Shown: positions 1 to 64,000 of the stretch, in pieces
Numbering within the stretch: position 1 is the first letter of the stretch
Layout of the letters: the number at the start of each line of letters is the position of its first letter
Source: Olivibacter domesticus
GTDB taxonomy: Bacteria; Bacteroidota; Bacteroidia; Sphingobacteriales; Sphingobacteriaceae
Direction: 5' to 3'
NCBI RefSeq assembly: GCF_900109575.1
Contig: NZ_FOAF01000012.1
Span: 62,001-126,000 of the forward strand
DNA length: 64,000 bases
The notes under the pieces: generated by a model
What the model was told of the DNA's origin: nothing
The model's database searches: none
Seen by the model: the letters and a program-made list of their open reading frames with translations, nothing else
Translations under genes and position numbers: made by a program

Positions 1-1321
1 ACAGACCGCCTGGTATCGGTTGTATAAAAGTAGCAATGGGCAATCCACGCCTATCTTCTGAGGTTGTAGGGGGAGTATTAATGGCAAATTCTGAGGTAAA
101 ATTACTATAGGCCCAATGAAATTGCGTTTTATTATTAAGCTGATGCTCTCCTCCAATTTCTCCACCATTTAACGTTGTTTCATAATGGGAATATCGGTAG
201 TTATATTGGTAGCGGCTGCGAGCAAAATCAACGTACGACTCATAAACGGGACGTACGTCATCAAATTTATTCACCATCCCTCGCCCAAATAAACGGTGAC
301 TTTCATTAAATTTCCATTCTAACCCCAAATTCAAACCGACGGTTTTGCGTTTACCCATATAACGCTTAAGCATCATATTATTGATAGATCGGTCTTGCGC
401 ATAGCTAAGATCGTATGAATCTGCGCCCCAATTCCGATCCCAAATAGCTCCGGTGAGCATAACACCCAACTTGTCCTTTAAAAATCGATCGCCATAATTG
501 ATGGAACCATTATAGGTGGCATTTTTGGAGATGGTGTTATAGCCCCCTGCCAAGCTCGCTCCTAACTGTCTCTGATTGGGTGCTGTACGTGTTATAAAGT
601 TAATACTTCCGCCAATAGCATCTCCTTCTATATCGGGCGTAATCGCTTTTGCTACTTGTACATATTGTATCATCTCGGAAGGCACTACATCTAATACCGT
701 GGCACGAGTTCCATAAACGCTGGAGCTCGGGAGCCTGCTTCCGTTGAGGAGAGTGGATGTCCACGCGAAAGGTGTACCCCGCACGGTAGCTTGATCGGCT
801 TCTCCGTGATAGCGGGCTACAGCGACCCCCTGTACACGCTGAACGGCTTCTGCTGCATTTCGATCTGGTAGTTTTCCAATAGCATCTGAAGCGATCACAT
901 TCATGATCGATGTGGCATTTTTCTGAATAGCATAGGCACGCCGTTGAGAGGGTAGAAAAGTACCATTAATAACGACTTCATTGAGTTTACCTTCTGCAGG
1001 TTCCAGCAAAATGGTAGCTAAATCGTTTATACCATCATGAAGCTGAATGCGAATTTTTCGCTCTTGCATACCGATATAATTAGTAATAAGGGTAACGCTA
1101 TCCCCTACTTTGGTTCCTTGCAATCTAAATTCACCGTTTAGGTTAGTGGAAGTGCGATTACCATTCTCTTTAACCAAGAGGGATACACCTGGTAGCTTAC
1201 CGGACTGCTCCGCTACTGTTCCTCTAATAACTTGTGCATCGGATTGTTTACCGTAGGAGCATAGGATATACAAGAAAATTAACTTACTAAACTTGTGCAC
1301 AAAGGTTTTGAGTTGTTTCAT
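1..1321 (-). CDS. TonB-dependent outer-membrane receptor (N-terminal part, cut by window edge)
   Basis: An open frame begins with ATG at 1321 and runs off the left edge, giving the first 440 codons. The product starts with a short signal peptide (about residues 1-23). A carboxypeptidase-regulatory-like domain follows (about 24-105, with GKLPGVSLLVKENGNRTSTN). The plug domain starts near 115 and contains VQRVQGVAVARYHG, QATVRGTPFAW and ITPDIEGDAIGGSINF, typical of TonB-dependent receptors that import siderophores or oligosaccharides. No SusD partner is visible on the side that can be seen, and the substrate cannot be inferred. The C-terminal barrel lies outside the window. A membrane-bound AraC regulator is divergent from it across 262 bp and may control it; that link is inference from position. 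Confidence 0.9.
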   Translation of the reverse strand, partial: MKQLKTFVHKFSKLIFLYILCSYGKQSDAQVIRGTVAEQSGKLPGVSLLVKENGNRTSTNLNGEFRLQGTKVGDSVTLITNYIGMQERKIRIQLHDGINDLATILLEPAEGKLNEVVINGTFLPSQRRAYAIQKNATSIMNVIASDAIGKLPDRNAAEAVQRVQGVAVARYHGEADQATVRGTPFAWTSTLLNGSRLPSSSVYGTRATVLDVVPSEMIQYVQVAKAITPDIEGDAIGGSINFITRTAPNQRQLGASLAGGYNTISKNATYNGSINYGDRFLKDKLGVMLTGAIWDRNWGADSYDLSYAQDRSINNMMLKRYMGKRKTVGLNLGLEWKFNESHRLFGRGMVNKFDDVRPVYESYVDFARSRYQYNYRYSHYETTLNGGEIGGEHQLNNKTQFHWAYSNFTSEFAINTPPTTSEDRRGLPIATFIQPIPGGL

Positions 1322-1399
1322 TTTTTTGTTTGCATTTTTTTGTTGCAAAACTGTATTTCTGAAAATCAACTATCGACCGTGTGAAGGAAGAGCTACGCG

Positions 1400-1422
1400 C
1401 ATACGTATGAATGCCGGCATTC
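1400..1422. promoter_or_regulatory. Two abutting perfect palindromes between receptor and AraC genes
   Basis: CATACGTATG (1400-1409) and GAATGCCGGCATTC (1409-1422) are each perfectly self-complementary and share one base. They lie 78 bp upstream of the receptor start and about 160 bp upstream of the araC-type gene in an otherwise AT-rich spacer. They look like operator half-sites for a dimeric regulator. No loop or T-tract is present, so a terminator is unlikely. Confidence 0.35.
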
Positions 1423-1583
1423 GTATATATAACATATTGTTTTTTAGTATTTTATATCGTGTTTAATTTTTATTAAGCTTTTGTTAAACTTGTGGTATGA
1501 GCAGCCTTTTTTTCGAAAATTCTATTTCTTAATATTCTGATAATATTGGAAGACTAAATTTGGTATGACACAACCAACTGGTG

Positions 1584-2699
1584 ATGGATTATATAATAGC
1601 TGCAGGTATGTTTCAGGCGGGCATTGCTGTCGCCTTGCTCTGGCTTAATAAAAAGCGCAATCAGTATGACAATCTGCTCATCACGCTGATAGCTTGCATA
1701 GGTGTTCACCTATTTGCAAAATGGGTTATTTATGCGATGGTGGATGACAAAGATGTCAAGCTAGCTATGAATACATTTATTCAACTTGCTTACGGTCCCT
1801 TGATTTATTTATATGTAAGAAAGTTGAAAACCGGTTTTATACCGCTAACTTACTTATTCCTCTTTTTACCGCTCTTTATTGCAACCGTTGCCTACTTCTC
1901 CGTTATTAGCTCATTATTTGTTAACCCAGTTATTGGACATGCGCATTTACAGATATACAATAATTGGACAAGCTATTTTATTGTTATTGGAAATGGGGTC
2001 TATGCGGTTATTACCTCTTATCTACTAAAAAAATGGAAAAAAAATATTCCGTTCGCCGAATATAAATTGATCGGTAGCATCTGCGCAATTTTTATTTTTT
2101 TAAATGGATTATCAATCATTTGCATGGCGATAGAAAGCAATGCAACCTATTTATTGGCATTACGTTATGTTGCTTATTCTTTATTTATGGTGATATGCTT
2201 CTTGGTAGTCCGTCATAAATATGTAGGTACGAATCCGCCTGAGATCGTTGCAGATGATGAACAAAAGTCGGTTTCCGATCGTAAACCCATCCTTTCCAGT
2301 GAGCAATTAGCCGATTTTGCAGATATACTCAATACCTATATGCGGAAAACCAAAGCTTATTTGGATATTGATTTCAATATGGATAAACTAAGCGAGGATA
2401 CCAATATTAGTAGACGTTATATTTCGGAAACGCTAAATACATATTTTTTTAAGTCTTTTTATCGGTATATCAATGAATACCGTATAGAAGAATTTATTTT
2501 AGAGCTAAATAAAAGGATAGAAAGCGATGTAGAAATCAATCTACTGAGCATTGCTTATCAAAGTGGGTTTAAAACCAAATCGTCCTTTAACCTCTATTTT
2601 AAAAAAATTGTGGGTACCACTCCTACCGATTATGTCAAGAAAAATCAAGACAGTTTAAAAAAGTCAGCTATTCAGCCATTCGTTTTTCGCCTATTATAA
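1584..2699 (+). CDS. Membrane-embedded AraC-family transcriptional regulator
   Basis: The first 210 residues contain about seven hydrophobic segments (roughly 5-22, 33-52, 62-78, 87-108, 133-150, 165-185, 190-212). The C-terminal 120 residues are an AraC/HTH_18 DNA-binding domain, including ISRRYISETLN and LLSIAYQSGFKTKSSFNLYF. A membrane sensor joined directly to an AraC domain is common in Bacteroidota. The ligand is unknown. A GTG at 1581 lies just before the ATG at 1584; the ATG is preferred. A TAAATTTG box at 1555-1562 fits a -7 element. The gene is divergent from the receptor at 1-1321, which is its most likely target by position. Confidence 0.85.
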   Translation: MDYIIAAGMFQAGIAVALLWLNKKRNQYDNLLITLIACIGVHLFAKWVIYAMVDDKDVKLAMNTFIQLAYGPLIYLYVRKLKTGFIPLTYLFLFLPLFIATVAYFSVISSLFVNPVIGHAHLQIYNNWTSYFIVIGNGVYAVITSYLLKKWKKNIPFAEYKLIGSICAIFIFLNGLSIICMAIESNATYLLALRYVAYSLFMVICFLVVRHKYVGTNPPEIVADDEQKSVSDRKPILSSEQLADFADILNTYMRKTKAYLDIDFNMDKLSEDTNISRRYISETLNTYFFKSFYRYINEYRIEEFILELNKRIESDVEINLLSIAYQSGFKTKSSFNLYFKKIVGTTPTDYVKKNQDSLKKSAIQPFVFRLL

Positions 2700-2802
2700 T
2701 GGTCTCTTCAATTTATTGCGTAACGATCAATACTAGCAGAAGAAATAATGAACAATATAAAGCACTACTTCATTATTATTTAAGTATCTACTGATCATAT
2801 TT

Positions 2803-2834
2803 TTAATAAACAAAGTAATTACTTTGTTTATTAA
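2803..2834. promoter_or_regulatory. 32-bp perfect palindrome upstream of DUF2480/flavin reductase genes
   Basis: Sixteen bases (TTAATAAACAAAGTAA) are followed directly by their exact reverse complement. There is no loop and no T-tract, so a protein-binding operator or cruciform is more likely than a terminator. It ends 67 bp before the start codon at 2902, within reach of that operon's promoter. The inner core AAAGTAATTACTTT resembles sites of small winged-helix repressors in other bacteria, but that similarity is only suggestive. Confidence 0.5.
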
Positions 2835-2901
2835 TCACTTTTTAGTATGTTTGTTTTCACTATCAAGAGTTAAATAAGAAACTCAACAGACAAGTAGAAC
2901 A

Positions 2902-3420
2902 ATGGACATAGTTATCAAACCCCTAGACAAAATTTCAGCAACAGGAATTGTTGGCATTGATTTAATTGAATATCAACCGATATTAAGTTTCGAAATGCTT
3001 GATCTTGCTCCTTATCTTTACAAAGGACTGATCATCAAGGAAAAGGAGTTCAAGGATGGAATGGAAAAAATTGATTGGACAAAATATAGGGATAAAGCGG
3101 TAAGTATATCCTGCACCTTTGACGCGATCATACCCCAGTGGGTGTATATGTATATTACTGGCAAATTACACCCTTATGCTTCTTCGGTGTCATTCGGAAA
3201 TCAAAAAGAACATGAAATAGATCTTTGGAAAAAGAATTTAAGACAGGCAAATTTTAAACAGTATCGCGAAAAAAAGGTTGTATTAAAAGCCGACAGTCGG
3301 GTACCTGATACGATCTATGTGGAGGCTTCCACTTTACTCATCAGCAATAAAGTGCTAAGCTTGCTATATGGAGAAGTTGGAATGCCCAAGGTTATATATA
3401 AACAAATCGACAAATTATGA
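2902..3420 (+). CDS. DUF2480 family protein
   Basis: The 172-residue soluble protein matches the DUF2480 family of Bacteroidota by length and by conserved stretches: LYKGLIIKEKEFKDGMEKID, DAIIPQWVYMYI, and a C-terminal PDTIYVEASTLLISNKVLSL followed by a YGEVG segment. No signal peptide or membrane segment is present. Its function is not established. The stop overlaps the start of the flavin reductase gene by 4 bp (ATGA), so the two are translationally coupled. A long palindrome lies 67 bp upstream. Confidence 0.8.
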   Translation: MDIVIKPLDKISATGIVGIDLIEYQPILSFEMLDLAPYLYKGLIIKEKEFKDGMEKIDWTKYRDKAVSISCTFDAIIPQWVYMYITGKLHPYASSVSFGNQKEHEIDLWKKNLRQANFKQYREKKVVLKADSRVPDTIYVEASTLLISNKVLSLLYGEVGMPKVIYKQIDKL

Positions 3421-3956
3421 ATGTTTTAATATTTAATGGGGCATTAGAAAAAAGAAATCAAAGCACCTCTCAAACGATCAGCAATTATTTTAAAAATCGA
3501 TTTGAAAATGCAGGAGCTGATGTAACAGAATTCAAAATGGCAAATGCCAGTATACCTTTTTTTGACCTGACGTTACCCAATATACCGCAGTCTGTCAAAA
3601 TTATGGTCAGTACTTTTACCCAAGCAGATATTCACATATGGCTTACACCACTGTATCACGGTGGTATGACAGGCATTATGAAAAACTGTCTCGATTGGTT
3701 AGAAGTTAGCAGTAAATCAACACCACCCTATCTGAGCAATAAACTCATCGGATTAGTTTGTTGGGCAGATGGTGGGCATGCGATGCAAGGAATAAATGCG
3801 ATGGATGCGGTCGCGAAATCGCTTCGGGCATGGACACTTCCCTACTCTATACCTGCTGTAAGAGGCCATCTCTTTGATGAAACCGGTGGTCTCCACCTAT
3901 TATACCGTGAAAAATTCGACCTAATGACCCGTCTTTTATTAGAATCAAAGAAATGA
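3417..3956 (+). CDS. NAD(P)H-dependent FMN reductase (flavodoxin-like fold)
   Basis: The 179 residues form a flavodoxin-like NADPH-dependent FMN reductase. The N-terminal strand and phosphate loop (FNGALEKRNQSTSQ, about residues 5-18) are followed by the central segment QADIHIWLTPLYHGGMTGIM (about 70-89), with the usual P-x-Y-H-G-x flavin-binding turn and the following KNCLDW helix. Such enzymes reduce flavins, quinones or azo compounds; the substrate here is unknown. It overlaps the DUF2480 gene by 4 bp. Immediately after its stop codon begins the truncated MBL-fold remnant on the opposite strand. Confidence 0.85.
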   Translation: MNVLIFNGALEKRNQSTSQTISNYFKNRFENAGADVTEFKMANASIPFFDLTLPNIPQSVKIMVSTFTQADIHIWLTPLYHGGMTGIMKNCLDWLEVSSKSTPPYLSNKLIGLVCWADGGHAMQGINAMDAVAKSLRAWTLPYSIPAVRGHLFDETGGLHLLYREKFDLMTRLLLESKK

Positions 3957-4119
3957 GTGTTATCACCGACGGTATGGTATATGACGGGACAACGGTTTTA
4001 GGTTTATGCAATTGTTCCTTTAGTATGCGCAAAAAACTATCCCCCTTTGCCATCGTCGGCGTAAAAGATAAGTTATGATATTTCCCATTTTTAAAATTGG
4101 GCGATTGCGATTTATTCAT
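3957..4119 (-). pseudogene. N-terminal remnant of an MBL-fold (UlaG-like) hydrolase
   Basis: Reading from 4119 on the minus strand, about 53 residues (SPNFKNGKYHNLSFTP, then ILKEQLHKPKTVVPSYTIPSV) resemble the conserved N-terminus of UlaG-like metallo-beta-lactamase-fold proteins, which carry an SPN-x-G-x-F-x-N-x-TP block and an LPSV-type motif before the catalytic domain. No HxHxDH domain follows: the frame passes straight into the antisense of the neighbouring flavin reductase. The few in-frame codons upstream of the ATG (to about 4134) also fit. I read this as the broken end left by a deletion or rearrangement. The match is from memory of the family. Confidence 0.55.
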
Positions 4120-4158
4120 TCCTAGATTGTTTCTTAGGCAGGTAATATGTCTTTAACT

Positions 4159-5781
4159 CTATTTTCCTTCCGATAATTTTTCTAAGGTAAGATAACGGTC
4201 TCGATGTTTTTCGGTTTCGCCCGTTGTATTTACATCCAGATGCATTATTTGGGAAGCTTCTCCTTTTTCCATTGCCTGCCAATCGGGGACACCCAAGCCA
4301 TTGGGATTAGTCGTTTTTATAAAGTTTTCAAAATAAGTTTGCATGATAGTAGAAACTTTATAATCTTCCGGCTGCCAATCATACACACTATTGGTCGCAA
4401 GATTGCCCAATGCATATTCAATTTCTGCTGAATGTACCGCTCCTTTCGCTAAAGGAGTCTGTTGTTTCTTTGCGTCATCGCCTTTTATAACTCCGCCAGC
4501 TAAACCGGCAACAGCATTACCCATTTCGGCTCGCATAGCTGGCCTAGGTTTGGCATAAAGATAGCGATAAACAGGACTGTTCCCTGTTTGGCTATGTAGG
4601 TCGGCCCAACGCCAGGTGCCGTAGGCGATAAATTGATCGCCAGCAAAATCCGTGGCCACTTGTTCCACATCCATTTCACTTTGTGGCTTATATACCTGAA
4701 GCAATTCCTTCGCCTGTTCCCCAAAACGTTCTTCCACTACCTTTTTGAAATTTGCAATCGTCGGTTTCATCTCCCCTAATAATGCCCGATAATTCATCTC
4801 TTCGGAATTCCATCCCACTAATAAAGGCACCTTAGATTGATCTCCGCGCTTGAATGTAGCCACAGGATTTTCTTTGAAAAAATAACCATCTATATTGACT
4901 GGAAAACTTGCCTCAGGTTTCGTGGTAAACGCTAATAATTGTTCGGCAGGTATAGAACGAAGAGAAGTCAAGTCTTCTTTATTGATGCTGGTTGCAAAAG
5001 CTTTTCCTTTCTGCTCGGCTTCTTTCAATGGTGGTAGTGGTCTGTTGCCTAATAAAGCGCCACTTTCTCCTACTGCTGCTCGGAATAGGCCTTTTGACAG
5101 CGATGAAGCCATCTGTGCACTTACTGAAAACGATCCGGCAGATTCGCCTGCAATGGTTACTTTATTGGGATCGCCTCCAAATGCTGCAATATTCTGCTGC
5201 ACCCACTTTAGTGCAGCATATTGATCTAGTAAACCATAATTACCTGAAGCACCATTAGGAGATTCTTTGCTCAATTCGGGATGGGAGAAAAATCCAAATA
5301 TATTTAGGCGGTAATTAACGGTGATCGCGACAATTCCCCTACGTGCCATACTTTCTCCATCATAGCGAGGTTCAGAACCATCACCAGCAATTAAGCCGCC
5401 ACCATAAAAATATACCAACACCGGTAGCTTTTCATCATGAGATTTGGCCGGTGTCCAAACATTTAGGTACAGGCAATCCTCACTCATTCCATTAGACCTG
5501 AAATTCATATCGCCAAAAACAGGTCGCTGCATGGCCCTTGGTCCAAATTTATTGGCTTTTCTTACCCCCTCCCATTTCTCAACAGGCTGCGGCTCTCTCC
5601 ATCTAAATTTACCTACGGGCGGCGCGGCAAATGGAATACCTTTAAAAGAGTAAATACCTGATTCATCATTCCCTTCTAAAATGCCATCAGCAGTTTTAAT
5701 TTGCCGACTCATTTGATCGTTTTGTTGCGCATAAATAAAAGGCATAAAAAACAGCGTAAGAAAATATACAAAAACCTTCAT
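4159..5781 (-). CDS. Secreted type-B carboxylesterase
   Basis: The 540-residue alpha/beta hydrolase belongs to the carboxylesterase type B / para-nitrobenzyl esterase family, which hydrolyses carboxylic esters. A signal peptide (residues 1-18, ending FIYAQQ) sends it to the periplasm or beyond. The oxyanion loop is YFYGGGL (about 124-130), with Tyr where many relatives have His. The nucleophile is Ser214 in AGESAGS. The acid is probably Glu in WNSEEMNYR (near 327), and the base His lies in AVHSAEIEYALGN (near 447). Length is normal for the family. The physiological substrate is unknown. It is transcribed alone; the next gene upstream on the same strand starts 1.5 kb away. Confidence 0.88.
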   Translation of the reverse strand: MKVFVYFLTLFFMPFIYAQQNDQMSRQIKTADGILEGNDESGIYSFKGIPFAAPPVGKFRWREPQPVEKWEGVRKANKFGPRAMQRPVFGDMNFRSNGMSEDCLYLNVWTPAKSHDEKLPVLVYFYGGGLIAGDGSEPRYDGESMARRGIVAITVNYRLNIFGFFSHPELSKESPNGASGNYGLLDQYAALKWVQQNIAAFGGDPNKVTIAGESAGSFSVSAQMASSLSKGLFRAAVGESGALLGNRPLPPLKEAEQKGKAFATSINKEDLTSLRSIPAEQLLAFTTKPEASFPVNIDGYFFKENPVATFKRGDQSKVPLLVGWNSEEMNYRALLGEMKPTIANFKKVVEERFGEQAKELLQVYKPQSEMDVEQVATDFAGDQFIAYGTWRWADLHSQTGNSPVYRYLYAKPRPAMRAEMGNAVAGLAGGVIKGDDAKKQQTPLAKGAVHSAEIEYALGNLATNSVYDWQPEDYKVSTIMQTYFENFIKTTNPNGLGVPDWQAMEKGEASQIMHLDVNTTGETEKHRDRYLTLEKLSEGK

Positions 5782-5894
5782 AATTTCAGTGATAAGAGAT
5801 GCAATTTAATTAATATCTAGAAGAATCTCTCATTAAAAAATAATTAGGATGCATGCTGATTCCGGTTGCCCTCCTACATACTGAATTATAGTTG

Positions 5895-7274
5895 TTATTC
5901 CCAATTCACCCAGTTACCTGCAAGCCAGTTATTTTGTCCAGCAGCCCCTCTAAAAGAGACCTTTTCGAAAAACAGGCTATAATCCGCATCTGTAAAGTTA
6001 GCACCAGCGAAGGCCGGAGAGTCTTGCAACAGGCTCAATATTGGAGCACCCTGTGCCGGATAAATGGAAGAGAACTTTAAATCGGCAATAGTAGCTATCA
6101 ATACATTTTGATTTTCTTGGTTTGTTGCAAAGGAGGTGAGTTCTGGATCAGGCACTACTTTGTCTAGCGATATCACTTGCGCGTTTTTGTCCCAGGTAAA
6201 GGCCCTTTTATTGTCTTCACAATGTACCAGATTGTATTTAAAGGATGAGGCATGTGCTTCCATTAATAAGGGGCGGGTCTTATTACATACCATTAGACCG
6301 CCCTGTGGGTACTCTGCTATAATCGAGTTCTGAATCGCAAACCGAGTATTCTTTCGAATATAAACGCCTTGGTTCTGGTTTGTTGGCTCTTTTACGACAC
6401 CCTGAGTGCCGATAATTGTTGCATTTGAAATAATAGGTCTTGTATAAGGGGTGCTACTACTGGCGTCCGCATCATTTAAACTTTCTATACCATTTGCTCT
6501 CAATGCCCAATCTGAGACAGCGGTACGATAAGAAACAATGAATTGAAGTCTTCCGTTATATCCCAGATCAAAATCATAATCGTCATCTCCATTATTATAG
6601 GCAATTAGGTTTTTTGCATTTACGGTCCCGCCTAAAAATTGAAAGGCATCATCTCGAGAATGACTTACCATAATATGATCAAGAATGGTTGATGAACCTA
6701 CAGCAGCCAAACATAGTCCGCTAGCCTTATCAATAGCCCATTCATCTTCCGCCTTTGGATTTAAACCACCACCATATTCGATTCGTAAGTATTGTATGCT
6801 CCCCGAATTATCCTCAGCATTATTACCTCCGCAAATAGCTTTTTTATCATTCCCTAAACCGGGGACATTTAATGTCTTAGTATTGATTGGCGCTTTTCCT
6901 AAAATGACTATTGCGCCCCAATCGCCTGGTTGCTTATCCTTTGCGGCTGAAGTAAACACTACGGGATGCTGCTCCGTACCATTTACCACTATCTTAGCAC
7001 CCTGCGTAATAATTAAACTTCCTTTGTTGATCGCCGAATCTGATTTTTCAACCAGTATTGAAACGCCGGGAGCGATCGTCAATACTGCATTGTTCTGAAC
7101 AACTACTTGTCCTTTTAATAAATAATTTGCATTTTCCTTTAAGGTGATATCAGTAGATATCACCCCTTGGAGGGTATCCGTAGGTATATCATCCAGCTCA
7201 TTGATGTCTGCATTTTTTTTACAGGAAGCAAGAAACACAATAGATAAAATGAAGAAACAAATAGCACGTATCAT
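5895..7274 (-). CDS. Surface-type lipoprotein with parallel beta-helix fold
   Basis: The 459-residue precursor starts with a lipoprotein signal (FLASCKK, lipid-anchored Cys near residue 18). The rest is rich in short beta-strand and turn repeats (VVQNNAVLTIAPGVSILVEK, GDWGAIVILGKAPI, LDHIMVSHSRDDAFQFLGG, NNGDDDYDFDLGY) typical of right-handed parallel beta-helix proteins of Bacteroidota. These often sit in outer-membrane uptake or surface loci, but here no SusC/SusD pair is adjacent, so its ligand is unknown. No catalytic motif is recognised. It is divergent from the hydrolase at 7460. Confidence 0.7.
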   Translation of the reverse strand: MIRAICFFILSIVFLASCKKNADINELDDIPTDTLQGVISTDITLKENANYLLKGQVVVQNNAVLTIAPGVSILVEKSDSAINKGSLIITQGAKIVVNGTEQHPVVFTSAAKDKQPGDWGAIVILGKAPINTKTLNVPGLGNDKKAICGGNNAEDNSGSIQYLRIEYGGGLNPKAEDEWAIDKASGLCLAAVGSSTILDHIMVSHSRDDAFQFLGGTVNAKNLIAYNNGDDDYDFDLGYNGRLQFIVSYRTAVSDWALRANGIESLNDADASSSTPYTRPIISNATIIGTQGVVKEPTNQNQGVYIRKNTRFAIQNSIIAEYPQGGLMVCNKTRPLLMEAHASSFKYNLVHCEDNKRAFTWDKNAQVISLDKVVPDPELTSFATNQENQNVLIATIADLKFSSIYPAQGAPILSLLQDSPAFAGANFTDADYSLFFEKVSFRGAAGQNNWLAGNWVNWE

Positions 7275-7406
7275 GATTAAGAAAATTTAATAGCGATAAA
7301 CTGAAATGTAAATTACTGGTGGTAAATTTATCCAGCTTTTGCTTTCTACAACTGATTTGAGGGTAATCTGTATAGGATAACGAGAAAATGTGAGAAGAAA
7401 AACCTA

Positions 7407-7437
7407 TTGATGTCAATCTCAAATTTACCTATGTTTG
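7407..7437 (+). promoter_or_regulatory. Bacteroidota-type promoter of the serine hydrolase gene
   Basis: TTG at 7407-7409, a 20-nt spacer and TATGTTTG at 7430-7437 match the TTG/TAnnTTTG consensus of the Bacteroidota primary sigma factor. Transcription would start near 7443, giving a leader of about 17 nt before the ATG at 7460. Confidence 0.65.
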
Positions 7438-7459
7438 TGCTATATAACCAAGCCAAATT

Positions 7460-8740
7460 ATGAACAAATTTTTTTTCTCCGTTGCGATTACGTTACTTTT
7501 CGTACTTCGACTTTCTGCACAAGATGCTAAGCCACAAGCCTTCCATAAATTCGATGATAATTCATTTTCAAAAGAACGATTAACAAGAATCGATCAGGTA
7601 CTTCAACAGTATATCGATAGTAACTGGATAAAGGGGGCGGTAGCTTATATCATGCATAAAGGAAATGTTGTTTATGACAAACCCTTTGGCATGAACAACA
7701 TCAATCAGCATAAACAAATGAAGAGTGACGTCATCTTCCGGATAGCATCGCAAACCAAAGCAGTTACCAGTGCTGCAGTGATGATTTTATTCGAAGAAGG
7801 AAAATTTCTATTAGACGATCCGATTTCTAAATATATTCCATCCTTCTCAAAACCCAAGGTTCTCAAGTCTTTTAATGAAAAGGACAGCTCTTATACTACT
7901 GAGCCATCAAAAAGGGAAATAACAATACGCGATTTATTAACCCATACCTCAGGACTTGGCTATGCACAAATAGGCTCGCCTCAAATGAAGGCTATATATG
8001 CAAAAGCAGGCATTGAGGCTGGTTTTTTACCTCATAAGATGCTATTAGCAGATGCCATTGACAGACTGGGGAGGCTTCCACTAGAACGCCAGCCCGGAGA
8101 ACAGTGGAGCTATAGCTTAGGTATTGATGTGCTTGGCAGACTGATTGAGGTTGCTTCCGGTTTAACACTGGATGATTTTTTACAAAAACGTTTGTTTGCG
8201 CCATTGGGTATGAATGACACCTATTTTAATTTACCTAAGCAAAAACAGGCTCGATTAGCAAATGTATATACGGAAGACCCAACGACGCATGCTTTAAAAG
8301 AGTGGAATAGCGATGTTTTTCCAGGCATTACTATTGATTACCCGATCAATAATAATGGTTATTATGCTGGCGGTGCTGGATTAGTATCAACGGTAAAAGA
8401 TTATGCAACATTTCTCCAGATGTTTTTAAATGGTGGAAGCTATAATGGACATCAGATTCTTTCGCGTCGAACTGTAGAAATAATGACCATGAACCAGATA
8501 GGTGAACTTTCATTGGGAGACAATAAGTTCGGCTTAGGTTTTGAAATTACAACTCCTAAGGGGATGGGAAAATTAGGGCAAACAGCAGGTTCTTTCGCTT
8601 GGGGTGGGTTCTTCGGCACCTCTTATTGGGCAGATCCTACAGAAGGAATTGTTGCACTATTATTTATTCAGCAATATCCTTTTTCTCATGGAGAACTGCA
8701 TGACAAGTTTAAAGCACTTGTTTATCAAGCATTGAAATAG
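7460..8740 (+). CDS. Periplasmic serine hydrolase of the class C beta-lactamase / EstB family
   Basis: The 426-residue protein has a signal peptide (1-20, LRLSAQD). The SxxK motif SQTK places the nucleophile at Ser97 and the lysine at Lys100. The second motif is Tyr218 in WSYSLGIDVLG. A late GFFGTSYWADP segment stands where the third motif lies in EstB-type esterases. The family includes esterases, D-aminopeptidases and penicillin-binding-like enzymes. Sequence alone does not show beta-lactam hydrolysis, and EstB-like esterase activity is at least as likely. It has its own promoter and is convergent with the histidine kinase gene. Confidence 0.88.
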   Translation: MNKFFFSVAITLLFVLRLSAQDAKPQAFHKFDDNSFSKERLTRIDQVLQQYIDSNWIKGAVAYIMHKGNVVYDKPFGMNNINQHKQMKSDVIFRIASQTKAVTSAAVMILFEEGKFLLDDPISKYIPSFSKPKVLKSFNEKDSSYTTEPSKREITIRDLLTHTSGLGYAQIGSPQMKAIYAKAGIEAGFLPHKMLLADAIDRLGRLPLERQPGEQWSYSLGIDVLGRLIEVASGLTLDDFLQKRLFAPLGMNDTYFNLPKQKQARLANVYTEDPTTHALKEWNSDVFPGITIDYPINNNGYYAGGAGLVSTVKDYATFLQMFLNGGSYNGHQILSRRTVEIMTMNQIGELSLGDNKFGLGFEITTPKGMGKLGQTAGSFAWGGFFGTSYWADPTEGIVALLFIQQYPFSHGELHDKFKALVYQALK

Positions 8741-8757
8741 GTGAGTGAAAGTATGAT

Positions 8758-11700
8758 TTAAATATTATTAATGACGAGGCGCAATTCCTCTTTTAATTTT
8801 TTTATTAATGGTATATAATAATGCAGGTTAGTGGAGGGGTTTGTTTCTACTTCGAAGGCAATTTTATAGAGAATTGAAAAGCCAAACATTAATGCCGTAC
8901 CCCTAACTTTATGTGCGCTATGCTTTATTGCACCTAAATCTTCCCGATCAGTAAAACGATCCAATTCGATCGAGGTTTCCTCAAGAGATTCTTTGGCTAC
9001 TTCTACAATTTCATTTGCATCTTCCACTTTTATTTCTAAAAGCCTTGCCAAACGTTCATTAACATATTGAAAAGTGCTTGTTGACGGTTTTAGGGCAAAC
9101 CTGTGTTCTTCTAAATCTTCTGCTAACCATTTTTCCAAAATTTGCCTCAAAGTTTCTTGTAAAATAGGTTTACTTAAGTAATCATTCATCCCTAATTCCA
9201 GACATTTCTCGCGCTCCCCATTAAGAATCCCCGCAGTTATTGCAATAATGGGCACTTCTCTACCAAAGCTAAGGTTCCTAATATGAGTAGTTAGTTCATA
9301 TCCATTTAACTTGGGCATCTGAATATCTGTTATAACCAGCTTAGGCTTGAACTCTTTAAAGAGTTTTAATGCTATTTCTCCATTTTCGGCTTCTATTAAG
9401 CGAATACCAGGAATAATATTATTAAAATAAGATTTCATAAGCAACATATTCGTCGCGTTATCTTCCGCAATTAATATGGCACCAGCACTGCTTGATGATT
9501 TTAGAGGCTTGCGATGAGACAGGTTTTCTTTTTCATTTGGTTTTTCGGAATCAGGACCTGCTTCGGAAAAATATAGCTCCAATATCAAATCAAAATAAAA
9601 AATGCTCCCTTCTCCTTGTTTACTTTCAAGGGATAGTTTACTTCCCATCAAGGCTAATAATCTATTTGAAATAGTTAGACCTAATCCTGTCCCCCCATAT
9701 TTTTTTACCGCTGTAGGATTTTCCTGCGTAAATGCTTCAAAAATTTTCTGTTGGTTTTTTAAAGCAATGCCAATCCCGGTGTCTATAACTGAAAATCTAA
9801 ATTTTTGAGACTGTTTATCACTTTCCTTTTCTAATGCCTCTATTTTTAATTCAACTGTTCCCTCTTCTGTAAATTTTATTGCATTACTTAATAAATTAAA
9901 AAGTATTTGTCGTAGACGCAAAATATCTCCAAATACACATTGTGGCAAGTTAGATGACAAGTCTATCTTTAAATCCAGATTCTTTTTTAAGGCCTGATAG
10001 TTTAAAATTTCCACGACCTGATGGCTAAGATCCTGCAAATTAATCTCTTCGATCGAAAGATCTAATTTCCCCGCCTCTATTTTTGATAAGTCTAAAATGT
10101 CATTAATAAGTTCCAAGAGGGCATTTGCTGATTGGAATACTGTTGCCATGTACTCATGCTGCGTTTCCCCTAAAGAGGTTTTCAGCAATAAATCAGTAAA
10201 TCCAATAATTGCATTTAAGGGCGTTCGGATTTCATGACTGATATTAGCTAAAAATTCTGATTTAGCATTATTGGCAATTTCAGCTTGCTCCTTAGCTTTT
10301 CTTAACGATATCTCGTACTCCTTTTGTGCCGAGATATCCTGTACTATTGAAAGAACCAATTGACGGCCTAATTCATCCGTAATAGAAACCCCATTTAAGG
10401 CAATGGGAATACGCTTATCGCCCTTAGTTAAACTTTCCTTTTCATAATAATCGAAACGACCATTTTTCTCTAAACTATCCCGTCTAATCTGCTCCTGTTT
10501 ATCGTATTCACTAGGTGTTAGATCTTTAAAGGTAAATGATAACATTTCCTCTTTACTGTATCCTAAGAATGTCAATAAAGCACTGTTTACTTCAACAAAT
10601 CTACCTGTCTCAAAATCAGTAAGGGCCATCCCGATCGGACTGTTATCAAAAATGCTCTTGAATTTCTTGTTTAAAGTTAATAACTCTCTTTCAGCTAAAA
10701 CATTTGTTGTTTCATCTCTGCAAAGTACAATGACTTTATCATTTTCAAAAGGAACAATTCTTGCGTTATAATATTTTTCTATATCATGAATGGTTAAACT
10801 ATAAGTAAATTCCACTAATTTATTTAACCTTATCGCTTCAGCGATTTCTTTGTCTATCTGCTGCCCAAGGGCTGGCGGAAAGACTTCCCGAAAATTCTTC
10901 CCTAAAAACAGATTTGGTTGAGAATATAAATCTTGCTCTTGGGCCTTATAATCTAAAAATATCCCTTCTTTTGTGAGCACAAAAAGCATATCAGGAATAG
11001 AGGCTATTAACGAGCGTGCATAAGCTTCACTTTTCGTAAGCTCTTCTATTAATTGTTTTTCTTTCGTATTCTCATTATGAGTTCCATACATCCACAAGGG
11101 TTTTCCATCTTCCGTCCACGTTAGCACTTTCCCCTGCACAAGTAACCAAACAAGATGTCCTTCCCTATGTATCATCCGCATCTCGCACTGGTAAAAATCT
11201 GTAGCACCATTAAAGTACTCAGTCATAGCATCCTCTGCCTTTTTCTTATCGGCCGGATATATATACTGTTGCAGATCGTCTGCAGAACAGGGAAATATTT
11301 CACTTGGTTCATACCCAATAAAACGAGCCCACTGCTCATTAAAAATTATTTCTCCCGTTTGTATATTCCATTCCCATGTGCCTAATTTGGCTCCTTGAAT
11401 AACATAATCAAGACGTTGACGTTCTTTTATTAAACTAATCTCAGCACTCTTTCTAATGTCAACGTCCTGTATAAGACCATAAATTCCTACACATTTATCT
11501 TCTTCAAAAATCGGTATTCCAATTATTCTTACCCAAATCAAATCCCTTTTTTTAGTTAGAATCTGAAATTCATTATCTATTTTTTCCTCCTTATTTAATA
11601 TGGAATTTTTCACCTTCTCCAAGAGAGATATATAAGCCTCTTCCTCTTGAAAAAAAAGAATATATTCTTCTATTGAAAGTTCTTCATTATTAGCCAAACC

Positions 11701-12393
11701 ATGAATGTCCCGCGCTAGTTTATTGCACTTTATTTTTTTTGTCTCAAAATCTATACTCCATGTGCCTATACGCGCGGTCTCGCTCGACCTTTCAAGCATC
11801 AATTTCGTACGCTCCAAAGAGAGAAGCACGTTGTTTTTCCAGTTCTCGGCAATAAGAGCCAACGCAAATACGCTAATTATTAATCCTACGTTCGATAATA
11901 ACATATGTTCGGTTCTTAACGAACCTTCTATCAGATTCGGAAACCTATAGCCAATTTGAGTAAAAACAGAAAAAAGGATTAAAATCAGTAAAACAGTTCC
12001 GAACCAAAACTTGGTAAACTTATTATTTCCAATCAATAAAACAGACACGAGAGGTGGTAAAAGTAACCAAGGGGTAATAGGGGAAAGTAGGCCCCCGGTA
12101 AAATATATAAGTGGTGTAATAAAACCCAAGCCTATGAGACCAATTAGTAGATGAAGAGATAAACGTAAACTCCACCATTTCTTCATAACAGCCAACCTTA
12201 AACTAAATAAAGGGATTAAGAAAAGGGAGAGTAAAAATAGTTGAAGGCCATTGCGGAGTAAACTAAAAACAATAAAGTAGGACACGACAAGCAGCGCACT
12301 CAAATCGATAAACCTAAGCAACATTTTTTCTTTTGACAAAAAAATTTCTTTAACATTCAAAAGCCTGATTATCTGCCGAATAAATCCTCTCAT
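8758..12393 (-). CDS. Hybrid sensor histidine kinase with four PAS, receiver and HPt domains
   Basis: The 1211-residue protein has about six N-terminal membrane segments (30-185) with almost no periplasmic loops. Four PAS-type sensor domains follow (about 200-325, 330-450, 455-570, 575-695). The HisKA phospho-acceptor is His720 (FLANISHEIRTPLN). The ATPase domain carries an N box near 834-840 and GTGLGLTIS near 901-909. The receiver domain has phospho-acceptor Asp1023 (ITDIQMP). The C-terminal HPt domain has likely acceptor His1161 (AHKVRGTALMFG). All key residues are present. No DNA-binding output domain and no neighbouring response regulator is seen, so the final phosphate acceptor lies elsewhere. 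The membrane region resembles integral sensor domains such as MASE types, but I cannot assign it. Confidence 0.92.
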   Translation of the reverse strand: MRGFIRQIIRLLNVKEIFLSKEKMLLRFIDLSALLVVSYFIVFSLLRNGLQLFLLSLFLIPLFSLRLAVMKKWWSLRLSLHLLIGLIGLGFITPLIYFTGGLLSPITPWLLLPPLVSVLLIGNNKFTKFWFGTVLLILILFSVFTQIGYRFPNLIEGSLRTEHMLLSNVGLIISVFALALIAENWKNNVLLSLERTKLMLERSSETARIGTWSIDFETKKIKCNKLARDIHGLANNEELSIEEYILFFQEEEAYISLLEKVKNSILNKEEKIDNEFQILTKKRDLIWVRIIGIPIFEEDKCVGIYGLIQDVDIRKSAEISLIKERQRLDYVIQGAKLGTWEWNIQTGEIIFNEQWARFIGYEPSEIFPCSADDLQQYIYPADKKKAEDAMTEYFNGATDFYQCEMRMIHREGHLVWLLVQGKVLTWTEDGKPLWMYGTHNENTKEKQLIEELTKSEAYARSLIASIPDMLFVLTKEGIFLDYKAQEQDLYSQPNLFLGKNFREVFPPALGQQIDKEIAEAIRLNKLVEFTYSLTIHDIEKYYNARIVPFENDKVIVLCRDETTNVLAERELLTLNKKFKSIFDNSPIGMALTDFETGRFVEVNSALLTFLGYSKEEMLSFTFKDLTPSEYDKQEQIRRDSLEKNGRFDYYEKESLTKGDKRIPIALNGVSITDELGRQLVLSIVQDISAQKEYEISLRKAKEQAEIANNAKSEFLANISHEIRTPLNAIIGFTDLLLKTSLGETQHEYMATVFQSANALLELINDILDLSKIEAGKLDLSIEEINLQDLSHQVVEILNYQALKKNLDLKIDLSSNLPQCVFGDILRLRQILFNLLSNAIKFTEEGTVELKIEALEKESDKQSQKFRFSVIDTGIGIALKNQQKIFEAFTQENPTAVKKYGGTGLGLTISNRLLALMGSKLSLESKQGEGSIFYFDLILELYFSEAGPDSEKPNEKENLSHRKPLKSSSSAGAILIAEDNATNMLLMKSYFNNIIPGIRLIEAENGEIALKLFKEFKPKLVITDIQMPKLNGYELTTHIRNLSFGREVPIIAITAGILNGEREKCLELGMNDYLSKPILQETLRQILEKWLAEDLEEHRFALKPSTSTFQYVNERLARLLEIKVEDANEIVEVAKESLEETSIELDRFTDREDLGAIKHSAHKVRGTALMFGFSILYKIAFEVETNPSTNLHYYIPLIKKLKEELRLVINNI

Positions 12394-12726
12394 AATAGGT
12401 TATAGCACTCCCAATTAAAATATTTACCACAAATCATACGCAATATAAAGGAATTGACTTAATTTGATGCATCATTTTTAATCATAAATTTACTCGAAAT
12501 TTTACTCTTCATGTATATTTTATATCCATTTTTTTATGTATTTTATTCTTTTAAGTAAATGCAGTTCTATTTCTATTTAAAAATGGGTTCACCTCTATCG
12601 CTAGAGAGTCGTATCTTGAATGGCACATCTATTTCTTAGAGGCTCGCTCTCATTCTTAAAAAAACACCCACTTAGTGGAATCATAAATATCATGAAATAT
12701 GTACACGAAAGAATAAAAAGGAACAG
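12394..12726. other. 333-bp divergent spacer without recognisable gene
   Basis: This spacer separates the histidine kinase and MFS genes, which are transcribed away from each other. It is very AT-rich. I see no open frame of note, no RNA gene and no strong TTG/TAnnTTTG pair. A small imperfect hairpin (CTCT...AGAG) lies near 12593-12608. Confidence 0.5.
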
Positions 12727-13890
12727 ATGAAACAACATGTTTATAGCTTAAATTTTATACTCTTATGCTTAAGTTCTCTTTTCTTTTCAGCAAGTTTTAA
12801 CATGCTAATACCAGAGTTACCCTCCTATTTAAGTACTATTGGAGGAGCTGAATACAAAGGATTAATTATTGCGCTATTCACCCTTACTGCAGGCATCTCT
12901 AGACCCTTTAGCGGCAAATTGACCGATACAGTAGGCCGTGTACCCATTATGGCGGTAGGTTCTATTATATGCTTTATCTGCGGTTTTCTTTATCCGGTGT
13001 TAAGCACTGTATCGGGTTTTCTATTCTTAAGATTATTACATGGCTTTTCTACTGGTTTTAAACCGACTGCAACTGCCGCTTATATAGCAGACATTATACC
13101 ACAAGCACGATGGGGAGAAGCCCTAGGTATACACGGGCTTTGCTTCAGCACTGGCATGGCAATCGGGCCGGCTATCGGAAGTACCATAAGCACTTATTTC
13201 TCCATTGATATCTTATTTTATTCTTCTTCATTATTAGCATTTCTATCTATCGCCATTTTGCTTAATCTCAAGGAGACATTAGTAAAAAAGCAAAAATTCC
13301 AAATCTCTATACTTAAACTTACCAGACATGATATAATCGACCGACAAGTATTACCTGCAGCCATCGTTACGCTGCTCTCTTATTTTGCTTATGGCTCAAT
13401 TTTAACGCTCATTCCAGACTGGAGCCAACATATAGGAATTGCCAACAAAGGACTCTTCTTTATGGTGTTCACTATTTCCTCTTTATTTATAAGATTTATT
13501 GCAGGAAAGACCTCCGATAAGTATGGAAGAATAAACGTGATTAAAGTCGGTTTAATAATCCTAATAATATCACTATTAATAATAGGTTGGGTACAAAGTA
13601 CATCAGGGCTTCTTTTTGGTTCTGCCATTTATGGAATAGCAACCGGCATACTTTCTCCTGCTACGAACGCATGGACCGTAGATCTTAGTCATCCTGAGCA
13701 TAGGGGCAAAGCCATGGCAACCATGTATATAGCATTAGAAGCTGGCATTGGCTTAGGTGCGTTATTATCGGGATCGTTCTATCAAGATAATATGCACAGG
13801 GTACCCCTGCTCATGTATGGATCTGCAGTAATTGCGCTTATTGCTTTGTTATATTTGGCATTTTTCAAAAAACAAATAGAACCGTTTTAG
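12727..13890 (+). CDS. MFS transporter, drug-efflux-like
   Basis: The 387-residue protein has about twelve hydrophobic segments. It carries the MFS loop motif twice: GKLTDTVGRVPIM (about residues 61-73) after TM2, and GKTSDKYGRINVI (about 258-270) after TM8. This agrees with a proton-driven single-polypeptide exporter of the drug:H+ antiporter type. The substrate cannot be read from sequence. The YfiT-like gene starts 28 bp after its stop in the same direction, so the two may be co-transcribed, although a TATTTTTG box (13897-13904) in the gap could give the next gene its own promoter. Confidence 0.85.
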   Translation: MKQHVYSLNFILLCLSSLFFSASFNMLIPELPSYLSTIGGAEYKGLIIALFTLTAGISRPFSGKLTDTVGRVPIMAVGSIICFICGFLYPVLSTVSGFLFLRLLHGFSTGFKPTATAAYIADIIPQARWGEALGIHGLCFSTGMAIGPAIGSTISTYFSIDILFYSSSLLAFLSIAILLNLKETLVKKQKFQISILKLTRHDIIDRQVLPAAIVTLLSYFAYGSILTLIPDWSQHIGIANKGLFFMVFTISSLFIRFIAGKTSDKYGRINVIKVGLIILIISLLIIGWVQSTSGLLFGSAIYGIATGILSPATNAWTVDLSHPEHRGKAMATMYIALEAGIGLGALLSGSFYQDNMHRVPLLMYGSAVIALIALLYLAFFKKQIEPF

Positions 13891-13918
13891 AATTTATATT
13901 TTTGTTTAAAATTCTGTT

Positions 13919-14452
13919 ATGCATGATCCCTTAAAATATCCAATCGGACAATATGAAAGACCTGTGGTCATTACGGAGGTAGACCTTCAACAGTATATTA
14001 ACATCATTGAAATGTTTCCCTCAAACATAGCAAAAGAGGTTTCACATTTAAATGAAGAACAATTAAATACACCTTATAGAGATGGGGGGTGGACAATAAA
14101 ACAGGTTGTGCATCATTGTGCAGATAGCCATATGAATAGCATTATTAGATTTAAACTTGCGCTAACGGAAGATAAACCCACCATAAAGCCGTATCAAGAG
14201 GATCAATGGGCTGAATTGCCTGATGGTAAAATCTTACCTATAAGTTATTCTCTTTCCTTATTAGAAGGACTTCATGCAAGATGGGTCTTCTTGTTGAAGT
14301 CACTTCGTCCAGTAGATTTAAAACGCACTTTTATACATCCTGAGACTAAAAAAGTATATGACCTAGATGAAAATATCGGCCTGTATGCATGGCATTGCCA
14401 ACACCACCTCGCACATATCACAACTCTAAAAGCAAAAAATAATTGGAAATAG
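13919..14452 (+). CDS. YfiT-like putative metal-dependent hydrolase (DinB superfamily)
   Basis: The 177 residues open with the [13 protein letters not shown] block typical of the YfiT/BstA branch of the DinB fold, a four-helix bundle with one metal site. Metal ligands are visible as His in [11 protein letters not shown] (about residues 60-71) and the [10 protein letters not shown] motif near the C-terminus. Relatives in Firmicutes are bacillithiol S-transferases; Bacteroidota members may use bacillithiol too, but this is not shown by the sequence. The stop codon is 5 bp before the yjbQ ATG. Confidence 0.85.
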
Positions 14453-14457
14453 GTTTC

Positions 14458-14880
14458 ATGGAAGTATTTCAACAATCGGTAAAATTGACAAGCAAAAAGA
14501 GGGGCTTCCATCTCATTACACGGGAAGTTGTAGAAGCTGTTCGGCAATTAAAAAAAGTAAAGATTGGTATATGTCATATTTTTATACAACATACTTCCGC
14601 CTCCCTTAGTATTAATGAAAACGCCGACCCCACAGTGCGTAAAGATTTTGAGATGTTCTTTAATAAAATAGTGCCCGAAAATGATCCGGATTATTTGCAT
14701 AACTATGAAGGATCAGACGATATGCCTGCCCACTTAAAAGCTGCATTATTAGGAAGTTCTCTCACAATCCCTATTACAAATGGCGTACTAGCCTTGGGTA
14801 CTTGGCAGGGTATCTATTTATGTGAACATCGAAATGATGGCGGAGCCAGACAATTAATTATCACGATTTGGGGAGAGTAA
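14458..14880 (+). CDS. yjbQ: YjbQ family (UPF0047) secondary thiamine-phosphate synthase-like protein
   Basis: The 140-residue protein has the full UPF0047/YjbQ signature: IFIQHTSASLSINENADP, then DYLHNYEGSDDMPAHLKAAL, and C-terminal GTWQGIYLCEHR. The family is a beta-barrel trimer; E. coli YjbQ has a weak thiamine-phosphate synthase activity, and the real role is uncertain. A TTG at 14443 could extend the frame by five residues into the yfiT-like gene, but ATG at 14458 fits the family N-terminus better. The 3' end overlaps the converging beta-helix gene by 27 bp. Confidence 0.88.
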   Translation: MEVFQQSVKLTSKKRGFHLITREVVEAVRQLKKVKIGICHIFIQHTSASLSINENADPTVRKDFEMFFNKIVPENDPDYLHNYEGSDDMPAHLKAALLGSSLTIPITNGVLALGTWQGIYLCEHRNDGGARQLIITIWGE

Positions 14881-16539
14881 ATTCAGAGATTCTCCATCCA
14901 TAAACACCTTGCCTTCTCCCTCTAGCCCAATTCCATGATCGGTTTTTTCTTTACCCAAATAATAAATATTGTTATTTAAATGAAGGTCTTTAGGATTTAC
15001 AGAAATCACGGTGCTGGCATAAACGCTATCCAAATCTGAGGCAAGTGTGTTACCAATAATTTGTAAATTCTGAGAACCACTGTCTTTAATACAGGTAAGC
15101 GATGCTGCAATTTTATTCTCTTTTATCAGCACATTATTTGCCTTATTATCAACATATAATGCTAAAGCATCTTGATGACTTGTCTGTATCTGATTCCCGC
15201 TTAAAACAGCTTCATTAACTTTCCATAAGGTTACGGCTCCCTTAGGTGAACTGCTAGATATCTTATTATCTTTTAATATAAGACGTCCATCCATATTGAC
15301 ATTAATATTCCCTTTCAAATCATTAGCAAACAAGACAAGACTATCAACCGAAATACCGTTGGGAAATGAAAGATGCCTTATGTAATTGGAATCAAGCGTT
15401 AATTTTTTAGCCTTTACACTGGCTAATAACCTAACCTCAGGAAAGGTGTTTTTATATAAACGGATGTGACCTAAGTTACCAACAATTTCAGCCACATTAT
15501 CAGCATTATTTGATAGTACGTCAATAGCATCGCACTCTCTCACATATACCGCCGGCCTATTGCTCTCTTGAGACCTGTTATTCTTTACTGTTACATTTCG
15601 TAACCCCACTAACGTAGCAATACCAGATCCGTCACGTGTTTTTTGACCTTTTACCCAGCCATTATTTTTGCTTAAATTTCCTTGTATAATGGCCTGTAAA
15701 TCCACCTTACGCTTTTCATCGGGATTATTAATGTCTATCGCATCCGCAGCGTTCGCTTCTAACGTATTACCTGTTATCACATAATTTCTTTCAATACCCA
15801 TGCTTCCAAAAGCCACCTGTACGCCACTCATCCCATTATGATGAATATAATTGTCTTTAATAGCTATGTCTGTACAACCGTGAAAAAAGAGACCATTCTC
15901 TCCATTATGATGAATGTTACTATTTACAATCCTTAAATTATGCGTCGTTTGTGCACGAATACCCGTACCCCGTTGGTAATAGACAGGGTCATTCCGTTCC
16001 TTGCCAAAATAAGATACTTCAGCATTCACAATATTTACATCATCACAGGCATATAGGTATATCCCAGCAAAAGAGAGCAGTTTAGTGGAGTCGCCTTTCA
16101 ATTTAACATCCCGAACTGTTACTTTCTTACAGTTATTAAGATAAATAGCCTCTCTGTTAACTCCTGCATTGAAAGTAAGACTGAGATTATTCACCTTCTC
16201 GCCATAAAACATGGGAGATTCTGAGTATTGTTTACTAAAGGAAAAATTTTCAGTGGTATCCGGAGGTAACTGCTTAAAGAGCCCTGTAGAATAAAGGCTC
16301 ACACCATTTTTTAAGCGAACACTGCTGACATTATAAATACCCTCAGGCACTTTAACCGTATCGCCAGGTTGAGCTTTATTTATAAGATTTTGTATATATT
16401 TTGTATCATCCTTATATTTTGTTCTCGCGTTTTTCGCTTTTACAATATTGTGATTAACTTTTTTTTCTTGACCTAAAGTACATTTTAAACCGATCGCTGA
16501 TAGTAAAAAAAAGGAAACTGCTACTAATTGTTTATTCAT
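14854..16539 (-). CDS. Exported right-handed parallel beta-helix protein
   Basis: The 561-residue protein starts with a signal peptide (about 1-23, ending KCTLGQ). The first segment, YIQNLINKAQPGDTVKVPEG, matches the N-terminal cap seen in parallel beta-helix polysaccharide-active proteins. Many NxxxHHNGxxGxxF-type coils follow (IVNSNIHHNGENGLFFHG, IKDNYIHHNGMSGVQVAFG), a NosD/pectate-lyase-like pattern. A polysaccharide lyase or epimerase role is possible, but no catalytic residues can be assigned. It converges on yjbQ with a 27-bp overlap and is followed upstream by the cytochrome gene on the same strand (138-bp gap). Confidence 0.75.
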   Translation of the reverse strand: MNKQLVAVSFFLLSAIGLKCTLGQEKKVNHNIVKAKNARTKYKDDTKYIQNLINKAQPGDTVKVPEGIYNVSSVRLKNGVSLYSTGLFKQLPPDTTENFSFSKQYSESPMFYGEKVNNLSLTFNAGVNREAIYLNNCKKVTVRDVKLKGDSTKLLSFAGIYLYACDDVNIVNAEVSYFGKERNDPVYYQRGTGIRAQTTHNLRIVNSNIHHNGENGLFFHGCTDIAIKDNYIHHNGMSGVQVAFGSMGIERNYVITGNTLEANAADAIDINNPDEKRKVDLQAIIQGNLSKNNGWVKGQKTRDGSGIATLVGLRNVTVKNNRSQESNRPAVYVRECDAIDVLSNNADNVAEIVGNLGHIRLYKNTFPEVRLLASVKAKKLTLDSNYIRHLSFPNGISVDSLVLFANDLKGNINVNMDGRLILKDNKISSSSPKGAVTLWKVNEAVLSGNQIQTSHQDALALYVDNKANNVLIKENKIAASLTCIKDSGSQNLQIIGNTLASDLDSVYASTVISVNPKDLHLNNNIYYLGKEKTDHGIGLEGEGKVFMDGESLNLLSPNRDN

Positions 16540-16676
16540 CTGTACGTAAGTTTCTGCTTAAAAATATATGTTTCTTGCTATAAAGATAAAAGTATCTACC
16601 TAAAAAAACTAAATTAACACATTAATATTATGTTATTTATAAAAATAATTGGAGTATGACATTTAAATAACATAAA

Positions 16677-17861
16677 TTATTTATAGACAGCGATGCGGTG
16701 TGTTCGCTGTTTGTAAGGGATTTTTTCTTTGCTACCGCTCACTTGAAAACCAATATCTTTTGAAACTTTAACAGGCATGTGGCAATCAATACAGTTTTTC
16801 TCTAACATGCTCACCTTGCCTCTATCAAGTGATACATGTTCTACCTGTGTATGACATTTTATGCATTTTTGTGAATAGACTGCTAGATCAGGTTTTATGT
16901 CATCATGCGTACTGTGGCAGGAGCCACAATCCATATTGCTCAGTTTATAGCATTTGCTGGCTTCAAGTAGTTGCTTCTGTTTTCCATGTACATCCGGATC
17001 TTCTCCAGTATAAGAAGTATATTCTGGAAGATTCCTCAGTGTATCACCGGGCTTAAAAAAGAATATTGGATTTAACATTTGTAAATTAATTCCGGAATGA
17101 CATACGCTACACATATCAACTTTTTGCGATCTGGAAAGCTGATTGTAACCGATCATATGCTTGGCCCTTTTTTCTGTAGGGTGTTCCTCATGGTATTGAA
17201 CGTGAGCAGCAGAAGGACCGTGGCATCGCTGGCAATCAATGCCGGCAATCAAAGAGTTTTTCACATACTCCTCTTCAACTTTTAAACTTCCCGCTGAAAC
17301 CAATTTAGATTGTACAAAAGAACTGTGACATTCTAAACAACGCGTCACAATGGCACGTCCGAAATAAATTTGGTCGACAGGAAAGCCCGGACTGTTAACC
17401 CATTGCTGTTCGTGAACCAAATAATTTAGGGGAAGCTGCATCATCTTATTTCCATACCAATAGGCAAATGTATAGGCAGTAATACCTGCTCCAAAAGCAA
17501 CCGATAACTTTTCTTGCTTCATATTTTGCCCATTCACATAAGCTACCTGATATAAACCGTCAACTTTCTTTTCAACTCCGACCTTTGTCTTTTCATTAAA
17601 TACGAAAGTTCCTTCTGGCAAGGCTAAGCTATCAGTGGCATGTGGCGCATTCAGCTCCTTCGAAGTGTTAAAATGGGCATTATGAATATAATTTTGTGCA
17701 ATTTCTTTATGACATTGAACACACGTACCCTCCCCAGCATATTGCTCGCCACGGACATCCTCTTTCTTCTGTTCAGTGCATTGAATAATACTTATTGCAA
17801 AACAACTGGCAAGAAAAAATAATAGTAAAATCCTTTGGCGACTCATCGGCTTATAATACAA
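16677..17861 (-). CDS. Seven-haem c-type cytochrome lipoprotein
   Basis: Seven CxxCH haem-binding motifs are present: CVQCH, CLECH, CQRCH, CSVCH, CGSCH, CIKCH and CIDCH. The pattern fits the cytochrome c554 / doubled-CxxCH group. The N-terminus is a lipoprotein signal (ISIIQCTEQ), so the protein is probably membrane-anchored and periplasmic. An alternative start five codons in (ATG at 17846, MSRQRILLL) gives a more compact signal and may be the true one. No reductase, quinol dehydrogenase or cytochrome maturation gene is adjacent, so its redox partner is unknown. Confidence 0.85.
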   Translation of the reverse strand: MYYKPMSRQRILLLFFLASCFAISIIQCTEQKKEDVRGEQYAGEGTCVQCHKEIAQNYIHNAHFNTSKELNAPHATDSLALPEGTFVFNEKTKVGVEKKVDGLYQVAYVNGQNMKQEKLSVAFGAGITAYTFAYWYGNKMMQLPLNYLVHEQQWVNSPGFPVDQIYFGRAIVTRCLECHSSFVQSKLVSAGSLKVEEEYVKNSLIAGIDCQRCHGPSAAHVQYHEEHPTEKRAKHMIGYNQLSRSQKVDMCSVCHSGINLQMLNPIFFFKPGDTLRNLPEYTSYTGEDPDVHGKQKQLLEASKCYKLSNMDCGSCHSTHDDIKPDLAVYSQKCIKCHTQVEHVSLDRGKVSMLEKNCIDCHMPVKVSKDIGFQVSGSKEKIPYKQRTHRIAVYK

Positions 17862-18094
17862 TTACGGTTTTATTTATTTTTGCTGATTAGATTATTTTTT
17901 GGTGGCACTAATGTAGTAATTTTCAATTTTACTTCTCGCAAATTGTTTATCTAGCACGTTCTTTTTAATCTTGCCCTGCTAAAACCATCTATTTAACATT
18001 AAAATGCTAATTTGGCTCCACCATATTTGTAGATCATCGGCGCTATGGCAATCATCTAATATTTTACATAACAGACTGTATAAATTATAATATT

Positions 18095-18556
18095 TTGTAT
18101 TCCAAGGAACAAGCATCAAAACTAAAACAAGCATTTTGGACAACTTTCGGTCAATACATGGTGTCTGTTCCTTCTGCCGACGGCCTGAAAATTAATTGGG
18201 TAAATTATAAAACTAATTTTAAATACATCTTTTTTAAGATGGATGCTGATAAAAGGATGGCCTCCATTGCTATCGAAATAACACACCCTGATGTGGATAT
18301 ACAAGCCTTATTATTTGAACAATTTTATGAATTAAGAAATATCCTTCATCATCACTTAGAAGAAGAATGGCAATGGCACTTACATACAAGGAATGATTAT
18401 GACAAAATAATCAGTCGGATTTCAACTGAAATTCACGATGTGAGCGTATTTAAACAAGACGATTGGCCAAAATTAATCTCTTTTTTTAAGTCCAGAATGA
18501 TCGCACTCGATGAATTTTGGAGCACAGCAAAATATAGTTTTGAGGACTTAAAATAA
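18095..18556 (+). CDS. DUF4268 domain-containing protein
   Basis: The 153-residue protein fits DUF4268 along its whole length: YSKEQASKLKQAFWTTFGQY, then GLKINWVNYKTNFKYIFFKM, and C-terminal KLISFFKSRMIALDEFW. The domain also occurs at the end of nuclease- or restriction-related proteins, but here it stands alone with no such neighbour. The start is TTG at 18095: no in-frame ATG lies upstream before a stop, and the next Met (residue 21) would remove the conserved N-terminus. It is a monocistronic gene between the cytochrome and oxidoreductase genes. Confidence 0.75.
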   Translation: MYSKEQASKLKQAFWTTFGQYMVSVPSADGLKINWVNYKTNFKYIFFKMDADKRMASIAIEITHPDVDIQALLFEQFYELRNILHHHLEEEWQWHLHTRNDYDKIISRISTEIHDVSVFKQDDWPKLISFFKSRMIALDEFWSTAKYSFEDLK

Positions 18557-18802
18557 GCCATAAAAATTATTGATTCTTCCAAATCCTTTAACTAAAATAG
18601 CTCGAAGCAATTAAAAATAACATAAAGGTTACATTTAACGATTTCATATTTTCCTATCAAAAGCCTTATCTTTCCGCACTGTATAGAATATAGATATTAT
18701 TCATCCATAGCTTGCGGTAGCTGTATTTATAACAGCCTAATTCCGAACATAAACTAAAACAATTACAGACATACAAACCTTGTTCATGAGAAAATATATA
18801 GA

Positions 18803-20281
18803 ATGGATGCTCATGAAAAGGTTGTAAACCTTAAAAAAATGAAATCCAAAGAAGAAGTTTCCAGAAGGTTATTCCTTAAGAAAGCGATGATGCTTTCTGC
18901 CGCAACGGCAGCAGCACCTGGCATTATAAGTGCCGCTTCAAATCCCCTTATATCGCCTATCTTAGCCAAACCAAATGAACGCGTTAACTTAGCGTGTTGC
19001 GGTATTGGCAACAGAGGTGGAGAAATTTTACGTGAATTCCATAAAACAGGACTCGCTAATTTTGTAGCCTTTTGTGATGTAGACATGGGAGCCCCACATA
19101 CCTTAGAAACGCTAAAGCAATTTCCAGATGTTCCTCGTTTTAAAGACTTTCGTGAAATGTTCGACAAAATGGGCAATCAAATAGAAGCCGTTACTGCTGG
19201 TGTTCCTGATTTTTCGCATTTCCCGATCGTAATGGAGGCTATTGGCCGGGGCATCCATATTTATACAGAAAAGCCCATGGCGCGAACGTTTAATGAGTGC
19301 GAATTAATGATGAAGGCAGCCATCAAAAACCCAAAAGTGGTTACACAGATGGGCAATCAAGGGCATTCGGAAGCGAACTACTTTCAATTTAAAGCTTGGG
19401 TAGACGCTGGAATTATTAAAGATGTAACAGCAATTACGGCTCATATGAATTCACCTCGACGTTGGCATAGTTGGGATACAAATATCAAATCGCTACCGTC
19501 CGCTGAGACTGTTCCTTCTACATTGGATTGGGACACTTGGCTAATGACGCGGCCTTTCCACAATTACAATCACGATTACATCAACGGGCAATGGCGCTGT
19601 TGGTATGACTTCGGGATGGGGGCATTGGGAGATTGGGGCGCTCATATCTTAGATACGGCCCACCAATTTCTAGACCTGGGTCTACCGGAAGAGGTAAACG
19701 CTGTAAAACTAGAAGGTCATAACGATTTTTTCTTTCCTATGTCATCTACCCTTTCATTTAAATTTCCTAAACGCAAAAAGATGCCTGCGTTAGAAGTTAT
19801 GTGGTACGATGGTATAAACAATCTCCCCCCAATTCCAAAAGGTTACGGTGTCTCTGGCTTGGATCCGAATATCCCACCGCCAAGCAATGGAGCGCTTGAG
19901 TCTACTAAACTCAATCCAGGAAAGATCATTTACAGCAAAGAATTAACGTTTAAAGGTGGATCACACGGTAGTACGCTGTCAATTATTCCAGAAGAAAAAG
20001 CAAAAGAAATGGCTTCTAAATTACCTGAGGTTCCGGTAAGTCCGTCCAATCATTACGCGAATTTCTTATTGGCGTGTAAAGGGGAAGAGGAAACGCGCTC
20101 ACCATTCCATATAGCGGGTCCACTTAGTCAAGTATTCTGTTTAGGTGTTTTAGCACAACGGTTAAATACCAAATTGTTGTTTGATCGGGATAAGAAAATC
20201 ATTACTAACAACAAAATTGCCAACGAGCTCTTAGTTGGAGAGCCCCCAAGAAAAGGCTGGGAACAATATTATAAAATATAA
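18803..20281 (+). CDS. Tat-exported Gfo/Idh/MocA family oxidoreductase
   Basis: The 492-residue protein has a twin-arginine signal (SRRLFLKKAMMLSAATAAAP, about residues 20-39). A Rossmann NAD(P)-binding fold follows (CCGIGNRGGEILREFHKTG, about 65-83). The family EKP motif (YTEKPMARTFNE) and the substrate-domain segment MGALGDWGAHILDTAHQF are intact. Members act on sugars or inositols with a tightly bound cofactor; exported forms in Bacteroidota work in the periplasm. Substrate unknown. The likely start is ATG at 18803, though ATG at 18839 (MKSKEEV) also precedes the Tat signal. Confidence 0.88.
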   Translation: MDAHEKVVNLKKMKSKEEVSRRLFLKKAMMLSAATAAAPGIISAASNPLISPILAKPNERVNLACCGIGNRGGEILREFHKTGLANFVAFCDVDMGAPHTLETLKQFPDVPRFKDFREMFDKMGNQIEAVTAGVPDFSHFPIVMEAIGRGIHIYTEKPMARTFNECELMMKAAIKNPKVVTQMGNQGHSEANYFQFKAWVDAGIIKDVTAITAHMNSPRRWHSWDTNIKSLPSAETVPSTLDWDTWLMTRPFHNYNHDYINGQWRCWYDFGMGALGDWGAHILDTAHQFLDLGLPEEVNAVKLEGHNDFFFPMSSTLSFKFPKRKKMPALEVMWYDGINNLPPIPKGYGVSGLDPNIPPPSNGALESTKLNPGKIIYSKELTFKGGSHGSTLSIIPEEKAKEMASKLPEVPVSPSNHYANFLLACKGEEETRSPFHIAGPLSQVFCLGVLAQRLNTKLLFDRDKKIITNNKIANELLVGEPPRKGWEQYYKI

Positions 20282-20293
20282 AGATGAAAAAGA

Positions 20294-20337
20294 AAATAGC
20301 CATCGAACTGAACAATCATGTTAGCTGATGGCTATTT
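20294..20337 (+). terminator. Hairpin after the Gfo/Idh/MocA gene
   Basis: AAATAGCCATC and its exact complement are separated by 22 nt, 13 bp after the stop codon at 20281. The following T-tract is short (TTTCTTAAG), so termination is likely but weak. The same stem could serve the converging DinB gene. Confidence 0.45.
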
Positions 20338-20379
20338 CTTAAGCTACAGAATTTATTTAAAATCCCACTGTCTAAAAGT

Positions 20380-20988
20380 TTATTTATTTGGGAATCCCTG
20401 AGCTGTTTTTACTTCCTCAATTTGTTCTGTATGCCTTAAACTATGCCCAGCTATAAATAATAAAGACCGATACGCATCTGCATAATCCTTATTAGGTGTT
20501 TGTGTTATATGGTTACGAAGATCATCCAGTGACGTTTGATTGATAAACGCAAGTGTAACAGCCCGCTGTTTTTCCATATTCTTAATCAATTCATCTAAAT
20601 CATAATCGGTCTTTGAAGGCTGGAGTGCATCAGGTGCTTTAAATTTTTTACTGCGATCTTCCATCATCGTTAGCACTTGTTTATCTTCCCCCTTAATCTT
20701 TGAACGCATTTCCGGATTTGCCGGCTTCTTAAGCATTTCTTGCACCATACCGAGCAACATGCCCTCCGTTTTTGTTATATGCTCGATGCATTGACCAATT
20801 GACCAGCTTTCAGCGCTTGGCTTAAAGTTAATTTGCTCGCTGCTTAAACCCTTTACGTCGTTTAGCAGACGTGTATCCGCTCCATCAAACACGCTCAGTA
20901 ACGTATCTTTATTGCCATCATTAAAAACCTTTGCTTTTGTTATCCCTGTTCCAAGCAATAGAAAAGCCAAAAAAATAATTTTTCTCAT
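20380..20988 (-). CDS. Exported DinB-family protein
   Basis: The 202-residue protein has an N-terminal signal peptide (MRKIIFLAFLLLGTGITKA). The DinB-like bundle contains SAESWSIGQCIEHITKTEG (about residues 50-68) and C-terminal FIAGHSLRHTEQIEEV, whose His residues are the expected metal ligands. The frame is open further upstream to 21261, but that extension overlaps the divergent GlxA-type gene and looks non-coding, so ATG at 20988 is chosen. Function is unknown; DinB-fold proteins include thiol-dependent transferases. It is a second DinB-superfamily gene in this window, unrelated in position to the one at 13919. Confidence 0.8.
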   Translation of the reverse strand: MRKIIFLAFLLLGTGITKAKVFNDGNKDTLLSVFDGADTRLLNDVKGLSSEQINFKPSAESWSIGQCIEHITKTEGMLLGMVQEMLKKPANPEMRSKIKGEDKQVLTMMEDRSKKFKAPDALQPSKTDYDLDELIKNMEKQRAVTLAFINQTSLDDLRNHITQTPNKDYADAYRSLLFIAGHSLRHTEQIEEVKTAQGFPNK

Positions 20989-21252
20989 ATCTATAGATTT
21001 TATAATTGATAAAATTAGATACAATTTATGGTTTTTTATAGGGAATAAACGACAATTATCAGGTAACATACGACAAAAATAACCTTCAATTGCTTTGATT
21101 GCGAAAGTTATATCTCTTATATTTGACAGGTAGTACAACAGGTATTTATTGCTAACCAATACATCATTTTCTAAATAAAAGCTCGGCTCGCAGCTGATAA
21201 AAGCGGTAAATAGGACAAAGCTTGTAACCCTTAAAATTAAAATAGCACACCA

Positions 21253-22239
21253 ATGAAACATATATCAATATTGATTCCGCAAGGCCACACCAGCTTAGCT
21301 AACATTGAAGGTAGTCAGCATATATTTTCTGAAGTCAATGAATGTTTTACACGGGCCGGCAAGCATCCATTATTTAATATCAAACTAGTTGGAATTAACC
21401 CGAATACTAGCCAACGAAACGGTGTATACACCATCAAGCCAGATCTTTTAATCCATGAGGTAAACAAAACCGACCTCGTAATAGTGCCTGCCATGCTTGG
21501 AGATATGGAAAACGCGCTTCAAATAAATAAAGATTTTATGCCTTGGGTTATCCAGCAATATGCGCAAGGAGCAGAAGTGGCTAGTTTCTGTGTGGGAGCT
21601 TTCTTTTTAGCAGCCGCCGGTTTGTTAGACGGGAAGCAATGTGCCACGCACTGGCGATTTGCAAATGAATTCAGGAAGATGTTTCCAAATGCCAACTTGG
21701 TTGATGATAAAATCATGACCGAAGATCATGGAATATATACCAGTGGTGGCGCCTATTCTTACACCAATTTACTTTTATACCTAATAGAAAAACATGCCGG
21801 TAGAGATGTAGCCATTATGATCTCTAAAATGTTTATGATTGATATAGATCGCCATAGCCAATCGCCCTTCATCATGTTTAGAGGTCAAAAAGAACACGAA
21901 GATAACCTCATCATAAAAGCGCAGGAATTTATAGAAAAAAATTTCAAAGACAAGATAACGGTAGATCAGCTGGCTGACTTATTAGCTTTAGGGCGCAGAA
22001 GTCTTGAACGTAGGTTTAAGAAAGCCACTTGTAACACGGTAACGGAATATATACAGCGCGTAAAAATGGAAGCGGCTAAAAAAGAGTTAGAAACTAGCCG
22101 AAAAACCGTGAGTGAACTCATGTATGAAATAGGCTATTCTGACACGAAAGCGTTTAGATCGACCTTTAAGAAGGTTACTGGCCTTTCTCCGATAGAATAT
22201 CGTAATAAATATAACAGAAACTCAATATTAATACCTTAA
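21253..22239 (+). CDS. GlxA-family transcriptional regulator (DJ-1/PfpI domain plus AraC HTH)
   Basis: The 328 residues combine an N-terminal DJ-1/PfpI-like amidotransferase-fold domain (about 1-190, with ASFCVGAFFLAAAGLLDGK around the nucleophile-elbow Cys) and a C-terminal AraC DNA-binding domain (about 225-320, with VDQLADLLALGRRSLERRF and VSELMYEIGYSDTKAFR). Relatives regulate arginine, carnitine or other nitrogen-compound genes. The target here is unknown; the divergent exported DinB gene is a candidate by position only. Its stop lies 11 bp from the end of the converging XRE-cupin gene. Confidence 0.88.
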   Translation: MKHISILIPQGHTSLANIEGSQHIFSEVNECFTRAGKHPLFNIKLVGINPNTSQRNGVYTIKPDLLIHEVNKTDLVIVPAMLGDMENALQINKDFMPWVIQQYAQGAEVASFCVGAFFLAAAGLLDGKQCATHWRFANEFRKMFPNANLVDDKIMTEDHGIYTSGGAYSYTNLLLYLIEKHAGRDVAIMISKMFMIDIDRHSQSPFIMFRGQKEHEDNLIIKAQEFIEKNFKDKITVDQLADLLALGRRSLERRFKKATCNTVTEYIQRVKMEAAKKELETSRKTVSELMYEIGYSDTKAFRSTFKKVTGLSPIEYRNKYNRNSILIP

Positions 22240-22250
22240 TGATATAGGTA

Positions 22251-22832
22251 TTATCCCATATCTTCTTCAAAAAAGTAAACAATAAGCATGACCGCTTTAT
22301 AAGAGCCTATATTTCTAGGTGTATGCTGTATTCTGCCGTCGAATAAAATCGAATCTCCGGCACTCATTAATATGTTTTCATTTTCAAAACGATATTCAAT
22401 TTCTCCAGAAAGAATATACTTATATTCGAATGCTAAGGTTTCAACCATAGGCCGAGAAGCATTTGGTTCTAATTCCAGTAAGACAATATCTACCGTAGAG
22501 TTTTTGATATTTCTCGTAAATATGCGATGGTAGTGAAACCCGATGGCCTCTTCTTTTTCAAAATGACTATATTCATCCTTCTTTTTCACAAGTATGGTCT
22601 TATTTGCCTTCCCGCTCCCAACATCTTTGAAAAAGACATTTAGATCCACATCCAAAGATCGAATAATCTCAATAAGCACCATTAATGAGGGTACCACCCG
22701 ATTGTTTTCAATCTGCGAGATCAGGCCCTTACTCACAGAAGCCATATCCGCAAGTTCTTGCACCGTGATACCTTTATTTTTTCTTCGCTCTTTAATTTGA
22801 TTGCCTATCTGGATAAGAATATCGTCTTTCAT
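22251..22832 (-). CDS. XRE-family regulator with C-terminal cupin domain
   Basis: The 193 residues hold an N-terminal helix-turn-helix (about 7-62, QELADMASVSKGLISQIENN) and a C-terminal cupin barrel (about 110-185, with EYKYILSGEIEYRFENE and AGDSILFDGRIQHTPRN). This is the PuuR/ClrR-like layout in which a small molecule binds the cupin and controls DNA binding. Many relatives govern amino-acid or polyamine metabolism, but no such operon is adjacent. A good promoter lies upstream at 22860-22890. The gene converges with the GlxA-type regulator. Confidence 0.87.
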   Translation of the reverse strand: MKDDILIQIGNQIKERRKNKGITVQELADMASVSKGLISQIENNRVVPSLMVLIEIIRSLDVDLNVFFKDVGSGKANKTILVKKKDEYSHFEKEEAIGFHYHRIFTRNIKNSTVDIVLLELEPNASRPMVETLAFEYKYILSGEIEYRFENENILMSAGDSILFDGRIQHTPRNIGSYKAVMLIVYFFEEDMG

Positions 22833-23263
22833 GTAAATATGTCTAAGAATTGTATGTTACAAATATATCAGAGCAAGGGGACTAAAACAAGAATTGAAAA
22901 AATCACCCGATATTTTATAAAGAAAAGATCATCAACATGAGATCAACAGATTTTCTCAACTGTCACCCTTTACAAGCGGACGTCAATATTACCTGTATGC
23001 GAAATTCCGCTCTTCATATAATACCTGTTTATTTACTATTAAGATCTGTATCCATATGCGTACTGATTTTGCCATTTTAGGTACTTTTTTTCGAAATGAG
23101 GTTTCTTTAAATACGCTATCGGGATTTCGCGGGAATAAGCTTAGAGGGCGAGTACATCAAAGGCAGTAGGTGTATACGCGCGAACTGAATACAACATTAA
23201 AACTAACGTGGAAGGATAGGTTCCTTATTATTTCTAAACACGTATCTTTAAGAAAAATAAATC
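22833..23263. other. 431-bp spacer with one promoter and no clear gene
   Basis: Apart from the XRE-cupin promoter at its left end, I see no structured RNA, repeat or convincing coding frame. A 38-codon open frame starts at 23055 but has no recognisable motif. The right half (about 23080-23200) is less AT-rich than other spacers here, like the orphan gene that follows. Confidence 0.5.
22860..22890 (-). promoter_or_regulatory. Bacteroidota-type promoter of the XRE-cupin gene
   Basis: On the minus strand TTG (22890-22888), a 20-nt spacer and TATATTTG (22867-22860) match the consensus. Transcription would start near 22853, about 20 nt before the ATG at 22832. Confidence 0.65.
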
Positions 23264-24484
23264 ATGAGTACACGACCAGATTTTCCGACTAAACTTCGGA
23301 CTTCCACGGCGTATCGGGTGGAGCGGCTCGGTATATTTTTCTATAAAGTGCTTGTATGGCTCTTTTTAGGTGTCATCATCGGTTCACTTGTAGCGCTGAT
23401 GCAGGGCTTTATGCCAATCTGGTTCATCGTTGTTTATATTTTTGGTTCCATCGGTCTTGGCTGTATTTTTGCATTGTTATTTTTCCTATATACCGACCGC
23501 AAACAGTCACTTGTCTCAGCACCCAACCACGGATCTGGCAGTAACAACGCTGCACCGGCACGTATAGATGCGATTTATTTTGGTGGTGTGCGAATGATGG
23601 AAACACGCGATTTGATGGTCATCGAAGTAACAGTATTTTCGAGGTTACAGATACCGTACCAGACAACAATACGCCAATTCATGACGGCGGAAGATATCGA
23701 TCAGCTGCACGCGGGTGATGTCATCACGTTTTATGAAGATACACGCGACTACGGATATGGTACCGTATCGCCGAAAACACCAGCCGAAATAATCCGGGCA
23801 GACGTTAAAACTTTTAAGGCAAATAAGATCTATCCCGAACGGCAAAAAACGGGGCTCTGGCTATTGATTGGACGCAACCCAAACATGTTTACGCGATCGA
23901 TAAGCTTTATATTGATTATCACCATATTTGGCATCGGCTTTCTTTCGCCATACATGGTCTCCGGCAATGTTGACTGGCTCTTATTGAAAATAAAGCATTT
24001 CCCCCAAAAGTTTATTTTTCAAGATAAAGGCAATTTTAATCCGGAAGAGTTCAAAAAAGCCTATGATAAGGCCATCGGATATATAGGTGACCAGCGTATC
24101 GAATCACTGCTTTTTTACAAGAGCTTTACTCAAGTAACAATAGAACCAGCAGATAAACCCGGTTATCTCCGGAGTAGAACCATTCGTGGCAACTCCGTTG
24201 AATGGCCTTTTATGACATGGACGATTGATGATCAGGATCGTCTATTCACATTGAAGTCGATCCGGTATGACCTACTCAAAAAAGCGTTAGACAATGCTGC
24301 CACCGACCATGAGCTCAAGAATATCATGTACATTGGCTTTCGCAAAGGCATACGCTGGGGAACGCGTGACCGTCGTATCCCACCGGACTATAAACAAAAC
24401 CACATTGATATCCACATCGTGTTTGAAGGAGGCAATGAATCACTGGATTATAACGGTGAGACAGGCGAACGATTGCCGAAATAA
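23264..24484 (+). CDS. Orphan membrane protein of unknown function
   Basis: I do not recognise this 406-residue protein. It has two N-terminal membrane segments (about 26-46 and 52-76) and a short linker. A roughly 110-residue soluble domain rich in beta-strand pattern follows (AIYFGGVRMMETRDLMVIEV, QLHAGDVITFYED). A third membrane segment lies near 207-227, then a mostly polar C-terminal domain of about 175 residues. No signal-peptide cleavage site or catalytic motif is seen. Base use is visibly richer in G and C (many CGG, CGC, GCG, ACG codons) than in neighbouring genes, which may point to recent acquisition. It lies alone between a gene-poor spacer and tRNA-Glu. Confidence 0.7.
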   Translation: MSTRPDFPTKLRTSTAYRVERLGIFFYKVLVWLFLGVIIGSLVALMQGFMPIWFIVVYIFGSIGLGCIFALLFFLYTDRKQSLVSAPNHGSGSNNAAPARIDAIYFGGVRMMETRDLMVIEVTVFSRLQIPYQTTIRQFMTAEDIDQLHAGDVITFYEDTRDYGYGTVSPKTPAEIIRADVKTFKANKIYPERQKTGLWLLIGRNPNMFTRSISFILIITIFGIGFLSPYMVSGNVDWLLLKIKHFPQKFIFQDKGNFNPEEFKKAYDKAIGYIGDQRIESLLFYKSFTQVTIEPADKPGYLRSRTIRGNSVEWPFMTWTIDDQDRLFTLKSIRYDLLKKALDNAATDHELKNIMYIGFRKGIRWGTRDRRIPPDYKQNHIDIHIVFEGGNESLDYNGETGERLPK

Positions 24485-24634
24485 GGAGATAAGATATGAC
24501 ACCTTTATCAATTTAATGCAGAGCAACCATGACATATCGATTTAATAAACGAAGAAATAGCGTTAGCTAAAGAGAGTCGAATCAAAATCTACATTCAAAA
24601 CCCCTAAATAGATTTGAGCTTTTTTTAAAAGAAA

Positions 24635-24665
24635 AACACCACTCTGCTTATCGCAGAGTGGTGTT
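24635..24665 (-). terminator. Intrinsic terminator of tRNA-Glu
   Basis: A perfect 13-bp stem (AACACCACTCTGC and its complement) with a 5-nt loop begins 1 nt after the tRNA 3' end on the minus strand. It is followed by a run of T with one C (TTTTTCTTTT). Confidence 0.85.
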
Positions 24666-24666
24666 G

Positions 24667-24738
24667 TAGCCCGTAGGGGAATCGAACCCCTGTTTCTAGA
24701 ATGAAAATCTAACGTCCTAACCCCTAGACGAACGGGCC
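24667..24738 (-). tRNA. tRNA-Glu (anticodon TTC)
   Basis: The minus-strand sequence folds as a 72-nt cloverleaf. The acceptor stem pairs GGCCCGT with ACGGGCT (one G-T pair), with discriminator A. The D arm is GTCT/GGAC. The anticodon stem TTAGA/TCTAG encloses loop TTTTCAT with anticodon TTC. The variable loop has 4 nt, and the T arm AGGGG/CCCCT encloses TTCGATT. CCA is not encoded. A promoter lies at 24779-24807 and a terminator directly downstream. Confidence 0.95.
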
Positions 24739-24778
24739 ATTTATCCCGATCAAGAATTCTATTTCTGTTTCGGGACTG

Positions 24779-24807
24779 CAAAAATACAGTTAAGATTTAT
24801 ATTTCAA
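24779..24807 (-). promoter_or_regulatory. Promoter of tRNA-Glu
   Basis: On the minus strand TTG (24807-24805), an 18-nt spacer and TATTTTTG (24786-24779) precede the mature tRNA 5' end by about 40 nt. The spacer is one base shorter than the usual 19-22. Confidence 0.55.
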
Positions 24808-24840
24808 AAAAAAATTAAAAATATTTTAATCATGTAAAGA

Positions 24841-27800
24841 TTATCGCCCATAATACCTTACCATCGTTTGCAGCCATTCTATGTGTTCCAAAGACAATTG
24901 GCCCGACTTTAGACGCCAAATCCAGTTATTTCCAGTAGTAGCTGGAATATTCATACGAGCATTCTCCGAAAGTGCCAACACGTCTTGTAGAGGTATTATA
25001 ACCAACTTAGAAACAGATGCATACGCTAACCGGATAATTTCTTTGCAAACGGTATCATTCCCGGCTTTATGCCCTATGTATTGTTGTAGGCGCTTTCTAT
25101 CAGCATGGCTAAGCTCCGTTGTATACCAGCCTTTGATCGTATTATTATCATGTGTACCCGTATAAACCACACTATCATATGAATATTGATGAGGGATGTG
25201 TACAGAATAAGGTAAGTCCTCTCCAAATGCAAATTGCAAAACGCGCATGCCCGGTAACTTAAACTGATCACGCAACTTATATATACCTTCATGGATATCG
25301 CCCAAATCTTCTGCTACAAAAGGTAATTCATCAAATAGATTAGACAGCACCTGAAAGAAGTGTTCACCAGGGCCATTTTTCCATTCGCCTTTAATAGCTG
25401 TCTTTTCATCTGCTGGCACTTCCCAGTAATCACAAAATGCCCTAAAATGATCTAAACGTAACAAATCATATAACTTGAGGTTTTTATTTATTCGTGCAAT
25501 CCACCACGCATATTGCTGTTTCTTGTGGGCATCCCAATTAAATACGGGCATGCCCCACAGCTGGCCATCCGTATTGAAATAATCAGGTGGAACACCGGCA
25601 ACACCCAGCATTCTTCCTGAATCATCCAACTTAAATAATTGCTGGTTAGCCCATACATCTACCGCATCATAATTCACATATATAGGAAGATCACCAAAAA
25701 GCTGTATTGATAAAGCATGACAATAGTCCTGTAAGGCTGTCCACTGTTTAAAGAAAATATACTGCTGCCACTGAACAAATAAAGCATGTTTTTTATTTTT
25801 GTTGACCACACTATCTATAGATCGCTTTTGGCGATGCTTGAGACCATTTGGCCATTCAGACCAAGGTTTACCCTGCTGGTCTCTTTTAATAACTAAATAG
25901 GCCGTAAAATCATCAAGCCACCCGGCCTCCTCTTTTAGAAATGATAAAAAGCTTTCATACGCTGGTGAGGTTTTATTGATGGAAAAATGCTCAAAAGCCT
26001 TTTGTAGTAACTTTTGCTTTACTTCCTCAACCTTAGCATAATTTACCTTGCCATCGTTTACTACCACTGCATCACGTAAATCCTTTTTCGTTAACAAATT
26101 TTCTTTGGCAAGTTCGACTAAACTAATAAGCAATGGATTTCCCGCAAATGCTGAAAACGCACTGTAAGGAGAATAATGTTCTTTACCCCCTGCCGGATTC
26201 ATTGGAAGCATTTGCCAATAACTTTGTCCTGCCTTAGCCAACTGCTTTGCAAAAATAAATGCTTGCGGACCTAAGTCGCCAATTCCAAAAGGAGACGGTA
26301 AAGATGATACTGGCATTAGAATTCCTGCACTGCGTTTTTTTTCTTTTTGTGTTGCATGTAAAACAATTAATGGTAGCCTATTTTGAAATATATCATTTAG
26401 CCTTAAATCCTGCTTAATTTTTATTTCTTCTGCACCAAACAACTCTTTGAACTTTGTTGGCCAATCAACTGGCCAATCCAAACGCGTGTCCTTCCAATTG
26501 ATATTTTCTGGCAAACAATGCTGCTCTTCACACAAAGCAGCAAGATGCAGCGGTATGACAGAAACACTCCAATTATGTTGATATCTTCTGGCAAAAGCCA
26601 TTATATGTTTGCGGTACCTGCCACGAACACGTAGGGGTAAGTATATCCCCTTCTTAAAGAGCTCATTATGCTTTCGCCTAAAATGCAACAACTGTTGAAT
26701 AACAAATAACTTTACTTTTCCGTTTTGCCGATCTTGCCATAAGCTCAAGAAATCGGAATGCCCGGCAATTAGGGTTTTTAAGGTCTTTCTCCTTATAGCA
26801 TAATTAACGGGACGCCGATTATCGGGATCCACTAAACTCAGATCCCAACCCTCTGTGCCCTGATAAAGATCAGGCACTCCCGGCGTCGTGAGCTTTAAAG
26901 CTATTTGAGCTAGGGAAGATAACATGCCTTGATCGTTAACATACTCCCACAACGGGTACCATATTGGCTGTAACACTTCTTTTGCATCTATCAATAAAAA
27001 CGCAAAATTCACGCACCTTTGCTCGTACTCTTCATGCGGAACAGTCCAATCGCTACGTTCTTTAGCTTCTCGCAATGCTTTCTGTAAATAGCCTGTTAAA
27101 CGCTCATAATAGTTCTGTCGGTCATTATATTCAGCGGGATAGGATGCAATTAGTGTTTGGTAGATAAAATACCGATCATTTGCATCAGGTAAACACGCCT
27201 TATCTAGCTTATTGTCTATTGTAGTTTCTAATTTTTTCACTACGTCCTTCCACCAGTTTGGTAAGCAGCTCAGTGCATGGAGTCGGGCACGAGTGTCCTC
27301 TCCTCTTTTAGTGTCGTGCGTTGCCGTACTATTCATTGTAAGTGGCCAATACTGTTGGCGCTGCTCCATCGCTTCATGAAATTGTTTCACTGCCATACCG
27401 AAAGCACTTGGAGCATCCCCTACCTCATTGCTTGCTATAAAACGATTATAGGTATACATCAAGGTATCTTCTACTCCTTTCGCCATTAACGGACCTGAAA
27501 ACTGCATCAATCGTTGATAGAAATAACATAATCGACCATTGAACTTGCCGTCTGCTACTGTAGGCTTATTTAATAAAAGGTCTTCTAAAAGATTAACAGC
27601 TGAAGCAATTTTGGGTTTCCGCTTCCTTATTGTATGAAAAATAGTGCTGAGTGCTTGCTGTTCGGAAAAACTCAAGGGTAGCTTATTACCATAAAACCTA
27701 TAGACAGGAAAGTAAATCAGTATGTTTGCAATTGCTTCTTCTAGATTTTTTTCACCCACTTCATTCCATACTTGTTTAGGTACCAGCTTCAAAGACTTCA

Positions 27801-29070
27801 ATAATTGAAATAAATTATCTTGCTCGCCCCTCATGTGCTGCCTTAGTATAAAAGATTTTTTTTGGGCAATCTGCTGTTGAACAGTTGTCTGCTGTGGCAC
27901 AAGGTTCTGATGCAAAGAATCAAAAGCTTTTTCATTTTCACGCATTGTAAACAACCTATTGGACATAGCCAGGTAGTCATAGCCTGATGTTCCTTGAATA
28001 TTCCAGTCTACAAGCAACTGTTCATGCGCTTCTAAAATCTTCTCAGCTACAATATAAACCTCATTTCCAACAAGATTACGCAGGTCAGAAAGGTATTTCG
28101 CTGGATCGAATAATCCATCTATATGATCTATCCGCAGTCCTTTGAATACACCCTCTTGCACCAGTTGTTTGATAAAACTGTGCGTAAGATCAAAAACATC
28201 TTTCTCCTGTACTTGGAGACAAATAAGGCTATTGACCGTAAAAAATCGACGGTAATTAATATGAGCACTACTCTCCTTCCAATCACAAAATTCATAATAC
28301 TGCTTATCGCATAAAGCCCGCAACATCTCTTTATTTTCATTTACCTGGTCTATCAAATCTTGCAAATAACCGAGTATGCCTGACTGCGACAAGGCCTTCG
28401 TCCATATTTCTGAAATGTGCTGCCAGACCGCTTGAAATTGATCCTTATCTTGAATAAGTTCTAATTGAGTTAAATGTTGCTGTAATGTTTTCACTATTGC
28501 TGGCCTTCTTCCACCGGGCTTCAGTTGTAGTAAATACGCATATCCTACGGCATTAACCGGATAAATCTGATCAAAATATGCCAGTTTAAGCTTATTGTCT
28601 TTCAGGACTAACTTTAACTCTTCGTGAGAAATAACTTCAGATAAAGACCTACCCAAAAAAGGAACCATAAGGGGTCCATTAAAAAAATGGCTGCTAAAAC
28701 TGGTATCAAAAACGTTGGCATATCGAGCATATTTTCCATTTTCCATACACTCCATTAACCAAGTATTTTCTGGATGGAAAGCCATATGATTCGGCACAAT
28801 ATCTTGAATCCAAGCTATTTGTTGTTTTTGAAGTGCACCGGAGAGTCGCCTTAAATCTTCTAAGCTTCCGATCTCAGGATTGACTATTAGTGGATCAACA
28901 ACGTCATATCCGTGCATACTTCCTTGGACAGCTTTAAAAATCGGTGAAGCATATACACTCCCTATTCCTAATTGAGCTAAGTATGGAACCAAGCGTTCCG
29001 CATCTTTAAATGTAAATTTTTTATGGAATTGGAAACGATAAGTGGATACGGGATTAAATACCTTTTTCAT
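24841..29070 (-). CDS. treY-malQ: Fused malto-oligosyltrehalose synthase / 4-alpha-glucanotransferase
   Basis: This 1409-residue cytoplasmic protein joins two complete glycoside-hydrolase enzymes. Residues 1 to about 905 are TreY (GH13): NPVSTYRFQF at the start, the likely nucleophile Asp315 in GLRIDHIDGL, the acid Glu343 in VAEKIL, and STATHDTKRGEDTRAR near 581. From about 912 to the end is MalQ (GH77): AGILMPVSSLPSPFGIGDLG, GVPPDYFNTDGQLWG, nucleophile Asp near 1206 in LLRLDHFRAF, acid Glu near 1253 in VAEDLG, and TGTHDNNT. TreY isomerises the reducing-end glucose of maltodextrins to a trehalose-type linkage; MalQ transfers glucan units and could lengthen short leftovers for reuse. The start overlaps the end of treZ by 17 bp. 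Confidence 0.93.
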   Translation of the reverse strand: MKKVFNPVSTYRFQFHKKFTFKDAERLVPYLAQLGIGSVYASPIFKAVQGSMHGYDVVDPLIVNPEIGSLEDLRRLSGALQKQQIAWIQDIVPNHMAFHPENTWLMECMENGKYARYANVFDTSFSSHFFNGPLMVPFLGRSLSEVISHEELKLVLKDNKLKLAYFDQIYPVNAVGYAYLLQLKPGGRRPAIVKTLQQHLTQLELIQDKDQFQAVWQHISEIWTKALSQSGILGYLQDLIDQVNENKEMLRALCDKQYYEFCDWKESSAHINYRRFFTVNSLICLQVQEKDVFDLTHSFIKQLVQEGVFKGLRIDHIDGLFDPAKYLSDLRNLVGNEVYIVAEKILEAHEQLLVDWNIQGTSGYDYLAMSNRLFTMRENEKAFDSLHQNLVPQQTTVQQQIAQKKSFILRQHMRGEQDNLFQLLKSLKLVPKQVWNEVGEKNLEEAIANILIYFPVYRFYGNKLPLSFSEQQALSTIFHTIRKRKPKIASAVNLLEDLLLNKPTVADGKFNGRLCYFYQRLMQFSGPLMAKGVEDTLMYTYNRFIASNEVGDAPSAFGMAVKQFHEAMEQRQQYWPLTMNSTATHDTKRGEDTRARLHALSCLPNWWKDVVKKLETTIDNKLDKACLPDANDRYFIYQTLIASYPAEYNDRQNYYERLTGYLQKALREAKERSDWTVPHEEYEQRCVNFAFLLIDAKEVLQPIWYPLWEYVNDQGMLSSLAQIALKLTTPGVPDLYQGTEGWDLSLVDPDNRRPVNYAIRRKTLKTLIAGHSDFLSLWQDRQNGKVKLFVIQQLLHFRRKHNELFKKGIYLPLRVRGRYRKHIMAFARRYQHNWSVSVIPLHLAALCEEQHCLPENINWKDTRLDWPVDWPTKFKELFGAEEIKIKQDLRLNDIFQNRLPLIVLHATQKEKKRSAGILMPVSSLPSPFGIGDLGPQAFIFAKQLAKAGQSYWQMLPMNPAGGKEHYSPYSAFSAFAGNPLLISLVELAKENLLTKKDLRDAVVVNDGKVNYAKVEEVKQKLLQKAFEHFSINKTSPAYESFLSFLKEEAGWLDDFTAYLVIKRDQQGKPWSEWPNGLKHRQKRSIDSVVNKNKKHALFVQWQQYIFFKQWTALQDYCHALSIQLFGDLPIYVNYDAVDVWANQQLFKLDDSGRMLGVAGVPPDYFNTDGQLWGMPVFNWDAHKKQQYAWWIARINKNLKLYDLLRLDHFRAFCDYWEVPADEKTAIKGEWKNGPGEHFFQVLSNLFDELPFVAEDLGDIHEGIYKLRDQFKLPGMRVLQFAFGEDLPYSVHIPHQYSYDSVVYTGTHDNNTIKGWYTTELSHADRKRLQQYIGHKAGNDTVCKEIIRLAYASVSKLVIIPLQDVLALSENARMNIPATTGNNWIWRLKSGQLSLEHIEWLQTMVRYYGR

Positions 29071-30904
29071 GGCTTTTTTCTGGTTTCATTTGAAAGACAG
29101 AAGCACTTTCTGCAGCCATTTGGACTTCTTCAATAGGAGATCTGCCTAAATCTGTTTGTGTTTTCTTAAGAATGCCTTCGGTATCGAAGATTCTAATTAA
29201 GTTTCCTTTAAAAGGAAGTGTTATATGTTGAATATGTGAGCTGAAATTGAATACGAAAAACAAGGATTCCTGTTCATCCCATCTATTAACAACAAGTGAT
29301 TGCTGATCTACGAAAACTACAGTTTTAACGCGCAATTGATCTAAAGTACGCCAAGCTGAATGTGATTTCCGCAATGCAATGAGCGTTTTATAAAACTGAA
29401 ATATAGCCATATGTGTTTCGCTTTCAAGCAATGACCAGTTAAGTTTCGAACGATCAAATGTTTCCATAGACATGGGATCAGGTGCTTCTCCTCCACTATG
29501 AAATTGTTCGAATTCTTTTCGCCTTCCTTCCTGTACAGCCTTCGCCAATTCCGCATCCGTATGGCTTACGAAATATTGAAAAGGTTTCGTCTCGCCATAT
29601 TCTTCACCCATGAAGAGCATTGGCAAATAGGGTGCTGCCAAAACAGCTGTCACCATCGTCTTTTGCAAACCTTTACTATATAAGACGCTGCTTCTTTCTC
29701 CCAGCATGCGGTTACCTACTTGATCATGATTCTGGGAAAAGACAATGAACTGCTCGCCCTTTGCTCCAATAGCCGCATTACCAAATGTCTTTTTTCGATG
29801 AGGAGAATAAATTCCATTATATACGTAAGTTTCGGTAAACGATTTTGCCAAGTGGATGATGGGCTCAAAGTCGGCATAATACCCCAGCTGTTGTTCACCG
29901 ACACTGACTCGCAGTGCATGATGAAATTCATCAATCCATTGGCCATGCAGACCATATCCATCATCTTTTGGATGGCGAATATAACGGACATCGTTAAGAT
30001 CGCATTCCCCAATTAAATAATAATGTTGGCCAGTTAAGCGACCGAGCTCATCTGCCGCTTCTCGCATGGCCGACAAGATATGTTTGGCCCCAAAATCCTT
30101 TATCGCATGCACAGCGTCAAGTCTAAGCGCATCAATATGAAAATCACGAAACCACATAAGCATGTTTTCAATAATAAACTGACGTACGCCATCGCAATAT
30201 GCATCATCAACATTAACGGCTTTGCCCCAAGGGGTATGATATTTATCTGTAAAATAAGGTCCGTAAGCTTCCAGGTAATTCCCTTCTGGCCCTAAATGAT
30301 TATATACCACATCTAATATCACCGCTACTTTTTTCTTGTGGCAAGCATCTACCAAACGTTGTAAACCTCGAGGACCTCCATAGCTATTCTGCACGGCAAA
30401 AGGATAGACGCCATCGTATCCCCAATTCCTTTCGCCTGGAAACTGAGCTACAGGCATCAGCTCGATAGCGTTGATACCTAAATCTTTAAGATAATCTAGT
30501 TTGTAAATTAATGCATCGAATGTTCCTTCTTCAGTAAACGTACCAACATGAAGCTCGTAAATAATATATGCTGCTTGCGTTGGATTTTTCCATTCCTGAT
30601 CTTCCCATTGATATAACTGAAGATCAACCACTTCTGAGTAACCGTGCACGCCTAACGGTTGGAAAATCGAAGTAGGGTCTGGTAAAGGCGCTTGTTCATC
30701 TATACTAATTTTATATCGTTGTCCGGCAAACAGCGCCTCCGTCTTGCCCGTCCAAAAGCCGTACTCATTCTTTTTTAAAGGTATTCTCCTCCCTTCTTCA
30801 AGCACGACTGTTACATTTTCCTTATTCGGGGCCCATACAGCGATGGAACATTTCTTTTGTTTGATAGTTACACCTAAAGTACGTCGCTCAATAGTTGTTT
30901 GCAT
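29054..30904 (-). CDS. treZ: Malto-oligosyltrehalose trehalohydrolase
   Basis: The 616-residue GH13 enzyme releases trehalose from maltooligosyltrehalose made by TreY. An N-terminal beta-sandwich domain (about 1-100, with WAPNKENVTVVLEEG) precedes the barrel. Visible catalytic blocks are ALRLDAVHAIKDFG with the nucleophile Asp (about 250-263), YLIGECDLNDVRYI with the acid Glu, and SQNHDQVGNRMLGER with the third Asp. The family segment GERNWGYDGVYPFAVQNSYG is present. The stop overlaps the treY-malQ start by 17 bp, and glgX ends 11 bp upstream, so the three genes form one operon. Confidence 0.93.
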   Translation of the reverse strand: MQTTIERRTLGVTIKQKKCSIAVWAPNKENVTVVLEEGRRIPLKKNEYGFWTGKTEALFAGQRYKISIDEQAPLPDPTSIFQPLGVHGYSEVVDLQLYQWEDQEWKNPTQAAYIIYELHVGTFTEEGTFDALIYKLDYLKDLGINAIELMPVAQFPGERNWGYDGVYPFAVQNSYGGPRGLQRLVDACHKKKVAVILDVVYNHLGPEGNYLEAYGPYFTDKYHTPWGKAVNVDDAYCDGVRQFIIENMLMWFRDFHIDALRLDAVHAIKDFGAKHILSAMREAADELGRLTGQHYYLIGECDLNDVRYIRHPKDDGYGLHGQWIDEFHHALRVSVGEQQLGYYADFEPIIHLAKSFTETYVYNGIYSPHRKKTFGNAAIGAKGEQFIVFSQNHDQVGNRMLGERSSVLYSKGLQKTMVTAVLAAPYLPMLFMGEEYGETKPFQYFVSHTDAELAKAVQEGRRKEFEQFHSGGEAPDPMSMETFDRSKLNWSLLESETHMAIFQFYKTLIALRKSHSAWRTLDQLRVKTVVFVDQQSLVVNRWDEQESLFFVFNFSSHIQHITLPFKGNLIRIFDTEGILKKTQTDLGRSPIEEVQMAAESASVFQMKPEKSHEKGI

Positions 30905-30915
30905 ATTAATGATTG

Positions 30916-33078
30916 TTATCCGTCAATCAATGGGGCATGAAGCAGTACAATTGAACGCCCTTCCACTCTTACTATGTCGCCGGGCTTACATTGGTCTTCA
31001 TCATTCAATTGCGCGTTTGAAGTATCTAGTATCTTTGTCCATTCCTGTCCATATTTTTCTGCCGGTAACTTGTAGTCAATAGTCCCATCATATGCGTTAA
31101 AAATCACATAAAAATGATCATCATAAATTTTATTACCTACTTGATCAACTGAACGAATCCCCCTACCGTCAAGATAGACGGCAAGCGACTTGGCATAATC
31201 GTTATCCCAAGCCTCGTCGGGCATTATGTTTCCTTCAGGCAAAAACCAGACAATATCTTCTACCCCTGCTCCTTTTATTTTCTGACCCATAAACCATTTA
31301 CGTCTACAAAATGTTGGATGTTTTTGCCTAAAATGAATGAGTCTTTTTGTAAAATCCAGTAGTGAGGTATCGGCGTCATTCCAATTATACCAGGATAGTT
31401 CATTATCCTGACAATAGACGTTATTATTGCCATTTTGAGTACGACCTAACTCATCGCCACCTAATAACATGGGGACACCCTGAGATAAGAATAGCGTCAC
31501 TAAAAAATTACGTTTTTGCTTCATTCGTAAAGCCATTATATCCTGATTATCTGTCACCCCCTCCACTCCACAGTTCCATGAACGATTGTGGCTCTCGCCA
31601 TCCTGCCCCCCTTCCCCATTTGCTTCATTATGTTTTTCATTATACGAAACAAGGTCGGTAAGCGTAAAACCATCATGTGCGGTTATAAAATTGACGCTTG
31701 CAGTTGGCTTTCTATAATCATCCTGATATAAATCGGAACTACCGGTAAAGCGTGACGCAAATTCTCCTAATTTACTATCTTCCCCTCGCCAAAAATCACG
31801 TATACAATCTCGATATTTACCATTCCATTCTACCCAACCAGCAGGAAAATTTCCTACTTGGTAACCGCCTTCTCCAACATCCCATGGTTCGGCAATCAGC
31901 TTGACCTGCGAAATGGTAGGGTCTTGATGAATAATGTCAAAAAAAGCACTCAGTTTATTTACGTCATGGAATTCTCTCGCTAATGCTGAGGCGAGGTCAA
32001 ACCGAAAACCATCAACATGCATGTCTAAAATCCAATAACGTAAGCTATCCATAATTAACTGCAACACATTGGGTAGGTTTGCGTTGAGGGTATTGCCCGT
32101 ACCGGTATAATCCATGTAATAGCGTGCATCATCTGTGAGTCGATAATAAGAGGCATTGTCGATGCCCTTGAAACTTAAGGTTGGTCCAAGCTCATTGCCT
32201 TCTGCCGTATGGTTATATACCACATCAAGAATTACCTCTATTCCTCCCGCATGTAGGTTCTTAACCATTTGTTTAAATTCGATCACTTGCTCACCGTTTA
32301 CACCGCTTGAGCTGTACTTTACATCGGGAGCAAAGAAACCGATCGTATTGTATCCCCAATAATTATTGAGTCCATTATTTTGCAAATGTCCGTCGTTAAC
32401 AAATTGATGTATTGGCATTAGTTCGATAGCCGTTACACCTAATTCTTGCAAATATTTAATAGTAATAGGATGCCCTATCGCGGCATAGGTCCCGCGGATA
32501 TCTTCTGGTATTTCTGCATGTGAAATAGTAAAGCCCTTCACATGGGTTTCATAAATAATTGTTTCATGATATAAGGTATTAGGTCTTTTATCATCTCCCC
32601 AATCAAATGAATGATCTATTACCACCGATTTAGGAATATAGGGAGCACTATCCTGTTCATTAAAGCTGGTATCTTTTTCTTCACTTCCTAAGTCATAGCC
32701 AAAAATGGATTCATGCCATTTAATCGCACCTGCAATAGCCTTGGCATAAGGATCGATCAACAATTTATGTGGATTAAACCGATGCCCTTCTGTAGGAATG
32801 TAGGGGCCATAAACGCGAAAACCATATTTTTGTCCAGGTCTCAAATCAGGTAAATAAATATGCCATATGTCATGACTGCGCTCTGTCATTGGAATGCGTT
32901 CTTCTGTCGCATCCGATCTTTCTGAAGTAAACAAGCACAATTCCACCCCTTCGGCATGCTTTGCAAAGAGTGCAAAGTTTATGCCCTTTCCGTCATAGGT
33001 GGCACCCAAGGGATATGGACGGCCAGGATAGTTTTTTTTTCTCATACTTAAATTATTTTTGACCGTCACACTATTCAA
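30916..33078 (-). CDS. glgX: Glycogen debranching enzyme (GlgX/TreX type)
   Basis: The 720-residue isoamylase-type GH13 enzyme has an N-terminal CBM48-like domain (YPLGATYDGKGINFALF). The catalytic blocks are DGFRFDLASALARE with the nucleophile Asp, KLIAEPWDVGEGGYQVGNFP with the acid Glu, and ITAHDGFTLTDLVSYNEKHN with the third Asp. It cuts alpha-1,6 branches of glycogen to give linear maltodextrins, the substrate of TreY. It is the first gene of the operon. A 22-bp palindrome lies 105 bp upstream of its start. In archaeal and actinobacterial systems the partner in this position is called TreX. Confidence 0.93.
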   Translation of the reverse strand: MNSVTVKNNLSMRKKNYPGRPYPLGATYDGKGINFALFAKHAEGVELCLFTSERSDATEERIPMTERSHDIWHIYLPDLRPGQKYGFRVYGPYIPTEGHRFNPHKLLIDPYAKAIAGAIKWHESIFGYDLGSEEKDTSFNEQDSAPYIPKSVVIDHSFDWGDDKRPNTLYHETIIYETHVKGFTISHAEIPEDIRGTYAAIGHPITIKYLQELGVTAIELMPIHQFVNDGHLQNNGLNNYWGYNTIGFFAPDVKYSSSGVNGEQVIEFKQMVKNLHAGGIEVILDVVYNHTAEGNELGPTLSFKGIDNASYYRLTDDARYYMDYTGTGNTLNANLPNVLQLIMDSLRYWILDMHVDGFRFDLASALAREFHDVNKLSAFFDIIHQDPTISQVKLIAEPWDVGEGGYQVGNFPAGWVEWNGKYRDCIRDFWRGEDSKLGEFASRFTGSSDLYQDDYRKPTASVNFITAHDGFTLTDLVSYNEKHNEANGEGGQDGESHNRSWNCGVEGVTDNQDIMALRMKQKRNFLVTLFLSQGVPMLLGGDELGRTQNGNNNVYCQDNELSWYNWNDADTSLLDFTKRLIHFRQKHPTFCRRKWFMGQKIKGAGVEDIVWFLPEGNIMPDEAWDNDYAKSLAVYLDGRGIRSVDQVGNKIYDDHFYVIFNAYDGTIDYKLPAEKYGQEWTKILDTSNAQLNDEDQCKPGDIVRVEGRSIVLLHAPLIDG

Positions 33079-33182
33079 TCAGGAATCAAATTTGTATAGA
33101 TTAAATATTAGATGAGTAGCAATTAAATTAGGAAAAAACTAGCCATCTACTCAAACCACTTAATGAACAAGTAAATCATCCT

Positions 33183-33204
33183 TTTGTTTATTGCAATAAA
33201 CAAA
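33183..33204. promoter_or_regulatory. 22-bp perfect palindrome upstream of the trehalose operon
   Basis: TTTGTTTATTG is followed directly by its exact reverse complement. It lies 105 bp upstream of glgX and outside the terminator of the S10 peptidase gene. There is no loop and no T-tract beyond the arm. It is a candidate operator for trehalose or glycogen control. It shares the ten bases AATAAACAAA with the 2803-2834 palindrome, but arranged the other way about the centre. Confidence 0.4.
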
Positions 33205-33261
33205 GGGCTTATCTCCCCGTTATTCTCAAAAGCTTATGAGCAGATAGACGTCTGCAAAAAA

Positions 33262-33291
33262 AAGCCCAGCTACAGAAACGTAACTGGGCTT
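33262..33291 (-). terminator. Intrinsic terminator of the S10 peptidase gene
   Basis: On the minus strand AAGCCCAG pairs with CTGGGCTT (plus inner pairs GTA/TAC), followed by an eight-T run. The stem begins 26 bp after the stop codon. Confidence 0.8.
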
Positions 33292-33317
33292 AAATTTTAT
33301 TTTAGTATTTAATTATC

Positions 33318-34799
33318 TTAGTATTTAGCAGGAACGCCCTTTTCCACTAAGGTGTTTTTAATAAACGTTCTTAAATCATCATTGGCTTCTTTCAAATCAG
33401 GCTTTCTCATATAAATCATATGACCTGTTCTATAGCCTTTAAACGACATTCTATTTTGAAATTTACCTGCGGGATCCATTTGCCACAAATTGTACTTAGC
33501 ATTGAAATAATCGCAAGCACCATCATAGTAACCAGATTGTACCATTACATGTAAATAAGGGTTTTGAGCCATCGCCTGTTGCAAATTCTCTCCTGTATTA
33601 TTGTCCTTCTGATCCCAAGGAAAAACCGATCCAAATACATTATATTTTACATCTGTCTTATAATTGAGCTCATTGCGAATATAATAATTAATAGCCGGTG
33701 TAAAAGAATGTAGCCAAGAAGTAAGCTCTGCATTGTAATCGGGTTTCTCTCCCGCGTCTTGCTTATCTTTTCCCAGATATCTCGAATCCAAACGACCTAT
33801 GGTTAGTCCTTTATCGCGCAACAATTCCTTCCAAAAAAACCAGGTGGAAATATTAAAATTGTTCTGAAGAATTGTCTTTTCAGTAAGACCCGCATATCGA
33901 GCCATATTACGTGCTATTGCTGTTTTACTATCCTGTTCTAAATTACCGCCTCTTGTAATTGCAGGAAGCAGTTCTTTTATCGTAAAGGCTTCTACTTCTG
34001 GTAAAAGATCATTCAAATCTCTTTGTTGCAAATCGGCAGGAAGTGCTTTGTGGTACCACGCTGTAGCTGCAAAATAAGGTAACCGCAAAGCTACATCAAC
34101 AGGTCCCTCGCGTTTTAGTCCTAAATCAGTCGGAGAAACTAAAACAACCCCGTTTAGGTACATCCATTGCGACTCTTGTAGCTCCAAGGCAAGTCCGGAA
34201 ACACGCGTAGTACCATAGCTCTCTCCTATTAAATATTTGGGAGATTGCCACCTGTTATTTCGCGTAACAAAAGTATTGATCCATGCAGCCAAATATTTTA
34301 TATCAGCATTTACCCCAAAAAAAACATTCTTATCTGTTTTTTTATCCAAGATACGAGAATAGCCTGTATTTACAGGATTAACATAAACAATATCTGCTAC
34401 ATCTAATATTGAATGTGGGTTATCTTTCATCTCACCATATGGCTGTACAGGATAACCTTCATCATCTAGCGTAAGTATTCTAGGTCCTGTATATCCTATT
34501 TCCATCCAAAGAGACGCAGAGCCTGGTCCACCATTAAAAGAAATAACTAACGGCCTATTTGACTTATTCTTTATATCTGACCGCTCATAAAAAGTAAAAT
34601 TTATAGTAGCAATAGCTTTTCCATCTTCGTCCCATATTGGTTGAGTTCCGATAGTGGCGGTATAAGGAATGTTTACATTATTTATTGCCACCGTATGTTT
34701 GGTAGCAATAACAGAATCTGCCGGTGGATCTGGCTGAGCCTTTGAAGAAAAAGTTATGCACAAAAACCCCAAGGCAATAGTATAAAGTTTAATCACCAT
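33318..34799 (-). CDS. Exported S10-family serine carboxypeptidase
   Basis: The 493-residue protein has a signal peptide (about 1-21, ITFSSKAQP). The S10 carboxypeptidase motifs are present: substrate-binding SFNGGPGSASLWMEIGYTGP, nucleophile Ser in GESYGTTRVSG, Asp in QSGYYDGACDYFNAKY, and His in TGHMIYMRKPDL. It should remove C-terminal residues from peptides in the periplasm or outside. Length is normal for bacterial members. It is a single gene with its own terminator. Confidence 0.9.
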   Translation of the reverse strand: MVIKLYTIALGFLCITFSSKAQPDPPADSVIATKHTVAINNVNIPYTATIGTQPIWDEDGKAIATINFTFYERSDIKNKSNRPLVISFNGGPGSASLWMEIGYTGPRILTLDDEGYPVQPYGEMKDNPHSILDVADIVYVNPVNTGYSRILDKKTDKNVFFGVNADIKYLAAWINTFVTRNNRWQSPKYLIGESYGTTRVSGLALELQESQWMYLNGVVLVSPTDLGLKREGPVDVALRLPYFAATAWYHKALPADLQQRDLNDLLPEVEAFTIKELLPAITRGGNLEQDSKTAIARNMARYAGLTEKTILQNNFNISTWFFWKELLRDKGLTIGRLDSRYLGKDKQDAGEKPDYNAELTSWLHSFTPAINYYIRNELNYKTDVKYNVFGSVFPWDQKDNNTGENLQQAMAQNPYLHVMVQSGYYDGACDYFNAKYNLWQMDPAGKFQNRMSFKGYRTGHMIYMRKPDLKEANDDLRTFIKNTLVEKGVPAKY

Positions 34800-34896
34800 T
34801 TAATCTAATAGTTTAATAATGAACATGAATGTACTTTTATTTCATCGTATCCGAACAACAAATAGTTCGAGGGTATTAAGTATCTATTAAAAACAA

Positions 34897-35712
34897 TTAA
34901 TATTGTTCTTTTTCGTCTGGGAAATTCTTTGATTTAACATCCGATACAAAGTGCTGTACAGCCCCCTCCATAAGTTCGTGCAAATTTAAATATTGCCGTA
35001 CGAACTTTGGTTTGAAATTTTTATTCATGCCTAGCAAATCGTGGATAACCAGCACCTGGCCGTCTGTATCTATGCCCGCACCAATTCCTATGGTTGGAAT
35101 CCGTAAATGTTCTGTTACTTCTTTAGCCAATTTAGCCGGTATCTTTTCAAGCACGACCGAGAAACAGCCTAATTCATGCAATAACTGTGCATCGCTATTT
35201 AATTTATGCGCTTCACGAACACCTGTGGCCCTTAACCCATAGCCTCCATAAGCATTTACCGATTGAGGCATTAAACCAAGATGCCCCATAACGGGAATCC
35301 CCGCATTGATAATCAGTTCAATGCTTTGCTTTATTTCTACACCACCCTCTAGCTTAAGGGCATGCGCTCCAGTCTCTTTCATTACCCTTATTGCTGCATT
35401 CAGCGCATCGTATGGATTCCCCTGATAGGTACCAAATGGCAAATCGACAACGAGCAAAGCTCTTCTTACAGCGCGAGACACACTGGCGGCATGATAAATC
35501 ATTTGATCGAGTGTTATGGGCAAGGTAGTTTCATATCCTGCCATCACGTTGGCAGCAGAATCTCCAACGAGAATAATGTCTACTCCTGCAGCATCTAATA
35601 TACTAGCCATTGTATAATCATAGGCAGTTAACACAGATATTTTTTCCCCAGTAGATTTCATCTCTAAGATGCTATTCACTGTAATCCTTTTTACCTCTTT
35701 ATGTACCGACAT
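34897..35712 (-). CDS. panB: 3-methyl-2-oxobutanoate hydroxymethyltransferase
   Basis: The 271-residue cytoplasmic enzyme makes ketopantoate from alpha-ketoisovalerate and methylene-tetrahydrofolate, the first step of pantothenate synthesis. Visible motifs are [37 protein letters not shown] with metal-binding Asp, HALKLEGG, and the catalytic Glu in [10 protein letters not shown]. No panC or panD is adjacent. A TACCTTTG box ends 4 nt before the start codon, so the transcript may be leaderless. It is divergent from the DtxR-type gene. Confidence 0.95.
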
Positions 35713-35716
35713 CTAG

Positions 35717-35765
35717 CAAAGGTAATACTTCATAAGTATAATTGGGCACTTTTTATTTACCTTTG
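35717..35765. promoter_or_regulatory. Divergent -7 boxes of panB and the DtxR-type gene
   Basis: TACCTTTG occurs on the minus strand at 35724-35717 and on the plus strand at 35758-35765. Each is followed by 4 nt and then the ATG of panB (35712) or of the regulator (35770). Transcripts would begin almost at the start codons. No properly spaced TTG is seen for either. Confidence 0.55.
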
Positions 35766-35769
35766 CCCT

Positions 35770-36426
35770 ATGTTATCCATCACTGAAGAAAACTATCTTA
35801 AAGCGTTGCTGCACATTTCTGAGGATGGCAGCAAACAGCAGGAAGCGGGAACGAATCAAATTGCGGCACAATTAAATGTAAGGCCTGCTACTGCTACTGA
35901 TATGCTAAAAAAGCTGAAAGAAAAAGGACTTGTTGATTATCAAAAATATGGAAAAGTATCACTTACTGAAATAGGACGCACGCATGCGATCAACGTTGTT
36001 CGTAAACACCGTCTCTGGGAAACTTTCTTATATGATAAACTCGAATTCAGCTGGGATGAAGTACATGAAGTAGCGGAACAGCTTGAGCATATTAAATCTG
36101 AAAAACTCATTGAACGTTTGGATAAGTATTTAGGTCACCCACAATTTGACCCTCATGGGGATATCATCCCCTCAGCTAAGGGTGAGCTGATTACTGAGCA
36201 TCGAAAAACCTTGGCAGAAGCACCTCTGAATGGCAAAAAGAAGGTGTATGCTGTAAAAGACAACAGCCCTGAATTTTTGCAATACGTTTCTCAGATTGGT
36301 ATTGCTATCGGTAACTATATCACGATAAAAAATCGATTTGATTTTGATGGTTCTATGGATGTAGAAATAAATGGAAATCAAGCGACCATCTCTCAAAAAG
36401 TGGCGGAAAATATATTTATTAAATAA
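35770..36426 (+). CDS. DtxR/MntR-family metal-dependent transcriptional regulator
   Basis: The 218-residue protein has the DtxR winged helix (about 1-65, SITEENYLKALLHIS and NVRPATATDMLKKLKEKGLV). The metal-dependent dimerisation domain follows (about 66-140, HRLWETFLYDKLEFSWDEVH and EQLEHIKSEKLIERLD). The C-terminus is an SH3/FeoA-like domain. Such regulators repress manganese or iron uptake genes when metal is bound. The ATG at 35770 is chosen over an upstream ATG at 35701, since the extra 23 residues do not fit the family and overlap the promoter region. No metal transporter is adjacent. smpB follows in 53 bp. Confidence 0.88.
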   Translation: MLSITEENYLKALLHISEDGSKQQEAGTNQIAAQLNVRPATATDMLKKLKEKGLVDYQKYGKVSLTEIGRTHAINVVRKHRLWETFLYDKLEFSWDEVHEVAEQLEHIKSEKLIERLDKYLGHPQFDPHGDIIPSAKGELITEHRKTLAEAPLNGKKKVYAVKDNSPEFLQYVSQIGIAIGNYITIKNRFDFDGSMDVEINGNQATISQKVAENIFIK

Positions 36427-36479
36427 AATCATAAGGGAGACAACAAGATGTCTCAAATAAAATTTAAAAACAAAAAATT

Positions 36480-36929
36480 ATGTCTACCGACATCAATATA
36501 AAAAATAAGAAAGCATATTTCGAATACCATATTCTGGACAAGTACATCGCTGGTGTTCAGCTTTTAGGAACGGAAATAAAATCTATTCGACAATCAAAAG
36601 CGAATATCGGGGATGCTTTTTGTGCATTTTTAAACGATGGCTTATATATCAGAAACATGCACATCGCTGAATATTCGCACGGGTCCTTCTATAATCATGA
36701 ATCAAAGCGAGACAGAAAGTTGCTGTTAACAAAAAAAGAGCTTAACAAATTAAAAATAAAAGGTGAGGAAAAGGGCTTTACGATCATTCCACTTAAAATA
36801 TTCGTTAGCGATCGGGGTTTTGCAAAAGTTGAAATTGCGCTTGCTCAAGGTAAAAAGGACTTCGATAAACGGGAAACATTAAAAGAAAGGGATACTAAAC
36901 GAGAGATTTCCCGGGCAATGAAATTTTAA
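36480..36929 (+). CDS. smpB: SsrA-binding protein SmpB
   Basis: The 149-residue protein carries tmRNA to stalled ribosomes in trans-translation. Family blocks are visible: AYFEYHILDKYIAGVQLLGT, EIKSIRQSKANIGDAFC, IAEYSHGSFYNHESKRDRKL, and the basic C-terminal tail KKDFDKRETLKERDTKREI. No tmRNA gene is found in this window. Its last codons form half of a perfect hairpin that includes the stop codon. Confidence 0.96.
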   Translation: MSTDINIKNKKAYFEYHILDKYIAGVQLLGTEIKSIRQSKANIGDAFCAFLNDGLYIRNMHIAEYSHGSFYNHESKRDRKLLLTKKELNKLKIKGEEKGFTIIPLKIFVSDRGFAKVEIALAQGKKDFDKRETLKERDTKREISRAMKF

Positions 36930-36942
36930 TAAATTTCATTGC
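36915..36942 (+). other. Perfect hairpin spanning the smpB stop codon
   Basis: GCAATGAAATTT (36915-36926) and its exact complement (36931-36942) enclose a 4-nt loop that contains the first bases of the stop region. No T-tract follows, so this is more likely an mRNA 3'-end or pausing structure than a standard terminator. Confidence 0.45.
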
Positions 36943-37006
36943 TTCCGGTATTTGGTAGCCATAAAAAAATGTAAAAGTTTAAGTTCGTAAAAACTTAATC
37001 AGTCAG

Positions 37007-37663
37007 TTACCAAGCTTGATCACCCACTAATGGAACAAAGCGAAATGTATCTAACTCTATTTTTTCATAATCGTGTTCGCCTGTTCTAATAACGGTAACC
37101 ATTTTTTGCTCTTTCTCGTCTCCAACAGGGATAACTAATATGCCGCCAATGGTTAATTGCTTTAGCATAATTTCCGGCACAAATGGAGCCCCTGCCGTTA
37201 CTATTATTTTATGATAAGGTGCATACTGCGGTAATCCTTTTGATCCGTCACCAAGAAAAAAATGAGGCCTGTATCCCATATACGGCAATACCTTAATTGT
37301 ACGATTGTATAAGTTTTCTTGTCTTTCAATAGTAAAAACTTCTGCGCCCAATTCAAGGAGTATACATGTCTGGTATCCGGAACCTGTACCTATTTCCAAT
37401 ACTTTATCTCCTTTTCTTATATGGAGTACTTCGGTTTGATATGCTACCGTATAAGGTTGAGAAATAGTTTGCCCGTCACCAATAGGAAAGGCGATATCTT
37501 TATATGCCTGAATCCAAAAAGTCTCATCGAAAAAAAAATGCCTGGGAACTTTAGCTACAGCTTTCAAAACAGCAGGATCTTCAATTCCCCTCTTCTTCAA
37601 CGTCTCTACCAATTGTTTCCTGGCACCTTTTTCTCGATAATTATCTATAAATTTATACGCCAT
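37007..37663 (-). CDS. pcm: Protein-L-isoaspartate O-methyltransferase
   Basis: The 218-residue enzyme methylates isoaspartyl residues in damaged proteins using S-adenosylmethionine. Visible are the substrate region IAFPIGDGQTISQPYTVAYQ and the SAM motif VLEIGTGSGYQTCILLELGA. Motifs IIVTAGAPFVPEIMLKQL and GGILVIPVGD follow. Length is normal. A TAATTTTG box (37678-37671) lies 7 nt before the start codon, again implying a very short leader. Confidence 0.94.
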   Translation of the reverse strand: MAYKFIDNYREKGARKQLVETLKKRGIEDPAVLKAVAKVPRHFFFDETFWIQAYKDIAFPIGDGQTISQPYTVAYQTEVLHIRKGDKVLEIGTGSGYQTCILLELGAEVFTIERQENLYNRTIKVLPYMGYRPHFFLGDGSKGLPQYAPYHKIIVTAGAPFVPEIMLKQLTIGGILVIPVGDEKEQKMVTVIRTGEHDYEKIELDTFRFVPLVGDQAW

Positions 37664-37886
37664 TTCACATCAAAATTAAGGTTGTTAAATCAATTTGAGA
37701 AGTTTAAACAGCATAAAAAAGCTAATCAATTAGTATTTTGAGCTTTATTTTTTACACACCGGTAAGTCATTGCTAGTTTTTTATTAATTTTACCCCATAA
37801 GTTATTTGATAATACCTATGCAAAATCAGCCTTAAAGAGGAAAATTTGATGCTGATTTCGAAAAAAAATTTAAAGATCAGATATTG

Positions 37887-38609
37887 ATGAAACGATTACT
37901 TAGTCTTCTATTACTCCTTTGTAGCTATATGCTTTCATTTAGCCAGGTAACAAGAATTGATACGCTTTCATATAAACCGATTGTTATTCCTAGCAATGCA
38001 CAGAAGTCACATTCGTCGGATTTTTTATACTCCATCGCGGTAAGATCTTTTGCTTTAGAACAATTCCCACGAATATTAAACCAAACTGCAAATGAACATT
38101 TTTTCTCTTCGGCTTTTAATGGCTTAATGTTCAAATTTAATGACAACCAAATAAGCTATAGAATTTCAGGATCCCATTATAATAATGATGTCTCGATAAA
38201 TAGTAGTTGTATTAATTGTGAGGACATCAATGGAAAACTTCAAAACACAACTGTTAAAATTGGGTTTGAAAAAAATTTAACCTACACAAGAATACAGCCT
38301 TATTTTGGTATTGATTTAGGTTATATTAATCAAAAATATTCGAGTAACGCGGATGCAGTTAATCGCACAATTGACCGAAAAAATGCCGCCCTCGCTTCAC
38401 CTTTTATTGGAGTGAAATTAAACATTCTACCATCTATCACGGTTTCGGCCGAAAGTAATATGACCATAGCTTATAGCTTTCAAAAGACGGAGAGAAATCA
38501 ATTTGGTGAAACACCTTCGAGCGATATAACAGATAAAAAGAGTTGGGAATATTTCTTTGCCCCAGTAGGCATTATATCATTACAATTTAATTTTGGGTCT
38601 TTGTACTAA
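37887..38609 (+). CDS. Probable outer-membrane beta-barrel protein
   Basis: The 240-residue protein has a signal peptide (about 1-20, CSYMLSFSQ). Alternating strands end in an aromatic-rich terminal strand (IISLQFNFGSLY), as expected for a small outer-membrane beta-barrel. Segments such as TRIQPYFGIDLGYINQKYS and PFIGVKLNILPSITVSAESN fit transmembrane hairpins. Function unknown. A TTG at 37884 directly precedes the ATG; the ATG is preferred. It converges with priA with a 14-bp gap. Confidence 0.6.
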   Translation: MKRLLSLLLLLCSYMLSFSQVTRIDTLSYKPIVIPSNAQKSHSSDFLYSIAVRSFALEQFPRILNQTANEHFFSSAFNGLMFKFNDNQISYRISGSHYNNDVSINSSCINCEDINGKLQNTTVKIGFEKNLTYTRIQPYFGIDLGYINQKYSSNADAVNRTIDRKNAALASPFIGVKLNILPSITVSAESNMTIAYSFQKTERNQFGETPSSDITDKKSWEYFFAPVGIISLQFNFGSLY

Positions 38610-38623
38610 ACCCTGTTTAACCG

Positions 38624-41110
38624 CTAATAAGGGTCTACATCCACTTGAACAAAGGCTCCCTTATTGAGCTTATTTGTTTCGAATAAAACTAATATATCTG
38701 TTAAAGCAGCTTTAACCTTTTGAATGCTGGTTCCATCACGTTCCACTTTTAGCAACACCGTATTTATATAATAGTTACGTATTCTACTTACCAAGGGTAC
38801 TTCTGGTCCGAGCACCCTTTGTCCGAAAGCTTCTTTCAGTAAAATGCCAAGTCTGTCTGCACAGGCATGTACTTGCTGTTGCTCTTTATGTTTGATGTCT
38901 ATCTTGATGAGTCTATAAAATGGCGGGTAGGCATAGTGTTTTCTTTCCTGTGCTTCTGTCATAAACATGCTTTCATAATCATGGTTTACAACTTGCTCAA
39001 GTACTCTGTGTTGTGTAGCATAAGCCTGAATAATAACTTTTCCAACGCTAGCTCTCCTGCCGGCTCGACCACTCACTTGTGAGAGCAAGGAAAAACTTCT
39101 TTCAAAAGCTCGAAAATCAGGATAATTAATCAAGCTGTCCGCATTTATAATACCGATCACAGTTACTTTACCAAAATCTAAGCCTTTAGCCACCATTTGT
39201 GTACCAACCAATACGTTGAATCGCTGTTCATCAAAATCTGCAATAATACGTTCAAAACTATCCTTACCTCTTGTAGAATCTAAGTCAAGGCGACAGATTT
39301 TTGCTTCAGGTATAATGAAAGAAAGTTCTTCTTCTATGCGTTCCGTTCCAAAGCCTTTATTCTCAATATGGGTAGAACCACATGCTGGACAAACATTGAT
39401 AACATCTTCTTTAAAACCGCAATAATGGCAGTGGAGTTTACCGCTGCTCTTATGAAAAGTTAAACTAACGTCACAATTGGTGCATTTAGGTGTATAACCA
39501 CAAGTGCGACAAATCAGCATCGGCGTATATCCCCTCCTATTTTGGAAAAGAATTACCTGCTCTTTATTTGCAAAGGCGTTTTTAATTTCTTCTAATAATT
39601 TGTCGCTAAAATATGATTGCGATGCCTTATTTTTGCCCTGATCTTTTAAGCTTACAATGCTGACATCCGGCAAGACAGAATCACCATAACGTTCTGATAA
39701 TCTTACGAAACCATATTTCCCTGCTTTTGCATTATAATAGGTTTCAATAGCAGGGGTTGCTGAACCCAGTAACACCTTTGCATTATGCAAATGCCCCAAA
39801 TAGATCGCTGTGTCGCGTGCATGATAACGTGGTGCAGGGTCAAATTGCTTAAATGAAACTTCGTGCTCTTCATCAACAATCACGAGGCCCAGCTTGTTAA
39901 AAGGCAGGAAGACTGCGGACCGAGCGCCCAAAATTACTTTGATCTCACCTTTCAAAACTTTATGCCAAACTTCTGCTCTCTCGTTGTCATTGAATCGAGA
40001 GTGATATACGCCTACTTCCGTTCCGAAATGGAGTCTCAACCGATCTACAATCTGCGAGGTCAAAGCAATCTCAGGTAGAAGATACAAAATTGTATCGTTC
40101 TTTTTAAGTGTTTCTTCAATTAAACGAATATATAATTGGGTTTTTCCTGATGCGGTGACTCCATGCAACAAAACAACATCTTTTGAAAGAAATTGATTGT
40201 TTATACTATTCAATGCGTCTTGTTGTGCATTGCTTAATGTAAAAAAAGTTTCCTCAACAACCTCTTCTCCGTATAAACGACTAACCACTCTTTCTTCAAC
40301 AATAAAGATTTCCTTATCGATGAGCGATTTCAAAGCTGATTGTCCGCAACCGCTGGCTTCTAACAAATCATTTTTTGCAATACTGCTTTGTTTTTTACTT
40401 AGTTGTAAATAGGCTAAAACAGCATCTTGCTGCTTTGGTGCCTTATCTAAACTTTCTAAGAGTAAACGTTTCTCCTCATCAATCTTAAAAATTGAATTCA
40501 ATAAAATAAAGGCTTTCTTCTTTGGTTTGTACCGTTCGCGAAGCTCTTCTGACACTTTTATTACCCCTTTATTTAATAACGATTTCAAAAGCGGAAAAAT
40601 CGTCTTCTGCCCTAAAAGCTTAACTACATCACTTATTTTGAGCTCTCCCGCTACTTCTAACGCCTCTATAATTAAGAATTCTTTATCATTTAGCGAAGCT
40701 TTATCTACTTCCATATCGTCAACAGCCGTAATTTTCGTTTCAGAAGCAAGTTTTAGCGCCGCGGGTAATGCGGCCTGCATAACCTCTCCAAGCTGGCATA
40801 GGTAATACTCCTTTACCCAATCCCATAAACGTAATTGCGTCGAAGTAACTAAAGCAACGTCATCTAATATATCAATGATATACTTAGCTTCATAACGCTC
40901 AGGCGCCTTATTAGAGGTTTCATAAATGATGGCAGTATAAATCTTGCTTTTTCCGAACTGCACTATTACTCGCTTGCCTATGGCCACTTTCTCGGCGAGT
41001 TCGTTCGGCACTCGATAGGTGTAAGTCTTTGAAATAGCTAATGGTAAAACAACCTCCACAAATAAAGTGACTCTTTCTTGGTGAAACACATTAGCCTGAA
41101 ATTCTAACAT
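38624..41110 (-). CDS. priA: Primosomal protein N' (replication restart helicase)
   Basis: The 828-residue helicase restarts stalled replication forks. The N-terminal DNA-binding domain contains TYRVPNELAEKVAIGKRVIV. Walker A is GVTASGKTQLY (about residues 320-330), and Walker B is IVDEEHEVSFKQ. The zinc-binding insert has eight Cys in CRTCGYTPKCTNCD and CHYCGFKEDVINVCPACG. Helicase motifs V/VI are GTQMVAKGLDFG and QVSGRAGR. Length is normal for the phylum. The DUF423 gene lies 23 bp upstream on the same strand and may be co-transcribed. Confidence 0.95.
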   Translation of the reverse strand: MLEFQANVFHQERVTLFVEVVLPLAISKTYTYRVPNELAEKVAIGKRVIVQFGKSKIYTAIIYETSNKAPERYEAKYIIDILDDVALVTSTQLRLWDWVKEYYLCQLGEVMQAALPAALKLASETKITAVDDMEVDKASLNDKEFLIIEALEVAGELKISDVVKLLGQKTIFPLLKSLLNKGVIKVSEELRERYKPKKKAFILLNSIFKIDEEKRLLLESLDKAPKQQDAVLAYLQLSKKQSSIAKNDLLEASGCGQSALKSLIDKEIFIVEERVVSRLYGEEVVEETFFTLSNAQQDALNSINNQFLSKDVVLLHGVTASGKTQLYIRLIEETLKKNDTILYLLPEIALTSQIVDRLRLHFGTEVGVYHSRFNDNERAEVWHKVLKGEIKVILGARSAVFLPFNKLGLVIVDEEHEVSFKQFDPAPRYHARDTAIYLGHLHNAKVLLGSATPAIETYYNAKAGKYGFVRLSERYGDSVLPDVSIVSLKDQGKNKASQSYFSDKLLEEIKNAFANKEQVILFQNRRGYTPMLICRTCGYTPKCTNCDVSLTFHKSSGKLHCHYCGFKEDVINVCPACGSTHIENKGFGTERIEEELSFIIPEAKICRLDLDSTRGKDSFERIIADFDEQRFNVLVGTQMVAKGLDFGKVTVIGIINADSLINYPDFRAFERSFSLLSQVSGRAGRRASVGKVIIQAYATQHRVLEQVVNHDYESMFMTEAQERKHYAYPPFYRLIKIDIKHKEQQQVHACADRLGILLKEAFGQRVLGPEVPLVSRIRNYYINTVLLKVERDGTSIQKVKAALTDILVLFETNKLNKGAFVQVDVDPY

Positions 41111-41133
41111 AAATATCTTATTATTTTGACCGC

Positions 41134-41520
41134 TTATCTACCCTTCAACGTAGCTAAAAACAAACTTGCCCATCCTAAAATAAGAGACAAACCTCCTAAA
41201 GGGGTAATAGGTCCTAAAATATGAATATTTGTAATACCTGTTAGCTCTCTGGTTGACAATAAATACAAAGATCCGGAAAATAACAGTATCCCTAGCGTAA
41301 AAGCTAGATAAGCTACTATAATGAGTGTGTTTTTTGCTCGTGAGAACGTAGCTAAAAACAGTAATGCGAGTGTATGATAGAACTGGTAATTAACAGCTGT
41401 ATGCCAATTCTCCAACTGCTGCTCGCTTATTTTTCCAGTGAGGCCGTGTGCCCCAAAGGCCCCTAATACAACCGCGATCAAACCAAAGGTTGCGGCTGTA
41501 AGTATAATACGTTTGTTCAT
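41134..41520 (-). CDS. DUF423 family small membrane protein
   Basis: The 128-residue protein has four hydrophobic segments and the DUF423 N-terminal signature LGAFGAHGLTGKISEQQLENW, with HILGPITPLGGLSLILGWA later. The family (including E. coli YgdD) has no settled function. It sits 23 bp upstream of priA on the same strand. Confidence 0.88.
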   Translation of the reverse strand: MNKRIILTAATFGLIAVVLGAFGAHGLTGKISEQQLENWHTAVNYQFYHTLALLFLATFSRAKNTLIIVAYLAFTLGILLFSGSLYLLSTRELTGITNIHILGPITPLGGLSLILGWASLFLATLKGR

Positions 41521-41590
41521 TCAGATGGATTAGTTTTAACCGCTAATTTAATAAACCTATTACATTTTCTCTTGGTCGGCGTTAATTTTT

Positions 41591-41598
41591 TACCTTTG
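41591..41598 (+). promoter_or_regulatory. -7 box upstream of the 883-residue membrane-anchored protein
   Basis: TACCTTTG lies 10 nt before the ATG at 41609. A TTG at 41572-41574 is only 16 nt away, slightly close for the consensus. Confidence 0.5.
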
Positions 41599-41608
41599 CT
41601 TACAGACC

Positions 41609-44260
41609 ATGAGAAAGTTACTGATACTTATAAGCATATTATTTATTGCTGTTATTGTTGCAGCAGTATTATATTTTAGAAGCTTGAGCAACAATAGTCG
41701 CTCTTCTAATAATTTTTTAACCAGCATACCTGCAGACGCAACCTTTCTTCTTTCCTTTCAAAATGATAAATCTTTCTATAATATTTTTAGCGACTTTGAA
41801 ATCTTTGAAGCAATAATAGGCAAAGATGCACAACATGAACTGAACTTTCTTAACAAACAAATATTAAGGAAATCTGATTTTCATGAACAAAGTAATAAAC
41901 AAACATTGTATTTTTCTTTTCATCCCGACAGAGAAGGAATCAATTGGCTATTAACACTTCCATTAAAAGCCAGAATAAAACCTGAAGACGCCCAGGTAGC
42001 ACTGGAAAAAGCACTGGCAGGCTTAGGAAAACTAATACCTGACTCCCTAACTTCCTTTGCCTATAAAATTCAACTGCATGAGCTGAAAAAACCTTTTTTT
42101 ATTGGTTTCAAAGATGGGATTGTTTTCGTAAGCTATAAACAGGAACTTGTAAAAAAATCGCTCGATGATAAGGCCGCTCATTTAACAGCATCTTTCGTTG
42201 AAGAATTAGCAAAAAGTGAACATAAAAACAACAATTCAATACTCAATCTGCATCTAAATCACACACAACTTTTTCAAACGATTAATGGCCTCATGCGCAC
42301 AAAAGCAGGAAATAATCTCCAGCTGCTAGAGGGGCTTAAAGGCATGTCTTCGCTCAATATGAATTTCAAAAGCGATGCACTGATGTTCAGTGGATTGAGT
42401 ACAATTGAAAATAGTACTCAAAACTATATAGCTATTTATACACATCAAACGGCTACTGAAGGTAACCTGAAACAGATATTGCCGGCCAATACTGCCGCCT
42501 ATGCTTCTTTCGCCTTTTCAGATTATCCGAAATTCCACAGGGAACTTAACATTTTACTGGAAAGAAGAAAACAACTAAACCGTATACAGGATCAATTAAC
42601 ATTGATCCGTTCCTCCAAAAAAATTGATATAGACAAGGACCTTTTAAACCAATGGAGTAATGAATTCGCCTCTATTGAGCTTAATACGAGGGAAAACATC
42701 GGGATAGTTAAATTAAAAGATTCCTTGCATTTTATGGAAGCGATTGGCAAAATAAGCACGGGGGTTTCTGACGAGATTCGCAGGTTCGACAATTCAAATT
42801 TGCTGTACTATTCCTTTGGGGATCCGATGCTCCCTTTTCAAAGACCTTACTTCACGGTTGTTAACAATTATATGATTTGTGCAAATACAATAAGTACTTT
42901 ACAACAGTTTAGGAAACAACATGAACAAAAGGAACTATTGATTAACACTATCCAGTTTCTAGAGTTCAATAAACTCCAAGCAAATAAAACGAATGTATCA
43001 TTCTATATCAATAACGATAATTCTAAACATACTTTAAGCCGGCAATTAAAACCAGTCTATAAAAAGTCTTATACCGACACAGCTAATTTTGGCTATAAAA
43101 ATTTCTATGCTTTTTCATTTCAACTGGCAGGATATGACGGTAATTTCTACAGTAATTTAAGCGCTAAATATATTTCTAAAGAAAAAGAAACGAAACAACC
43201 CGAGTGGGAAACCAGTCGTCTCAGTAGCGATATAAATATTGCTCCTACAGTATGGAAATATAGTGACAGCACTAACTTTATTGTAACGCAAGATAAAAAC
43301 AACACCTTGTATGGTTTTACTACTGAAGGAAAAGAAATTTGGAGAACTTCTCTTTCAGGGAAAATACTTGGGGAAATTGTTCAGTTAACTGATCATACAA
43401 TTTTACTAAACACAGACGAAAGACTTTATAGGTTCAAACCTGACGGTGTACCATACCCTGGGTTCCCCGTAGTCTTTCCTCACAAAGCTAGTTTTAGTTC
43501 AACCATTTTTCAAAGCGACGCAAATTATTTTAAAATATTTATTCCTGGCCAACAACATATTTTTGCTTATGACAACAATGGAAAAGAGCTTCCTGAGTGG
43601 AAAAATAAAACCGTTAAGGGTAATATCCTATTTGGCTTGAAGACAGCCTTACTTAATGATTTTAATTATATAATTGCATTTACAGAGGAGGGAAATATCT
43701 ACCTGTTCAATCATAATGCGGGCCTTACATCATTCATTGAGGGCGACTCAAAAGATGAGTATAAAAATGCAATTGGTGTGGAAATCACTCCAGGCAAGCC
43801 CGAGATGTCGCGCATTGTCACTACCGATACAAGTGGCATCTTACAAAGCTTCTATTTCGATAAAACAAAAGGTCAAACAAGTTTAGGTAAGTGGCCTAGC
43901 ACGCATTATTTTGAAACAAAAAACATCCAAGGTGATAGTATAAAAGAGTTTATTATTACCGACAATAAGCAACTATATGTATTTAACAGTCAAGATAGCA
44001 CCTTATTGTTCAATCATACATTCAATGCAAATTTAACTGCAAGCCCACTATATTTCCCGACAGAAAGTAATCGGTTTATAATAGGAATGGCTACCGATGC
44101 TAAGCTTCTGTATGCCTTTGAAGACGATGGCTCTATTATTAAAGGATTTCCGATGGAAGGCCTCCCTGAATTCTATTATGGAAAATTAAAAAATAACGGA
44201 CACCGTTATATCATTCTCAGTAAAGATGGTCGTAAGCTAACAGCCTATCGAATGGACTAG
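41609..44260 (+). CDS. Membrane-anchored protein with C-terminal propeller-like repeats
   Basis: I do not recognise a named family for this 883-residue protein. A single N-terminal membrane segment (about 4-24) anchors it, probably with the bulk in the periplasm. Residues about 35-530 form a long domain beginning TSIPADATFLLSFQ, as in DUF3352-like proteins. From about 545 to the end there are roughly seven repeated units of the form strand-turn-strand ending in Y-x-F or Y-x-x (NTLYGFTTEGKEIW, ERLYRFKPDGVPYPGF, HIFAYDNNGKELPEW, NIYLFNHNAG, QLYVFNSQDS, LLYAFEDDGSIIKGF), consistent with a beta-propeller. It has its own promoter and converges with tsaB, overlapping by 4 bp. Confidence 0.65.
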   Translation: MRKLLILISILFIAVIVAAVLYFRSLSNNSRSSNNFLTSIPADATFLLSFQNDKSFYNIFSDFEIFEAIIGKDAQHELNFLNKQILRKSDFHEQSNKQTLYFSFHPDREGINWLLTLPLKARIKPEDAQVALEKALAGLGKLIPDSLTSFAYKIQLHELKKPFFIGFKDGIVFVSYKQELVKKSLDDKAAHLTASFVEELAKSEHKNNNSILNLHLNHTQLFQTINGLMRTKAGNNLQLLEGLKGMSSLNMNFKSDALMFSGLSTIENSTQNYIAIYTHQTATEGNLKQILPANTAAYASFAFSDYPKFHRELNILLERRKQLNRIQDQLTLIRSSKKIDIDKDLLNQWSNEFASIELNTRENIGIVKLKDSLHFMEAIGKISTGVSDEIRRFDNSNLLYYSFGDPMLPFQRPYFTVVNNYMICANTISTLQQFRKQHEQKELLINTIQFLEFNKLQANKTNVSFYINNDNSKHTLSRQLKPVYKKSYTDTANFGYKNFYAFSFQLAGYDGNFYSNLSAKYISKEKETKQPEWETSRLSSDINIAPTVWKYSDSTNFIVTQDKNNTLYGFTTEGKEIWRTSLSGKILGEIVQLTDHTILLNTDERLYRFKPDGVPYPGFPVVFPHKASFSSTIFQSDANYFKIFIPGQQHIFAYDNNGKELPEWKNKTVKGNILFGLKTALLNDFNYIIAFTEEGNIYLFNHNAGLTSFIEGDSKDEYKNAIGVEITPGKPEMSRIVTTDTSGILQSFYFDKTKGQTSLGKWPSTHYFETKNIQGDSIKEFIITDNKQLYVFNSQDSTLLFNHTFNANLTASPLYFPTESNRFIIGMATDAKLLYAFEDDGSIIKGFPMEGLPEFYYGKLKNNGHRYIILSKDGRKLTAYRMD

Positions 44261-44970
44261 CTTTTGATTGCGCGTTTAGGAGTTGTAGGGACAAAGTCTT
44301 TCAGGTAAAAAGGCTCGAAATATGCTATATCTTCAAATTCCTGCTTGTTGAATCTTGTTAGTGTTTCTGGGATCAAATAGCGTGCAGAATTTTGAAATCC
44401 CTTGTATATCTGGATAGAACCGTGCTCGCTAAAAAGATCTGAAAGCTTATTCGCCCCTTCTCCAAACATAATTAATTGATGCTTATTTGCTAAATAGTCA
44501 AAAGAATCAGCCTCAATAATACGTGCTGCTGTTGGCTCTATTATGCTCAGATGTGCATCGTAAATAGCCGTATACACTTCCATTCTACGTGCATCGATCA
44601 TCGGACAGAATAAAGTATTTAGTTCGTTACCACGATCTGATTGTTCAGAAAGAGATGCTTTAAAGCCTTGCATCATGGCATCAAGCGTATTAACTGCTAT
44701 CAATGGCACATCGAGCGCATAACATATACCCTTCGCAACAGAAACACCTATACGTAATCCGGTATATGACCCTGGACCTTTGCTGACAGAAATGGCGCTT
44801 AATTGATTTATGGCTATTTTTGCTTCTAGCAATAGCTCTTCAATAAACACGGTAAGTTTAGAAGCGTGAATATTCGGTTCATCATGATCCCTGTAAGCCG
44901 ATAAGACCCCATTAATAGTTAATGCTACAGAGCAAACAGGTGTTGCAGTATCTATATGTAAAATATTCAT
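44257..44970 (-). CDS. tsaB: tRNA threonylcarbamoyladenosine biosynthesis protein TsaB
   Basis: The 237-residue ASKHA-fold protein partners TsaD and TsaE to make the t6A37 modification in tRNA. Typical features are the N-terminal ILHIDTATPVCSVAL, HASKLTVFIEELLLEAKI, and VSKGPGSYTGLRIGVSVAKG. No other tsa gene is present in the window. It ends 4 bp inside the stop region of the converging 883-residue gene. Confidence 0.94.
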   Translation of the reverse strand: MNILHIDTATPVCSVALTINGVLSAYRDHDEPNIHASKLTVFIEELLLEAKIAINQLSAISVSKGPGSYTGLRIGVSVAKGICYALDVPLIAVNTLDAMMQGFKASLSEQSDRGNELNTLFCPMIDARRMEVYTAIYDAHLSIIEPTAARIIEADSFDYLANKHQLIMFGEGANKLSDLFSEHGSIQIYKGFQNSARYLIPETLTRFNKQEFEDIAYFEPFYLKDFVPTTPKRAIKS

Positions 44971-45028
44971 ATTGCTTTTTTATTATTCTGACAAATGTTT
45001 GCTTGATAAACTACTTAATTTGACGAAA

Positions 45029-45283
45029 TTAGGGAACTGGATCATGCCCATGCCCTCCCCAAGGATGGCAACGACTAATTCTTTTAATAGTTAACCAACC
45101 TCCCTTAAACGGACCATGTTTTTTTATTGCCTCTACACCGTATTGTGAACAGGTAGGTGTATATCTACAAGAACCTGGAAATAATGGCGAAATAAGCCAT
45201 TGATACATCCTTATTAAGAGCAATAGGAAAAAACCTATTGGCCGCTTAATTAACTGTGTCCATATAAACCCTGCTATATTCAT
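45029..45283 (-). CDS. yidD: Membrane protein insertion efficiency factor YidD
   Basis: The 84-residue protein contains the UPF0161/YidD core: [20 protein letters not shown], then [10 protein letters not shown] and [13 protein letters not shown]. It helps YidC-dependent membrane insertion. It overlaps the end of rnpA by 38 bp in another frame, the usual rpmH-rnpA-yidD order. Confidence 0.95.
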
Positions 45284-45653
45284 GTTGTAGTTTCAATAAG
45301 GCATCCCCCATACGTTTATGCATCAACTCATATGGTTCAATTACCTTTCCAATATATTGAATTGCTACCAAAACGTGTGTTTTATTTGTCAACAAAAAAG
45401 AATGCAGTGCATCATGTTTTTGTAGTCTATAGGCCTCTCGGATTCTTCTTTTTAGAAGATTACGATCTACAGACTTTTTAAAACGCCGTTTAGAAACAGA
45501 AAAAACTACCTGGGCGACCGAAGGAAGATCTTGACTTTTTGTAAAGGTTAAACGGTAAGGGTATAAAATAAAAGAAGAACCACTTTGAAAAAGACCTGTT
45601 AAAAGTCGTTTATTACAAAGCCGTTCTTCTTTTTTTAATGTATACTTTACCAT
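45246..45653 (-). CDS. rnpA: Ribonuclease P protein component
   Basis: The 135-residue basic protein assists the RNase P RNA in 5' maturation of tRNA. The N-terminal [19 protein letters not shown] and the RNR-type motif in [15 protein letters not shown] are present. It follows rpmH by 74 bp and overlaps yidD by 38 bp. Confidence 0.95.
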
Positions 45654-45727
45654 ATGTACCTAAGCGATATTGCCAATCGAAACCGGTTCAGGCTTCGGGT
45701 ATAAGCTAGGCACCGGAAAAAATAAAC

Positions 45728-45886
45728 CTATGCTTTATGACGACGCTCGTCAGAAACGCTTAGCCTTTTTCTGCCTTTTGCTCTTCTTGAAGCTAATACT
45801 CTACGACCATTAGCGGAAGCCATACGCTCTCTAAAACCATGTTTATTTCTTCTTTTACGCTGCGAAGGTTGAAATGTTCTTTTCAT
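45728..45886 (-). CDS. rpmH: 50S ribosomal protein L34
   Basis: Translation from ATG at 45886 gives 52 residues: the start [20 protein letters not shown], the middle [20 protein letters not shown], and a basic tail [12 protein letters not shown]. This is a full L34 with a slightly long C-terminus. It is the first gene of rpmH-rnpA-yidD, preceded by a consensus promoter. Confidence 0.97.
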
Positions 45887-45971
45887 CTGAATTAATTTTA
45901 TATTTTGCTGCTAACCTGATTAATTACCTTAATACCGATTAACATTGATTAATGCCTTTAAAACAAGAATG

Positions 45972-46001
45972 CAAAGGTAAGGCTTATTCCTAAATTATCA
46001 A
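45972..46001 (-). promoter_or_regulatory. Promoter of rpmH-rnpA-yidD
   Basis: On the minus strand TTG (46001-45999), a 19-nt spacer and TACCTTTG (45979-45972) match the Bacteroidota consensus exactly. The leader to the rpmH ATG would be about 80 nt. Confidence 0.8.
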
Positions 46002-46196
46002 ACTTATTTTTTAAATTATGTAAGGAATTTATTTCCGCTTGATTTTCCTTATAAACAATTGGCTTAATCTATTCTAAAACCCTCCTACCAGCGTTGTAAT
46101 AGACGAATATTAAGCCTAATTTGCTTATTTTACCTATCTAATTTCTAAAAGGAGACGCCAGCATCACGAAATGAGTACATATTTAGGAGAAATGAA

Positions 46197-46227
46197 AGGA
46201 TCCTTATTTTCCTGAAATAAGGATCCT
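46197..46227. terminator. Perfect-stem terminator downstream of mscL
   Basis: AGGATCCTTATTT and its exact complement (13 bp) enclose a 5-nt loop, 21 bp after the mscL stop. The T-tract is better on the plus strand (CTTATTTTTT) than on the minus strand (TTTCATTT), so it may act both ways. Confidence 0.65.
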
Positions 46228-46247
46228 CTTATTTTTTATAGCAAATA

Positions 46248-46664
46248 TTACGCTTTTGACTTTAGTAAATCCCGAATTTCTGTTAGCAAGGTTTCCTCTT
46301 TAGTTGGTGCTGGAGGAGCTGCTGGAGCTTCAACTTTCTTCCTATTTAAACTGTTAATTGCTTTTACCAAAATAAATATGCAGAAAGCAACGATAATAAA
46401 CTGAATAACAACATTTATAAAATTCCCATAGTTTATTGCTACTTCCGCTACCTCATTAGCAGCATCTGCGGGCTTAATAACATATTTCAAGCTTGTAAAA
46501 TCAACCCCGCCCGTAAGATATCCTATAGGAGGCATGATAATATCGTCTACTAAAGAAGTGACTATTTTGCCAAATGCAGCACCTATAACAACACCCACTG
46601 CGAGATCGATTACATTGCCACGCATGGCAAATTCTTTGAATTCTTTAAATAAGCCCATATTCAA
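46248..46664 (-). CDS. mscL: Large-conductance mechanosensitive channel
   Basis: The 138-residue protein has two membrane helices. The first contains [20 protein letters not shown] and is followed by [20 protein letters not shown]. The second is near 80-104, and a charged C-terminal helix ends the protein. It opens under membrane tension to release solutes in osmotic downshock. It is a single gene with a terminator downstream. Confidence 0.95.
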
Positions 46665-46757
46665 ATATTTTTAGTTAAACATTCTTTTGTAACGCTAAAG
46701 TAATATTTTTTGTTCGTCAAATTACAAATTTTACAAATAAATAAATAGAATTTACCC

Positions 46758-46798
46758 ATTAAGATATATCTTAATCGTCCAAAAAATCTGTACTTTTG
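46758..46798 (+). promoter_or_regulatory. rpoN promoter region with 18-bp palindrome
   Basis: TACTTTTG (46791-46798) is a consensus -7 box. In place of a -33 TTG there is an 18-bp perfect palindrome, ATTAAGATATATCTTAAT (46758-46775), centred 24 bp upstream of the box. The position fits binding by an activator or repressor. Confidence 0.5.
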
Positions 46799-46853
46799 CA
46801 CCAAAGGCACTATCTTTTAGAGATTTATTTGTAGTGCCTATTTTAATGACACT

Positions 46854-48329
46854 ATGTTAAAACAAAGTTTACAACAAAAATTACTTCAGAAATTATCACC
46901 TCAGCAAATACAGTTTATAAAATTGCTGCAGGTACCAACTGTTTCCTTAGATGCGCGGATTAAAGAAGAACTCGAAGAAAATCCCGCCTTGGAGGACATG
47001 AGCTTAGCAAATATGAATGAGCCTACAGAAGAATATCCCGACAGAGACCCGGATGAAGATAATTTTAACAGCGACGAACAGAGCAGCGAGGGAGACGAAT
47101 TTAACGTAGATGATTATTTGCAAGACGAAGATGTAAGTGATTATGGCGGAAGTTTAAACAACAATTCCGATGATGAAGAGGATAGAAAGGAGATGCCAAT
47201 TGCTATTCAAGATTCCTTTTTCGAAAACCTACAACAACAACTTGACCTCTTAGCTTTAAATGATAAGGACTTTTTAATCGGACAGCAGCTAATTGGAAGT
47301 TTGGATGACGACGGATATCTTAGGAGGCCCATCTTGTCGTTAATAGACGATTTAGCTTTTTCTCAAAACGTAATAGCTACCGAAGAAGAGGTTGAAGATA
47401 TTTTAAAGATTATTCAAACATTTGATCCAGCGGGTGTAGGTGCTCGAGATCTTCAAGAATGTTTACTTATCCAGCTCAGAAAAAAGGACCATGACAATCC
47501 TATAATTAAAGCGGCCATACTGGTTGTTGAAAACTACCTTGAAGAGTTTACCCGTAAACATTATGATAAACTTGAAAGGAGCCTGAATATCGACTCTGAT
47601 GAATTAAAAAAAATCATTGATGAGATATTAAAGCTAAACCCTAAACCTGGAGATGCTGGTTCTGTTACTGGTAAACAGCTGCATATTATACCTGATTTTC
47701 ACATCAGTAATAACGACGGAATTCTTGTGCTAACCTTAAACGCTCAAAATGCTCCAGAATTAAGAGTGAGTCGCTCCTATCAGGAAATGTTTGACCATTA
47801 TGACAAAACGGCGCAAAAGGACAAGAAGATGAAAGAAGCGGTGCAATTTGTTAAACAAAAGCTGGATTCTGCTAAGTGGTTTATAGATGCCATAAAACAA
47901 CGGCAACAAACGCTATTAAAAACGATGAATGCCATCATGAATTATCAGTACACTTATTTTTTGACCGGCGATGAGCGAAACTTAAGACCAATGATTCTGA
48001 AAGATATAGCAGATAAGATCGATATGGACATATCTACCGTATCTCGCGTTGCAAACTCAAAATATGTACAAACTGAATTCGGGACATTTTTATTAAAATC
48101 TTTTTTCTCTGAAGCTATTCAAACAGATAGTGGCGAGGAGGTTTCAAACAAAGAAGTAAAGAAAATTCTCGAAGAATGTATTGGTAATGAAGATAAGCGG
48201 AAACCATTAGCAGACGAAAAACTAACAGAAATACTAAAAGAAAAGGGTTATACGATCGCTCGTAGAACAGTAGCAAAATATCGGGAAGCGATGAACATTC
48301 CAGTTGCGAGATTACGTAAGAAGCTTTAA
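46854..48329 (+). CDS. rpoN: RNA polymerase sigma-54 factor
   Basis: The 491-residue sigma factor begins with the Q-rich activator-interacting region (SLQQKLLQKLSPQQIQFIKL, about 4-23). A strongly acidic linker follows (about 50-110). Next come the core-binding domain, the HTH (IADKIDMDISTVSRVANSKY), and the RpoN box ARRTVAKYREAMNIPVAR near the C-terminus. It recognises -24/-12 promoters with enhancer-binding ATPases. No enhancer-binding protein is in the window. Length is normal. Confidence 0.96.
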   Translation: MLKQSLQQKLLQKLSPQQIQFIKLLQVPTVSLDARIKEELEENPALEDMSLANMNEPTEEYPDRDPDEDNFNSDEQSSEGDEFNVDDYLQDEDVSDYGGSLNNNSDDEEDRKEMPIAIQDSFFENLQQQLDLLALNDKDFLIGQQLIGSLDDDGYLRRPILSLIDDLAFSQNVIATEEEVEDILKIIQTFDPAGVGARDLQECLLIQLRKKDHDNPIIKAAILVVENYLEEFTRKHYDKLERSLNIDSDELKKIIDEILKLNPKPGDAGSVTGKQLHIIPDFHISNNDGILVLTLNAQNAPELRVSRSYQEMFDHYDKTAQKDKKMKEAVQFVKQKLDSAKWFIDAIKQRQQTLLKTMNAIMNYQYTYFLTGDERNLRPMILKDIADKIDMDISTVSRVANSKYVQTEFGTFLLKSFFSEAIQTDSGEEVSNKEVKKILEECIGNEDKRKPLADEKLTEILKEKGYTIARRTVAKYREAMNIPVARLRKKL

Positions 48330-48377
48330 GATAATAATAAAGTAAATTACGCTGTAATAACCGAAGAATTTACAATA

Positions 48378-49247
48378 ATGTCAAAAGTAAAAATAGGAAC
48401 AGTACAAATGAGCTGTGTGGCCGACAAGCCCACGAACTTAGCAAAAGCCATTGAACAGGTGAAGGAAGCGGCAAAAAAGGGGGCTCAAATTATTTGCCTT
48501 CAAGAACTTTTCACTTCTCTTTATTTTTGCGACGAGGAGAACTATGATAATTTTGCCTTAGCGGAGTCAATCCCCGGGCCTTCTACAGACGCATTAAGTA
48601 ACGTTGCAGCTGAATTCAACGTAGTTATTGTTGCTTCTTTGTTTGAAAAGAGGGCACAAGGGCTTTATCACAACACCACTGCAGTTCTTGATGCGGATGG
48701 AACTTATTTAGGAAAATACCGCAAAATGCATATCCCTGATGATCCTGGCTTTTACGAAAAATTTTACTTTACCCCCGGTGATTTAGGCTATAAAATTTTC
48801 AAAACTAAGTACGCCTCTATTGGCGTATTAATTTGCTGGGATCAATGGTATCCTGAAGCAGCAAGGATAACAGCTTTAATGGGTGCTGAATTACTTTTCT
48901 ATCCAACCGCAATTGGATGGGCTGTAACGCAGGATGCCGGAACAAACACCGAGCAATACAATGCATGGCAAACTATCCAGCGTTCTCATGCAATAGCCAA
49001 TGGCATTCCCGTTGTATCTGTTAATCGCGTTGGTGAGGAAGCAGGCGTGCGTTTTTGGGGAGGATCATTTATCTCGAATCCTTTTGGCTCACTCATTTAT
49101 AAAGCTTCTCATGATCAGGAAGAAACTGTGGTTACGGATGTAGACCTTAATCAATCAGATTATTATCGTTCACATTGGCCCTTTCTGAGAGATAGAAGAA
49201 TAGATAGTTATCACCCTATCACCAAAAGATTTATTGACGGCGATTAA
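48378..49247 (+). CDS. aguB: Carbon-nitrogen hydrolase, probable N-carbamoylputrescine amidase
   Basis: The 289-residue nitrilase-superfamily enzyme has the catalytic triad Glu in ICLQELF (about 41-47), Lys in KYRKMHIPDDPGFYEKFYF, and Cys in GVLICWDQWYPEAAR (near 153). Its length and the FTPGDLGYKIF block fit N-carbamoylputrescine amidase, which makes putrescine. The agmatine deiminase gene follows 10 bp later, which supports this assignment. Confidence 0.9.
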   Translation: MSKVKIGTVQMSCVADKPTNLAKAIEQVKEAAKKGAQIICLQELFTSLYFCDEENYDNFALAESIPGPSTDALSNVAAEFNVVIVASLFEKRAQGLYHNTTAVLDADGTYLGKYRKMHIPDDPGFYEKFYFTPGDLGYKIFKTKYASIGVLICWDQWYPEAARITALMGAELLFYPTAIGWAVTQDAGTNTEQYNAWQTIQRSHAIANGIPVVSVNRVGEEAGVRFWGGSFISNPFGSLIYKASHDQEETVVTDVDLNQSDYYRSHWPFLRDRRIDSYHPITKRFIDGD

Positions 49248-49257
49248 CGCTTCTATT

Positions 49258-50301
49258 ATGATGAATTTTCCAAAGAATGAAGGATATTTTTTTCCGGCAG
49301 AATGGCATAAGCACCGAGCTACCTGGCTGAGCTGGCCGCATAAAGAGGCTAGTTGGCCTGGTAAGTTAAGCAGCATTTATCAGCCTTATTGTCAATTTAT
49401 CAAAGCTATATCAGCGGGTGAAATGGTCTGTATCAATATACTAAATGAAAAATTGAAGCAGGAAGCAGTTTATCATCTTACCGAAGCGGGCGTAAATCTA
49501 CAACAGATCGTATTCTACGATCATCCTACAGATGATGCCTGGTGTAGAGATCATGGCCCGGCATTTCTTATTAATCCTAGCAGCAATATTCCTAAGGTAA
49601 TAATAGATTGGGGTTACAATGCCTGGGGTAATAAATACCCTCCCTATGCGCTCGATGATAATATTCCAACACTAGTAGGGAAAGCACTTAATCAACCCGT
49701 TTTTTATCCAAACATCATTATGGAAGGAGGTTCTGTTGATTTTAATGGGGCGGGCTCAGTGCTAACGACAACATCCTGCTTACTAAATCCGAATAGAAAC
49801 CCACACCTTAAACAGCATCAAATTGAAGCGCATCTATACAACTATTACGGTGTTGAACAAGTGTTATGGCTAGGTGATGGAATAGTCGGAGATGACACGG
49901 ATGGTCACATAGATGATATTACGCGCTTTATAAATGAAACAACAGTTGTGACTGTTATAGAAGAGAATAAGAACGATGAAAACTATGCGCCTCTATTAGA
50001 CAATCTAAATTTATTAAAAGAAATGCGTCTGCTGAACGGTAAACAACTGGATATTATCGAATTACCGATGCCAGCAGCAGTCGTTCATGAAGGGCAAAGG
50101 CTACCGGCTTCTTATGCAAACTTTTATATTAGCAACGCAGCGGTAGTAGTACCAACTTACAGAGATAAAAACGATCAAAAGGCGCTAGACATTTTAACCG
50201 ATTGCTTCCCTTCTAGAAAGGTAATCGGAATTGATAGTACAGATATTATCTGGGGTTTAGGCAGTTGGCATTGTTTAAGTCAACAAGAACCTGAAATTTA
50301 A
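49258..50301 (+). CDS. aguA: Agmatine deiminase family protein
   Basis: The 347-residue enzyme belongs to the peptidyl-arginine/agmatine deiminase fold. Characteristic parts are YFFPAEWHKHRATWLSWPHK, DDAWCRDHGPAFLI, DDTDGHIDDITRFI, and the catalytic Cys in GLGSWHCLSQQEP. It converts agmatine to N-carbamoylputrescine, the substrate of the preceding amidase. An upstream TTG at 49234 would overlap aguB; ATG at 49258 fits the family N-terminus. Arginine decarboxylase is not in this window. Confidence 0.9.
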   Translation: MMNFPKNEGYFFPAEWHKHRATWLSWPHKEASWPGKLSSIYQPYCQFIKAISAGEMVCINILNEKLKQEAVYHLTEAGVNLQQIVFYDHPTDDAWCRDHGPAFLINPSSNIPKVIIDWGYNAWGNKYPPYALDDNIPTLVGKALNQPVFYPNIIMEGGSVDFNGAGSVLTTTSCLLNPNRNPHLKQHQIEAHLYNYYGVEQVLWLGDGIVGDDTDGHIDDITRFINETTVVTVIEENKNDENYAPLLDNLNLLKEMRLLNGKQLDIIELPMPAAVVHEGQRLPASYANFYISNAAVVVPTYRDKNDQKALDILTDCFPSRKVIGIDSTDIIWGLGSWHCLSQQEPEI

Positions 50302-50321
50302 CATACAAATGATCATGTACA

Positions 50322-50747
50322 ATGAAAAGACGTAATTTCTTAAAAGCATCTTCTGTCACACTGACTGCTGTGACACTAGCACCGGTTATAACGCAAGCAA
50401 ATTTGATAACTCCAAATACAGATACAGTGAAAAAAAACGAATTTATCTCCCACTATGTTTTATTCTGGCTGAAGCCAGATGTAACTGAAAACGACATCAC
50501 CAATTTTACCGGATTCTTTGAAGAACTGAGAAAGGTACCCAATGTAAAATCACTCCATTATGGAAGAGCTGCCAATAGCACCCCTCGAGATGTAGTAGAC
50601 AATAGTTTTACTTATACCCTATTAGTATATTTTGACAACTTAGAAGATTTGGAAACCTATGGCACGCACCCTATACATCTACAGGCCATAGAAAAATACA
50701 GCAAGTATTGGAATAAGGTTGTGGTGCACGACGCACTCCTTAAATAG
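50322..50747 (+). CDS. Exported Dabb-family (stress-responsive A/B barrel) protein
   Basis: The 141-residue protein starts with a Tat-like signal (KRRNFLKASSVTLTAVTLAP). A ferredoxin-like Dabb barrel follows (ISHYVLFWLKPDVTENDITN, VKSLHYGRAANSTPRD, YTLLVYFDNLEDLETYGTHP). Function unknown; other members degrade or bind small molecules. It follows aguA by 20 bp and may be co-transcribed. Confidence 0.85.
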   Translation: MKRRNFLKASSVTLTAVTLAPVITQANLITPNTDTVKKNEFISHYVLFWLKPDVTENDITNFTGFFEELRKVPNVKSLHYGRAANSTPRDVVDNSFTYTLLVYFDNLEDLETYGTHPIHLQAIEKYSKYWNKVVVHDALLK

Positions 50748-50758
50748 CATAGATAATT

Positions 50759-50791
50759 TTTGCTGAATATGATAATTTTTACGTACCTTTG
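50759..50791 (+). promoter_or_regulatory. Promoter of the carA leader
   Basis: TTG (50759-50761), a 22-nt spacer and TACCTTTG (50784-50791) match the Bacteroidota consensus. Transcription should start within a few bases of the GTG at 50798, giving a leader of about 168 nt to carA. Confidence 0.75.
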
Positions 50792-50797
50792 TCCCTC

Positions 50798-50962
50798 GTG
50801 AAAATTGAAGTAATTGGCTTCATCCCTCAGGCGAATTTTTCCGGATTTTTTTCGGCGCACCCATTATTTTTCATGTATTCAAGAAAATTACCGGCCTCAA
50901 GGGGCCGTTTGTTTTATATGGGAGGATTTCAACAAAGTGCAACACATAAAATCAGTATATAA
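50798..50962 (+). CDS. Putative carA leader peptide (54 codons)
   Basis: An open frame starts with GTG at 50798, about six bases past the -7 box, and ends with TAA at 50960-50962, 3 bp before the carA ATG and in the same frame. The peptide reads VKIEVIGFIPQANFSGFFSA, then HPLFFMYSRKLPASRGRLFY, then a 14-residue tail. The DNA coding FSGFF and PLFF is very T-rich (runs at 50836-50840, 50846-50852 and 50867-50871), just before an intrinsic terminator at 50892-50916 that is itself inside the frame. That layout matches leader-peptide attenuation of pyrimidine genes. ATG at 50873 is an alternative start. No protein homology is recognised. Confidence 0.5.
   Translation: MKIEVIGFIPQANFSGFFSAHPLFFMYSRKLPASRGRLFYMGGFQQSATHKISI
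50892..50916 (+). terminator. Intrinsic terminator inside the carA leader (attenuator)
   Basis: CGGCC (50892-50896) pairs with GGCCG (50903-50907), with one further T-G pair and a 4-nt loop. TTTGTTTTAT follows. It lies between the carA promoter and start codon with no other gene to end there, so it is read as an attenuator. Confidence 0.6.
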
Positions 50963-50965
50963 GAA

Positions 50966-52066
50966 ATGAGTAACTACACCAAACTGCCTGCAATTTTACT
51001 TCTAGAAGATGGCACAGTTTATCATGGTAAAGCTGCCGGAAAAATAGGCACCACTACTGGCGAAATATGCTTCAACACAGGTATGACCGGTTATCAGGAA
51101 ATTTTTACTGACCCATCTTACTTTGGTCAAATCATGGTAACTACCAATGCCCACATTGGTAACTACGGCACATCAGAAGAAGAAATAGAGTCACATAATA
51201 TACAAATTGCCGGACTTGTTTGTAAAAACTACAGTGTTCCATTCAGCCGTAAAATGGCGGATAATTCTATTCAAAATTACTTTGAAAAGGGCAGTTTAGT
51301 TGGTATATCTGACGTTGATACCCGCTCTCTTGTAAGGCACATTCGCCATAAAGGGGCGATGAATGCTATTATATCTTCTGAAACATTAGATATTGAACAA
51401 TTAAAGGCGCAGTTGAAGGAGGTGCCATCCATGGATGGCTTGGAGCTTTCATCAAAAGTAAGCACCGAACACGCTTATTATTTCGGTAATGAACAAGCTC
51501 GTTTTAGAGTTGCTGTTCTTGATCTTGGTGTTAAGAAAAATATACTGCGTAACTTTAGCGATAGAGATGTATATGTCAAAGTATTCCCGGCGAAAACTAC
51601 ATTTGCAGAAATGGAGCACTGGACGCCTGACGGCTACTTTATTTCTAATGGCCCAGGAGATCCTTCTGCGATGCCTTATGCATTAGAAACGGTAAAGGAA
51701 ATATTGAAATCGAACAAACCTATGTTCGGAATATGTTTAGGCCACCAGTTATTGGCTTTAGCAAACGATATAAGAACCGAAAAAATGTTTAACGGACACA
51801 GGGGAATCAACCATCCAGTGAAAAACATTATTGCTGACAGCTGTGAGATAACCAGTCAAAATCATGGTTTTGGCGTGGTAGGTGATGATGTTAAAAAATC
51901 TGAAACAGTTGAAATTACGCATATAAATCTCAATGATAAATCAATAGAAGGAATACGAGTTAAAGGTAAAAGGGCATTTTCTGTCCAGTATCACCCAGAA
52001 TCCTCACCTGGCCCACATGATTCTAGATACTTATTTGACGATTTTACCGCCATGCTTACAGCTTAA
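50966..52066 (+). CDS. carA: Carbamoyl-phosphate synthase small (glutaminase) subunit
   Basis: The 366-residue subunit hydrolyses glutamine and feeds ammonia to CarB for carbamoyl phosphate, a precursor of pyrimidines and arginine. N-terminal LLLEDGTVYHGKAAGKIGTT and CFNTGMTGYQEIFTDPSY are followed by the class I amidotransferase domain with Cys in PMFGICLGHQLLALA and His/Glu in FSVQYHPESSPGP. carB is not adjacent. The leader upstream carries a probable attenuator. Confidence 0.96.
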   Translation: MSNYTKLPAILLLEDGTVYHGKAAGKIGTTTGEICFNTGMTGYQEIFTDPSYFGQIMVTTNAHIGNYGTSEEEIESHNIQIAGLVCKNYSVPFSRKMADNSIQNYFEKGSLVGISDVDTRSLVRHIRHKGAMNAIISSETLDIEQLKAQLKEVPSMDGLELSSKVSTEHAYYFGNEQARFRVAVLDLGVKKNILRNFSDRDVYVKVFPAKTTFAEMEHWTPDGYFISNGPGDPSAMPYALETVKEILKSNKPMFGICLGHQLLALANDIRTEKMFNGHRGINHPVKNIIADSCEITSQNHGFGVVGDDVKKSETVEITHINLNDKSIEGIRVKGKRAFSVQYHPESSPGPHDSRYLFDDFTAMLTA

Positions 52067-52094
52067 ATTTTCAAACATTTTGCTTGTTATAATT

Positions 52095-52124
52095 TTGTTA
52101 TTTAGCTGTAAAAGAATATATTTG
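52095..52124 (+). promoter_or_regulatory. Promoter of eno
   Basis: TTG (52095-52097), a 19-nt spacer and TATATTTG (52117-52124) match the consensus. The leader would be about 63 nt and contains a hairpin with an 8-bp perfect stem (CTTCGTGT, 52138-52160) that lacks a T-tract. Confidence 0.75.
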
Positions 52125-52136
52125 AAGTAGAATTAG

Positions 52137-53486
<1,350 letters not shown>

Positions 53487-53494
53487 GCATAAGA

Positions 53495-53550
53495 AATATT
53501 ACAAACAAAAAAACCTGCATTATAATGCAGGTTTTTTTGTTTGTAATATT
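53495..53550 (+). terminator. Exceptionally long perfect-stem terminator after eno
   Basis: A 26-bp perfect inverted repeat (arms 53495-53520 and 53525-53550) encloses the tetraloop TATA. The core CCTGCAT/ATGCAGG is flanked by seven A and seven T. One more A-T pair extends it outward. It begins 8 bp after the eno stop codon and could act in both directions. Confidence 0.9.
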
Positions 53551-53589
53551 TTTTTAAGTTAGGTTTGTATATATAAAACGAATGATATC

Positions 53590-53886
53590 TTGAGAAACAT
53601 CTTTAATATAGCAAGAAACAAGTACCTTATTGCCACGATAGCTTTCGTAGTATGGATGTTATTTTTTGACAGAAATGATATTACTTCACAATATAAATAT
53701 CAATCCCATCTTAAAAATTTAAAAGAAGAAAAAGCGTTTTATATAAAAGAAACTGCAATTGTTAAAAAAGATTTAGAAGAGCTTACTACAAATCCGTTAC
53801 GATTGCAAAAATTTGCTAGAGAAAAATATCTCATGAAAAAAGACAACGAGGATGTTTTTATTATAGTAGATGCAAGCAGCAAATAG
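53590..53886 (+). CDS. Septum formation initiator family protein (FtsB/DivIC-like)
   Basis: The 98-residue protein has one membrane helix (about 11-26, YLIATIAFVVWMLFF). The Bacteroidota signature DRNDITSQY follows, and then a coiled coil (about 38-80), the layout of FtsB/DivIC division proteins. The conserved N-terminus begins at TTG 53590; the ATG at 53582 is in another frame that stops at once, so TTG is taken as the start. It lies downstream of the eno terminator. Confidence 0.85.
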   Translation: MRNIFNIARNKYLIATIAFVVWMLFFDRNDITSQYKYQSHLKNLKEEKAFYIKETAIVKKDLEELTTNPLRLQKFAREKYLMKKDNEDVFIIVDASSK

Positions 53887-53921
53887 ACCGTCAATCTATC
53901 TGCTACTTCTCTCATGTTTAA

Positions 53922-54665
53922 TTACAACATCCCTCCGCAAACAGACAAGACCTGTCCATTTATATAAGAAGATAAATCAGAAGCTAAAAATAAACAGGCA
54001 TTCGCAACATCCTCCGTTTCTCCTGCCCGTTTTAATGGGATGTTCGCTTCCCATCCTTCCACTATCTTAGGATCTAATACATCTGTCATCTCGGTGCGGA
54101 TGAAACCGGGAGCAATTACGTTTGTGCGGATGTTGCGTGATCCAAGCTCTTTTGCAACAGATTTTGAAAAACCAATAATCCCTGCTTTTGAAGCAGCATA
54201 GTTAGCTTGCCCAGCATTTCCCTGTACACCTACGACAGAACTCATATTGATAATAGAACCCCTCCTCGCTTTCATCATTACTTTTGACGCTGCTTTGGTT
54301 ATATTAAAAACAGATTTCAAATTAATATCAATAACATCATCCCAATTCTGCTCCGTCATGCGCATTAGTAAACCATCTTTCGTAATTCCTGCATTATTAA
54401 CAACAATATCTAAGGTTCCGAACTCCTTTACGATCTCACTTATTAAATGCTCTGCTTCATCAAACTTTGAAGCGTCCGACTGGTATCCTTTAACTTTTGT
54501 ACCAAAGGCTTGCAGTTCCTGTTCTAACGCTTGCCCTTTTTCTACCGACGATAGATAAGTAAAAGCAACATTAGCTCCTTGTTCAGCAAATTTTTCAGCA
54601 ATTTTCCTTCCAATCCCTTTGGAAGCACCTGTTACAAGTGCTATTTTACCTTCAAGTAATTTCAT
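53922..54665 (-). CDS. fabG: 3-oxoacyl-[acyl-carrier-protein] reductase
   Basis: The 247-residue short-chain dehydrogenase reduces 3-oxoacyl-ACP in fatty-acid elongation. The NADP-binding motif is TGASKGIGRKIAEKFAEQG. The catalytic Ser is in IINMSSVVGVQGN, Tyr/Lys in YAASKAG, and the family segment VIAPGFIRTEMTDVL follows. Length is exactly typical. No fab cluster is adjacent. Other short-chain dehydrogenase roles are possible but less likely given the close FabG features. Confidence 0.9.
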   Translation of the reverse strand: MKLLEGKIALVTGASKGIGRKIAEKFAEQGANVAFTYLSSVEKGQALEQELQAFGTKVKGYQSDASKFDEAEHLISEIVKEFGTLDIVVNNAGITKDGLLMRMTEQNWDDVIDINLKSVFNITKAASKVMMKARRGSIINMSSVVGVQGNAGQANYAASKAGIIGFSKSVAKELGSRNIRTNVIAPGFIRTEMTDVLDPKIVEGWEANIPLKRAGETEDVANACLFLASDLSSYINGQVLSVCGGML

Positions 54666-54842
54666 TCGTTTTCTTAATTTTTAATTTTAAACGCTAAAAA
54701 TAACACATTCACTAGAACTTTGAAATTTAATCGGCCTTCAGTTAGCGAAAACTAACCATAACCGTGAGGATAATACAGTGAATTTAAGCGCTATCATTCG
54801 GTTAATTAATTCATTATCTATACCCATTTAACAATCAAACGT

Positions 54843-55229
54843 TTAATCAATCACTTTTATAGGATTTTTGTCCTGATCAATTGCAACAAATGTAAATGTA
54901 CCCTTTATAGCTAGCTCTCTGTGCTCCTCATACATTTGTTCCACAAAGATTTCAACGCCAATTTTTAGGCTTGTTCGTCCAACATGCTCTACTTTACCCA
55001 CTAGTTCAACAATCGTTCCTGCGGGAATAGGTTTTGTGAAATCTATTCTATCTGAAGAGACGGTTACTAATCTTTTTCTACAAAAACGAGTCCCTGTAAT
55101 AAACGCAACTTCATCCATTAAGGCCATCGCTGTACCGCCATAAAGTGTATCGTAGTGGTTCGTTGTATTAGGGAAAACTGCCTTAAATATTCTTGTTTCT
55201 GATTTTTTAATTTTTTCTTCGAGTGTCAT
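54843..55229 (-). CDS. Acyl-CoA thioesterase (hotdog fold, YciA-like)
   Basis: The 128-residue hotdog protein shows the acyl-CoA hydrolase pattern: VFPNTTNHYDTLYGGTAMAL with the catalytic-region Asn/His, MDEVAFITGTRFC, and FTKPIPAGTIVELVGKVEHV. It hydrolyses acyl-CoA to free acid and CoA. Its ATG follows the TAA of the upstream CWC gene without a gap, so the pair is translationally coupled. Confidence 0.88.
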   Translation of the reverse strand: MTLEEKIKKSETRIFKAVFPNTTNHYDTLYGGTAMALMDEVAFITGTRFCRKRLVTVSSDRIDFTKPIPAGTIVELVGKVEHVGRTSLKIGVEIFVEQMYEEHRELAIKGTFTFVAIDQDKNPIKVID

Positions 55230-55442
55230 TTATATAGTCTGTTGATGATACTGCTCCTTCAATTCTCCTAAACATTTTGCACATAAACATCCGTCATATT
55301 GCTCGCTAATAAACTGCATTTCATTAATTGATAAATCAACAATACTGCACTGACATTTAGCATAGGAGTTTGCACGACACTCTATAAGGGTATAACATCG
55401 CTCACATGCAACAATCTCATGTTTAATATAAGGTGAGTTCAA
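55230..55442 (-). CDS. Cysteine-rich CWC family small protein
   Basis: The 70-residue protein has conserved Cys pairs in VACERCYTLIECRANS, AKCQCSIVDLS and DGCLCAKCLGELKE, matching the Bacteroidota/Proteobacteria cysteine-rich CWC family, probably a zinc-binding fold of unknown function. Its stop codon abuts the thioesterase start (TAAATG). Confidence 0.82.
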   Translation of the reverse strand: MNSPYIKHEIVACERCYTLIECRANSYAKCQCSIVDLSINEMQFISEQYDGCLCAKCLGELKEQYHQQTI

Positions 55443-55478
55443 GATAGTGCAAAGTTAATGAATAGGCTGACATAAAAA

Positions 55479-55508
55479 AACCTCCTAAGGAACTAAGCCT
55501 AGGAGGTT
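55479..55508 (-). terminator. Intrinsic terminator after nrdA
   Basis: On the minus strand AACCTCCTA and its complement form a 9-bp stem, 26 bp after the nrdA stop, followed by seven T (with the stem, TTTTTTTATG). Confidence 0.8.
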
Positions 55509-55533
55509 CACCATATTAACTAAAAAAAATCTC

Positions 55534-57912
55534 TTAAGATCCACATGAAATACATCCTTCTTCCATGGAGCACACTGCTCCTGTAGGTATGTCATCTTCT
55601 ACCGCTTCAATTTTGGCAGGAATTACAGGCTCCATATTTTTACCTCCCTGATTCTCTACCGTAAATTTAATCGCCTGTGTTGCAGCCTGTGTACGTAAAT
55701 AATACATACCCGTTTTAAGCCCCTTTTTCCATGCATAAAAATGCATAGATGTTAACTTAGCTGTAGTTGGAGAGTTCACAAATAAATTAAGCGATTGTGA
55801 TTGACAAATAAAGGCCCCTCTATCGGCAGCCATATCGATGATATTTCGCATCTTTATTTCCCAAACAGTTTTGTACAGTTCTTTTATGTCTACAGGTATT
55901 TCAGCAATATCCTGAATCGATCCATTTGCAGAAATAATACGGTTCTTCATATCATTGTTCCAGAGTCCCAACTCAACAAGGTCACGTAATAAATGTTTGT
56001 TAACAATAACGAATTCTCCGCTTAAAACTCTTCTAGTATAAATGTTCGAAGTATAGGGCTCAAAGCACTCATTATTGCCTAATATTTGTGAAGTGGAAGC
56101 CGTTGGCATAGGTGCTACCAATAGCGAATTACGAACACCGTGTTGTTTAATTTCCTTTCTTAAGGCGTCCCAATCCCATCTACCACTATCTGGTGTAACA
56201 CCCCACAAATCAAATTGAAATTTCCCTTTAGATAAAGGAGAACCTTTAAAACTTGCATAAGGACCTTCCTTTACTGCAAGATCTTTGGAGGCCGTCATCG
56301 CCGCGAAATAGATCGTTTCAAAAATGTCTTTATTTAACTGCTTAGCCTCCTCGCTTTCAAAAGGCATTCGCATTAATATAAAGGTGTCTGCCAAACCTTG
56401 AACACCTAAACCTACTGGACGGTGTCGTAAATTAGAATTTTTAGCCTCCTCTACGGGATAGTAGTTGTTATCAATAATACGGTTTAAATTTATTGTTACC
56501 TGATAAGTAATCTCGAACAATTTCTCGTGATCAAAATTCCCATTTTCTACATATCGTGGTAGTGCCAGCGATGCTAAATTACATACAGCTACTTCATCAG
56601 ATGAAGTGTACTCAATGATCTCGGTACATAAATTAGAGCTTTTGATTGTACCAAGATTCTGCTGATTGGACTTTCCATTTGCGGCATCTTTATATAATAA
56701 ATACGGAGTCCCCGTTTCAATTTGAGCATCCAAAATTGCAAACCACAAATCTTGCGCCTTTACCGTTTTACGAGCCCTTCCCTCATTCTCATATTGCTCG
56801 TAAAGCTTTTCAAATTCTTTGCCATGGCATTCTGCTAAACCGGGAGCTTCGTCTGGAGAAAACAAACTCCAATCCCCATTGTCTTCTACTCTTTTCATAA
56901 ACAGATCAGAGACCCATAGCGCCAGGAAAAGGTCTCGTGCGCGCATTTCTTCTTTTCCATGGTTTTTCCGCAAATCAATAAAATCATAAACATCGGCATG
57001 CCAAGGTTCTAAATAAATCGCAAAAGCCCCTTTTCTTTTGCCTCCGCCTTGATCAACATACCGAGCGGTATCATTAAATACGCGTAACATTGGTATAATA
57101 CCATTACTCGTCCCATTTGTTCCACTAATATAAGCACCAGTAGCCCTAACGTTATGGATACTTAGCCCTATACCACCAGCACTTTGAGAAATTTTTGCAG
57201 TTTGCTTTAACGTATCATATATCCCTTCAATACTATCATCCTTCATTGTCAATAAAAAGCAAGATGACATTTGAGCTTTTGGAGTACCGGCATTAAACAA
57301 GGTAGGTGTTGCATGTGTAAACCAACGCTCACTTAATAAATCATATGTCTTGATCGCACTTTCAATATCGTCTTTATGTATCCCTACAGCCACACGCATA
57401 AACAAATGTTGAGGCCGCTCAGCAATTCTTCCATTTAACTTTAGCAAATACGATTTCTCCAGTGTCTTGAATCCAAAATAGTCAAAACTAAAATCGCGGT
57501 CATATATAATGTGGCTATCTAAAACATCCGAATTGTCACGGATCGCCTCGTATACATCATCAGCAATAAGTGGCGCGGGCTTGTTCGTTTTAGGATCTAC
57601 ATAATTATATAACAGTGTCATCGTCTCAGAAAAAGATTTAACTGTATTCTTGTGTAAATTAGAAACGGCTATACGTGAGGCCAACAGAGCGTAATCTGGA
57701 TGTTTAGTAGTCAATGACGCTGCCGTTTCAGCCGCCAAATTATCTAACTCAGATGTGGTTACCCCGTCATACAAACCTTCTATGACCTTACGAGCAACAT
57801 CTATCGCATCCACAAGATCAGGATTCAAGCCATAACATAATTTTTCTATGCGGGCAGTTATTTTGTCGAATTTTACGGACTCTGATCGTCCATCACGTTT
57901 GATTACGAACAT
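55534..57912 (-). CDS. nrdA: Ribonucleoside-diphosphate reductase, alpha subunit (class Ia)
   Basis: The 792-residue subunit reduces ribonucleotides. The N-terminal ATP-cone domain ([19 protein letters not shown]) is followed by the catalytic barrel with [36 protein letters not shown] and [19 protein letters not shown]. It ends in the redox Cys pair CISCGS. It is strikingly like eukaryotic R1 in length and motif order, as in other Bacteroidota. nrdB lies 124 bp upstream on the same strand; no promoter box is seen between them, so they are likely co-transcribed. Confidence 0.96.
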
Positions 57913-58036
57913 ATTTTTAGTATTTAGTATACGGTACTCACTACTTATCTTAATCTTAATATCCAGATATTCCTTAAACGTCTAATTTAAAAGTAAATGA
58001 TAAGTCTCGTCTTGATACGCTAGCTATCTTCTACTT

Positions 58037-59008
58037 TTAAAAATCTTCATCTAAAGAAAAACTTGCTTTTCCTTTTTCGCCGGTCACACCGCTCTTCTGA
58101 TAGTCGCCTACGCGTTTCTCAAAGAAATTTGTTTTTCCCTGAAGAGATATTAACTCCATAAAATCAAAAGGATTGGTAGCATTATAGTACTTCGCATTTC
58201 CCAGCTCCACTAACCATCTATCCGCTACAAATTCTATATACTGTTTCATTAGCTCAGCATTCATACCTATTAATTTAACAGGGAGCGCGTCTGTGATAAA
58301 TTCTTTCTCTATCTCTACAGCATCGATTATAATTTCCTGCACACGTTCTTTTGATAGCTTAGCTTCGAGCATACTATAAAGCAAACAGGCAAATTCGCAA
58401 TGTAATCCCTCATCTCGAGAAATCAGCTCATTACTAAAGGTCAGTCCGGGCATCAAGCCTCTTTTCTTCAGCCAAAAGATCGAGCAGAAACTTCCGGAAA
58501 AAAATATTCCTTCCACTGCCGCAAAAGCCACCAATCGTTCGGCAAATGAACCATTTTCTATCCATTTTAATGCCCATTCAGCTTTTTTCTTAACACAATC
58601 AACTGTTTCAATCGCATGAAAAAGTCTATCCTTCTCAACAGGATCTTTTACATAGGTATCTATAAGTAAAGCATACGTTTCAGAATGAATATTTTCCATT
58701 GCAATCTGGAAACCATAAAAGCTTCGAGCCTCTGGTAACTGCACCTCGCTCATAAAATTGATAGCGAGGTTTTCATTAACGATTCCATCACTGGCTGCAA
58801 AAAATGCCAACACATGTGTAATGAAATGACGTTCGCCATCGTTTAAATTGGCCCAGTCTTTCATGTCGCCTGATAAATCGATCTCTTCTGCCGTCCAAAA
58901 ACTTGCCTCATGTTTTTTGTACATTTCCCATATAGCGGGATAGTTTATTGGTAGGATTACAAAGCGGTCTTTATTCTCTCTTAACAATACTTCATTTTCT
59001 TGGCTCAT
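58037..59008 (-). CDS. nrdB: Ribonucleoside-diphosphate reductase, beta subunit (class Ia)
   Basis: The 323-residue di-iron subunit supplies the tyrosyl radical for NrdA. Visible are iron ligands in the [11 protein letters not shown]-type start ([19 protein letters not shown]), [12 protein letters not shown], and [20 protein letters not shown] with the probable radical Tyr in [24 protein letters not shown] carries later ligands. It resembles eukaryotic R2 more than E. coli NrdB. It is the first gene of nrdB-nrdA. Confidence 0.96.
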
Positions 59009-59377
59009 AATTTTATGTTTTATTATACGGATACTTAAAGTAGATACTGCTTCCTTATGGCTGATTTCGTTTTAACCCCTTAGTCACCTTGTTAAGAATA
59101 AAAATTAAAAAATTTGATTAACAACTTATTTGGCTTGGAACCTAAAATATGTACTCGGCACTTATGATTTATCTATGGATAAGAGCGAAACGGCTGAGAA
59201 AGCAACCAAATAAGCGTATCAAAAAACTGTTTTTTGATACTATAACAAATATAGGTTTTGAAAGCTGGCAGCCATAACGTAAGTTTTGCACATCATGTTA
59301 GTTATTCACAAAAACAAATCAACTAACTAAAAATGAATACATTATATCCATAAAAAAACAATTAACATCTAAGCAAA
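59009..59377. other. 369-bp spacer upstream of nrdB
   Basis: It holds the likely nrdB promoter box and an inverted repeat (59216-59253). I see no coding frame or RNA gene. A single DnaA-box-like TTATTCACA at 59302 stands alone. Confidence 0.5.
59216..59253 (-). promoter_or_regulatory. Likely nrdB promoter box with inverted repeat at the start site
   Basis: TATATTTG (minus strand, 59253-59246) is a -7 box without a clear TTG partner. A 12-bp perfect inverted repeat, GTATCAAAAAAC with one central base (59216-59240), covers roughly the first 25 transcribed bases. Its place fits a repressor operator. It does not match the NrdR box known from Proteobacteria. Confidence 0.45.
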
Positions 59378-61195
59378 TTATACAGAGATATCAATTCCTA
59401 TTTTTTTAAGCAGCATAGATGCATTAAAGATAGTACATGCACCTTCTTTTAGTTGATAGTCAAAAAGCATCTCACCATCGATAACCTGTATGTCGAAATG
59501 ATAATTTTTTAAATAATTCTGATATTCTTCTTCCAGTCTGGCAAGCTGTAAATCATGTGTTGCCACAATGCCCACCCCCCCATCTTTTATTAGTTTTTCG
59601 ATCACCGCTTTTGAACCTAAGTATTTATCCACGGAATTAGTTCCTCTTAACATTTCATCTACTAAAAAAAAGGTGTTTTTAATCGTAGACACTACTTGCA
59701 AAATCATCTCCAAACGATTCAATTCGGCTTTAAAAGTGGAAGTACTTTCATTTAACGAGTCGCGAATTCGCATATAGGTCACTAAATTCATTACCGACAA
59801 GTGTAGCTCCTTTGCATAAACTGGAGCACCACATAAAGCAAGAACTACGTTGGCTCCAACTGTTCGCAAAAAGGTGCTTTTGCCGGCCATATTGGACCCT
59901 GTAATTAATGCTATCCGATGATCTACCAACGTATAGTCGTTTACTACGGAAACCGTCGGACTAATCAAAGGGTGTCCTAGCTCCTTCGCTTGAAAACGAT
60001 GTTCATGTCCACTTAAAATAATAGGCCAGCTCCAGGAAGGGTTGTTTATTTTAAGTAAAGAAATACTTATTAGCGCCTCCATGGTACTTAAATCGTCGAA
60101 AACTTGAGCCATCTCATATTGATGGGACTTTCTCCATTTAATTATTGCAAACACTTGTCTAAAATCCCACAGTAAGAAGCCGTTCAAAAACATGGAAACA
60201 AAAATATTCAAGCGATAATCTAACTTATTAATCAGAATACCTAGCTCCTCAATTGTCTTAGAAATTGCTGGCTGGCTATTTTTATTGCCGCTCTTTAGTA
60301 GCAACATTTCGCAAAACAGTTTGCTATACCATTCCCTGTTCTCAATAATGGCAAATGCCCTTCCGAATCGCTTTAGCAGATTACCTGTCTTACCAATCCC
60401 TTCAGCTACCAGGGTAACTTTACGTGCATAACCTAATGTCAAAAGAACATTAATAGCAATTAGAAAAACCGCAATTTGCAGAAACATGCTGAAGAAGGTG
60501 GATAGTAATAAAAAGCCCAAAATGAACCACGGACTTAGCTTTGTATATAACTGTAATGTTTTATTTCCAAAATCATAGTAAGATTTATTAAGATAATTTA
60601 TCAACATAGATTTAAAATCTCTCTTCTCCTTTAAAGAAAATACTAGACGAGCGAGCGTATTCAAACACCAGGACGGATCTTCAACAAGCTCTTTCACCGC
60701 TTCTTGCCTTAACAGGATATTGTCTCTCACGGAAGTATCGGAAAGCCAGGTTGCCAAAATATTATTGCCCTCAGGAGTGGCTGTGCGGTTGATTTTATGA
60801 TATAAGGATTTCTGACCAAAAAGATCTAAATCACTACTATAAGGATGTTTATCATTTATGAATTGACTTCCATCGTTATAAATCCCGTCTTTGCCCTCTA
60901 TATGGTCTAACTCATTCTGAGCAACCAGCAGTTCATCTTCACGATCCTCCTTTTGTTTATCAAGCTTACTTTGCTTAGCAACAAGCCCTATAAAAATAAG
61001 TAAAACGATAAACGAAGTTAGCAATGTCAACCAAACCAGCTCGGTTTGCACCACCATAAAGATAATTGCACCACCAAGAATGATAAGTACTAATCTAGCG
61101 ATTGAATAGCGATTACTTAAACTTTCAAGTCTGTCAATTTCCGTTTTGGCAACACTTAATTTTTCTTGATAAAGAGTTAAAATAGGAATATCCAT
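59378..61195 (-). CDS. Membrane-anchored MutS-like ATPase
   Basis: The 605-residue protein has the MutS domain V ATPase at the C-terminus: Walker A in ITGSNMAGKSTFLRTVGANV (about 432-451), VDEMLRGTNSVDKYLGSKAV, and IVATHDLQLARLEEEYQNY. The DNA-mismatch-binding domain of true MutS is missing. Instead there are two membrane segments near 33-70, another hydrophobic pair near 220-260, and a charged coiled N-terminus. Its role is unknown; mismatch repair is unlikely. A terminator separates it from the DUF3078 gene upstream. Confidence 0.85.
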   Translation of the reverse strand: MDIPILTLYQEKLSVAKTEIDRLESLSNRYSIARLVLIILGGAIIFMVVQTELVWLTLLTSFIVLLIFIGLVAKQSKLDKQKEDREDELLVAQNELDHIEGKDGIYNDGSQFINDKHPYSSDLDLFGQKSLYHKINRTATPEGNNILATWLSDTSVRDNILLRQEAVKELVEDPSWCLNTLARLVFSLKEKRDFKSMLINYLNKSYYDFGNKTLQLYTKLSPWFILGFLLLSTFFSMFLQIAVFLIAINVLLTLGYARKVTLVAEGIGKTGNLLKRFGRAFAIIENREWYSKLFCEMLLLKSGNKNSQPAISKTIEELGILINKLDYRLNIFVSMFLNGFLLWDFRQVFAIIKWRKSHQYEMAQVFDDLSTMEALISISLLKINNPSWSWPIILSGHEHRFQAKELGHPLISPTVSVVNDYTLVDHRIALITGSNMAGKSTFLRTVGANVVLALCGAPVYAKELHLSVMNLVTYMRIRDSLNESTSTFKAELNRLEMILQVVSTIKNTFFLVDEMLRGTNSVDKYLGSKAVIEKLIKDGGVGIVATHDLQLARLEEEYQNYLKNYHFDIQVIDGEMLFDYQLKEGACTIFNASMLLKKIGIDISV

Positions 61196-61244
61196 AGTTT
61201 CCTAAGATAATATTTAATGGCAATTTATGAAAGGGTGTTTCATT

Positions 61245-61283
61245 AAAAAATCCCAAACCTCTATAAGAGAATTGGGATTTTTT
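61245..61283 (-). terminator. Intrinsic terminator after the DUF3078 gene
   Basis: AAAAAATCCCAA and its exact complement (12 bp) enclose a 15-nt loop, 26 bp after the stop of the minus-strand DUF3078 gene. The stem itself ends in six T. Confidence 0.8.
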
Positions 61284-61309
61284 AAGGTAAAAATTACGTT
61301 AGGTGGTAA

Positions 61310-62185
61310 CTAGAACTTATAAGTAAGACCTGCTCCGAAGATTTGTCTTACTTGTAATGCAGCCACCTCTCTACCTTCATCATTCGGTATAAGTGTATTA
61401 TCGTCATAGATCATCTGTACACCCGCATTTACAGTTACAAAACGGTTTACTTTCATAAACAAATTCAAGGTATAATCGACGTCTACATTTTTTGGATCTT
61501 CTAAATAGTTAGAATATAACCGCAAGATATTTTCTATACCTATATTTTGTACAATTTCCTTTCTATAGTACGCATCAAAAGAAGCACCAAACTCTAAACG
61601 ACTTTTCTTTCCAGGGTCAAGGCCATATCGCTCGCCTAAGCCATCTTTCGTTACAAAAACAAACCTTGGCGATGCTGGTGATAAATTAAACCTAAAATTA
61701 TCAGATTCTTTGTAAGCAATACCTGGTCCAAAACTCAAATAAGCGGGTGAAAAACCAGCAGAAATTAAATTCCTCCCACCTTCAGCAGGATATTCGTAAC
61801 CGCTAGCAAACTGGGTATTGAAATTCATAAAAAAGGTATACATCCATCTTGGTTTCATTTGATATCCTAATAAACTGTTTAAAACGATACGGTCATCGTT
61901 TTTGCGCCAGCCTAAATCTTTTTGCTTCGTCAATCCAAAACCTGCTAACACTTTATTATCCCAGCTCCATTTATCTTTTTTATAATTGAAATCGTAGTTT
62001 AACACTAGATTTCCAGATAAGGAGTTAATTCCTCCTGCTGCCCAATTGGAAAAGGTGCTCTGATTAATTAAAAAAGTGTTTTCACCATGAATTTTCCATG
62101 TGGAATCGCTTACTGGAGTCTCTTGAGCTTTAATACTCAACATTAAACATAGGATGAAGGTTGATAGCAGTAAAATCTTTTTCAT
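61310..62185 (-). CDS. DUF3078 outer-membrane protein
   Basis: The 291-residue protein has a signal peptide (about 1-20, MLSIKAQ). It carries the DUF3078 start FLINQSTFSNWAAGGINSLS, then beta-barrel-like hairpins, and ends in a terminal strand QIFGAGLTYKF. It is predicted to be an outer-membrane barrel of unknown function. A TAACTTTG box on the minus strand (62305-62298) may be its -7 element. It has its own terminator. Confidence 0.85.
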   Translation of the reverse strand: MKKILLLSTFILCLMLSIKAQETPVSDSTWKIHGENTFLINQSTFSNWAAGGINSLSGNLVLNYDFNYKKDKWSWDNKVLAGFGLTKQKDLGWRKNDDRIVLNSLLGYQMKPRWMYTFFMNFNTQFASGYEYPAEGGRNLISAGFSPAYLSFGPGIAYKESDNFRFNLSPASPRFVFVTKDGLGERYGLDPGKKSRLEFGASFDAYYRKEIVQNIGIENILRLYSNYLEDPKNVDVDYTLNLFMKVNRFVTVNAGVQMIYDDNTLIPNDEGREVAALQVRQIFGAGLTYKF

Positions 62186-62416
62186 AGAATTTTGTGTTTA
62201 TAAGGTGCTGTTAAGTCAGCCACCAATTAACTAAAAACAAACAATACCATCGTGAATATTGGTACAGACGAAAGCATTATTTTAATTAAATTTCTGCAAA
62301 GTTAAAAAATAAACGCAATTATCATTTTAATAGTATAAAATTGTGCATTTTTTTATTGATAATCAGTTAATTTGTATTTCTTAATAACTTTTGCAAGAAA
62401 CAAGCAGTTTCCATCT

Positions 62417-62890
62417 ATGAGGATTTCATTAATATGTATTGGAAAAACGGACGAATCCTATTTAAACATGGGTATCGAAAAATATGTTAACCGACTTAAA
62501 CACTATGTTAATTTTACATTAACGATCATACCTGATATAAAAAACACCAAAAATTTAACGCAAGAACAACAAAAATCAAAAGAAGCCGAGCAGCTATTAA
62601 AGCAGATCAATGCAACAGACACGGTAGTTTTATTAGATGAAAGAGGAAGCATTTTTAAGTCAATTGATTTCGCAAAATATCTAGACAAAAAAATGATAAG
62701 TAGTACACAGCATTTGGTTTTTATTATTGGTGGTCCTTACGGTTTTGACAATAGCATGTATGATCGTGCTCAAAGTAAATTATCCTTATCAAGCATGACA
62801 TTTTCACATCAAATGATTAGGCTATTCTTCATCGAACAGCTATATAGAGCATACACCATCTTAAGAGGTGAGCCTTATCATCATGAATAA
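62417..62890 (+). CDS. rlmH: 23S rRNA (pseudouridine1915-N3)-methyltransferase
   Basis: The 157-residue SPOUT enzyme methylates pseudouridine 1915 of 23S rRNA. The N-terminus ISLICIGKTDESYLNMGIEK, the middle VVLLDERGSIFKSIDFAKYL, and the knot region FIIGGPYGFDNSMYDRAQSK and MIRLFFIEQLYRAY are typical. ATG at 62417 fits the family; an upstream ATG at 62372 adds 15 residues that do not. Confidence 0.95.
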   Translation: MRISLICIGKTDESYLNMGIEKYVNRLKHYVNFTLTIIPDIKNTKNLTQEQQKSKEAEQLLKQINATDTVVLLDERGSIFKSIDFAKYLDKKMISSTQHLVFIIGGPYGFDNSMYDRAQSKLSLSSMTFSHQMIRLFFIEQLYRAYTILRGEPYHHE

Positions 62891-62983
62891 TTTCATTTAA
62901 TTTATGGAATTATTCAAAAAATTCATCAAACAAATAACCGTAAAGCAGTATTATACGGATAAGGTTGATAAAAGGGAGATATT

Positions 62984-63109
62984 ATGAAATTACCAAGCAC
63001 AAGAAAATATCGGTTTAAAGGAGGTAATACCAGTCGAGAGAGTCAAAGTATGTGGCTTATGATTATTATCGGTTTAGCAGTAATGGCATTTATTATTTTT
63101 GTTTTATAA
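62984..63109 (+). CDS. Small single-pass membrane protein (41 aa)
   Basis: A short frame from ATG at 62984 to TAA at 63109 encodes a polar, basic N-terminal half (KLPSTRKYRFKGGNTSRESQ) and one hydrophobic helix (SMWLMIIIGLAVMAFIIFVL). AAAGGGAGAT lies 3 nt upstream and may act in initiation. It is 93 bp downstream of rlmH on the same strand. I recognise no family. The tail-anchor layout suggests a real small membrane protein. Confidence 0.55.
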   Translation: MKLPSTRKYRFKGGNTSRESQSMWLMIIIGLAVMAFIIFVL

Positions 63110-63138
63110 AAAACCAGAAGTAAGCCATAAAAAAACAA

Positions 63139-63176
63139 AAGGTATATAGAAAAATCTCAATTCTTCTATATACCTT
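63139..63176 (-). terminator. Intrinsic terminator after the DUF5606 gene
   Basis: AAGGTATATAGAA and its exact complement (13 bp) enclose a 12-nt loop, 20 bp after the stop of the minus-strand DUF5606 gene, followed by TTGTTTTTTTATG. Confidence 0.8.
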
Positions 63177-63196
63177 CAAATCTCCTTTAATGGAAA

Positions 63197-63646
63197 CTAT
63201 TTTGTCTCGTCAACTGTTTCCGTTTCATTGGTAGTATTCCCTTCAAGTGGCGCTAGCGCTTCTTCTTCGAAAAGGGGGAATCCTTTTAATATCCCATACC
63301 AATTAATGATCTTCTTTATATCGGACGTATAAACTCGATCTTCATCATGTTTTGGAGCAACTTGTTTAAAAAAGGCCCTAAGTTTATCGCCGCCGTCTTT
63401 TTTTGTATCAGGCAAAGTAGAAGAAAGTTCTTTTATTTTTTCAAGCACATCAACAAGTTTAATATCACCGTCTTCTCCAAAAATGGTAATATCTTCTAAA
63501 GATGCCATTTTGGCTGTAGAAATATTAACTACAGTCTTTATTTTTTTCTCATCTAAACTTTCTAAAATAAAGCCAGTTTTATTTTGTCCCACTAATTTAA
63601 ACAAACCCGTTTTTCCCGTAACGGAAACTACTCCTCTTAAATTCAT
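63197..63646 (-). CDS. DUF5606 domain-containing protein
   Basis: The 149-residue soluble protein matches DUF5606 of Bacteroidota from its first residues: MNLRGVVSVTGKTGLFKLVG, then SLEDITIFGEDGDIKLVDVL and DKLRAFFKQVAPKHDEDRVY, SDIKKIINWYGIL. The C-terminal 20 residues are acidic and Thr-rich. Function unknown. The peptidylprolyl isomerase gene lies 30 bp upstream on the same strand, so they are probably co-transcribed. Confidence 0.88.
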   Translation of the reverse strand: MNLRGVVSVTGKTGLFKLVGQNKTGFILESLDEKKIKTVVNISTAKMASLEDITIFGEDGDIKLVDVLEKIKELSSTLPDTKKDGGDKLRAFFKQVAPKHDEDRVYTSDIKKIINWYGILKGFPLFEEEALAPLEGNTTNETETVDETK

Positions 63647-63676
63647 TATCTCGTCTTTTTTGAAGGTTTATTATAC

Positions 63677-64000
63677 CTATTCTTCAATAACCTCTATACT
63701 TACAATTTTATCTCCTTGACGAATATCGTCTATTACATCTATGTTCTCCACAACTTTTCCAAAACAAGTATGGTTTCTATCTAGATGTGCCGTATTATTT
63801 CTGCTATGACAAATAAAAAATTGGGAACCTCCCGTATTTCTACCACGATGTGCCATTGACAAAACACCTCTATCATGATATTGATTTTCCCCATCCAACT
63901 CACAATCAATCGAATAGCCCGGTCCACCAGCACCTGTTCCGGTTGGATCGCCTCCTTGAACTACAAAATCTGGAATAACACGATGAAATACTGTTCCATT
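63677..64000 (-). CDS. Cyclophilin-type peptidylprolyl isomerase (C-terminal part, cut by window edge)
   Basis: The last 107 residues of a cyclophilin run in from the right edge; the start lies outside. Conserved active-site blocks are present: FHRVIPDFVVQGGDPTGTGA with the catalytic Arg, SMAHRGRNTGGSQFFI, and HLDRNHTCFGKVVENIDVID. The frame is open to the edge at 64000, so the ATG at 63898 is internal. It catalyses proline cis-trans isomerisation. Confidence 0.93.
   Translation of the reverse strand, partial: NGTVFHRVIPDFVVQGGDPTGTGAGGPGYSIDCELDGENQYHDRGVLSMAHRGRNTGGSQFFICHSRNNTAHLDRNHTCFGKVVENIDVIDDIRQGDKIVSIEVIEE

Follow-up and report, generated by a model that had tools for sequence, protein, structure and literature searches.

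SoxR is a MerR-type [2Fe-2S] protein that switches on SOD and pump genes. Cyanobacterial SufR is a repressor that binds in its [4Fe-4S]2+ form, with expression going up under oxidative stress and iron limitation (PMC13421787); the same source also states the SufR box CAAC-N6-GTTG, autoregulation and the cysteines of the protein, which are named C164, C171 and C206 in Synechocystis. In cyanobacteria the regulator gene is divergent from the suf genes (PMC7058544); neither that source nor PMC4182526 yielded the letters of the box. The mycobacterial SufR, Rv1460, needs three cysteines, spaced C203-x12-C216-x27-C244 (PMC6034842).

Here, we analysed a palindrome lying in a window, i.e. a continuous stretch of 64,000 nucleotides, of the genome of Olivibacter domesticus. 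We put at about 0.86 the probability that this palindrome serves as operator for a SufR-like iron-sulfur repressor whose gene lies elsewhere in this genome and which would control an operon made of a DUF2480 gene and an FMN reductase gene. Most likely, it would be an operator of the SufR type that overlaps the promoter and that serves, in this genome, a redox-defence operon rather than suf.

The palindrome and its predicted promoter

Positions 2803-2834 of the window read TTAATAAACAAAGTAATTACTTTGTTTATTAA, which is identical to its own reverse complement: 16+16 bases without a loop, i.e. 32 bp. The earlier note had judged a perfect palindrome of this length unlikely by chance. A chance origin can indeed be rejected, since order-3 Markov models of the 64-kb window, simulated 60 times, gave loop-free arms of at most 11 bases, against 16 in the observed palindrome, which thus exceeds chance. 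The features discussed below are as follows.

2803..2834, no strand: proposed operator of the SufR-like repressor, a 32-bp perfect palindrome, from its own symmetry and its conserved copies
2805..2832, no strand: conserved 28-bp operator unit AATAAACAAAGTAATTACTTTGTTTATT, with wings AATAAA / TTTATT and core AAAG-N6-CTTT, from site comparison
2823..2826, + strand: TTTG in the right arm, 19 bases from the -7 box, proposed -33 element, from the general consensus
2846..2853, + strand: TATGTTTG, proposed -7 box (TAnnTTTG), from the consensus in PMC9723704
2858..2858, + strand: expected transcription start for a box at -12 to -5 (box position from PMC9723704)
2902..3420, + strand: DUF2480 paralog, first gene of the operon (Pfam match, PF10652, E 8e-44)
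3417..3956, + strand: NADPH-dependent FMN reductase family protein, second gene of the operon (Pfam match, PF03358 FMN_red, E 3e-20)

The end of the palindrome and the ATG at 2902 are separated by 67 bases, which together with the two Pfam matches bears out the earlier placement of the palindrome 67 bp upstream of a two-gene operon for DUF2480 and a flavin reductase. The two genes overlap by 4 bases. In Flavobacterium, the main sigma factor has TAnnTTTG as its -7 box (PMC9723704). Since TTTG lies in the right arm and TATGTTTG follows 19 bases on, the upstream half of the predicted promoter falls within the palindrome. This geometry recurs elsewhere: in all of the 21 target promoters read (13 + 8), 37-41 bases separate the first base of the 28-mer from that of TAnnTTTG. 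These promoters are a subset of the available box promoters that leaves aside the regulators' own, and the chance expectation for this motif in a span of 5 nt is about 0.3%.

The palindrome lies between the operon and an AraC-type gene, its upstream neighbour, and its transcript could fold into a hairpin (-15.5 kcal/mol, z -4.5), as expected of any perfect palindrome. One might hence speculate on a Rho-independent terminator or an attenuator of the AraC-type gene, acting in RNA. We regard this as very unlikely. The palindrome has few G-C pairs and no T-tract (U-tract in the RNA) follows on its 3' side, an absence from which the earlier note had rightly argued against a terminator, and a terminator scan of 2000-4600 reports a single site, at 4439. 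Besides, the sister species Olivibacter jilunii has another gene upstream, yet the palindrome stays; the second copy of the site, described below, reaches a start codon; and the 21 promoters show an almost constant distance to TAnnTTTG.

Two other palindromes of the window deserve mention. The only perfect one longer than 32 bp, at 53494-53551 (58 bp, 29-base arms, A/T runs), is placed directly after an enolase-like gene (52194-53486) and looks like a two-way intrinsic terminator. The other, at 33183-33204, is a perfect palindrome of 22 bp, TTTGTTTATTGCAATAAACAAA, in which the half-sites of the operator wings are turned outwards; it sits between the minus-strand genes 30916-33078 and 33318-34799.

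Further copies and the regulator gene

A search of the 6.78 Mb genome with the 18-base core of the palindrome gave two strong sites, the palindrome itself and a copy with one mismatch (29/32 over the full palindrome), which abuts the start codon of a SufR-like regulator gene. There, the box is 3' of the -7 box TACATTTG and extends to the start codon. The other five sites carry three mismatches. The 28-mer pattern finds one further match, with 1 mismatch, at C10:1309986. Perfect palindromes may be terminal or miniature repeats, so a repeat element or the footprint of a mobile element was also considered, but such an origin is barely credible: the two strong copies in 6.78 Mb each stand before a gene, which disposes of the many random copies that the earlier note associated with a repeat, a reversed-pattern control gave 18 sites, more than the seven found within three mismatches, and the match at C10:1309986 is on one strand only.

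The operon is kept in the same gene order in O. jilunii (G001), and with it the palindrome (26/28), so that a relative keeping the operon has the palindrome too. The upstream neighbour of the operon in this species reads by eye as LacI type, not AraC type. Its regulator, 75% identical to that of the window genome, has at its gene a degenerate site (21/28), and TAnnTTTG was not found within 45 bases upstream of this gene; a copy of the box (27/28) also lies upstream of an RND pump operon. Among five genomes of the genus (g1), the regulator is found only in the window genome (G000) and O. jilunii, as is the DUF2480 paralog (E <= 1e-35), and the box matches on both strands in 2/2 genomes with the regulator vs 0/3 without it. 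The operator that the earlier note had proposed from position gains support from this conservation, from the promoter geometry and from the second copy on the regulator gene, all of which are consistent with a regulatory site.

The regulator gene of the window genome (contig C10, 2016692-2017318; also L002 1524-2153) codes for 209 aa. The protein matches the SufR model TIGR02702 over residues 12-206 (E 1e-31), and is the sole regulator match of this type in the genome at E <= 0.001. Its score of 110.3 bits is below the equivalog cut-off of 178.8, and we thus call it SufR-like, not SufR. All 46 members of an alignment built from the regulator hits (A2) match TIGR02702. Its sequence places the regulator among the winged-helix proteins of the SufR iron-sulfur family. 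It has cysteines C159, C172 and C202, spaced C-x12-C-x29-C, and these three C-terminal columns are cysteine in 116/116 collected regulators, a collection gathered with a motif that includes the first cysteine and therefore biased for that column. A fourth cysteine, C168, was tried as a divider between regulators of the redox type and of the suf type. It is missing in five regulators that end suf operons and present in the other 111/116, but it fails as a divider because the regulators of genus g20 carry it: two of them are divergent from sufBC (2/2 loci read), and C168 was confirmed in three others of this genus.

The predicted structure of the regulator (pLDDT 90.1, pTM 0.64) has PadR as its top Foldseek match (E 9.6e-5, TM 0.28) and also bears a weak resemblance to the sensory domain of PoxR (E 5e-4, TM 0.42, rmsd 13). 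The latter likeness was not reproduced by a second aligner, VIA, whose listed rows are mostly of the MarR type and cover mostly residues 1-78 (best Z 11.3 with 3e6m, rmsd 2.5, 69 aligned); likeness of the C-terminal part is thus unproven. Sequence searches of solved structures gave matches limited to the DNA-binding part.

Box and regulator across genomes

We searched 399 genomes of the family for the regulator, with a hit in 81 and none in 318, and for the box, as a 28-mer pattern derived from sites that had come to light early on and matched on both strands with one mismatch allowed. The box is found in 72/81 genomes with the regulator vs 24/318 genomes without it, which answers the suggestion of the earlier note to look for small winged-helix regulators that co-occur with the palindrome. 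Counts were also made inside single genera because shared ancestry has less effect there: 45/46 vs 0/47 in genus g16 and 25/27 vs 7/77 in genus g14. Seven of the 24 matches in genomes lacking the regulator are thus from g14, and the 24 are probably chance matches in AT-rich DNA. The nine regulator-positive genomes without a both-strand match are all six of g20, the fragment G247, G267 and G313. The g20 genomes have instead a CAAG-N6-CTTG box with other wings, in 5/5 loci read.

The box also follows the regulator gene itself. Within the 430 bp before 50 named regulators of Bacteroidota/Balneolota, it is found in 41/50 with up to one mismatch and in 48/50 with up to three, compared with 0/50 within one mismatch in a downstream control of the same regulators. 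The two misses (L151, L172) are regulators that end suf operons. Outside Bacteroidota/Balneolota the long box, within 3 mismatches, precedes 5/29 regulators. The best palindrome upstream of a regulator is often no better than those in shuffles of such AT-rich DNA; hence, the evidence upstream of regulators lies in the identity and the position of the site, not in palindromy alone.

These counts bear on the possibility that the palindrome is the operator of another regulator sharing these targets, e.g. the adjacent AraC-type protein or a quinone sensor of the MarR/HxlR type. Any dimeric repressor would suit a long symmetric site, and the AraC-type gene adjoins the palindrome. Nevertheless, the box co-occurs with the SufR-like gene across genomes, in a comparison that covered this regulator family, it stands before that gene in 48 of the 50 loci, and in O. 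jilunii the gene upstream is not the AraC-type one. We thus find an operator for another protein improbable, and the SufR-like regulator remains our preferred candidate.

Box and regulator are also associated with a particular kind of DUF2480 gene. Among 58 DUF2480 hits at E<=1e-33, 46 have a regulator hit within 5 kb, in every case divergently oriented. Four others (window genome, G001, G345, G231) belong to regulator-positive genomes and are farther off or on another contig, and eight, with borderline E-values, are from genomes without a regulator hit. In loci of ~3.5 kb each, the box is present in 28/28 regulator loci, 26/28 paralog loci and 0/28 canonical DUF2480 loci, the first two sets being partly the same places and the canonical loci all coming from genomes without a regulator hit. 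The canonical DUF2480 of the window genome (C3:52888) has no box within one mismatch nearby. Canonical DUF2480 proteins have cysteines in the motifs KGC and GE[PA]C (comparison of the window paralog with L011 9865-10392 and L020-L041); the window paralog and nine other aligned paralogs have lost both and kept C71. The predicted structure of DUF2480 (pLDDT 90.8) reaches at most Z 4.1 in VIA (6vjg, rmsd 3.0, 68 aligned) and has no Foldseek match at E <= 0.001, and no solved structure was matched by sequence. Comparison of this model yields no function, and we found no paper on DUF2480 in the open-access literature. If the palindrome is the operator of the SufR-like regulator, DUF2480 gains a functional context, and a concrete operator and a list of signals follow.

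Targets and comparison with known systems

In the 28 paralog loci, which extend 1.5 kb on each side, DUF2480 is accompanied by FMN reductase, SOD and the regulator in 14, by a pump adaptor and the regulator in 6, by FMN reductase and SOD in 5, by FMN reductase and the regulator in 2, and by SOD and the regulator in 1. We also read the surroundings, within 5 kb, of 80 named loci, the best of at least 580 relatives of the regulator, which is no census; neighbours were counted at phmmer >60 bits. The 50 from Bacteroidota/Balneolota include 27 with SOD, 21 with FMN reductase, 19 with an RND pump, 18 with a pump adaptor, 16 with DUF2480, 2 with sufB and 1 with none of these classes, and the 30 from other phyla include 21 with MFS, 4 with SOD, 2 with RND and 7 with none. 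A SOD-DUF2480-FMN reductase operon of G345 (L222), located ~27 kb from the regulator, shares the box with the operon of the window, itself unlinked. Genome G372 carries the regulator gene four times (L225-L228): SOD-DUF2480-FMN reductase genes adjoin three of the copies and a pump adaptor gene the fourth, and the L226 copy shows no box even when 3 mismatches are allowed.

The earlier note had thought of a redox- or quinone-sensing repressor. The redox part fits a winged-helix regulator of the SufR family whose relatives neighbour SOD, FMN reductase and efflux pumps; the regulator belongs to a class other than the small quinone sensors that may have been meant there. If, as we infer, the protein binds this site and carries a cluster, control would be negative: a repressor dimer with an intact cluster would occupy the 28-bp unit, over the -33 element, and keep the DUF2480-FMN reductase operon off. 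The second site, which covers the start codon of the regulator gene and the promoter region before it, would allow autorepression. Loss of the cluster or a change in its redox state, upon exposure to superoxide or redox-cycling compounds or upon iron shortage, would then release the repressor.

The target classes suggest a role against superoxide and redox-cycling toxins more than one in iron-sulfur supply: sufB of the window genome has no box within 6 mismatches in the 600 bp upstream. The two SOD genes of this genome have no box upstream either, and the redox interpretation thus draws on the flavin reductase and on the relatives. The idea that the regulator mainly serves suf in the window genome found no support, as 0/8 sufB upstream regions (G000, G001 and six others) have a box within the limit of 6 mismatches.

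The picture differs among genera. A box 24-27/28 identical to that of the window precedes sufB-C-D-S-E and a SufR-like gene in 9/9 loci read of genus g14, loci chosen for a known box or a second regulator (L218, L223, L224, L242-L245, L249, L250). This genus resembles the named Pedobacter loci. In three other g14 genomes (G334, G391, G403; L234, L236, L239), sufB is without a box. Two g20 genomes have the regulator divergent from sufB-sufC, which is the cyanobacterial arrangement as given in PMC7058544.

SufR has been described for iron-sulfur assembly, and the box in relatives marks a regulon apparently aimed at superoxide and redox-active toxins. We lean, by a small margin over even odds, towards a broader interpretation: this branch of the SufR family might be a general redox-defence switch of Bacteroidota, doing the work of SoxR as a repressor, with one box that ties together SOD, the DUF2480 paralog, FMN reductase, RND and MFS pumps, and also suf in some genera. 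No matching SufR or SoxR regulon was found for Bacteroidota in the open-access literature. Among relatives of the regulator in Proteobacteria and others (L165-L210), those of Mesorhizobium, Bradyrhizobium, Yersinia, Advenella and Paraburkholderia adjoin MFS genes, and those of Devosia, Ochrobactrum and Brucella tritici adjoin SOD. Since they lie beside MFS or SOD in Proteobacteria, such a switch may be widespread and unnamed.

How close is this system to those already known? With cyanobacterial SufR it shares a homologous regulator, aligned over nearly its full length, three conserved cysteines, a site at the regulator's own gene and the spacing of the half-sites. The likeness of the box is variable: the window has the core AAAG-TAATTA-CTTT instead of CAAC-N6-GTTG, at the same spacing, and adds the wings AATAAA/TTTATT, whereas Pedobacter boxes read CAAC/CAAG-N6-CTTG and Chryseobacterium boxes are CAAC-N6-GTTG letter for letter (e.g. 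L209), and boxes stand before suf in g14. The more general CAAS-N6-STTG is found upstream of 23/50 regulators of Bacteroidota/Balneolota and 14/29 of the others, with 1/79 in the control. Unlike cyanobacterial SufR, the window regulator scores below the equivalog cut-off, its proposed target is the DUF2480-FMN reductase operon and not suf, and the targets in relatives are SOD and efflux pumps. Rv1460, likewise an iron-sulfur repressor, depends on three cysteines; the first and second are 13 residues apart, as in the window regulator, and the last is x27 rather than x29 further on (PMC6034842). The spacing of C164/C171/C206 in Synechocystis, as named in PMC13421787, differs from both. Rv1460 is the first gene of a suf operon, whereas the window regulator is unlinked from suf. 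SoxR belongs to another protein family: the MerR model is not among the Pfam matches of our regulator up to E 1, and given its homology to SufR over residues 12-206 the latter is not a SoxR. It would also act as a repressor over the -33 element and not as an activator. Yet, the target classes found in relatives, i.e. SOD, flavin reductase and RND and MFS pumps, are like those of the SoxR regulon.
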